Assembly (NCBI GenBank): GCA_902597575.1
Contig: CACJYF010000008.1
Coordinates: 1-42,171, forward strand
Direction of reading: 5' to 3'
DNA from: an uncultured Pelagibacteraceae bacterium
GTDB lineage: Bacteria > Pseudomonadota > Alphaproteobacteria > Pelagibacterales > Pelagibacteraceae
Length of the DNA stretch: 42,171 nt
Within the stretch, counting starts at the first letter, position 1; the number at the start of each line of letters is the position of its first letter. The notes beneath the pieces were generated by a model that had not been told where the DNA came from, searched no databases, and worked only from the letters and a program-made list of their open reading frames with translations. Both the position numbers and the translations under genes were made by a program. Positions 1-42,171 of the stretch are shown piece by piece.

Positions 1-1
1 A

Positions 2-223
2 AAAGAAATTCGCATTGATGATGATCAAGACTCTATTTGGTTGACTGTTGATATTGGTGAGGGAGCAAGCTGTCATGTTGGATATAGATCTTGTTTTTAT
101 AGATCTATACCTTTAGGAATAATTCATAATGGAAGAGAAGTAAAAATGAAGTTTTTAGAAAAAGAAAAAAAATTTGACCCAGAAAAAGTATACAAAGGTG
201 AACCAAACCCTACAAAAATTTGA
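2..223 (+). CDS. hisI: Phosphoribosyl-AMP cyclohydrolase (HisI), 5'-truncated by the window edge
   Basis: Frame is open from base 2; KEIRIDDDQDSIWLTVDIGEGASCHVGYRSCFYR matches the HisI SCHxGYRSCFYR motif. Confidence 0.88.
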   Translation, partial: KEIRIDDDQDSIWLTVDIGEGASCHVGYRSCFYRSIPLGIIHNGREVKMKFLEKEKKFDPEKVYKGEPNPTKI

Positions 224-226
224 ATT

Positions 227-859
227 ATGAAAAACAATTACGGCTTAATTAAACCTTTCGGTCCATCTATTTTTAAAGCAAAAATTCCGGATGAATTGGT
301 TAAGAAATTAAATGATTATATTGATAAGACAATTAATAATGAAGAACAATTTAAAGAACTTGATGTAGGTAAAACTTTAGTTGGTGATGTAAAACAAGAA
401 TTCAGATTAGATAAAAAAATAGTTGAAGAAAGCGGCTGGTTGAAATTTTTAGGAGACTCAGTGGCTGCATGGATTTATAGAGATATGGAGCAAAAAATTT
501 CAGAGTTTAAGTTAATTGAAACTTGGGTAGTAAGACAATTTAAAAATGAATATAATCCCATACATTGGCACTCTGGCCACGTTTCAGGAGCAGGTTTTCT
601 CAAAGTGCCTAAAACTTTTGGAAAACACTATCAAGAGAATAAAGCAAACTACAGAGGAGGAAACCTGGACTTAATAGATGGAAGTAGAAGATTTTTATCA
701 CCATCAAGATATCCAATTGAACCAAAAGTTGGAGATTTTTATTTTTTTCCTCATTATTTAATGCATACCGTTTATCCTTTTAAAGATACAGATGATGAAA
801 GACGCTCGATTTCATTTAATGGGCTAATAGATAATAAAATTTTTAATATATTTGGATAA
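227..859 (+). CDS. 2OG-Fe(II) oxygenase-like protein
   Basis: 210 aa; HWHSGHVSGAGFLKVP ... GDFYFFPHYLMHTVYPF ... RRSISFNG resembles the His...His...Arg arrangement of 2OG-Fe(II) oxygenases. Confidence 0.72.
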   Translation: MKNNYGLIKPFGPSIFKAKIPDELVKKLNDYIDKTINNEEQFKELDVGKTLVGDVKQEFRLDKKIVEESGWLKFLGDSVAAWIYRDMEQKISEFKLIETWVVRQFKNEYNPIHWHSGHVSGAGFLKVPKTFGKHYQENKANYRGGNLDLIDGSRRFLSPSRYPIEPKVGDFYFFPHYLMHTVYPFKDTDDERRSISFNGLIDNKIFNIFG

Positions 860-863
860 ATCA

Positions 864-1229
864 ATGCAAAAAAATGTTTTGGGTGAAAATCTAGAAAGTT
901 GTTCATTGGATCCACTTACTGGATGGTATAGAGATGGCTGTTGTAACACTGATGAGAATGACAGAGGTTTACACACCGTTTGTGCAAAAGTAACTACCGA
1001 ATTTTTAGAATGGTGTAAAGAAGCTGGTAACGATTTAATTACGCCACATCCGGAATATGGTTTTCCTGGTTTAAAGGATGGAGATGGATGGTGTGTATGT
1101 GCTAGCTGGTATGCTAGAGCTGTCGAAGCTGGTAAAGGTTGTCCAATTTATCTAAAAAGTACACATGAAAATACTCTGAAAATTTTACCTATCGAAACTT
1201 TAAAAAAATTTGCAATAGATTTGTCTTAA
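864..1229 (+). CDS. DUF2237-family conserved protein
   Basis: MQKNVLGENLESCSLDPLTGWYRDGCCNT...GLHTVCA resembles DUF2237. ATG at 864 preferred over the TTG at 852 in the ORF track. Confidence 0.75.
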   Translation: MQKNVLGENLESCSLDPLTGWYRDGCCNTDENDRGLHTVCAKVTTEFLEWCKEAGNDLITPHPEYGFPGLKDGDGWCVCASWYARAVEAGKGCPIYLKSTHENTLKILPIETLKKFAIDLS

Positions 1230-2849
1230 TTACATATTCCCGTATTTAGGGCCACCCCCACCTTCAGGTGTTACCCAAGTGATATTTTGAGAAGGTTCTT
1301 TTATGTCACAAGTTTTACAATGAATACAATTTTGAGAGTTAATAACAAATCTATTAGATCCATTATCCTTTTGAACTTCATAAACGCCTGCTGGACAATA
1401 CCTTTGCGCGGGTTCGTCATATTCATTTAATGTATAGTTAATTGGTAATGACGGATCTTTAAGTTTTAAATGAATAGGTTGATTGTCTACATGGTTTGTG
1501 CCGGTGAGATAAACTGAACTCGTTTTATCAAAAGTAATAACGTTATCTGGCTTAGGATAGTCAATTTTAGGCATTTTATTTGCTGGTTTTAATGTTTGAT
1601 GGTCAGCGTGTTTGTGTTTTAGTGTAAATGGTAATTTTCCTCTAAACAAAATTTGATCGATACCTGTGAAAATAATTCCTAAAATTAAGCCCCAATTAAA
1701 ACTAGGCTTAACATTTCTTGCTTCATAAAGCTCTTTGTATAACCAACTTTTTTTTAATTTTTCCTCAAAAATTGATAGCTCTTTATTATCCTTAATATGG
1801 TCATTAATTGTTTCTGCTGCAATTATTCCACTTTTCATAGCAGTATGAGATCCTTTTATCTTGGGCATATTCAAAGTACCTGCATCACACCCAATCAATA
1901 ATGCTCCAGGCATAAACATTTTTGGCAAACTTTGAAAGCCACCTTCTATTAAAGCTCTAGCGCCATAGGAAATTCTTTTTCCACCCTCAATAATTTTTCT
2001 AATTGCAGGATGCGTCTTGAATCTTTGAAATTCATCGAATGGTGACAAATGAGGATTTTGATAATCCAAACCGATTACATAACCTAAGAATATTTGTTTA
2101 TTTTCTGCATGATAGATAAAACTTCCTCCGTAGGTACTATTATCTAACGGCCAGCCAGCAGTATGCATTACCAAACCTTCTTGGTGATTTTTTTCATCCA
2201 CTTCCCATATCTCTTTAAATCCTATTCCATATTGTTGTGGATCTTTATCTTTATCAAGATTAAATTTTTTAATTAATTGTTTTCCTAAGTGACCTCTGCA
2301 ACCTTCTGCAAAAACAGTAACCTTTCCCAATAAATCGATACCTGGCTCAAAACTATCTTTTTTGTTTCCCTCTTTATCAATACCCATATCTTGAGTTGCT
2401 ACACCTTTTACAGAACCATCATCATTAAATAAAATTTCACTTGCTGGAAATCCAGGGAAAATTTCAACACCAAGCGCTTCTGCTTGTTCTGCGAGCCATC
2501 TACATAAGTTCGCAAGGCTTATAATATAATTCTTATGATTTTTTTGAACTGCTGGTAATAACCATGTTGGCCAGCTTAATGATTTATTTTTTCCTAAAAA
2601 TAAAAATTTTTCTTTGGTAACTTTAGTTTTAATAGGTGAATTCAATTCTTTCCAACCTGGAATTAATTCATCTAAAGCTCTTGTTTCAAATACATTTCCA
2701 CTTAAAATATGGGCACCAATTTCTGATGCTTTTTCTAACAAGCAAATGTTTAGTTCTGAATTTAATTGTTTTAACTTTATAGCTGTAGCTAATCCTGATG
2801 GACCGCCACCTACAATTACTACATCATATTCCATTGTCTCTCTGGACAT
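1230..2849 (-). CDS. Electron transfer flavoprotein-ubiquinone oxidoreductase
   Basis: 539 aa; N-terminal FAD motif VVIVGGGPSGLATAIKL; C-terminal CIHCKTCDIKEPSQNITWVTPEGGGGPKYGNM is the ETF-QO 4Fe-4S signature. Confidence 0.95.
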   Translation of the reverse strand: MSRETMEYDVVIVGGGPSGLATAIKLKQLNSELNICLLEKASEIGAHILSGNVFETRALDELIPGWKELNSPIKTKVTKEKFLFLGKNKSLSWPTWLLPAVQKNHKNYIISLANLCRWLAEQAEALGVEIFPGFPASEILFNDDGSVKGVATQDMGIDKEGNKKDSFEPGIDLLGKVTVFAEGCRGHLGKQLIKKFNLDKDKDPQQYGIGFKEIWEVDEKNHQEGLVMHTAGWPLDNSTYGGSFIYHAENKQIFLGYVIGLDYQNPHLSPFDEFQRFKTHPAIRKIIEGGKRISYGARALIEGGFQSLPKMFMPGALLIGCDAGTLNMPKIKGSHTAMKSGIIAAETINDHIKDNKELSIFEEKLKKSWLYKELYEARNVKPSFNWGLILGIIFTGIDQILFRGKLPFTLKHKHADHQTLKPANKMPKIDYPKPDNVITFDKTSSVYLTGTNHVDNQPIHLKLKDPSLPINYTLNEYDEPAQRYCPAGVYEVQKDNGSNRFVINSQNCIHCKTCDIKEPSQNITWVTPEGGGGPKYGNM

Positions 2850-2872
2850 AAATTAATTTTTTACAGATTATA

Positions 2873-3826
2873 TTATTTTTGTATAGTGTTTAATTTGTTT
2901 AATTCCTCTAAGAATTGAGGAACTGCCTCAAAAAGATCAGCTTCAAGACCATAGTCTGCAACACTAAAAATTGGTGCTTCTCCATCTTTATTTATTGCGA
3001 CAATTACTTTACTTTCTTTCATTCCTGCTAAGTGCTGGATGGCCCCTGAGATACCAACAGCAATATATAAGTCAGGGACAACAACTTTACCTGTTTGACC
3101 AACTTGGTGATCGTTACTTATATATCCAGCATCAACTGCTGCTCTAGATGCTCCAATTGCTGCATTTAATTTATCAGCTAAAGAGGTAATAAGTTTAAAA
3201 TTATCTCCACTCTGCATTCCTCTACCACCTGATACAACAACTCTAGCAGTGCCAAGTTCAGGTCTATCCGATTTTACCTCTTCTCTTTTTACAAACTTTG
3301 TTTTTGAAAATTCCTCACTGGCTTCAGCTTTTTCTATTGATGCTGATCCACCAGAACTTTCACAAGCGTCAAACGATGTTGGTCTTATAGTTACACATTT
3401 TTTTGTATCTTTACTTTTTACTGTTGCAAAAGCATTTCCAGCATAAATTGGTCGCAAAAAAGTATCGGGAGCAATAACTTTAGTTATATCACTGATTTGA
3501 GATGTATCTAGAGCAGCAGCAATTCTTGGCATTAAATTTTTACCAAAAGTATTTGCTGAACTTATTATGTGCGAATAGTTATCGGCTAATTTCACAATTA
3601 CTGGTGCAAAATTTTCAGCAACAAAATTCTCGTAGTAATCTGCTTCGACTTGGATAACTTTCTTAACAAATTCTAATTTTGATAATGCTTTTGCTGCTTC
3701 GTCACATTTATTTCCAATAATTACAGCGTGAACATCATTGTCAATCTGTGATGCTGCGGTTGCTGCATTAAGTGTAAATGGCTTCAATTCTTTATTATTA
3801 TGTTCTGCAATTAATAAAACTGACAT
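2873..3826 (-). CDS. etfA: Electron transfer flavoprotein alpha subunit
   Basis: [19 protein letters not shown]...[39 protein letters not shown] is characteristic of EtfA. Confidence 0.96.
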
Positions 3827-4576
3827 TTAAATTACCTTAGCTTCATTTTTTAATTTGTGAACCAATTCAGATACACTAGCAACTTTAATGCCAGCTTTTC
3901 TTTTAGGTGGTTCCTCAACTTTAATTTGTTCGATTCTTGGGCTTATATCTACTCCTAAATCTGACGCATTTAATTGTTCAATAGGTTTTTTTTTGGCTTT
4001 CATTATATTTGGTAATGAAGCGTATCTTGGTTCATTTAATCTTAGATCACATGTTACTATTGCTGGAACATTTATTTCTATTGTTTCTAAACCTTCATCT
4101 ATTTCTCTTGTCACCTCTAACTTGTCATCTTTGATATCAATTTTAGATGCAAAGGTAGCTTGAGGCCAATTAAGAAGTGCACTTAACATTTGACCTGTTT
4201 GATTGCAATCGTCATCGATTGCCTGTTTACCCATAAAAACTAAATCTGGTTTTTCTTTTTCAACAATTTTTTGTAATAATTTAGAAACGGAAAGAGGTTC
4301 AACAACACCTTCTGTTTTAACGAGTATTCCTCTATCAGCTCCAACTGCCAGTGCTTTACGAACTGTTTCTTGTGCTTTCTCTTCCCCAATACTTACTGCT
4401 ACTACCTCTGTCGCCTTACCAGCTTCTTTAATCTTTACCGCCTCTTCAATTGCATTATCATCTGGTGGATTAGTTGACATTTTAACATTGTCAGTCACTA
4501 CACCCGAGTTGTCCTCTTTCACTCTGATTTGAACATTGTAATCAATTACTCTTTTTACTGCTACTAAAATTTTCAT
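3827..4576 (-). CDS. etfB: Electron transfer flavoprotein beta subunit
   Basis: [20 protein letters not shown]...[16 protein letters not shown]...[20 protein letters not shown]; immediately upstream of etfA. Confidence 0.96.
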
Positions 4577-7008
4577 TAGGCTCTCAATAATTTGTTTTCA
4601 GAATCATATGGACTTTCTTCAAGAATTGTAGCCTCATACATCTTACCAAGAATATCAACTTTTAGTTTCTCTCCAACATTAGCTAAGTCAGGTTTTACCA
4701 TTGCTAAAGCTATTGATTTATCAATTCTAAATCCGTATTCACCCCCAGTTGCCCTTCCTACAACTTTGTTATCTTTATAAATTGGATTATTTCCTAATAC
4801 GTCAGAGTCTGTTGTATTGTGAACTTCAAGAGTAACCAATTTATTATCAAAACCTTTTTCTCTCCATTTGTTCAAAGCTTCTAGGCCAATAAAATTTCCT
4901 TTATTTGGATGAACAAATCTATCTAAACCAGATTCATAAGGAGAATATTCAATAGATAATTCAGTTCCTACAAGCTTATAAGATTTTTCAATTCTTAAAC
5001 TATTCATCGCTCTAATACCAAATGGTTTAATTCCTAAATCTTTACCTGCTTCCATTAGTTTATCAAAAATATGGTTTTGGTATTCAATTGGGTGATGTAA
5101 TTCCCATCCTAATTCTCCAACAAAATTTACTCTCATGGCATTAACTGGCGCATATCCAACATTAACATTTTTAGCAGTTAACCATTTAAAATTTTCATTT
5201 GAAAAATCATCTGTTGAAACCTTGCTCATTAATTCTCTTGCTTTAGGACCTGCAATAACTAGAACTCCAGTGCTATTAGTTAGATCTTCAAATATCACAG
5301 AGCCATCTGTTGGCATCCATTTTTGTATCCAATCATGATCTAATCTTAAGTTTGCTCCAGCAGAAACGAGATAATAGCTATTATCTGCCTCTTTCATAAT
5401 TGTAAATTCTGAATGAACACCACCCTTAGTATTAAGTGCATGACATAAATTAATTCTTCCAATTTTTTTCGGAAGTTTATTAGCAACTAAGTAGTCAAGA
5501 AATTCCTCAGCTTTTGGTCCTTTAATCCTACATTTTGCAAATGCAGTCATATCTAAAAGTCCAACGTTTTTTTTCACATTCTCACATTCTTTTTTTATTG
5601 CATCAAACCATTTTGATCTTCTAAAAGACCAGTCATCTTTTTGTTCCATTCCATCAGTTGCAAAAAAATTAGGACGTTCCCATCCAAATTTTTGTCCAAA
5701 TACAGCTCCTAAGGCTTTCATTCTTTCATAACACGGTGCAGTTCGTAAAGGTCTTGCTGCTGGTCTTTCTTCATCAGGATAATGAACTATAAAAACATGG
5801 CTATAAGCCTCCTCATTTTTAGCTTTCAAATAAGACTTGGTGGCATAATTTCCATATCGTCTTGGTTCTACACCTAGCATGTCTATGGTTGGCTCTCCAT
5901 CTACAATCCATTCTGCTAATTGCCAACCAGCACCGCCTGCAGCAGTTATTCCAAAGCTATGCCCCTCGTTAATCCAAAAATTTTTTAAACCCCATGCAGG
6001 GCCAACTATAGGGTTTCCATCAGGAGTATAGCAGATTGCTCCATTATAAACTTTTTTAACTCCTACTTCTCCAAAAGCAGGTACACGATGTATTGCACCT
6101 TCAATATGTGGAGCAAGTCTATCTAAATCTTCCTGAAATAATTCGTACTCTGAATTTTTTGAAGGTCCTTCGACATAACAAGCTGGAGCACCATCTTCAT
6201 ATGGGCCTAGGATTAATCCGCCAGCTTCTTCTCTCATGTACCATCTACTGTCACTATCTCTTAAGACTCCCATCTCTGGTAGCCCCTCTTTTTTTCTTTT
6301 TTGAATTTCTGGATGTGGCTCTGTTACAATGTATTGATGTTCAACAGGTATGACTGGAATATCTAATCCAACCATTTCACCTGTTTGTCGTGCAAAATTA
6401 CCTGAACAAGAAATCACATGTTCACATTCAATTGAACCTTTATCAGTTTCAACTATCCATCCGTCTTTAGTTTGTTTCATAGATAAAACAGTTGTGTTTC
6501 GATAGATTTCAGCTCCTCTGTTTCTTGCACCTGTTGCAAGAGCTTGAGTTAAATCTGCTGGCTGAATATATCCATCTTCAGGGTGTTGTATTGCTCCAAC
6601 TAAATCATCTGTATGACATAAAGGCCAAATTTCTTTTACTTGTTGAGGTGTTAAAAATTTTACATCAACTCCTATAGTTTTTGCTACTCCTGCATATTGA
6701 TGATACTCATCCATTCTATCTTTTGTGCTAGCTAAACGAATGTTTGAAACTACACTAAAGCCAACATTTTTTCCTGTTTCTTCCTCTAATGTCTTGTATA
6801 AATTGACAGCATATTTATGAAGTTGACCTACCGAATAACTCATATTAAATAGAGGCAGAAGCCCAGCAGCATGCCAGGTTGAACCTGAAGTAAGCTCTTT
6901 TCTCTCTACTAAAACAACATCTGACCAACCTTTTTTTGCGAGGTGGTATAGTGCACTTACACCTACTACACCTCCGCCAACTACAACTACTTTTGTTTTG
7001 CTTTTCAT
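4576..7008 (-). CDS. Dimethylglycine/sarcosine dehydrogenase-type FAD oxidoreductase with C-terminal GcvT-like domain
   Basis: 810 aa; [25 protein letters not shown] motif; [11 protein letters not shown]-terminal aminomethyltransferase-like domain ([22 protein letters not shown]). Stop overlaps the etfB start as TAATG. Confidence 0.92.
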
Positions 7009-7063
7009 AATCTAATTCCTACTAAATTTTCATTCATTCCGAAACAAAATTGTATCATGAGCA

Positions 7064-7537
7064 TTATATTGAGCTCCCTAATGACACAGGGCTTGAAACC
7101 ATAGTTGTCAACCAGCAGTTTTTTAAAGGTCCTTCTTCAGTATATTTTTCTACTTGCCAATTAAATTTATGATAAATTTTTTCTTTATCTAATATTATGA
7201 CTTCAAATTGAGCCCAGCTAGCATCACTTCTTACCTGAGTAATTGTATGGCTTAAGTGATTTATCATCATTTGATAATTGTCACTTTTTATCATTCTTTT
7301 AAATCTATCTAGAGGTCCTGTGACCTCTTTGTTGCTAGGATGAGCAAAATTCCAGGTCTGTTCTATCCCGCTATCCTTAAATCCATCATTATTTTTTTGT
7401 AAACCAAGCAATTGTATTTTTACAACTTCGGAAGGACTAATTTTACTATTTGGTTTGATTAATTCTGCGTTAGATACAGAAATAGAGATAAAAAAAATTG
7501 TTATAAATTTTAATAATAAAAATTTTTTTTTAAACAT
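7064..7537 (-). CDS. Secreted DUF4864-like protein
   Basis: 157 aa with N-terminal signal-like segment; SPSEVVKIQLLGLQKN...GIEQTWNFAHPSNKEVTGPLDRFKRM resembles the DUF4864 pattern. Confidence 0.6.
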   Translation of the reverse strand: MFKKKFLLLKFITIFFISISVSNAELIKPNSKISPSEVVKIQLLGLQKNNDGFKDSGIEQTWNFAHPSNKEVTGPLDRFKRMIKSDNYQMMINHLSHTITQVRSDASWAQFEVIILDKEKIYHKFNWQVEKYTEEGPLKNCWLTTMVSSPVSLGSSI

Positions 7538-7552
7538 AATCTATAATTTTAA

Positions 7553-7954
7553 TTAATTCAGATATTTTTCTACTTCAAGCTTAGTGCATTTATCTTCAAT
7601 ATAAATTATGTTATTTGCCTCAGCAATTTTCTTAGCTTCAGAATTCTTTATATTTAATTGAAGCCATAAAACTTTTGCATTAATCTTTATGGCATCATTA
7701 ACGATTTCAACTGCCTCATCAGAAGGTCTAAATACATCAACGATATCTACTGGCCCATCAATTTCTGAAACTTTTCCATACACTCTTTCACCTAATATTA
7801 CCTGACCTATAATAGTCGGATTAACTGGATAAACTTTATATCCATAATTTTGCAGATATTTCATTACTAGTGTTGAAGTTTTATTTAAATCTTTGCTAGC
7901 TCCAACTAAAGCAATATACTTATAATTTGAGAGAATGTCCTTGATATTGACCAT
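7553..7954 (-). CDS. CoA-binding protein (Rossmann-fold CoA_binding family)
   Basis: IALVGASKDLNKTSTLVMKYLQNYGYKVYPVNP...DIVDVFRPSDEAVEIV. Internal ATG at 7954 is preferred, since the ORF-track start lies inside the neighbouring hydratase gene. Confidence 0.85.
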   Translation of the reverse strand: MVNIKDILSNYKYIALVGASKDLNKTSTLVMKYLQNYGYKVYPVNPTIIGQVILGERVYGKVSEIDGPVDIVDVFRPSDEAVEIVNDAIKINAKVLWLQLNIKNSEAKKIAEANNIIYIEDKCTKLEVEKYLN

Positions 7955-7955
7955 A

Positions 7956-8726
7956 TTATTTATTTTTCCAAACAGGTCTTCTTTTTTCAAGAAATGCTGC
8001 AATTCCCTCTTTTGCATCCATTGCCATCATGTTTTGTGTCATCATTCTACTGGTGTAAGCGTAAGCTTTTCTTAATGGCATTTCTAATTGCTTATAAAAT
8101 GTTTGTTTACCTATTTTAATTGTCAGATTTGATTTTGATGCGATTTTTTTTGCAATCTTTAAAACTTCATTGTTAAGTTTTGATTTTGGAAAAAAATCAT
8201 TAATTAATCCAATTTCTTTTGCATATTTTGCTGAAATCGGTTCGCCAGTTAATAACATTTGCATCATTGGTTTTCTTTTTATTTTTCTGCTTACTGCAAC
8301 CATAGGAGTACTACAAAACAAACCAATGTTCACGCCTGGCGTTGAGAACAATGCATCTCTAGAACTAAAAGCTAAATCACAACTTGCAACTAACTGACAT
8401 CCAGCAGCATATGCAGCCCCATGAACTTTAGCAATAACTGGCTTTCTACCCTCCACAATAAGTAACATAAGTTTTGAGCATAAATTGAATAGCTTTTGGT
8501 AATTCTTTTTTTTTTTTAAACTTTTTACTTCTTTTAAATTATGTCCTGCACTAAAACCTTTGCCAGCTCCCTCAATTATTATAACTTTAGTATTATTATC
8601 TTTATCCAATTTTTTAATAACGTTAATTAAATCTGTTAAATTTTTGAATGACAGTGAATTATAAGTTTTGGGCTCATTCATTATTATTCTTGAAATATCT
8701 TTTTGGTTAATAATCTTAATACTCAT
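7956..8726 (-). CDS. Enoyl-CoA hydratase/isomerase family protein
   Basis: Crotonase pattern: IIEGAGKGFSAGHNLKEV, GAAYAAGCQLVASCDLAF; C-terminal EGIAAFLEKRRPVW. Confidence 0.92.
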   Translation of the reverse strand: MSIKIINQKDISRIIMNEPKTYNSLSFKNLTDLINVIKKLDKDNNTKVIIIEGAGKGFSAGHNLKEVKSLKKKKNYQKLFNLCSKLMLLIVEGRKPVIAKVHGAAYAAGCQLVASCDLAFSSRDALFSTPGVNIGLFCSTPMVAVSRKIKRKPMMQMLLTGEPISAKYAKEIGLINDFFPKSKLNNEVLKIAKKIASKSNLTIKIGKQTFYKQLEMPLRKAYAYTSRMMTQNMMAMDAKEGIAAFLEKRRPVWKNK

Positions 8727-8732
8727 ATAGTT

Positions 8733-9107
8733 TTATTTAAGTTTACCTTCTTTTCTCATTTGTGCTCGAATTTTTGTTGCAGAGATTTCCTGAATTTCTT
8801 TTGATAATTCAATTTCTTCAATTTTATAACCTACACCTCTTCCATAACAAATATTGGTTATGTTTGGAACTAGCATAACCTTGAAACGTCCCTCAAATTC
8901 CGGATTAAGTCTATCGTCAATACTTTTTTTGACTGTCTTAAAATCAAATGGGTTATCGTCCACTCCTTGAACGTCTCTTATTTGAATACAAACTTGACCA
9001 GTTTTTTTTATTATTTCCTTAAATAAATTATAATGTCCATCATGAAATGGTTGCCATCGTCCTAGCATTTGAGCAGTTGGTTTTTTATTATCCCATTGAT
9101 AGCTCAC
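8733..9107 (-). CDS. Adenylyl/cytidylyl-transferase-like protein (HxGH nucleotidyltransferase)
   Basis: 124 aa; GRWQPFHDGHYNLF (HxGH) and ISATKIRAQ (ISSTxxR-like). Confidence 0.8.
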   Translation of the reverse strand: MSYQWDNKKPTAQMLGRWQPFHDGHYNLFKEIIKKTGQVCIQIRDVQGVDDNPFDFKTVKKSIDDRLNPEFEGRFKVMLVPNITNICYGRGVGYKIEEIELSKEIQEISATKIRAQMRKEGKLK

Positions 9108-9202
9108 TAAGTCTCCTTATTTTCAAATTTTATTAATGTATTATAAATTATTATTTTCTAAAAATACCAATATTTTTTAATTACTTTTTTAGATGTTCAA
9201 AT

Positions 9203-9412
9203 CTATTTAGAGTTACCAGGTAATCCACCACCAAATAATAATTTCTGTCTAATTTCAATTGGATATTTGGATATTTTAATTATTACCTTTTCCAATCTTG
9301 GATATCTTGCACCATACTCATAATGCTGGACAATTAATGATCCATAAATAACCGAAAATATTATTAAAAAAATTAATATCAATATTAAAAGCCATAATGG
9401 AATTTTTAGCAT
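9203..9412 (-). CDS. 69-aa membrane protein homologous to the N-terminus of the ASST-like protein at 10948-12327
   Basis: GSLIVQHYEYGARYPRLEKVIIKISKYPIEIRQKLLFGG aligns with GSLIIHYYEYGPRFPRLQKIAISIASIPINFEKILRFGN; 1-nt overlap with the upstream sulfotransferase gene. Could be functional or a truncated remnant. Confidence 0.7.
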   Translation of the reverse strand: MLKIPLWLLILILIFLIIFSVIYGSLIVQHYEYGARYPRLEKVIIKISKYPIEIRQKLLFGGGLPGNSK

Positions 9413-10380
9413 TAATAGAACATATTTAGTTTTCTATATATATCAACTGCTTTATCAAATAGACGATTGTTGAACTTATCAGTAGTTTTTTTTTTAGATA
9501 TATTAAATCCGTCCAAATTAATTTTATCAATTTCTAAATAATTGTTGATTTCTGTTAGATATAGATTGTCCTTAAGTTTTTCATAACATATTAATTTAAT
9601 GTTTGTATTGTCTTTTTCGTAAAAATTTAAGATATTTTCGTAAAACTTAATCCACTGTTCTATCCAGTAATTAAATTCTAAATTATCAGTAAACAAATTT
9701 GGTTTATACCAAGGTTTATGATTTTGTCCAAATTCGTTATGACCTAGATAATTCATATAACTTAAGATAAAATTGTCTGACTTTTGTAAATTCAAAAAAT
9801 TTTTATGTTGTGAATACAATGAATATGAATGCTGCAGAGGATCCCTAAATGGAATTAAAATTTTTGAATTAGGAAAGCACTTTCTTATTAAATTTATTCT
9901 TTTGAAATTATTGTTATTTTTGCTTATATATTTTTTTCTATTATAAAGTTTTAATATCAATGAAACATAATTAACAAATTCCCTCAAGAAATCCTGACCT
10001 TCATATGCTGTGATGAAAACTTCGTCTAAAGCCTCTGGGCTATCTAGATTATAATATACACCATCTTTGTGGGCTCTAATTTGAGGTTTGGATTTTTTTT
10101 GAAAATAGATTTTAGAATTTAAGTTTACTGAGAATAAAAAAGGCATATCTTTATAAGTTAATGATGCATACTCATCACTGCTGTACAAATAGTTCAAGAT
10201 AGATGTTGTGCCTGATCTTGCTAATCCCGCTATAAAAATGTGTTTTTGTTCGACCACATTTTGAAATTCAGAATTATTTAAATATAAAAGTTTTTCTATT
10301 TCATAAAGGCTTTTATTAACTATTTTATATTTGAAACAAATTTTGTGTAATATTTTTTGTATTAAATTATAATTTTGCAT
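9412..10380 (-). CDS. Sulfotransferase family protein
   Basis: HIFIAGLARSGTTSILNYLYSS (5'-phosphosulfate-binding loop-like) and KILIPFRDPLQHSYSLYSQHKNF (3'-phosphate-binding-like). Confidence 0.88.
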   Translation of the reverse strand: MQNYNLIQKILHKICFKYKIVNKSLYEIEKLLYLNNSEFQNVVEQKHIFIAGLARSGTTSILNYLYSSDEYASLTYKDMPFLFSVNLNSKIYFQKKSKPQIRAHKDGVYYNLDSPEALDEVFITAYEGQDFLREFVNYVSLILKLYNRKKYISKNNNNFKRINLIRKCFPNSKILIPFRDPLQHSYSLYSQHKNFLNLQKSDNFILSYMNYLGHNEFGQNHKPWYKPNLFTDNLEFNYWIEQWIKFYENILNFYEKDNTNIKLICYEKLKDNLYLTEINNYLEIDKINLDGFNISKKKTTDKFNNRLFDKAVDIYRKLNMFY

Positions 10381-10727
10381 ATTAATACTTTTAAGTACTT
10401 GTACAGAAATATAACAATTATTGAAAATAAAAATCCAATTATACTTAATGTAAAATTAATGATGTTTAAAAAATATAAACTCAATAAGTAAAATATTAAT
10501 ACCATTAATATTAATATTACAATAATTTTGAGTGAAACTAAGAATAATTTTTTTGAAATTTTAAATATTAATATTTCTTTTTTTTTATCCGACAGAGAAT
10601 TATCAAAAATATTTGAAAAGAGTTTTTTATAAATGACCAGATTTAAACGTAAAAGCTTAAAAAATTTAAGATACACAAAAATTTCATAACAAATGATTAA
10701 AAATATAGCTAACCCTATTTGGGTCAT
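10362..10727 (-). CDS. Hypothetical membrane protein
   Basis: 121 aa with several hydrophobic segments; coupled to neighbours by a 1-nt (upstream) and 19-nt (downstream) overlap. Confidence 0.6.
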   Translation of the reverse strand: MTQIGLAIFLIICYEIFVYLKFFKLLRLNLVIYKKLFSNIFDNSLSDKKKEILIFKISKKLFLVSLKIIVILILMVLIFYLLSLYFLNIINFTLSIIGFLFSIIVIFLYKYLKVLICKIII

Positions 10728-10954
10728 TACTTTTCTTCTTCGTTGGATTTATCTTGTTTTAAATTTTCTTGTTTTCTTTTATTTATAAATTTTTTTATAG
10801 GAAACCAAAGTATTGCAAATATTGATGCAATAATTGCTATAACAATACCTAACGTAGCGGCTATTAGACCTCCTCCCATACCTGGTCCGACATATGATAG
10901 TGCGTGTGTAAAAAAAAAGGCACTGCCTAATATAATTAAAACTAATTTTAACAT
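10727..10954 (-). CDS. Small membrane protein with YVGPGMGGG motif
   Basis: MLKLVLIILGSAFFFTHALSYVGPGMGGGLIAATLGIVIAIIASIFAILWFPIKKFINKRK: signal-like segment, glycine-rich motif, TM helix, charged tail. Overlaps both neighbours. Confidence 0.7.
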   Translation of the reverse strand: MLKLVLIILGSAFFFTHALSYVGPGMGGGLIAATLGIVIAIIASIFAILWFPIKKFINKRKQENLKQDKSNEEEK

Positions 10955-12327
10955 TTTAGATTTTTAATACTTTCTTTAATATTCTTTATCGAGTCAAGAT
11001 TAGAAATTAATCTTGACCAAGCAATTGGATATATTTTTCCATCACCGGATACATTAACAAATTCCCATTCTAATTGACCCTCACTATCATAAAATAATAT
11101 TCTCCCACTATTAGTTTCTTCCATGATAATTGATCCATTAAAAGAGGTATCAGATAGTCCTTCCGTGGGTGTTTTGAATTTTTTTAATTCCAACTGTTCT
11201 GATAGTAATTTTTTATATTTGTTAGTTTTAAAATTATAAATTAATAATTCAGAAAATTTACTATCTTCCGCCTTTGAATTATTATTGTTAAATATAGAAA
11301 TCTCATGGTCGGAGATGATATCAATGTCATGTTGCTCAAAAAATGGACCTCTAATATAATTTACCAGTTCATTAGTATTCGGTCTAAAATGGATTATTGA
11401 TGAGTTCCTTAATAAACTTAAAAAGATATCACCTTTTTTCCAATAAGGTCCATCATTTAAAACTGGCTGAATATCATTCAAGTGCACTGGATCTCTTGAA
11501 GTATACACATCACTATCACTAAAAATTTTGTTTTCTAAAAGAATAGATGAAACTGATTTTTTATAAATTATATTACCATTCTTTGGATTGATCTTAACTA
11601 TTGAATCATCAGCAAATCTTAAACCACTTCTGAAAATATCGAGATTATTTTTAACATTTGAACTTACACCGTTGGGGGTTCCTGCCACCCAAATGTTATC
11701 TTCATGATCCCTCTCTATTGAGTGATGAAAGTTCATTTCTTTAGTAGACCATAAATCATTTCCACAAATATCAATTTTAAACAAAGGTGAAAACATAACA
11801 TTTTTGGCAATTAAACTCCCATCATCTAATATCAAAGGGTGGCCATATTGAAATCTTTTTTGAGTATTGTCTTTTCCTACCTTGAACTTTTCATAAGTTA
11901 AATCAATATTATGATCATATCTGTGAATAACTTTTAAGTTACTTAAATCAAGAATCTCAACCACTGATTTTTTTTTTTCTCTATCATATCGAGGCAGAAC
12001 TAAAAGTTCTTTTCTTTCAGGATTTATATTTATATTATAAAATTTAAGGTAATCACCCTTATTATTTTTTTTTATTTTGACAATATTTTCAACTTTTTCA
12101 CCGTGTGCTCTTGGTATTTGTTTTAATGGTTCAAGTTTATTTCCAAAACGTAAAATCTTTTCAAAATTTATTGGTATAGAAGCAATTGAAATAGCAATTT
12201 TTTGTAATCTAGGAAATCTTGGACCATACTCATAATAATGAATTATTAATGATCCAAACAAAATAGTTCCTAAGAGTATTAAAGATATTAGGAATACTGC
12301 AACCCAAACTGATATTTTTTTGAACAT
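10948..12327 (-). CDS. Arylsulfotransferase (ASST)-like membrane-anchored protein
   Basis: 459 aa; N-terminal TM anchor, then blade-like repeats with conserved-looking His sites (MNFHHSIERDHEDNIWVAG, RDPVHLNDIQPV, FFEQHDIDII) and C-terminal NSGRILFYDSEGQLEWEFVN. Confidence 0.72.
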   Translation of the reverse strand: MFKKISVWVAVFLISLILLGTILFGSLIIHYYEYGPRFPRLQKIAISIASIPINFEKILRFGNKLEPLKQIPRAHGEKVENIVKIKKNNKGDYLKFYNININPERKELLVLPRYDREKKKSVVEILDLSNLKVIHRYDHNIDLTYEKFKVGKDNTQKRFQYGHPLILDDGSLIAKNVMFSPLFKIDICGNDLWSTKEMNFHHSIERDHEDNIWVAGTPNGVSSNVKNNLDIFRSGLRFADDSIVKINPKNGNIIYKKSVSSILLENKIFSDSDVYTSRDPVHLNDIQPVLNDGPYWKKGDIFLSLLRNSSIIHFRPNTNELVNYIRGPFFEQHDIDIISDHEISIFNNNNSKAEDSKFSELLIYNFKTNKYKKLLSEQLELKKFKTPTEGLSDTSFNGSIIMEETNSGRILFYDSEGQLEWEFVNVSGDGKIYPIAWSRLISNLDSIKNIKESIKNLKC

Positions 12328-12343
12328 AATAATAATTATTATT

Positions 12344-12757
12344 TTATTCTGTATTGATATCTATAAATATTTTATCTGCCCAATCCTTTGCATTTTTTGT
12401 TGTGACTCTAAAATTATATTTTTCTGGCTTAACAAACATCTTATTTGTATCCTCAAATCTTCCTTCATCGATAGTATCCAGCCAAATTATATAATCTGCA
12501 GGGAATAAATTTCTAGCTTCTGGAGTTGGGCAGACAAAATCTGCGACGACATTTTGTCCTTGATTCTTATATTCCTCAGCTTTGCTCCACATTCTTTTTG
12601 CTTGTCTAACCCTACCTTCTGCAGAAAAATCCCAATCATTTGCTTCTTTCCGCACTTCATCAGCATTAAGCCATTTAGCTTTTAACAAAGGCACTAAATG
12701 AGAGGCTAAAGTTGTTTTGCCTGCACCGGGCAAACCCATTATTAATATAATTTTCAT
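12344..12757 (-). CDS. Adenylylsulfate (APS) kinase-like P-loop protein
   Basis: MKIILIMGLPGAGKTTLASHL P-loop; LNADEVR...WDFSAEGRVRQAKRMWSKAEEYKNQGQNVVADFVCPTPEARNLF resembles APS kinase. ATG at 12757 forms TAATG with the upstream gene. Confidence 0.75.
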   Translation of the reverse strand: MKIILIMGLPGAGKTTLASHLVPLLKAKWLNADEVRKEANDWDFSAEGRVRQAKRMWSKAEEYKNQGQNVVADFVCPTPEARNLFPADYIIWLDTIDEGRFEDTNKMFVKPEKYNFRVTTKNAKDWADKIFIDINTE

Positions 12758-13383
12758 TATTTTACTTTGTACAAACCCAACCAAGCATTGACATCTTTGC
12801 TAGCAATATAATCAGACTTAAAAAACTCTATTTCACTCCAAAGATTTGTTTTATTTAATTCCTGTATTTTTTTATCAAATCCATAATTTTTGTATATACC
12901 CTCATTAATAGTGAAACAAATTAGACCACCTTTTTTAGTTATTCTTAAGAATTCATCTAACGCATTTGGTTTTACGTGGCCAAAAGTAAAAGTGCCTACA
13001 CAAAAAATTGCATCATAAGTATTATCTTTTAAATTGATTGGTTTGTTTAAATCAGTCCTAAGCAGTTTTTTATATAAATTTAACGGAATAGTGTTCAGTA
13101 ATTTTTGTGATAGATCTGCGCCATGAAAGTTTTTGAAACCGAATTTTTTTAGTTCTGAGCCTACTAAACCAGTTCCACAGCCAGCGTCAAAGATCAAAGC
13201 ATCTTTATTTTTCTCATATTTTAGGAAAGTATTAACAGTTTCTTTTGGTCCTGTATAATTCCAATCAACCATATCTTTATTATATTTGTCATTTTCACCC
13301 CACTCATCGTAGTAATCCATTACCTCTTTTGTGGTTTTCAATTTATAAATTGGTACTTTGTTTCCTACGTCTTTTTGTGCCAT
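12757..13383 (-). CDS. Class I SAM-dependent methyltransferase
   Basis: ALIFDAGCGTGLVGSELKKFGFKNFHGADLSQKLL; CVGTFTFGHV; EFLRITKKGGLICFTINE. Confidence 0.9.
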   Translation of the reverse strand: MAQKDVGNKVPIYKLKTTKEVMDYYDEWGENDKYNKDMVDWNYTGPKETVNTFLKYEKNKDALIFDAGCGTGLVGSELKKFGFKNFHGADLSQKLLNTIPLNLYKKLLRTDLNKPINLKDNTYDAIFCVGTFTFGHVKPNALDEFLRITKKGGLICFTINEGIYKNYGFDKKIQELNKTNLWSEIEFFKSDYIASKDVNAWLGLYKVK

Positions 13384-13447
13384 TAAATAATTATATTATA
13401 AGATGAATTTCTTTGACAGTATTTTCAAAAGATATAATTATCTAAAT

Positions 13448-14176
13448 ATGAAATTTTCTCTTGAAATAAGTCCCAAAACTGACTTAAGCACTGTTCCAAA
13501 AGTGAGTGATGTTTATATCACAATGTTGCCTGGGGGTGACTACAAAGAAACAGCTCAACAAGCAGTTGATTTGGTTAAAAAAGGCTTTAACCCAGTTCCT
13601 CATTTCCCTGCTCGATCAATGCAAGATGAAAAACAGCTAAAAGATTATGTTTCAAGATGTAAAGATGGGGGCGTTAAACAAGTGCTAGTAATCGGAGGTG
13701 GTAGAGAGCCGATGGGAAAATTCGATAGCTCCTTCCAACTTTTGGAGACTGGTTATTTTGAGAAGATGACAATAGGAATTGCTGGACACCCGGAGGGGAG
13801 TCCTGATATATCCGATTCAGATTTAAAAAAAGCTATGATAGATAAAAAACCTTATGCTGATTACATAGTAACACAATGGTTGCTAGATCCTCAGCCTATT
13901 ATAGATTTTATTTCAAAACAAAGTGTGCCAGTGCATGTAGGAATTACTGGGCCTCTAAAGATATCAAGCCTAATAAAATTTGCAAATATCGTTGGAGCAA
14001 AAAATTCCTTAAATTTTCTTAAATCTAATTTTAGCAAGGCATTAGATTTATTAAAACCTAAAGACCCAAATGATTTAATTGGGAAAATTAAATCTCATAC
14101 TGATTTTTTTCACATTTATACATTCGGCGGCTTGACGGAAACTAACAAGTGGTTGAAGGAGAACAAATATGTCTAA
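13448..14176 (+). CDS. Methylenetetrahydrofolate reductase (MetF)-like protein
   Basis: MKFSLEISPKTDL...FNPVPHFPARSMQDEKQL...VLVIGGG...IGIAGHPEGSPD is MTHFR-like. Short (242 aa from the internal ATG at 13448). Confidence 0.85.
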   Translation: MKFSLEISPKTDLSTVPKVSDVYITMLPGGDYKETAQQAVDLVKKGFNPVPHFPARSMQDEKQLKDYVSRCKDGGVKQVLVIGGGREPMGKFDSSFQLLETGYFEKMTIGIAGHPEGSPDISDSDLKKAMIDKKPYADYIVTQWLLDPQPIIDFISKQSVPVHVGITGPLKISSLIKFANIVGAKNSLNFLKSNFSKALDLLKPKDPNDLIGKIKSHTDFFHIYTFGGLTETNKWLKENKYV

Positions 14177-15527
14177 AGAGTTTGATTATACAAAATTAAA
14201 ACATGCTACATCAGTCGATCAGTCTGATAGAGAAGTCCCTTATAACTTAAGGCAAAGTGGTCCTACAAAAGTTGAAATGTTAATTTCTACAAGAGTTAGA
14301 AAATCACCTTATTGGCATTTATCTATGCAAGCAGGATGTTGGAGGGCAACAGTATACAATAGAATTTATCATCCAAGAGGGTATGTTAAACCTGAAGATG
14401 GTGGTGCAATGGTTGAATATGATGCAATCGTAAACCATGTTACAATGTGGAATGTTGCTGTCGAAAGACAAATAAGAGTTAAAGGTCCTGATGCAGAAAA
14501 ATTTGTGGATTATGTAATTACTAGAGATGCAACAAAAATTTCCCCGATGAGAGCAAGATATGTAATTTTATGTAATGCCTATGGTGGAGTTTTAAATGAT
14601 CCAATTCTTTTAAGAATTTCAGAAGATGAATTCTGGTTTTCTCTATCAGACTCCGATATTGGAATGTATCTACAAGGTGTAAACGCTGATGGAAGATTTA
14701 ATTGTAAAATTGAAGAAACTGACCATTGCCCAGTTCAAATACAAGGTCCTAAATCTAAAGCTTTAATGAAAGATCTTTGTGGCGATCAGTTTGATTTGGA
14801 TAATATGCCTTTTTACGGATTAGCTGAGGCAAAAATAGCAGGAAGAAGTTGTGTAATTTCACAATCTGGTTTCTCTGGAGAAGCTGGATATGAGATTTAT
14901 TTAAGAAATGCAACACTATACGCGGATGATATGTGGAACGCTGTTCTAAAAGCTGGTGAAAAACATAATTTGATGGTTATTGCTCCAGCTCACCACAGAA
15001 GAATTCAAGCAGGCATACTTTCTTGGGGGCAAGATATGGATCAGCAACATAATCCTTTTCAGTGTAATCTTGGTTATCAAGTTTCTTTATCTGGTAAAGG
15101 AGAATGGAATAAAAAGTCTGACTATGTAGGTAAAGAAGTTTTAGAAAAAATGAAGTCAGAAATAAAAGCAGGAAAGAAACCTTACAAACTGCAATTAGTT
15201 GGTTTAGAGCTGGGTGGAAAGCCAATAGAAGATTATGCACCTGATTTTTGGTTAATCTCAAATGCAAATGGTGGTGATCCTGTTGGATTTATTACCTCTC
15301 CTTGGTGGCATCCTGAGAAGAAGACTAATATTGCAATGGGCTACGTTCCTTTTGACGGGACTTTGAATGCTAATGGTTTTCCGAAGGGAAAAGTTGGAAC
15401 CAAATTTAAAGTTCATCTTCCAGAGAAATATTCAAATAGTCCAGGTCAACCAGTAGATGCAGTTGTAGTTGATATACCATTCAAAGAGTCTTTTAATAAG
15501 AATACCAGAGAGGTGGTTACAGGTTAA
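14169..15527 (+). CDS. GcvT/DmdA-like folate-dependent demethylase
   Basis: 452 aa; STRVRKSPYWHLSMQAGCWRATVYNRIYHP...TMWNVAVERQIRVKGPDAEKFVDYVITRD...GGVLNDPILLRISEDEFWFSLSDSDIGMYLQG strongly resembles the DmdA/GcvT superfamily; overlaps metF-like by 8 nt. Confidence 0.85.
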   Translation: MSKEFDYTKLKHATSVDQSDREVPYNLRQSGPTKVEMLISTRVRKSPYWHLSMQAGCWRATVYNRIYHPRGYVKPEDGGAMVEYDAIVNHVTMWNVAVERQIRVKGPDAEKFVDYVITRDATKISPMRARYVILCNAYGGVLNDPILLRISEDEFWFSLSDSDIGMYLQGVNADGRFNCKIEETDHCPVQIQGPKSKALMKDLCGDQFDLDNMPFYGLAEAKIAGRSCVISQSGFSGEAGYEIYLRNATLYADDMWNAVLKAGEKHNLMVIAPAHHRRIQAGILSWGQDMDQQHNPFQCNLGYQVSLSGKGEWNKKSDYVGKEVLEKMKSEIKAGKKPYKLQLVGLELGGKPIEDYAPDFWLISNANGGDPVGFITSPWWHPEKKTNIAMGYVPFDGTLNANGFPKGKVGTKFKVHLPEKYSNSPGQPVDAVVVDIPFKESFNKNTREVVTG

Positions 15528-15543
15528 TAGTTTTTGAAAGAGC

Positions 15544-15561
15544 TAGATTACTTTTAATCTA
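15544..15561 (+). repeat. Small hairpin (TAGATTA-CTTT-TAATCTA)
   Basis: Perfect 7-bp inverted repeat with 4-nt loop between the DmdA-like stop and the 34-aa ORF start. Confidence 0.4.
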
Positions 15562-15562
15562 A

Positions 15563-15667
15563 ATGTCTAAAAGTTTTTTAATTGGAATTTGCATTATCAT
15601 TATTATTGCTTTAATAGTCTTTCCATTGATTGTTTCATACAAAGAGCAAAAAAATAAAAAAAATTAA
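15563..15667 (+). CDS. Candidate 34-aa single-TM microprotein
   Basis: MSKSFLIGICIIIIIALIVFPLIVSYKEQKNKKN; below the ORF-track length cutoff; stop codon abuts the next ATG at 15668. Confidence 0.5.
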   Translation: MSKSFLIGICIIIIIALIVFPLIVSYKEQKNKKN

Positions 15668-16210
15668 ATGTTTGGAGAGTTTTTAAATATTATCTTTAAG
15701 TCTATTAAACTAGACAAGTCTCTTTATACAGATAATAGAAATTTTGGTGAAGCCTCAATTTATTTTGCTGGATTAATTATGATCTTAGATGGAGTAGCGG
15801 GTGCTGTAGCTGCAAATACAGTCATCAAGACAGCTATCGGGATGTCAGGACTAACAGCAATTTTAACTTGGTTTATTTGGGCAATTTTAATTTATGTTTT
15901 GGGAGTGAAGATATTTCCTGATAAACAAACAAAAGTCTCTTTTAAAAAAGTGTTAACTTTTGTTGGATTTGCTCACGCTCCTGGTCTACTGAGATTCTTT
16001 GCTGTTACTCCTGAGTTAATGATACCAATAATTTTTATTACTCAATTTTGGATTTTTGCTGCGCTAATTATCTCAACAAGACAAATTTTAAATTTTAAAT
16101 CAAATTTAAAATCTTTTGGAATTGTGTTCTTATCTTTTCTAATTATTGTCTTCTTATCTATTTCTTTTGTAATGAGTAGAATGAATGCTTTACCGGTAAA
16201 CAGTATTTAA
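15668..16210 (+). CDS. Yip1-family-like integral membrane protein
   Basis: 180 aa, several TM segments, with GFAHAPGLLRFFAV as in bacterial Yip1-domain proteins. Confidence 0.7.
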   Translation: MFGEFLNIIFKSIKLDKSLYTDNRNFGEASIYFAGLIMILDGVAGAVAANTVIKTAIGMSGLTAILTWFIWAILIYVLGVKIFPDKQTKVSFKKVLTFVGFAHAPGLLRFFAVTPELMIPIIFITQFWIFAALIISTRQILNFKSNLKSFGIVFLSFLIIVFLSISFVMSRMNALPVNSI

Positions 16211-16362
16211 ATCGGAAAAATTGTTTTTGAAACTCTGCACGATTTACAAATTTTAAATCCTGTTAAAATTAAATTTTGAGTAACACTCTCATCTTCCTTT
16301 TTACACTCATCACAAATATCATCTAACTCTTTTGAATTATCAAAATCTTTATCATTGCTCAT
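16207..16362 (-). CDS. Candidate 51-aa zinc-ribbon-like microprotein
   Basis: Hand translation: MSNDKDFDNSKELDDICDECKKEDESVTQNLILTGFKICKSCRVSKTIFPI; CX2C-X18-CX2C; stop shares TTAA with the convergent Yip1-like gene. Confidence 0.6.
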   Translation of the reverse strand: MSNDKDFDNSKELDDICDECKKEDESVTQNLILTGFKICKSCRVSKTIFPI

Positions 16363-16465
16363 TTTATGAAAACATTATTAATGATATTAACACTTTTTTT
16401 TAGTTTTATTTATTTTATTGAAATTTTTATTCAATTTTGAAATAAGATTATATTTAAATTTTTCA

Positions 16466-16957
16466 ATGAAAAAGATCAAAAATCAAAAAGTAGCATTGGT
16501 GATGGGTAGTCAATCGGACTATAAAACAATGAAATTAGCTGCAAAAGTACTTAAAATTCTCGGTGTTAAATTTGAAACTAAAATAATTTCAGCTCATAGA
16601 ACACCTAAAAGAATGTATGAATTTTCAAGTAAGGCAAAAAAAAATAATATTAGTGTTATAATTGCTGGTGCCGGAGGATCTGCGCATTTACCTGGAATGA
16701 TTGCAGCTTTAACTTCAATTCCTGTTTTGGGTGTTCCAATTGAAAGTAAAAAACTTAAAGGCTTAGATAGTCTTTTGTCAATTGCCCAAATGCCTAAGGG
16801 TATCCCAGTAGGAACATTAGCTATAGGAAATGATGGAGCGATAAACGCAGCATTACTTGCTGCATCAATAATTGCAAATAATAATTTTACTGTAAGTAAG
16901 AGATTAGAAAAATGGCGTGCATCACAAACAAGATCTGTAAAAAAAAGACCTAAGTAA
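16466..16957 (+). CDS. purE: N5-carboxyaminoimidazole ribonucleotide mutase
   Basis: VALVMGSQSDYKTMKLAAKVLKILGVKFETKIISAHRTPKRMYEF...GAGGSAHLPGMIAALTSIPVLGVP; ATG at 16466 preferred. Confidence 0.97.
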   Translation: MKKIKNQKVALVMGSQSDYKTMKLAAKVLKILGVKFETKIISAHRTPKRMYEFSSKAKKNNISVIIAGAGGSAHLPGMIAALTSIPVLGVPIESKKLKGLDSLLSIAQMPKGIPVGTLAIGNDGAINAALLAASIIANNNFTVSKRLEKWRASQTRSVKKRPK

Positions 16958-16962
16958 GATTA

Positions 16963-18012
16963 ATGTCAGAGATAAAGTTAGGCATTATCGGTGGTGGTCA
17001 ACTCGGAAGTATGCTTTCAAATGCTGCACAAAAGTTGAATATAAAAACAGTAATCTATTGTGATGATTTAGATGCACCAGCAAAAAATTTTTGTGATGAG
17101 TTTATTTGTGGTAAATACGATGAAAAAGAAAAAATTAATGAATTTATCGAAAAGGTAGATATCGTTACATATGAATTTGAAAATATTCCATTTGAAACTC
17201 TCAATGAAATCAATAAGATAAAGCCTGTATTACCAAAACCATCTATCAATAGACTAATACAACACAGGTTAGCTGAAAAAGATTTTGTAAATAAACTTAA
17301 TATTAGAACCACACAATATGCATCTGTTGATAAAAAATCTGAATTAGATTCTTTAAAAGATTTGCTTCCAGGTATTTTAAAAACAACAACTATGGGTTAC
17401 GATGGTAAAGGCCAATACCCTATTAAAGAAATTAAAGAGGTGGATGCTTTAAATATAGATTTTTCCAAAGGCTACATACTAGAAAAATTAGTAAAACTTA
17501 AAAAAGAAATTTCAGTGATTATTACAAGATTTGGAAATAACGAATATGAAATTTATGAACCAATAGAAAATATTCATGAAGATCAAATACTTAAATACTC
17601 AAGTATACCTGCTGATATAAGTGAAAATATTTTTAAACAATCGAAAAATTGGGCTATGGATATTGCTGAAGAATTAAAGTTTATAGGAACTCTTTGTGTA
17701 GAATTTTTTATAGATAGAAATGAAAATTTATTTGTTAACGAAATTGCTCCTAGAGTACATAATTCTGGTCATCTCACTATCAACGCTTACAATGTTAGCC
17801 AATTTGAAAATCATGTAAGAGCAGTTTGTTCTCTAAAAAAAGTCTCATTAAAAAAACTATCTAATGCAAAGATGGTTAATTTAATAGGAAGTCAGATTGA
17901 GCAATATAGAAAAAGTAATAGTTTAGGTGAAAACGAATTTTTTTTTGATTATTTAAAAAAAGAAATTAAAGCTAAAAGAAAGATGGGACACATCACTACT
18001 TTGATAAAATGA
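16963..18012 (+). CDS. purK: 5-(carboxyamino)imidazole ribonucleotide synthase
   Basis: LGIIGGGQLGSMLSNAAQKLNI; ATP-grasp features (KTTTMGYDGKGQ, NEIAPRVHNSGH); downstream of purE. Confidence 0.97.
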   Translation: MSEIKLGIIGGGQLGSMLSNAAQKLNIKTVIYCDDLDAPAKNFCDEFICGKYDEKEKINEFIEKVDIVTYEFENIPFETLNEINKIKPVLPKPSINRLIQHRLAEKDFVNKLNIRTTQYASVDKKSELDSLKDLLPGILKTTTMGYDGKGQYPIKEIKEVDALNIDFSKGYILEKLVKLKKEISVIITRFGNNEYEIYEPIENIHEDQILKYSSIPADISENIFKQSKNWAMDIAEELKFIGTLCVEFFIDRNENLFVNEIAPRVHNSGHLTINAYNVSQFENHVRAVCSLKKVSLKKLSNAKMVNLIGSQIEQYRKSNSLGENEFFFDYLKKEIKAKRKMGHITTLIK

Positions 18013-18476
18013 TAGAGTCGATTGAAGGAAATTTTGATCATCCAGAAGTAAATGAACTTCTTACAAAACATTTTAAAGAACTAAGAGCTGCATCCCCACA
18101 GGGAAGTGCCCATGTTCTGGATATCCCTGGTTTAAAGGTTTCGTCAATAAAATTTTGGAGTCTATGGGAAAATAGCAACTTAATGGGATGTGGTGCGCTT
18201 AAATTTTTAAGTAAAGACCATGGTGAATTTAAGTCAATAAGAGTTCATGATAACTTTAGAAATAAAGGAAACGGAATTAAGATAATAAAATATTTAATCA
18301 ATGAAGCAAAAAATCTAAATATTCTTAGAATTAGTATTGAAACAGGTTCTGGAGAATTTTTTGAGCCTGCAAGAAAGTTATTTAAAAGTTGTAACTTTCA
18401 GCCTTGTGAGCCTTTTGCGCATTATAAAGAGGACATAAATTCTCTTTATTTTACAAAACTAATTAGCAATGATTAA
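18009..18476 (+). CDS. GNAT-family N-acetyltransferase
   Basis: SLWENSNLMGCGALKFL...GEFKSIRVHDNFRNKGNGIKIIKYLINEAK; ETGSGEFFEPARKLFKSCNF. Confidence 0.9.
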   Translation: MIESIEGNFDHPEVNELLTKHFKELRAASPQGSAHVLDIPGLKVSSIKFWSLWENSNLMGCGALKFLSKDHGEFKSIRVHDNFRNKGNGIKIIKYLINEAKNLNILRISIETGSGEFFEPARKLFKSCNFQPCEPFAHYKEDINSLYFTKLISND

Positions 18477-18586
18477 TATTTAAACTAGTAAGTAGATCAA
18501 TTTAGTTGACAAAAGACTAAAAATTTTAAAGAAAGGCACAATTACTTAATTATAAGTGATAAATTAACATAACAATAAGTAAAAAT

Positions 18587-18793
18587 ATGAGTCTACAAGG
18601 TAAAGTAAAATGGTTCAATCCAACTAAAGGTTATGGTTTTATTGAACGAGAAGACAAAGAAAAAGATGTATTTGTTCACGTTTCAGCAGTGAGAGATGCT
18701 GGCATGAACGGTTTAGATGAGGGTCAAGCTTTGACTTTCGATGTTGAAGATGGTCCTAAAGGTCCTTCAGCAGTTAACTTAAAAACTGCATAA
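18587..18793 (+). CDS. cspA: Cold-shock domain protein
   Basis: 68 aa; [31 protein letters not shown] (RNP motifs). Confidence 0.96.
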
Positions 18794-18804
18794 TTTTCAA
18801 AAAT

Positions 18805-18859
18805 TTTATTGGCTGTATCAATCAAATAACTTAGGTATTTCATTTTTATGGCCAATAAA
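18805..18859 (+). other. Candidate two-stem RNA structure between cspA and the racemase gene
   Basis: TTTATTGGC (18805-18813) pairs with GCCAATAAA (18851-18859), extendable with wobble pairs; nested AAATA-(A)-C TTAG GTATTT hairpin at 18824-18840. Confidence 0.45.
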
Positions 18860-18885
18860 CTTTTATCTAAAAGAGGCTATAAGTT

Positions 18886-19632
18886 ATGATTGGTATTCTT
18901 GGTGGAATGGGAACACAAGCAGGTCTTGATTTCTGTAATAAACTTGCAGTGTTAAATAGAGGAAAAATTGATCAAGATTATCCTCTATTTTTACTTTATA
19001 ATAAATCTAACATACCTGGTCGACCTGAGTCGATTGGAATTCAGACAAGTAGATTAACAAATAGATTTTCAAATTCAAAAAATAAAAAAAAATATAGATT
19101 AGTCTTAGACAGTTTACTTAAAGGATGCAAATTGCTTAAAAAAGATAAATGTAAGTTCATTGTTATTCCATGTAACACAGCACATTATTGGTATGATGAT
19201 TTAAAAAAAAAAATAAAATTACCAATAATAAACATGCCAAAAGAAGTCTATATTCATACAAAAAGGACGTGTAAAAAAAACTCACCTATAGGCTTACTAG
19301 CAACAGAAGGAACTATAATGACAGGTGTATACAATAAATTTTTCGATACAAATTATAGATTGATGCACCCAAATAAATTAATTCAAAAAAATTCTGTAAA
19401 CCAAGCAATTAAACTTGTTAAAATGGGAAACGTAAAGGCAGCAGCTAAGAAAATTAAACCAGCTATAAACTTCTTGATTAAAAAAAAGTGTAAAAAAATT
19501 ATTCTTGGTTGTACAGAATTACCCATAGCAATATTTGCCTTTAAATCATTTGATAAAATCAAAAAATCAAAAATTTTTTTAGATCCAAATTTAATTTTAG
19601 CAAATGCTGCAATGAAAAAATATCAAAAATAA
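18886..19632 (+). CDS. Aspartate/glutamate racemase family protein
   Basis: MIGILGGMGTQAGLDFCNKL; VIPCNTAHYWYDDLKK; IILGCTELPIAI: the two catalytic Cys motifs of the family. Confidence 0.93.
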   Translation: MIGILGGMGTQAGLDFCNKLAVLNRGKIDQDYPLFLLYNKSNIPGRPESIGIQTSRLTNRFSNSKNKKKYRLVLDSLLKGCKLLKKDKCKFIVIPCNTAHYWYDDLKKKIKLPIINMPKEVYIHTKRTCKKNSPIGLLATEGTIMTGVYNKFFDTNYRLMHPNKLIQKNSVNQAIKLVKMGNVKAAAKKIKPAINFLIKKKCKKIILGCTELPIAIFAFKSFDKIKKSKIFLDPNLILANAAMKKYQK

Positions 19633-19635
19633 TCA

Positions 19636-20073
19636 ATGCAATCTAAAGACAAGCCGTATGTTTTATATGTTGCAGAGGTAATCTATTTAGAAATTTCAGA
19701 AATTAAAAAAAAGAACTCAAATTTTTCAAATAAAGAGGCTATTGATGCTTTTATTGGTAACAGGACTTATAAAGATATTAGTAGCGGAAAATTTCATGAT
19801 GATTGGCTAAAAGAATTAAAAAAAAATAATTTTATCGATTTAAAAACAAATAAAAAAATTCCAGAGGAAACTATAAGACTATTAAAAATTCAAAAAGATG
19901 TGATGGTAAAACAACTTATCCAGTTTCCAGACCTTTATGATACTAAAAATAATTTACCATTGGAGATATCCCAAAGAGCATTTGATCATATTTGGAGAAC
20001 GTGTGAAAGTTATGAGTTATGGTGCAAAGAGACTAAACAAAATGAATTTATTCAATTAAATATTACTGATTAG
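19636..20073 (+). CDS. Hypothetical protein
   Basis: 145 aa; 3-nt gap after the racemase gene; no family recognised. Confidence 0.6.
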   Translation: MQSKDKPYVLYVAEVIYLEISEIKKKNSNFSNKEAIDAFIGNRTYKDISSGKFHDDWLKELKKNNFIDLKTNKKIPEETIRLLKIQKDVMVKQLIQFPDLYDTKNNLPLEISQRAFDHIWRTCESYELWCKETKQNEFIQLNITD

Positions 20074-20111
20074 TAAACTGTATAAATGATAATTAACCTA
20101 TCAAGCTAAAA

Positions 20112-20960
20112 GTGATTAGAATATATCCTCTTATTTTTATTCTGCTATGGTCTTCAGCATTTATAACCACTAAGCCAATTGTAGATAATAGCGACCCTTT
20201 TGCAGCATTGGCTTTTAGGTTTTTTTTTGTAGCTCTTGGTTTCTGTTTATTCTCTTTTTATTTAAATCAATCATTAATAACAAATAAGAGAAAAATAGCC
20301 GAATCTGTTTTAAGTGGTGTACTTTTTCATGGATTTTATTTAGGTGGAGTTTTTTATTCAATCTCAATTGGAATGCCAGTAGGAATAGCAGCTTTAATAG
20401 TTACTCTTCAACCAGTTTTGACAAACATCTTAAGTGGACCCATCCTTGATGAAAAAATAACTATCCAACAATGGATTGGGGTTTTACTTGGTTTCACAGG
20501 TGCTTCTTTAGTTTTGGGTCTAGATATAGGTTCCGGTATCCCTTTATTAGGACTTATCGCAACAATCATAGCTTTGCTCTCTATTACAATATCTACAATT
20601 TGGCAAAAAAAAATAAGCAAAAACTTACCTTTGTCAGTAAGTAATTTTTACCAAGCATTTGGGGGATGTTTGTTTCATGTTCTAATAGTAATTCTCTTTG
20701 CTGAACCATACATAAATTTTAACAAGGTCTTTATCATTGCAATGAGCCATCAAGTATTACTTGTCTCTTTTGGTGCTTTTACAATCTTAATGCTTTTAAT
20801 TAAAAAAAATTCAGCAAGCAAAACTGTCTCGATATTTTTTTTAATTCCGTCTACCTCAGCTTTAATGGCCTGGTTTTTTTTAAATGAAAAATTAACTAAT
20901 TTAGATATTATCGGTTTTATTGTAACATCTGTTGGAGTTTATATTGCTACAAGAGACTGA
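20112..20960 (+). CDS. EamA-family (DMT superfamily) transporter
   Basis: 282 aa, about ten TM segments; ILLWSSAFITTKPIVDNSDPFAALAFRFF is typical EamA. GTG start. Confidence 0.9.
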   Translation: MIRIYPLIFILLWSSAFITTKPIVDNSDPFAALAFRFFFVALGFCLFSFYLNQSLITNKRKIAESVLSGVLFHGFYLGGVFYSISIGMPVGIAALIVTLQPVLTNILSGPILDEKITIQQWIGVLLGFTGASLVLGLDIGSGIPLLGLIATIIALLSITISTIWQKKISKNLPLSVSNFYQAFGGCLFHVLIVILFAEPYINFNKVFIIAMSHQVLLVSFGAFTILMLLIKKNSASKTVSIFFLIPSTSALMAWFFLNEKLTNLDIIGFIVTSVGVYIATRD

Positions 20961-21019
20961 AACCACTATATTTTATATGAACTAAAAACATGTATTAAAC
21001 AAATATTTTATTTGAATAA

Positions 21020-22705
21020 ATGGCTAAAGTAAAATCAGATATAGAAATAGCAAGAAAAGCTAAAATGAAACCGATAGGTAAAATTTTAGCAAAAATTAAA
21101 GTTCCAGATAAGAGCAGTGCTTTCAGTCCAATGGGTAGACATATCGCAAAAATTAATTTTGAATTTTTAGATAAACTAAAGAAAAAAAAGGATGGTAAAT
21201 TAATTTTAGTCACTGCAATAACGCCAACACCAGCAGGCGAGGGAAAAACAACAACTTCGGTTGGTTTAAGTGATGGCTTAAATAAAATTGGTAAAAAATC
21301 TATCGTTTGTCTTCGGGAACCTAGTTTAGGTCCATCATTTGGAATGAAAGGTGGTGCTGCTGGGGGTGGTTACGCCCAAGTTGTTCCTATGGAACAAATA
21401 AATTTACATTTTACAGGTGATTTTCATGCAATTACTTCAGCACATAATTTACTTTCAGCAATGATAGATAACCATATTTATTGGGGTAACAAATTAAATA
21501 TAGATGAAAACAAAATAGTTTGGAAACGTGTAATGGATATGAATGACCGCGCTCTTAGATTTATTGATATTAATACTAGTGGAGTTGCTAAAGATTTCAA
21601 AAGAGTCGATGGTTTCGATATAACAGTTGCATCAGAAGTGATGGCTATTTTTTGTCTTTCTAATGATTTAAAAGATTTAGAAAAAAGAATTGGTAATATT
21701 ACTTTTGCATACGATAAAAAAGGGAGCCCACTTTATGCTAGAGATATAAATGCTCATGGACCCATGACTGTTTTACTTAAAGAAGCAATAAGACCAAATG
21801 TAACTCAAACTTTAGAAAATAATCCAGCAATCATTCATGGCGGTCCATTTGCGAACATTGCTCATGGGTGCAATTCAGTTATTGCAACAAAAACTGCTTT
21901 GAAACTATCTGATTATGTAGTTACTGAAGCAGGATTTGGTGCAGATCTTGGTGCAGAAAAGTTTTTAAATATTAAATGCAGGAAAGCAGGATTAACCCCC
22001 AGCTGTGTAGTAATTGTTGCAACAATAAGAGCATTAAAAATGCATGGAGGAGTTGAAAAAGAGGACTTAAAAAAAGAGGATATATCAGCGTTAGAAAGAG
22101 GATTGGTTAACTTGGAAAGACATATTACAAACATTAAAAAATTTGGTTTAGAGCCAATAGTAGCCATAAATCATTTTGCCCTAGACACAAAAAAAGAAGT
22201 TAAAACTGTTTTAACTTTTTGTAAAAAAAAGAAAGTTGAAGTCAGTGAATGTAAGCATTGGGCTAAGGGTGGAAATGGGACCAAAGATCTTGCCAAAAAA
22301 GTTGTTAAAGTCTGCAAAAATAACAAAAATAAATTTAATTTTTTATATAATAACAATCTTAAACTCTGGGATAAGATAGAGTTAATTGCTAAACAAATCT
22401 ATAAAGCTGATAAAATAACAGCCGATGAAAAAGTTAAAGAACAATTAAAAGTTTTTGAGGATAATGGTCATGGAGATTTACCGGTTTGTATTGCAAAAAC
22501 TCAATTTAGTTTTTCAACGGACCCCAAACTCAAAGGTGCCCCCTCAAATCATGAAATACCAATAAGAGAAGTAAGATTATCTTCAGGAGCAGAATTTGTG
22601 GTAGTCATTTGTGGGTCAATAATGACGATGCCAGGATTACCAAGAAAGCCAGCAGCTGATACCATTAAATTAAATCAAAAAGGGCAAATTGAGGGTTTAT
22701 TTTAA
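21020..22705 (+). CDS. fhs: Formate-tetrahydrofolate ligase
   Basis: [89 protein letters not shown]. Confidence 0.98.
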
Positions 22706-23484
22706 TTTAATTCTTTAAGCCAATTTTTAAGTTCTAACATTTTTTTTTCTTTAACTGTGACCTGAATTTCTTTTTCAATAAAAGATATGTGATTTTCAAG
22801 ATCATTTTCATTTTTGAATACTTTTCTATATTCAATTAATCTTTTTCTTCTAAAATTAATCAAACTTATCATTTTTTCATAAGTTATTTCAGGATGATAT
22901 TGCAAGCCCCAAACTCTAGTTTTATTTATTTGAAAATACAAACTTTGGACTTTATTAATTTTATTAGATGCAAGACAAATACCGTTTTCAGGTATTTTCA
23001 CAACTTCGTCATAATTAAAAGCAGGAGAATTAAATTTCTTTTCTTTATCTTTGTATAACGGATGCTTTAAACCATATTCATTTATTTCAATTTCTTTTGC
23101 GATACCTACATGTGATGTATTGGCTTTTTTTACCTGACCTCCTGCAGCAGTTACAGCCACTTGCATGCCCCAACAAATTCCTAAAATATTTTTAACTTTA
23201 TTTTGACAATTTTTCATAAATTCAATTTGTTTTTTTATTTCTGGAGTATCGTTATAAATATTCAAACTGCTTCCTCCCCAGATTAAACCATCAAAGGTGT
23301 GCAACTTATTGTTGAAACTATCAATATTTTTATCTGATGATGGGTTAACCACATCTATTATTAAATCTTTCGATATATATTTTAAACTTTCCCTTAAACT
23401 TTCAGTATGAGTTTTAATACCTGCCTCTGTAAAACTCCCGTTTTCCTCAGCTGTATTACCCTCAACTATTAAAATTTTTCTCAT
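22702..23484 (-). CDS. Class I glutamine amidotransferase (GMP synthase-like)
   Basis: [17 protein letters not shown] (nucleophile Cys) and [13 protein letters not shown] (His-Glu). Confidence 0.9.
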
Positions 23485-23553
23485 TTAATAAAATATATAT
23501 TTATTAGACTTTTATAAATTTCTTAGAAAACAATTCCTATTTAAAATTTTATT

Positions 23554-23659
23554 AACAATCTATAGTTGTAATTGTTTTTTATGTGTGACGATTTTGTTTT
23601 ACTTCTTAATAATGATTATTAATTGCAGAAACCCAGGCTATGTGATTAGATTATAGCTT
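23554..23659 (+). promoter_or_regulatory. Upstream region of the ABC SBP gene containing three inverted repeats
   Basis: AACAAT-N11-ATTGTT (23554-23576, followed by Ts), TTAATAAT-G-ATTATTAA (23606-23622), AGGCTAT-N11-ATAGCTT (23635-23659, one G-U). Longest intergenic gap in the window. Confidence 0.4.
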
Positions 23660-23698
23660 ATTAGAATGTTTAACATAACTAAACCTAAGGGAGGAATA

Positions 23699-25039
23699 AT
23701 GTTAGCAAAAATAATTAAAAGGCTAACTTCTACTCTAACAGTAGTTATCGCTTTATTTTCTTCACTTACTTTACCTCAAAGTGTATCTGCTGCTGAGACG
23801 CAATATTTTCCAGTAGCAAGTAGTCGTGTTGGACCTTACTCAGCAATGGGTACTGGTTACTACGGGGCTCAAATTGATTACATGAACTATGTAAACATGA
23901 CAGGTGGAGTAAATGGAGTAATGCTTACATGGCAAGAGTGTGAGACGGAATATAACGCTGTTAAAACAGTAGAATGTTACCAAAGACTTTTAGAAAAAGA
24001 TGGTCAAAGAATAGTAGTGTTTGATACTTTAGGAACACCAGGAGCATACGCTGTAATTAACCGTATGGCTAAAGACAATGTTGTTTTAGCTCAATATGGT
24101 TATGGAAGAACTGACGGTGCTGATGGAAGAGTATGGCCTTGGGTATTTAATGCTGCAAGTCACTACTGGTCACAAATAGCGGTTAAACTGAAGTTTATGG
24201 CTCAAGTAGAAGGCGGTATAGATAAGATGAAAGGTAAAAAAATCGTTCACTTACACATCGACTCTGCTTACGGAAGAGAACCACTTCCAGCAATGAGAAA
24301 AATAACTTCTGATTGGGGAATGAAATTAATTGAAATCTCAATTCCACCACCAGGTCTAGAACAACAATCTCAATGGCTGCAAATCAGAAAAGAAAAACCT
24401 GATTGGGTTACTTTCTGGGGAGCGGGTTCTGGAATGAATTCAACAGCAATGACTAACGCTGCTAGAATTAATTTCCCAAGAGATAGAATGATGTATGTAA
24501 CATTCGGTGCTGCCGAAGAGGATATGTATCCAGCAGGTGATGCAGCTAAGGGAACTTATGCTGTTGCAAATGCTTTACCAGGAGAATATCCATTAGTTAA
24601 AGACATTAAAGATAAAGTATACGGTGCCGGAAAAGGTAACTTAGCTGATCCAAATAGGATTGGTTCCGTTTATTGGAATAGAGGACTAGGTGCTGCCGTT
24701 ATGTGGATTGAGGCGTTAAGAATTGCTCAAAAAATGCATAACAAAGTTGGTAAAGCAGTAACTGGTGCTGAGTTTAGAGATGGTTATGAAAATTTAAACA
24801 TGACTGAAGCTAGACTTACTGAACTTGGAGTTGGAGGAATGTTAGCTCCATTTGCTATTTCATGCGCAAACCATGAAGGTGCCGGTAAATTTGCTGTAAT
24901 GCAGTGGGATGGAACTAAATTCAATCAGGTAACTGGTTGGGAAGCTCCAGGTGATCCTGCATTTATTAGAGGTCTTGTAGAGGCATCTGCAGCGAAATTT
25001 GCTAAAGAAAACAACATTACACCGAAAAAATGTGGATAA
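23699..25039 (+). CDS. ABC transporter substrate-binding protein (branched-chain amino-acid/amide type)
   Basis: Signal peptide MLAKIIKRLTSTLTVVIALFSSLTLPQSVSAAE; GAQIDYMNYVNMTGGVNG; start at 23699 preceded by GGGAGGAAT. Followed by F-G-H-M type components. Confidence 0.92.
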   Translation: MLAKIIKRLTSTLTVVIALFSSLTLPQSVSAAETQYFPVASSRVGPYSAMGTGYYGAQIDYMNYVNMTGGVNGVMLTWQECETEYNAVKTVECYQRLLEKDGQRIVVFDTLGTPGAYAVINRMAKDNVVLAQYGYGRTDGADGRVWPWVFNAASHYWSQIAVKLKFMAQVEGGIDKMKGKKIVHLHIDSAYGREPLPAMRKITSDWGMKLIEISIPPPGLEQQSQWLQIRKEKPDWVTFWGAGSGMNSTAMTNAARINFPRDRMMYVTFGAAEEDMYPAGDAAKGTYAVANALPGEYPLVKDIKDKVYGAGKGNLADPNRIGSVYWNRGLGAAVMWIEALRIAQKMHNKVGKAVTGAEFRDGYENLNMTEARLTELGVGGMLAPFAISCANHEGAGKFAVMQWDGTKFNQVTGWEAPGDPAFIRGLVEASAAKFAKENNITPKKCG

Positions 25040-25067
25040 TTAATTTAGAAATAAATTAATATCTACT

Positions 25068-25106
25068 AAAGGGGGAGTTTAGATAATCAAGTTTAACTCC
25101 CCCTTT
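25068..25106 (+). terminator. Strong intercistronic hairpin (attenuator/terminator or mRNA-stabilising element)
   Basis: AAAGGGGGAGTT (25068-25079) / AACTCCCCCTTT (25095-25106): perfect 12-bp stem, 15-nt loop; only a short U-run follows. Confidence 0.8.
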
Positions 25107-25144
25107 AAATAAAATTTAATATAAATATAATTGAAAAAAATTTA

Positions 25145-25960
25145 ATGAGCACTTCAACCAACATACTTGATATTAAAAATATCGAAGTAACATATGATAA
25201 TGTTATTTTAGCTCTACATGATGTTTCATTAAAAGTGCCAAAGGGAAAAGTGGTAGCACTACTTGGAGCAAATGGAGCGGGTAAGAGTACAACATTAAAA
25301 GCGGTTTCAACTATGCTAGCCTCAGAAAGAGGTAAAGTAACAAAAGGTACAATAGAATACGATGGCACCTCAATTGAGAAACAAAATCCTTCACAAATGG
25401 TTGGGCTTGGCATGGTTCAAGTATTAGAGGGCAGAAGATGTTTTGGCCACCTGACTGTAGAAGAAAATATTATTGCTGGGGCATACTCAAGAAAATTATC
25501 AAAAGGTGATATCAATCAAGAATTAGAAAAAATATATACTTATTTCATAAGATTAAAGGAAAGAAGAAAAAGCCAAGCTGCATTTACATCAGGTGGAGAG
25601 CAACAAATGATAGCAGTTGCAAGAGCTATGATGGCAAAACCTAAAATGCTACTTTTAGATGAACCTACAATGGGTTTGGCACCCCAATTAGTAGCAGAGA
25701 TTTTTAACATCGTTAAAGAGCTAAATCAGAAAGAAGGTGTCAGCATTTTACTAGCTGAGCAGAATACCAATGTTGCACTAAAAAATTCAGATTATGGCTA
25801 TATTATTGAAACAGGCAGAGTTATGCTAGATGGTACAGCGCAAAGTTTATTGAGTAATGATCAAGTGAAAGAATTATATTTAGGTATTTCAAAAAAAGGT
25901 AGAAAAAATTTTAGAGATGTACTTAAAGAAGAAAGCTTAACTAAGAAAAAAATTAATTAA
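25145..25960 (+). CDS. livF: ABC transporter ATP-binding protein, LivF-like
   Basis: VVALLGANGAGKSTTLKAVS (Walker A), FTSGGEQQMIAVARAMM signature, MLLLDEPTMGLAP (Walker B). Confidence 0.92.
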   Translation: MSTSTNILDIKNIEVTYDNVILALHDVSLKVPKGKVVALLGANGAGKSTTLKAVSTMLASERGKVTKGTIEYDGTSIEKQNPSQMVGLGMVQVLEGRRCFGHLTVEENIIAGAYSRKLSKGDINQELEKIYTYFIRLKERRKSQAAFTSGGEQQMIAVARAMMAKPKMLLLDEPTMGLAPQLVAEIFNIVKELNQKEGVSILLAEQNTNVALKNSDYGYIIETGRVMLDGTAQSLLSNDQVKELYLGISKKGRKNFRDVLKEESLTKKKIN

Positions 25961-25962
25961 AG

Positions 25963-26757
25963 ATGGCAATTGAGAGAAAATTTAAAATAGGTAAACCAAT
26001 ATTAGAGGTAAAAAATATCTCTCTTTCTTTTGGTGGTGTTAAAGCAATAACTGATACCTCGTTCGATGTACTTGAGCACGAGGTTAGGGCTATAATTGGA
26101 CCCAATGGAGCTGGAAAAAGCTCAATGCTGAATTGTATAAATGGAATTTATAAACCTCAACAAGGAACAGTTTCTTTTAAAGGAAAAGAAATTCCAAATA
26201 TTACTCCCAATCTCATGGCACAAATGGGCCTTTCTAGAACATTTCAAAACTTAGCTCTATTTAAAAGAATGTCAGTTCTAGATAATATTTTAGTAGGACG
26301 AAAGCTTCACACGAAAACAAATTTTCTTGAGGTTGCTTTTCAACTACCTAAAGTTAAAAAAGAGGAGAAGATTAATAGAGAAAGATCTGAAGAAATAATC
26401 AGTTTTTTAGAAATAGAAGATATTAAAGATACACCAGTTGGAAAACTTCCTTACGGATTACAAAAGAAAGTAGAATTAGGTCGTGCTCTTGCAACTGACT
26501 CATCTGTAATTTTACTAGATGAGCCTATGGCTGGAATGAATGTTGAAGAAAAAAGGGACATGTGTAGATTCATTTTAAAAGTAAATGATGAACTCGGCAC
26601 AACTATGGTTCTTATTGAGCATGACATGGGGGTAGTTATGGATATATCTGACAGAGTTGTAGTGCTTGATTATGGTAAAGTTATTGGCGATGGTACGCCT
26701 GATGAAGTAAGATCAAATCAAAAAGTAATAGATGCTTATTTAGGAGTAGAACACTAG
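25963..26757 (+). CDS. livG: ABC transporter ATP-binding protein, LivG-like
   Basis: VRAIIGPNGAGKSSMLNCINGIYKP; MGLSRTFQNLALFKRMSVLDNILVGR; VILLDEPMAGMN. Signature region is LPYGLQKKVEL rather than LSGGQ. Confidence 0.92.
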   Translation: MAIERKFKIGKPILEVKNISLSFGGVKAITDTSFDVLEHEVRAIIGPNGAGKSSMLNCINGIYKPQQGTVSFKGKEIPNITPNLMAQMGLSRTFQNLALFKRMSVLDNILVGRKLHTKTNFLEVAFQLPKVKKEEKINRERSEEIISFLEIEDIKDTPVGKLPYGLQKKVELGRALATDSSVILLDEPMAGMNVEEKRDMCRFILKVNDELGTTMVLIEHDMGVVMDISDRVVVLDYGKVIGDGTPDEVRSNQKVIDAYLGVEH

Positions 26758-26766
26758 GATAAAAAT

Positions 26767-27675
26767 ATGGTTGAAGAATTATTATTTTTTATGGAAGTTT
26801 TAGTTGGCGGTTTGCTTGCCGGAACTATGTACTCATTGGTAGCTTTAGGATTTGTTCTTATTTTTAAAGCTTCAGCGACGTTTAACTTTTCTCAAGGAGC
26901 TATGGTTTTCTTCTCAGTTCTTGCTTTTGTTGGATTCATGCAAGACTTCAATATACCTTTCGTACTTGCATTCATTTTGGCTGCCCTTTTGATGGTAGTA
27001 GTTGGCTTATGCACTGAAAGATTTGTTTTAAGACCTTTAATGAATGCTAGCGAAGATACCGTGTTAATGGCCACAATCGGTTTAGGATATGTTTTAGAAG
27101 GCCTAGCCCAAGCAGCATGGGGAGTAGAAGTAAGAAGATTAGATTTAGGTATAGGAGATTTTCCAGTGCCGTGGATTGCTGATAACTTAAAATTATTTAT
27201 TAGTGCCCTTGATATTACTGCAGGACTTGTTGCAGCTATAATGATTATTGGTTTATTCCTTCTATTCAAATATACAAAAATTGGTCTTGGTTTGAGAGCT
27301 GTTGCAGATGATGCAGGTGCCGCAAGTTCAATAGGAATTCCTTTAAAACATATCATGTTATTAGTTTGGTCTGCTGCTGGAGTTGTGGCATTAGTTGCAG
27401 GATGTATGTGGGGTGCAAGAGCTGGTGTTCAATTTGCTCTTGTTGATTTAGCGTTAAAAGCTTTACCAGTTTTAATTATAGGTGGCTTTTCATCTATTCC
27501 AGGCGCAATTATTGGTGGCTTAATCATTGGTGCAGTAGAGAAAGTTTTAGAAGTATACATTGGACCTTTTTTTGGAGGCGCAATTGAAGGTTGGGCTCCT
27601 TACGTCTTAGCAATATTCTTTTTATTATATAGACCAGAAGGTTTATTTGGAGAAAAAATTATTAGGAGAGTTTAA
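26767..27675 (+). CDS. livH: ABC transporter permease, LivH-like
   Basis: LLAGTMYSLVALGFVLIFKASATFNFSQGAMVFF; VLIIGGFSSIPGAIIGGLIIGAVEKVLEVY. Confidence 0.94.
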   Translation: MVEELLFFMEVLVGGLLAGTMYSLVALGFVLIFKASATFNFSQGAMVFFSVLAFVGFMQDFNIPFVLAFILAALLMVVVGLCTERFVLRPLMNASEDTVLMATIGLGYVLEGLAQAAWGVEVRRLDLGIGDFPVPWIADNLKLFISALDITAGLVAAIMIIGLFLLFKYTKIGLGLRAVADDAGAASSIGIPLKHIMLLVWSAAGVVALVAGCMWGARAGVQFALVDLALKALPVLIIGGFSSIPGAIIGGLIIGAVEKVLEVYIGPFFGGAIEGWAPYVLAIFFLLYRPEGLFGEKIIRRV

Positions 27676-27678
27676 TTT

Positions 27679-28752
27679 ATGATGAAACCAGTATTTATGA
27701 CTTATACAAAAAATGACCTAATTAACTTAGCTGTTTGTATGGTTCTGAGTGTATTAGTAATACCATCATTTATTACAACAGAATATTGGTACACTTCCAT
27801 ATTAATACCTTGGCTTTGCTTAGCTCTAGCTACAATCGGACAGCAAATAGTTATGGGTTACACAGGACAATTAGCTTTAGGTGCCGCTGGCTTCATGGCT
27901 GCAGGTGCTTTTGCGATGTTTAACCTTATTTTACGAGTGCCTGATTTAGGTTTTGTCGGTTCATTAATAGTGTCAGGTTTGATTGCTGCCGCTTTTGGAA
28001 TTTTATTTGGTTTACCAAGTCTAAAAGTAAGAGGAATTTATCTGATGGTAGCAACATTGGCCTCACAATTTTTTATTATATGGATGATAGATAAATTTGG
28101 TTGGTTTAAAAACTATGACTCTTCAGGAATTATAACCGCACAAGACATAGTTATCTTAGGAAAACCATTTACAACTCCATTAGCTATGTATTTTGTGTGT
28201 TTAGCTGTTACCACGGTTTTAACTTTGCTAGCGATGAATATGGCTAGAGGTAGTACGGGTAGAAATTGGATGGCAGTTAGAGATATGGATATAGCTGCGG
28301 AGTCGATGGGAGTTTCATTATTAAGAACAAAAGTACAGGCCTTCGCAATTAGTGCGTTTTATTGTGGGGTTGCTGGTGCACTTTTTGCATTTTGTTATTT
28401 AAAATCTTTAGAACCAGTTGCTTTTGATATTAAACTTTCTTTTAAAATATTATTCATGTGTATTTTGGGTGGACTTGGCACAATAAATGGTGCTTTCATA
28501 GGAGCAGCATTTATTTTGCTTTTCCCAGTTCTTCTGAACGCAATTGGTAATAATGTTTTTCATGGTGCTATTGATGCTACAATAATATCTTCAATCGAGC
28601 AGGTAATATTTGGTGGGTTGATGATTATTTTTATGATTTATGAACCTTTGGGAATGGCAAAATTATGGGAAAACATAAAACAAAAATGGAAGACAAAATT
28701 CCCAACTATGAACATTAAAAATTTAACGTCTTCAATCGGTAAAAAATCTTAA
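27679..28752 (+). CDS. livM: ABC transporter permease, LivM-like
   Basis: QIVMGYTGQLALGAAGFMAAGAFA; LPSLKVRGIYLMVATLASQFFIIW; GTINGAFIGAAFILLFPVLL. Confidence 0.94.
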   Translation: MMKPVFMTYTKNDLINLAVCMVLSVLVIPSFITTEYWYTSILIPWLCLALATIGQQIVMGYTGQLALGAAGFMAAGAFAMFNLILRVPDLGFVGSLIVSGLIAAAFGILFGLPSLKVRGIYLMVATLASQFFIIWMIDKFGWFKNYDSSGIITAQDIVILGKPFTTPLAMYFVCLAVTTVLTLLAMNMARGSTGRNWMAVRDMDIAAESMGVSLLRTKVQAFAISAFYCGVAGALFAFCYLKSLEPVAFDIKLSFKILFMCILGGLGTINGAFIGAAFILLFPVLLNAIGNNVFHGAIDATIISSIEQVIFGGLMIIFMIYEPLGMAKLWENIKQKWKTKFPTMNIKNLTSSIGKKS

Positions 28753-28755
28753 GAA

Positions 28756-28839
28756 GTGGATAAAAAAAAACTAATTTTTGCATTATTAGTTGGTATCATT
28801 ATAGGATTACTTGTAGAAAATAATTTTCTAATTGGTTAA
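28756..28839 (+). CDS. Candidate 27-aa single-TM microprotein (GTG start)
   Basis: VDKKKLIFALLVGIIIGLLVENNFLIG; starts 3 nt after the livM stop; stop shares TTAA with the convergent gpsA-like gene. Confidence 0.4.
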   Translation: MDKKKLIFALLVGIIIGLLVENNFLIG

Positions 28840-29786
28840 ATTTTTTTATTATACAATATCGTCTTTAGCAAATTGATCATCAAAGGTATCTTTTTTTTAT
28901 TAATTTTTCTTAAAATATAAGGAGCAATTTCTCTAGCCAATTGCTCACCTTCAACTGTATCTTTTGGCATAAACTTTTTTTTAGCTGCAGCAAATGTAAA
29001 ACCTTTACCTAAAAAATCTCCCATTTTACTATTTCTTCCTCCCACAGCACTCACATAGAGATCACCAATTCCAGCAAGACCTAATATAGTTGACTGATCG
29101 CCTTTAAAATATTTAATCAAAAATTTCATCTCATTTATACTTTTTTGAAATAAATCTGATGCAGTATTTAAATTTTGACCTGAGCCTATAACCATTGCAT
29201 AAATATTCTTAATTGCTGAGCAAATTTCTACTCCAATCACATCTCCTGAAAATTCAGTCAGATAATATTTTGTTGATATCTGTTTTCCAATCCATTTAGC
29301 TATTTTGATATTCTTATTTGCTATTACTATGCTTGTCTTATTTTTTCTTGCTAATTCTTTAGCCAGACAAGGTCCTTTTAAAACTGATACATTTGCAACA
29401 TTATAATTATTTTTGAGTAACCCTGAAATAGTTAAGAGTTTTTTTCTTTTTTTGTCATATTTTAGTCCTTTAGTAAGAACTAGTAATGGTGTTTTTATTT
29501 TTAAATCTTTCAACTCTTTTCCAATAAAATCAATTCCAGCAAGACTTAAGGCAATAACAATTAAATCAAATTTTTCCTTTAAAATATCTTTTGAATATTT
29601 TCTATACTGTAACTTTTTTGGAAGATTAAGTTTTAGTGAGGGGTGAAATTTTTGCTTTGACGATAAGTTGTTAATAAAAATTTTATTATATGGTTCTGTA
29701 ATAGTAACTTTATTGTTATTTTCTAAACACGGAACTGAAAAAGCAGAACCCATTGCACCACCACCAATGATTAATATTTTTTTCAT
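28836..29786 (-). CDS. NAD(P)-dependent glycerol-3-phosphate dehydrogenase-like protein
   Basis: MKKILIIGGGAMGSAFSVPCLENN; LVLTKGLKYD; VLKGPCLAKELARK; GVEICSAIKNIYAMVIG; LGLAGIGDLYVSA. Confidence 0.88.
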   Translation of the reverse strand: MKKILIIGGGAMGSAFSVPCLENNNKVTITEPYNKIFINNLSSKQKFHPSLKLNLPKKLQYRKYSKDILKEKFDLIVIALSLAGIDFIGKELKDLKIKTPLLVLTKGLKYDKKRKKLLTISGLLKNNYNVANVSVLKGPCLAKELARKNKTSIVIANKNIKIAKWIGKQISTKYYLTEFSGDVIGVEICSAIKNIYAMVIGSGQNLNTASDLFQKSINEMKFLIKYFKGDQSTILGLAGIGDLYVSAVGGRNSKMGDFLGKGFTFAAAKKKFMPKDTVEGEQLAREIAPYILRKINKKKIPLMINLLKTILYNKKI

Positions 29787-29852
29787 ATAGTTTTTCTTTG
29801 TATAAATATTAATATAGGTTTATTTATAGTTTGAATATAAAAAAAATTTTTA

Positions 29853-30974
29853 ATGCAAAATCTTAAATGGAAATACTCCAAATTCTTAATAAATAAAAAC
29901 TTTCAATTTAGTAGAAACTTTGTCTTAAAATATTTGCCATCAAATTTATTGGTCAATTCTCACAAAAGTATATCTAAATGGAAAGGATATAGTCCAACTC
30001 CATTATTAAAATTGAATAAATTAAATAAAAAACTCCAACTTAAGAATATATTTTATAAAGATGAGTCAAAACGATTTCACTTAAAATCCTTTAAAGCTTT
30101 AGGAGGAGCTTATGCAGTGGAAAAAATTTCAAAAAAAACTAACAGAATAATTGTTTCATCAGCAACCGCCGGTAATCATGGGAGATCAGTTGCATGGGGG
30201 GCAAAAAGAATGAAATTGAAATGTAAAATTTTTGTTAGTCAATACGTAAGTGAAACAAGGGTAAAAGAAATAAAAAAATTTGGTGCTGAAGTAATAAGAG
30301 TAAGAGGAAATTATGAGGCATCATTAAAAGAATGCCAACTACTCTCAAAAAAAAATAACTGGAAAATTGTTCAAGATGTATCTACAAAAAATTATAAGTA
30401 TATTCCTCAATTAACAATGGCAGGATACTCTATTTTAATTAAAGAAATTTCTAATCAAACTAATCAGTATATTACTCATATTTTTCTTCAAGCGGGTGTT
30501 GGTGGTTTGGCTGCAGGTTTGGTTGCTGGAGTAGCAAAATATTTTAAAAAAATTCCAAAAATAATTATCGTTGAACCAGATAGAGCCGATTGTGTTCTTC
30601 AAAGTATAAAAAGTAATAAGTTAAAAAAAATAAGAATTAAAAAAGAGAGCATTATGGGTGGTATGTCTTGCAATGAAATGTCTCTTGTGCCTTGGCAAAT
30701 ATTAAAAAAAGCTAGTAATTGTTGTGTCTCAATTTCAGATAAAAATGTAGCTAAAACAGTAGCTGGTTTAAAAGATAAAAAGTTCGGCAAAACTTCAATT
30801 GTAGGTGGTGAATGCGCTACTCCAGGAATTATTGCTTTGATTGGAGTATGCAATAACAAAAAGGCAAGAAAATTGATTAACCTTAATCAAAATTCTAATG
30901 TTTTAGTTATTGGATGCGAAGGTAATGCAGATGTTAAACTCTACAAACAACTGCTATCTAAAGGTAGAAAATAA
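29853..30974 (+). CDS. PLP-dependent ammonia-lyase, diaminopropionate ammonia-lyase-like
   Basis: FYKDESKRFHLKSFKALGGAYAV (PLP-Lys); SSATAGNHGRSVAWGAKRMKLKCKIFV; QAGVGGLAAGLVAGV; VIGCEGNAD. Confidence 0.85.
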   Translation: MQNLKWKYSKFLINKNFQFSRNFVLKYLPSNLLVNSHKSISKWKGYSPTPLLKLNKLNKKLQLKNIFYKDESKRFHLKSFKALGGAYAVEKISKKTNRIIVSSATAGNHGRSVAWGAKRMKLKCKIFVSQYVSETRVKEIKKFGAEVIRVRGNYEASLKECQLLSKKNNWKIVQDVSTKNYKYIPQLTMAGYSILIKEISNQTNQYITHIFLQAGVGGLAAGLVAGVAKYFKKIPKIIIVEPDRADCVLQSIKSNKLKKIRIKKESIMGGMSCNEMSLVPWQILKKASNCCVSISDKNVAKTVAGLKDKKFGKTSIVGGECATPGIIALIGVCNNKKARKLINLNQNSNVLVIGCEGNADVKLYKQLLSKGRK

Positions 30975-30979
30975 TTTTT

Positions 30980-32401
30980 ATGACAAAAAACGCGATCACT
31001 TGGATACGAGAGGATTTTAGAATTGAAAATAACCCTGCCCTTTCTTACGCAACCCAAAATCATGAGAGCGTGCTTGCCCTATATATTTACAACAAAAGTG
31101 ACTTTGATGCCAAAAGAGAAGCACAAAAATGGTGGCTTTCAAAATCATTAGAAATCTTTAAGTCTGAATTATCTAAGTTTAAAATTAATCTTCAAATATT
31201 AGCGGGTGATGAGCTAGATATATTTTCAAAGATTAAAAAAAAAGACAATATTTCTATATATTGGAATAAAATTTACGAACCAGACGTAATTGCAAAAGGA
31301 ATAAAAATTAGAGATATTTTTGTTAAAAATCAGATTAATTACAAATATTTTAAAGGAAATATCTTAAATGAGTTTCAAGAAGTAACTAAAAATGATGGAA
31401 CGCCTTTTAAAGTTTTCACCCCTTTTTGGAGAAATGCTGAACAAAGATTTTTAGGATCACTACCAAGTAAAAATTACAGTATTAAAAAAAAAACAAAGTC
31501 ATTGACGTTCTTTAAAGATTGTATAGACCCAAAAGATATTCTTCCAAGAAAAAATTGGTATAAAAAGTTTGAAAAATATTGGAAGGTATCTGAGGAAGAG
31601 TCTAAAAAAATTCTAAAAAATCTAATTGATAGCAAAATTAAAGATTACGGAACTGCAAGAGATTATCCTTCTATCGAAGGTACATCGAAATTATCACCTT
31701 ATATCAAACATGGGCAAATTCATGTAAATACTATTTGGAAAAAGTGTAGTGAGATTAAATCGAAAGGAATTGGTTACAGAAAATATATTAATGAACTAGG
31801 TTGGCGTGAATTTTCACATAGTTTAATCAATTATTTCCCAGAATTTTTAAAAGGAAATTATAGAAAAGAATTTGATAAATTTCCTTGGGTCAAAAATGAA
31901 AAAATTTTAAAAGCTTGGAAATCAGGTATGACGGGTTATCCAATTGTTGATGCTGGGATGAGAGAACTTTATGAAACTGGCTGGATGCATAACCGGATAA
32001 GAATGGTTGTGGGTTCGTTTCTGGTAAAACATCTAAGAATAAATTGGACTGAAGGTGAAAAACATTTTAGAAATTGTTTATTGGATTTCAATAAAGCTAA
32101 TAATGTTGCTCAATGGCAATGGGTTGCTGGTTGTGGAGCGGATGCGGCTCCTTACTTCAGAATCTTCAATCCTATCCTACAGGGAGAAAAATTTGATAAA
32201 GAAGGTGCATATGTTAAAAAATGGGTTCCTGAACTAATTAAAGTTCCAAAAAAATTTATACATAAGCCCTGGGAGATGGAAATAAAATATCAGGAGGCGA
32301 TTAAAACAGTTATAGGAAAAAATTATCCAAAGCCAATAGTTATTCATGAAGAAGCACGTAAAGCTGCACTTGAGGCTTTCCAAACTTTAAAAAAAAATTA
32401 A
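30980..32401 (+). CDS. phrB: Deoxyribodipyrimidine photolyase
   Basis: ITWIREDFRIENNPAL; SPYIKHGQIH; WREFSHSLINYFPEF; GMTGYPIVDAGMRELYETGWMHNRIRMVVGSFLVKHLRINWTEGE. Confidence 0.95.
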   Translation: MTKNAITWIREDFRIENNPALSYATQNHESVLALYIYNKSDFDAKREAQKWWLSKSLEIFKSELSKFKINLQILAGDELDIFSKIKKKDNISIYWNKIYEPDVIAKGIKIRDIFVKNQINYKYFKGNILNEFQEVTKNDGTPFKVFTPFWRNAEQRFLGSLPSKNYSIKKKTKSLTFFKDCIDPKDILPRKNWYKKFEKYWKVSEEESKKILKNLIDSKIKDYGTARDYPSIEGTSKLSPYIKHGQIHVNTIWKKCSEIKSKGIGYRKYINELGWREFSHSLINYFPEFLKGNYRKEFDKFPWVKNEKILKAWKSGMTGYPIVDAGMRELYETGWMHNRIRMVVGSFLVKHLRINWTEGEKHFRNCLLDFNKANNVAQWQWVAGCGADAAPYFRIFNPILQGEKFDKEGAYVKKWVPELIKVPKKFIHKPWEMEIKYQEAIKTVIGKNYPKPIVIHEEARKAALEAFQTLKKN

Positions 32402-32820
32402 GTCTCACCTAAAAAATGATGAATGATAGATCTTTTTTGAGGATTTATTCTATGTTCAAACAAATAAATTCCTTGCCAAGTTCCAAGTAATAATTTTCCG
32501 TCTTTGATACTTAAAGATATTTGATTATTTGTTATTGATGATTTTATATGTGCAGGCATATCATCTTTACCCTCTGTGGTATGGATATACAATTTATTGT
32601 CCATGGGAACCAAATTATTAAAATAATTAATTAAATCCTTTTGAACATCTGGATCCGCATTTTCTTGTACAATTAATGATGCACTAGTATGCTGAATACT
32701 TAAATTTATCATACCATTTTTAAAATCATTTTTTTTAATCCATTCAATAGTTAGATCAGTAAATTCATATAATTTCTGACCATTAGTATTTATTTTTAAA
32801 TCATAAAATTTTTGTATCAT
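32398..32820 (-). CDS. YjbQ family (secondary thiamine-phosphate synthase-like) protein
   Basis: INLSIQHTSASLIVQENADPDVQKDLINYFNNLVP; LGTWQGIYLFEHR. Confidence 0.92.
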   Translation of the reverse strand: MIQKFYDLKINTNGQKLYEFTDLTIEWIKKNDFKNGMINLSIQHTSASLIVQENADPDVQKDLINYFNNLVPMDNKLYIHTTEGKDDMPAHIKSSITNNQISLSIKDGKLLLGTWQGIYLFEHRINPQKRSIIHHFLGET

Positions 32821-33878
32821 AAATTATATTTCATGGAGGTTAATTGATATAATCTACTAACTGTACGTTTAAATGGTTCCTGTAATGATCTTGAAGAGGT
32901 AAACTTGCTTACATCTTGACTTGCAGTCACAGCTATAGGTAAATTTTTATCATATATAATATCTATTAAAGTTATAAACCTTTGCTGTTGGTTAGAATTA
33001 ATATCGTTAAATTGTGGGATTTTTTCAATAATCATAAATTTTAAATTTTTTACGATTTCTAAATAATCCTCTGCTCCCAAATTTCTATTACAAAGTTCAT
33101 CAAAGTTAAATCTGCAAATCCCCTCATAAAAGTTTTGTATTGTAAAATCTCTCCCCTTAATATTTAAAATCTTAGGTGAGTTTTTTTTTTCTTTTGTAAT
33201 AATTCTAAAAAATTTGTTTATTTTAAAATTGGTTTCCTGATTTAACGGAAAAAAAAATCTTTGTTTTTGATTTTCTTTTGATTTTCGATAATCATCTTCA
33301 ATTCTTAATTCATGATTGATAGCATTTTTTTTCATTATTTCTATAAATGGTAAAAATTGGTCTCTCTGTAATCCATCTTTATACAATTCAGATAATTCAA
33401 TATTTGAGGTTAGTATGATCTTAATATTCTCCTTAAAGATTTCCTCAAATAGCTTTCCTAAAATCATAGCATCTACGATATTAGTAACTTGAAATTCATC
33501 AAAATAAATAAGTGATACTTTTGATTTTAAATCTTTGACAAAGGTACTTACTACATTCTCTTGATTTTTGTCTTTTATAGTGTGGACAAAATTATGAAAC
33601 TCTAACATAAATTCATTAAAGTGAAGTCTTTTCTTATCTTGATTAACTAAATCAAAAAAAAAATTTAAGATCATTGTTTTACCAACACCGACACCACCAT
33701 GAAGATAAAAAGCTTTTTTTAAACCTTTTTTTTTAAAGATTTTAAACAAAGTAGATGTAAAGTTTTGATTAAAATAGTCTTGTAATTTTTTAATTACATT
33801 AACCTGATTATGATTAACTTCTAAATTTTCAGAAACACAATACAGTTTAAATTTTTCCTCAAGGTTTTTTGACATCAA
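32817..33878 (-). CDS. zapE: Cell division ATPase ZapE / AFG1-like
   Basis: KAFYLHGGVGVGKTMILNFFFD; RLHFNEFMLEFH; LIYFDEFQVTNIVDAMILGKL; LTSN. Confidence 0.93.
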   Translation of the reverse strand: MMSKNLEEKFKLYCVSENLEVNHNQVNVIKKLQDYFNQNFTSTLFKIFKKKGLKKAFYLHGGVGVGKTMILNFFFDLVNQDKKRLHFNEFMLEFHNFVHTIKDKNQENVVSTFVKDLKSKVSLIYFDEFQVTNIVDAMILGKLFEEIFKENIKIILTSNIELSELYKDGLQRDQFLPFIEIMKKNAINHELRIEDDYRKSKENQKQRFFFPLNQETNFKINKFFRIITKEKKNSPKILNIKGRDFTIQNFYEGICRFNFDELCNRNLGAEDYLEIVKNLKFMIIEKIPQFNDINSNQQQRFITLIDIIYDKNLPIAVTASQDVSKFTSSRSLQEPFKRTVSRLYQLTSMKYNL

Positions 33879-34306
33879 TCTTTTTTAGTCTTAAAGTCAA
33901 TGCCATATTCTGACCTCGGTCCCTTTCTTAAGCCAAAAGGTCCAGATATGAATATTGTTAAAGGTCGTGTCCCTGGTTTTATATCAACTCTGTGAAGATT
34001 GTTTGCTGATCTAAATCCAATATATCCAGGTGGTCTCCAAAATTTTCCTGTACTTAGTGTCTCCCAGTAACCATCTCTTAATATTATTGTTATATAAGGA
34101 AAAGTATGATTATGAACTCCTTCCCCATGGTCATCTGCTAACATTTCATGAATTAGAATATTGAATGGAAACCATTTTGGTCTGTGCCTCATCAAAACAT
34201 AATATCTATTCATCCAAGGTTTTGCTTTATGGAATTCTGGATGAGAAGGTCCCCTATCTAGGACAATTTTCTTTCTACCTATTTTTTCTAAAAATTTTAA
34301 AAACAT
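33875..34306 (-). CDS. Cupin-like protein
   Basis: MLADDHGEGVHNHTFPYITIILRDGYWETL...NNLHRVDIKPGTRPLTIFI: cupin His pattern. Start at 34306 preferred. Confidence 0.7.
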   Translation of the reverse strand: MFLKFLEKIGRKKIVLDRGPSHPEFHKAKPWMNRYYVLMRHRPKWFPFNILIHEMLADDHGEGVHNHTFPYITIILRDGYWETLSTGKFWRPPGYIGFRSANNLHRVDIKPGTRPLTIFISGPFGLRKGPRSEYGIDFKTKKD

Positions 34307-34307
34307 T

Positions 34308-35603
34308 CTATTCGTATTGTATAATGGCACCATTCTTAATCATAAATAAATGATTATTATATAAAAACGGTTTTGACATTATTTTTCTGGCAATTTTTTC
34401 AACTTTTTGAATATTACCAGTTTTAAGTTCTAGAATAATTAATTTACCATCACTATTAGATAAATATATTTTATCCTGACTTATTGAAAATCCTATTGGT
34501 TTAATTTTTTTCCTATTTTTTTCTTTGTAAATTTTATAGATATCTTTAATCTTAATTATGTTTCCTTTTTCTTTATCTATCATGAATAAATAACCATTAT
34601 CTGAAATTGTGATAATTAAGTTTTTAATAATAATAGGAGTCAAACTTGAGCTGATATCATTAATCCAATTTATTGAACCATTTTTTAAATCAATTGAATA
34701 AAATTCATTTTTGTTATTTGAAAAAAAAATACTTTTACCCTCTGAAACCAGCTTCGAATTTTTAAAATTATAAGTAATATTGATGATATTGCTGCTTTGA
34801 GTGGGAAGTTGCCATAATAAATTTCCTGAGGATGTATCTACTGCTGTTAAGTCACCTAAATTATTTATAAAATAAACACTATTTTCAGACACAAATAAAG
34901 AATTTTTTGCATTTGTTATTGTCAATGCTTTTTCAGTTTCATAATTCCAACATTCAGAACCATCTTCTATAAAAAAACATCTTAGGACATTCTTAAGATC
35001 AATTACAAAAAATCTATCATCAACTGTTTTAATTTCAGAATTAAAAGGATAATCATTCTTTTTTTTCCAGATCAAATTTCCATTTTTTAAGTTAATTAGA
35101 AATATGTTTGATAAATTATCAACAACTATAAGTTTTTTTTTTATCAAAGCAAAAGAAAGTTTTGGATTATTTTTTTTTTCAAATTTGGAATAATAGTTTT
35201 TTTTCCAAATAATTTTTTTATCACTATCAAATCTGATAATTGACCCTTTATTATCAAAAAAAACTATCCCATCTTTTAAAAATAAAGGAGTTAAATCTGT
35301 GTCATTTTCATTATTGAACTTGGAAAATGTGAAGTTTTTGATTTTTTTTAATTTACCAGAATAATTTTGTATTCCGAAATTATTTCTATTATCTATAATT
35401 TTATTTTGAACATTTACCTGTGATAAATCTAAACTAATATTAGGATTTAATTCCTTATAGGAAATTTTTTTTTCATCTAATATAATTTCAATATTCTTAT
35501 TAACTTTATTCTTTTCTTTCTTATTCCAGATCTTTGAATTTTCATTTAAGGAGCAATTCACCAAGATTAAAGATACTAAAAAAAAAATAAGAATTCTAAT
35601 CAC
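34308..35603 (-). CDS. bamB: PQQ-like beta-propeller lipoprotein, BamB-like
   Basis: N-terminal lipobox-like LVSLILVNCSLN; repeats such as SGNLLWQLPTQS, NGNLIWKKKND; paired with the YfgM-like gene. Confidence 0.8.
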   Translation of the reverse strand: MIRILIFFLVSLILVNCSLNENSKIWNKKEKNKVNKNIEIILDEKKISYKELNPNISLDLSQVNVQNKIIDNRNNFGIQNYSGKLKKIKNFTFSKFNNENDTDLTPLFLKDGIVFFDNKGSIIRFDSDKKIIWKKNYYSKFEKKNNPKLSFALIKKKLIVVDNLSNIFLINLKNGNLIWKKKNDYPFNSEIKTVDDRFFVIDLKNVLRCFFIEDGSECWNYETEKALTITNAKNSLFVSENSVYFINNLGDLTAVDTSSGNLLWQLPTQSSNIINITYNFKNSKLVSEGKSIFFSNNKNEFYSIDLKNGSINWINDISSSLTPIIIKNLIITISDNGYLFMIDKEKGNIIKIKDIYKIYKEKNRKKIKPIGFSISQDKIYLSNSDGKLIILELKTGNIQKVEKIARKIMSKPFLYNNHLFMIKNGAIIQYE

Positions 35604-36240
35604 TTAAATCTCTGTTTAATCTTTTTTGTGCTTCTGTAACTATACTTGGGTTTGATTTTTTTGAATTTATAATCTGATTAAAAAAATCCTTAGATTTCAA
35701 TTTTTGATCTTTAGAATAAAAAAACTCCGCTAGCAAATACAGTGCATGAGAACTCCATACACTCTCAGACTTAATAATCGGATTTAAAATTTCTAACAAT
35801 TCATTTTCTGAAATTTGATCAGCATTGTACAAACCTTTTTTATAGATTACCAAATTTTTAATTTCTTTTTCTAAAGACGTATTTTTGATTAAAATATCAA
35901 ATAAATTATTTATTTGACCTCTGCTTGAAATTAAATCGTTATCTAAAATGAAATAAAGAGAAAGTGGAGAATAAGTTGGATCTTTCAATTTAATTATTTG
36001 TGTTAGTTTTGTAGCGGTTTTTTCTTTATTATTTTTCTCGTAATCTATTACTGTTGAATAAAATAAATTAGAAACTTTTTCTCGCTGGTAATCTCTGAAT
36101 TCTCCATATCCAAAGAAAGATATAGTTAATAATATAATAATAATTAGAAAACCTAGTAACTTTTTTTTGTTATTTACGAAAAAACTTTTTATTTTTTCTT
36201 TTCTGGTATTAGAATTAATTATTGAAATATCTTCTTCCAT
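35596..36240 (-). CDS. YfgM-like tetratricopeptide protein
   Basis: N-terminal cytoplasmic tail then TM (LLGFLIIIILLTISFFGYGEFRDYQREK) and helical repeats; overlaps the bamB-like gene by 8 nt. Confidence 0.75.
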   Translation of the reverse strand: MEEDISIINSNTRKEKIKSFFVNNKKKLLGFLIIIILLTISFFGYGEFRDYQREKVSNLFYSTVIDYEKNNKEKTATKLTQIIKLKDPTYSPLSLYFILDNDLISSRGQINNLFDILIKNTSLEKEIKNLVIYKKGLYNADQISENELLEILNPIIKSESVWSSHALYLLAEFFYSKDQKLKSKDFFNQIINSKKSNPSIVTEAQKRLNRDLSD

Positions 36241-36241
36241 A

Positions 36242-38911
36242 CTAAATCATGTTGCGAAGGACGTACTGTAAAATTCCTCCATTTTTGTAATACTCAAGTT
36301 CATTTTTAGTGTCTATTCTACACAATACCTCTATCTTTTTAATTTCACCTGATAAATATTTGATTTCTAACTTTACTTTGTCTGATGGGTTTAATCCTTT
36401 TTCTAAATCAATAACACTGATCAATTCAGAACCTTTTAAATTTAAATTTATTCTATTTATATTATTAATGAACTGTAGTGGCAATACTCCCATACCTATT
36501 AAATTAGATCTATGAATTCTCTCAAAACTTTCGGCTATCACGGCTTTGATACCTAAAAGTTTTGTACCTTTTGCAGCCCAATCTCTTGAAGATCCCGTGC
36601 CATATTCTTTACCACCAATAACTACTAAATCGGTTCTTCTTTTTTTGTACTCTACAACAGCATCATAAATTGGCATTACTTTATCCTCAGGGTACAATTT
36701 AGTGAAACCACCTTCTGTTCCAGGTGCTATTTCATTTTTAATTCTTATATTTGCGAATGTACCTCTCATCATTACCTCGTGATTTCCACGTCTAGATCCA
36801 TACGAATTATAGTCCTTGGGAAGAATTTGATAATTCATAAAATACTCACCAGTTGGACTATCTTTTTGTATATTACCAGCTGGGGAAATATGATCAGTTG
36901 TAACCATGTCCCCCAATATCAATAATGGTCTTGCATTTTTAATTTCTTTAAAACCCTCTGGCTTGTCACCAAGATTTTCAAAAAATGGAGGTTTTTTTAC
37001 ATAAGTAGAATTTTCATCCCAATTATAGATACTGCTCTTTTTTGTTTTTATCTCTTGCCATTGTTTTGGTCCCGCTGAAACATTTGAATATCTTTTAATA
37101 AACATATCTGCATTAAGAGAGTTCTTCAACGTATCTTCTATCTCTTTATTTGAAGGCCAGATATCTTTTAAAAATACGTCTTTTCCGTTTTTATCTTTTC
37201 CAAATGAGTCTTTTAATAAATCGAATTCCATGTGACCTGCAAGAGCATAAGCTACAACAAGTGGGGGAGATGCTAGATAGTTTGCTTTAATATGAGGTGA
37301 AATCCTTCCCTCAAAGTTTCTGTTACCTGACAAAACAGAGACAGCATATAAATTTTCTTTTTGAATAGATTCAACTATGTTTTCTGCTAATGGACCTGAG
37401 TTACCGATACAGGTTGTACAACCATAACCAACTAAATTAAATCCTAATTGATCTAAGTAAGTATTTAGTCCTGCTTTCTCTAAGTAATCAGTCACTACTT
37501 GAGATCCAGGAGCTAAAGATGTTTTAACCCATGGTTTAACATTTAATCCTAGCTCAACAGCTTTTTTTGCTAAAAGGCCAGCTCCAATAAGAACATTGGG
37601 ATTTGAGGTGTTGGTGCATGATGTAATCGCAGCAATTAATATTGAACCATCCTTAATTTCGTAATCTGTATCTTTTACCTTGGAAATTTCATAATCTTTT
37701 TTATCTGTAGATTCTTTAAACACTTTTTTAAAATTACTTGATGCTTCAGTTAAAAGAACTTTATCTTGTGGTCTTTTAGGACCTGAAATAGTTGGAACTA
37801 AAGTGGACATATCTAAAGATATTTTATCAGTAAACTTAATATCATCACTTGACCATAAACCTTGCTCCTTTGCATACTTTTCGACTATTGCCACTGTCTC
37901 TTTATCGCGTCCAGAAAATTTTAAATACTTTAAAGTTTCGTCATCTATTGGAAAAAAACCACATGTAGCTCCATACTCAGGGGCCATATTAGCAATTGTA
38001 GCTCTATCAGCTAAAGTCAAATTTTTTAATCCCTCACCGTAAAATTCAACAAATTTTCCAACTACACCTTTATCTCTAAGCATTTTAACGATCGTTAAAA
38101 CTAAGTCAGTAGCAGTTGTGCCCTCAGGCATTTTTTTTGTAACCTCAAATCCAATTACTTCCGGAATTAACATTGAAATAGGTTGTCCTAACATACCTGC
38201 TTCAGCTTCAATTCCACCAACACCCCATCCTAGAACTGACAAACCATTAACCATTGTTGTATGGCTGTCTGTTCCAACAAGTGTATCTGGAAACAAATAT
38301 TTTTCTCCTTTATATTCCTCTGACCAAACTACTTTTGATAAATATTCTAAATTTACCTGATGACAAATACCAGTTCCTGGAGGAACAATCCTAAAATTAT
38401 TAAAAGCACTTTGCCCCCATTTTAAAAAAGAATATCTTTCACCGTTTCTTTTAAACTCAATATCTACATTCTTTTCAAATGAATCTTTTTTAGCAGATTG
38501 ATCAACCTGAACAGAATGATCAATGACTAAATCAACTGCAGACAGAGGATTAATTTTATTTGGATCTTTATTTTTCTCTTTTACAGCCTCTCGCATAGCA
38601 GCCAAATCAGCTACTGCTGGTATTCCTGTATAATCTTGAAGTAAAACCCTGGCTGGTCTGTATGCTATTTCAATTTTTGATTTTTTTGTTTCAAGCCAAT
38701 TTTTTATAGCCTCAATTTGTTGTTTATTAACTGATAAATCATCCTCATATCTGAGTAAATTTTCTAGTAAAACTTTTAATGACTTTGGTAATTTTGAAAT
38801 ACCTTGTAATCCATTTAACTCAGCTTTTTTCAATGAGTAATATTTAAAATTTTTACCATTAACCTCAAGGTTGGATAATGATTTGTAAGAATTTTTATTC
38901 CCTGGTTTCAT
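36242..38911 (-). CDS. acnA: Aconitate hydratase
   Basis: 889 aa; VLLQDYTGIPAVADLAAMR; DTLVGTDSHTTMVNGLSVLGWGVGGIEAEA; SCTNTSNPNVLIGAGLLAKKAV; GYGCTTCIGNSGPL; VIGGKEYGTGSSRDWAAKG. Confidence 0.98.
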   Translation of the reverse strand: MKPGNKNSYKSLSNLEVNGKNFKYYSLKKAELNGLQGISKLPKSLKVLLENLLRYEDDLSVNKQQIEAIKNWLETKKSKIEIAYRPARVLLQDYTGIPAVADLAAMREAVKEKNKDPNKINPLSAVDLVIDHSVQVDQSAKKDSFEKNVDIEFKRNGERYSFLKWGQSAFNNFRIVPPGTGICHQVNLEYLSKVVWSEEYKGEKYLFPDTLVGTDSHTTMVNGLSVLGWGVGGIEAEAGMLGQPISMLIPEVIGFEVTKKMPEGTTATDLVLTIVKMLRDKGVVGKFVEFYGEGLKNLTLADRATIANMAPEYGATCGFFPIDDETLKYLKFSGRDKETVAIVEKYAKEQGLWSSDDIKFTDKISLDMSTLVPTISGPKRPQDKVLLTEASSNFKKVFKESTDKKDYEISKVKDTDYEIKDGSILIAAITSCTNTSNPNVLIGAGLLAKKAVELGLNVKPWVKTSLAPGSQVVTDYLEKAGLNTYLDQLGFNLVGYGCTTCIGNSGPLAENIVESIQKENLYAVSVLSGNRNFEGRISPHIKANYLASPPLVVAYALAGHMEFDLLKDSFGKDKNGKDVFLKDIWPSNKEIEDTLKNSLNADMFIKRYSNVSAGPKQWQEIKTKKSSIYNWDENSTYVKKPPFFENLGDKPEGFKEIKNARPLLILGDMVTTDHISPAGNIQKDSPTGEYFMNYQILPKDYNSYGSRRGNHEVMMRGTFANIRIKNEIAPGTEGGFTKLYPEDKVMPIYDAVVEYKKRRTDLVVIGGKEYGTGSSRDWAAKGTKLLGIKAVIAESFERIHRSNLIGMGVLPLQFINNINRINLNLKGSELISVIDLEKGLNPSDKVKLEIKYLSGEIKKIEVLCRIDTKNELEYYKNGGILQYVLRNMI

Positions 38912-38914
38912 ATC

Positions 38915-39505
38915 TTATATATAAAATGTAATTATGCTCAAAAGAAGAAGCACTGACATAACATAATTAAAGTATTTAATAAATTTCTCATTTGTCGCAA
39001 ATTTCCTTAAATATTTGCCAACAAATGTCCAAAAAGTGATGCTTGATAAAGATACTAAAAAAGCAAATAAAACAACTTGAGTCGCGTAGTTGAGATAATT
39101 TTCTCCATATTCAACGTATGTTGAAACTATAATAATTCCAATTAAAACACCTTTTGGATTTAAAAATTGAAAAATAAAAGTATCTAAAAAAGAAATTGGA
39201 TTTTCATTTTTTTTCTCATTAGAAGATTTTGAAAAACTTATTTTATAAGCTAGATAAATTAAAAATAAACTCCCTAAATATTTTAAGATTGTTTGTATAA
39301 TTGGGAATAGTTTAAAAATATTAACTAAGCCGATTGTTAAAGCAAATACTACAGAAGTAAACCCAAAGGTAACTCCAAAAATATGTGGGATTGTTTTTTT
39401 AATTCCAAAATTAAAACCAGAATAGGATGCAACAACGTTATTTGGTCCTGGGGTATAAGCAGCCACAATCCAAAAGAGCGCCATTGATAAAAACTCTGGA
39501 TGCAT
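38915..39505 (-). CDS. LysE/RhtB family translocator
   Basis: WIVAAYTPGPNNVVASYSGFNFGIKKTIPHIFGVTFGF; FQFLNPKGVLIGIIIV. Confidence 0.9.
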   Translation of the reverse strand: MHPEFLSMALFWIVAAYTPGPNNVVASYSGFNFGIKKTIPHIFGVTFGFTSVVFALTIGLVNIFKLFPIIQTILKYLGSLFLIYLAYKISFSKSSNEKKNENPISFLDTFIFQFLNPKGVLIGIIIVSTYVEYGENYLNYATQVVLFAFLVSLSSITFWTFVGKYLRKFATNEKFIKYFNYVMSVLLLLSIITFYI

Positions 39506-39507
39506 AT

Positions 39508-39849
39508 TTATGCTATTGGTAATCCGTTATCTGCTTTTTGTGATGGATGTACCAGTGTCACTTTTCCTTCAGAGTCTATCGATCCTAAAAGTAAAAACTG
39601 AGATTTTACACCAGCAATATTTTTTTCTGGAAAGTTACAAACACCAATCACTTGTTTACCAACTAAATTTTGTTCATTATAAAAATGAGTAATTTGGGCC
39701 GATGAAGTTTTAACACCTATTTCATTTCCAAAATCTACCTCAACAACTAATGATGGTTTTCTAGCTTTTTCATTTTTTTTGACTGATAGGACTGTTCCAA
39801 GTCTAATATCTATTTTTTCAAATATGTCGTAAGTAATTTGCTCTTTCAT
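39508..39849 (-). CDS. csaA: tRNA-binding domain protein, CsaA-like
   Basis: FEKIDIRLGTVLSVKKNEKARKPSLVVEVDFGNEIGVKTSSAQITHFY; GVKSQFLLLGSIDSEGKVTLVHP. Confidence 0.92.
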   Translation of the reverse strand: MKEQITYDIFEKIDIRLGTVLSVKKNEKARKPSLVVEVDFGNEIGVKTSSAQITHFYNEQNLVGKQVIGVCNFPEKNIAGVKSQFLLLGSIDSEGKVTLVHPSQKADNGLPIA

Positions 39850-39878
39850 AAAAGTGATATTTATATTAATTATTACTA

Positions 39879-41069
39879 ATGAGTACAGAAGTAAATTTGG
39901 AGAAAATATACAAGAATTCTATTCAGATTTTATCTGATTTAATTGGATTTAAAACTATTTCAGGTGAAGATAACAACGATTTGATAAATTATTGTGAAAA
40001 ATATCTTAGTGACCTGGGCGCTACTTCATTTAAGACATTTGATGAGAAAAAAAAAAGAGTAAATCTTTTTGCAACAATTAAAGCCAAAAAATCAAATGGG
40101 ATAAAACCTATAATTTTATCTGGTCATACTGATACTGTTCCTGTTTCAAAGAGTTGGAGTACGGATCCCTTTAAGGCAACAATTAAAGAAGATAAACTTT
40201 ATGGAAGAGGTTCTTGTGACATGAAAGGATTTATTGCATGCACTTTAGCATTCGCTCCAATTTTTTCTAAAGTTGATCTAAATAGAGATATTCATTTTTC
40301 TTTTACTTTTGATGAAGAAACTGCATGCATAGGTGCACCATTATTAATTAAAGAACTTAAAAAAAGAAAAATTCAAAACGGAATTTGTATAGTCGGTGAG
40401 CCTACAAATATGAAAATCATAGACGCACACAAAGGATGCTATGAATACACTACTTATTTTGAAGGACTTGCAGGACACAGTTCAATGCCACACAAAGGTG
40501 TCAGTGCTGTTGAATTTGCATCAAAGTATGCCAATAAATTAATAGAGCTTAGAGAAGAACTAAAAAGAAGAGCGCCTAAAGACTCAATATTTGATCCTCC
40601 ATTTTCAACACTACAAGTTGGAGGTATATTTGGAGGTATAGCTCATAATGTAATAGCTGACAGATGTCGCGTTGAATGGGAGACAAGACCAGTTATCAAA
40701 GAAGATGGCATCTTTCTAAATCAACAAATAGATAAATACGCAAAAGATATTTTATTACCAGAAATGAAAAAAGTTTTTCCTAACTCAAAAATAACAAAGG
40801 AGATAATCGGTGAGGTTACCGGTTTTGATCGTATAAGTAACTCAGAGGCATGTGAATTGGTCTCAAGTTTAACCGGTGATAATTCTAGAGAAGTTGTGTC
40901 CTTTGGAACTGAAGCAGGGTTATTTCAAGAAATAGGTATTAGCACAGTTGTTTGCGGCCCTGGTTCTATAGAACAAGCTCACAAAGTTGATGAGTTTATA
41001 GAACTTAATGAACTTAAAAAATGTTTGAAATTTCTTGAGGGAATTAAAAATAAATCTATTCTTAATTAG
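39879..41069 (+). CDS. argE: Acetylornithine deacetylase
   Basis: ILSGHTDTVPVSKSWSTDPF; LYGRGSCDMKGFIACTLA; FSFTFDEETACIGAPLL; SFGTEAGLFQEIGISTVVCGPGSIEQAHKVDEFIE. Confidence 0.93.
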   Translation: MSTEVNLEKIYKNSIQILSDLIGFKTISGEDNNDLINYCEKYLSDLGATSFKTFDEKKKRVNLFATIKAKKSNGIKPIILSGHTDTVPVSKSWSTDPFKATIKEDKLYGRGSCDMKGFIACTLAFAPIFSKVDLNRDIHFSFTFDEETACIGAPLLIKELKKRKIQNGICIVGEPTNMKIIDAHKGCYEYTTYFEGLAGHSSMPHKGVSAVEFASKYANKLIELREELKRRAPKDSIFDPPFSTLQVGGIFGGIAHNVIADRCRVEWETRPVIKEDGIFLNQQIDKYAKDILLPEMKKVFPNSKITKEIIGEVTGFDRISNSEACELVSSLTGDNSREVVSFGTEAGLFQEIGISTVVCGPGSIEQAHKVDEFIELNELKKCLKFLEGIKNKSILN

Positions 41070-42171
41070 TCCACCCACCAACTGATTTGACTTCTAAGAA
41101 TTCTTGAAGACCATGCTCACCAGCTTCTCTACCTATTCCTGAATGTTTAAAACCTCCAAAAGGTGTATCGATTGCTATACCTGCTCCATTTACATCAATC
41201 ATTCCTGATCTGAGTTTTTTTGCAACCCGTTTAGCTTTTTCTTGGTCTTGAGTTTGGATATAATTTGTTAGTCCGTAAGGAGTATCATTTGCAATTTTGA
41301 TTGCGTCTTCTTCTGACTCAAATGGTATAACTGACAATACAGGTCCAAAAATTTCTGTTCTAGCAATTTCCATACTATTATCAACATCGACAAACACAGT
41401 TGGTTTTACAAAATATCCTTTTTCATGACCATCAGGTTTCCCTAGTCCACCTGCAATTAGTTTTGCTCCTTCATCAATTCCTTTTTTAATTAAATCCTGA
41501 ATCTTATTATATTGAGACTCTGATACAACTGGCCCAATATGTTCCCCTTCTTTTTTAGGATCTCCTACTTCTATACTGTCTGTGTACTCTTTAAGTTTTT
41601 TTATTGCCTCAGAGTAATTCGATTTTTCAATTAACATTCTTGTTGGTGCATTACATGATTGACCTGAGTTTTTAAAACATCTTAAAGCACCCCATTCAAT
41701 AGCTTTTGGATCAGCATCTTTAAAAATTATATTTGCTCCTTTGCCGCCTAATTCTAAACTTACTCTTTTAAAATCATTGGCTGCATTTTGTGAAATTAAA
41801 GCGCCAGCTCTAGTCGAACCAGTAAAAGAAATCATGTTTATATCTGGATGTCGTGTGAGGGCATCACCGGTAGTATTTCCATCGCCATTTATTAAATTAA
41901 ATACTCCTGGGGGAAATTTTGTTTCATCGATTATTTCAGTCAAAATCATTGATGATAATGGAGCAAGTTCTGATGGTTTTAATACCATTGTGCACCCTGA
42001 TGCTAAGGCAGGTATTACCTTAAGGCAAACCTGATTCATTGGCCAATTCCATGGTGTTATCAATGCACAGACTCCCTTAGGCTCGTACAAAAGTCTTTGA
42101 TTGGGAGCATGATCACCTAAAGGTTTTTCAAATTCAAAATTCTTAAGATGTCTTATAAAAGATTTTATATG
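41062..42171 (-). CDS. Aldehyde dehydrogenase family protein, N-terminus beyond the window
   Basis: VCALITPWNWPMNQVCLKVIPALASGCTMVLKPSE; FTGSTRAGALI; VSLELGGKGANIIFKDAD; NSGQSCNAPTRMLIEKS. Frame stays open to base 42171. Confidence 0.94.
   Translation of the reverse strand, partial: HIKSFIRHLKNFEFEKPLGDHAPNQRLLYEPKGVCALITPWNWPMNQVCLKVIPALASGCTMVLKPSELAPLSSMILTEIIDETKFPPGVFNLINGDGNTTGDALTRHPDINMISFTGSTRAGALISQNAANDFKRVSLELGGKGANIIFKDADPKAIEWGALRCFKNSGQSCNAPTRMLIEKSNYSEAIKKLKEYTDSIEVGDPKKEGEHIGPVVSESQYNKIQDLIKKGIDEGAKLIAGGLGKPDGHEKGYFVKPTVFVDVDNSMEIARTEIFGPVLSVIPFESEEDAIKIANDTPYGLTNYIQTQDQEKAKRVAKKLRSGMIDVNGAGIAIDTPFGGFKHSGIGREAGEHGLQEFLEVKSVGGWTN

Follow-up and report, generated by a model that had tools for sequence, protein, structure and literature searches.

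The window, by which we denote the whole stretch of 42,171 nucleotides analysed here, belongs to a SAR11 genome that is available as a 63%-complete assembly of 40 contigs. Between positions 9102 and 12364 it harbors a cassette of about 3.26 kb whose five genes lie on one strand (minus) in the following order: a gene for a full-length ASST-like protein of 459 aa (10948–12327), one for a 75-aa membrane protein with a YVGPG motif (10727–10954), one for a 121-aa membrane protein without a Pfam or NCBIfam family (10362–10727), one for a PAPS-type sulfotransferase of 322 aa (Sulfotransfer_3; 9412–10380) and an open reading frame (ORF) of 69 aa (P0001; 9203–9412), which is the final gene of the insert and ends 102 bp from its edge. 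The genes for the 75-aa and 121-aa proteins are the conserved second and third genes of the cassette. The flanking genes, likewise on the minus strand, are a nucleotidyltransferase-like gene with a weak CTP_transf_like match (8733–9107), outside the insert, and a gene for an AAA_33/APS_kinase-like small kinase (12344–12784), just outside it. In the closest relatives these two genes adjoin, or the kinase gene is absent. Since six close relatives whose flanks are collinear on both sides lack the 3.26-kb block at this site, insertion is the simplest reading. The synonymous divergence from the nearest relative without the block is about 0.22–0.23; hence the insertion, if it took place after the split, dates back less than about 0.11 substitutions per site along the lineage. 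The kinase and nucleotidyltransferase genes adjoin in many relatives, and gene content varies both at their junction and in the neighboring stretch from enoyl-CoA hydratase to DUF4864, with various unmatched ORFs in L133 and L138–L146.

The protein heading the cassette had been labeled ASST-like in the first-pass annotation, and correctly so: it matches PF14269 (Arylsulfotran_2) with 111.6 bits against a curated cut-off of 27 (E 6e-32), and its AlphaFold model (pLDDT 87) adopts a propeller fold, and the conserved histidines are present. Across the ASST-like family H333 is invariant, and H201, H202, H282 and N284 are at least 90% conserved. The model places a transmembrane (TM) helix at residues 2–34, a neck helix at 39–60, a low-confidence linker at about 63–91 and the beta-propeller from about residue 94 onwards.

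The 69-aa frame runs intact from its ATG start at 9412 to its TAG stop at 9203 without an internal stop, and shares base 9412 with the stop of the sulfotransferase gene in the sequence TAATG, so that the two genes overlap by a single nucleotide. Probably, the protein is made as a short inner-membrane peptide by way of this coupling to the sulfotransferase. Downstream of its stop, an A+T-rich spacer of 95 nt (9108–9202) leads to the next gene and contains no recognizable ASST remnant; translation of 9101–9206 in three frames likewise yielded no ASST similarity, confirming that the catalytic region is absent after the 69-aa frame. AlphaFold predicts two helices, the same TM helix and amphipathic neck helix as in the full-length ASST-like protein, and according to the models the short protein breaks off where the flexible linker begins, without reaching the beta-propeller. 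As modeled, the stump would therefore comprise the complete anchor module and nothing else. A random cut would, by length alone, land in this linker of about 30 residues with a chance of about 6–7%, so that the predicted position of the stop is a suggestive, albeit not strong, hint that the frame end is not random.

Several lines of evidence connect this short protein to the ASST-like enzyme. BLASTP aligned it to residues 4–65 of the window ASST-like protein with 24 of 62 residues identical and 43 of 62 similar (47 bits, E 3e-12), and the earlier count by eye of about 20 matches in 39 residues is exact on the two strings that were compared. In 5,000 shuffles that kept TM and neck composition separate, the null scores averaged 31.9 and did not exceed 70, compared to an observed alignment score of 150 (z 18.7), and the neck part alone reached a z of 19.7 against composition shuffles. 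The next-best ORF of the window scored 39, compared to 113 for the true pair. An anchor profile built from other ASST-like proteins, with the 69-aa protein left out, recovered the latter with an E of 2.4e-13, and the only two whole-genome matches to P0002 were P0002 itself and the 69-aa ORF. In a tree of the anchors only, the window ASST is the sister of the 69-aa copy (bootstrap 95), and the EYGxRxPRL neck sequence is common to these two proteins only. With the Arylsulfotran_2 anchors in general the short protein shares the TM helix, the neck motif and the invariant neck proline, and it retains several core neck residues (G24, L26, Y31, G34, R36, L40, K42 and P51), its closest match being the enzyme at the head of its own cassette. 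While it thus possesses the family-specific N-terminal anchor and neck, as judged by profile and alignment, it lacks the catalytic beta-propeller together with all conserved histidines (H202, H282 and H333 of the full protein), and at 69 aa it gives no Pfam match. BLASTP, the shuffles and the independent profile hence agree with the first-pass view that this gene duplicates only the N-terminal anchor and neck of the ASST-like protein.

We then compared the two anchors with respect to their age and rate of change. They are 61% identical in DNA, and among their matched residues 15 of 24 codons are identical, where 12 would be expected with synonymous sites randomised. Since synonymous sites are near saturation, the split of the two copies is old, while the cassette is young at its site. 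A recent in-place duplication is ruled out by the same two observations. Over the full time since the split a neutral frame would rarely have stayed open, which argues that selection at the protein level probably acted on the ancestor of the short copy during most of its existence, when it was presumably still a complete enzyme. For the time since the insertion, a neutral frame of 69 codons would still be open with a probability of 0.11 in the oldest case up to 1 (mean 0.38; substitutions only, indels ignored), and the open frame is accordingly no evidence of function. The short copy has a branch length of 1.45 in the anchor tree, about six times that of the window ASST (0.24). Relative-rate counts of the short copy versus its sister were 19 versus 3 with the nearest outgroup L028 (p 0.001) and 15 versus 3 with L170 (p 0.008), and most other outgroups pointed in the same direction without significance. 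As these counts rest on about 60 sites, a single nearest outgroup and outgroups that are not independent, they provide weak evidence, which suggests relaxed constraint on the short copy.

To learn whether the anchor also stands alone elsewhere, as the first-pass annotation had proposed to check, we ran the anchor profile at E ≤ 1e-4 on three overlapping samples with one genome per species, drawn from the order (398 genomes), the class (387) and the genus (399) and amounting to about 1,000 distinct genomes. The profile found 31 anchors fused to frames of about 440–520 codons, the fused form being present in 30 genomes other than that of the window, and one stand-alone anchor, the window ORF itself. 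A direct search with the 69-aa protein in 60 relatives gave no stand-alone match. Weaker profile hits turned out to be TM-only segments of larger frames or to contain several stops, and one anchor hit, in L175 (G857), proved not to be an ASST. Regarding a phage origin, neither tblastn of the short protein against phages nor a scan of viral contigs revealed a relative.

The cassette itself (9412–12327 in the window) recurs in a minority of SAR11 genomes and in a metagenome-assembled genome labeled Micavibrio (L026; loci L026–L044 and L162–L174), and its locations in different genomes are unrelated, which indicates that it moves as a unit. Including the window, a sulfotransferase of the same family is adjacent at 29 of the 35 ASST-like loci with flanks, mostly together with both small membrane proteins, and two of the other six loci end at a contig edge. 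Plasmids contained only three distant ASSTs with about 24–29% identity. At three loci (L044, L171 and L172) a full-length ASST follows 3–4 nt behind the sulfotransferase, that is, in the slot which the 69-aa ORF occupies in the window, and L026 carries two tandem ASSTs. At L174, a C-terminal stump of 65 aa from a second ASST (1579–1776, plus strand) has an intact, distant ASST on one side and the 75-aa gene on the other; it is 60–72% identical to many members of the ASST family and would represent either an independent trimmed copy or a gene replacement. Like the 69-aa ORF, it is short and open, corresponds to one end of an ASST and shares its cassette with a complete ASST; it differs in that the C-terminal end was kept and the 75-aa gene follows directly, whereas the window stump is the N-terminal end behind the sulfotransferase. 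Second and trimmed ASST copies hence belong to the history of this cassette. The 121-aa gene of L031 (2319–2684, plus strand) aligns over its full length in one frame while its open frame begins only at 2475; it seems to be interrupted by an in-frame stop, which indicates that cassette genes do decay in this group. At L029 (7609–7791, minus strand), whose contig also contains L025, the sulfotransferase is followed by a frame of 60 aa that appears by eye to be a shortened acyltransferase and is possibly another gene remnant at a cassette edge.

Considering these observations, the 69-aa ORF is in our judgment probably a truncated paralog, namely what is left of the 5′ end of a second ASST-like gene that had diverged from the first. 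Relative to its intact homolog the frame is shortened; since the lost catalytic part has left no trace, we infer the truncation itself, and equally an originally full-length copy, the time and manner of the cut, and the lack of a function. The cassette ancestor probably carried two ASST genes, one at its head and one at its tail. The tail copy would have been cut after about 65–69 codons, either by a deletion or by a transfer or recombination breakpoint inside the gene, and in the latter case the same event may have brought the cassette to its present site between the genes for the kinase and the nucleotidyltransferase. Both the coupled start codon and the open frame survived in the stump, which is probably decaying and whose peptide would probably reside in the inner membrane with little or no function. 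Against a truncated paralog count the intact frame, the translation-coupled start, the stop in the linker and the several core neck residues that were kept, as well as the report that SAR11 genomes contain almost no pseudogenes or recent duplications (PMC4285135). The first-pass annotation had offered a degenerate paralog trimmed by genome reduction. Its first half is favored by the uniqueness of the short form among about 1,000 genomes, by the full ASSTs in the same slot of three other loci and by the trimmed ASST of L174, while genome reduction would be only a candidate cause; given the recent insertion of the cassette, a transfer breakpoint could account for the cut just as well.

Such a breakpoint would make the stump the edge of transferred DNA rather than a product of decay in this lineage, a sub-case of the truncated paralog in which the cause and timing of the cut differ and which we regard as possible, albeit tentatively. 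In this sub-case, the donor would have carried a complete ASST behind its sulfotransferase, and the recombination breakpoint would have cut this ASST, in line with the location of the 69-aa ORF at the very end of the insert and with the donor-like arrangement at L044, L171 and L172, where an ASST directly follows the sulfotransferase. However, the 95–102 bp between the stop of the 69-aa ORF and the insert edge are recognizably neither ASST nor recipient sequence, and the breakpoint thus did not fall exactly in the ASST gene.

It is unlikely that the ORF is a retained microprotein, that is, an anchor-only protein that is made and used, for example in mixed assemblies of necks or TM helices that include the full-length enzyme or the 75-aa and 121-aa proteins and tune assembly or the number of active heads. 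Its intact frame with a coupled start, the predicted two-helix architecture that equals the anchor of the enzyme and stops cleanly in the linker, and a neck sequence shared only with the local enzyme, as expected if the necks meet, would all fit this idea, as would the gene-poor and pseudogene-poor nature of the clade (PMC4285135). On the other hand, about 1,000 genomes contained no second example although 30 other genomes have the fused form, cassettes elsewhere are kept without the short ORF, the short copy appears to evolve faster than its sister, and its open frame is expected often enough by chance. Occurrence in this genome only had been named beforehand as what would speak against a microprotein, and among these genomes the stand-alone form is indeed confined to that of the window rather than conserved across lineages. 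Of the proposed mixed membrane complexes, what stands is the intact, coupled frame ending in the linker; other positive evidence did not emerge. More doubtful still is the specific version in which the short protein is a functional paralog peculiar to this lineage and reduced to the anchor, which binds the full-length enzyme by its TM and neck helices and regulates it; if true, truncation within a transferred sulfation cassette would have given rise to a microprotein with a dominant-negative or assembly role. That two membrane anchors of similar composition merely resemble each other by chance, as hydrophobic A+T-rich anchors do in general, is ruled out for practical purposes by the shuffles (neck z 19.7) and the independent profile, together with the bootstrap of 95.

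As a truncated paralog, the 69-aa ORF is a small gene stump that deserves attention mainly for its occurrence in SAR11, whose genomes are reported to contain hardly any pseudogenes or recent duplications, and it forms the border of a mobile four-gene cassette. The cassette is of more interest than the ORF and looks like a two-step sulfation system that has spread both within SAR11, where a minority of genomes carry it, and outside this clade. In the literature searched we found neither a description of this four-gene cassette nor a paper joining arylsulfotransferase with Pelagibacter. Its working part would be the other four genes, encoding a PAPS-type sulfotransferase of the cytosol, the two small membrane proteins and an ASST-like propeller that is anchored in the membrane and probably periplasmic. 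By analogy to caprazamycin sulfation, these four genes would serve a two-step transfer of a sulfuryl group through the inner membrane.

Sulfation of caprazamycins first needs a PAPS-dependent sulfotransferase, which makes an aryl sulfate donor. The PAPS-independent sulfotransferase of this synthesis is Cpz4, and the pathway therewith pairs the same two enzyme types as the cassette. The caprazamycin system is not known to contain a membrane cassette of this kind. Since the SAR11 cassette adds two small membrane proteins to both enzyme types, a relay that starts from PAPS in the cytosol and ends on an acceptor in the periplasm can be proposed and tested, and in this respect the cassette resembles a two-step sulfation relay of a PAPS enzyme and a periplasmic ASST. 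A sequence search of the PDB returned only irrelevant weak matches. On the structural level, Cpz4 (PDB 9kf6 and 9kf4), reviewed as the AST-type enzyme making sulfated caprazamycins (PMC13426309), showed the top query-normalised fold similarity to the full-length window ASST-like protein among the hits listed (TM-score 0.54 for 9kf6), at a sequence identity of 11%. The active site of AssT includes His252, His356, Asn358 and His436 (PMC13426309), and His356, Asn358 and His436 find candidate counterparts in the conserved His-x-Asn motif (H282 and N284) and H333 of the window ASST.
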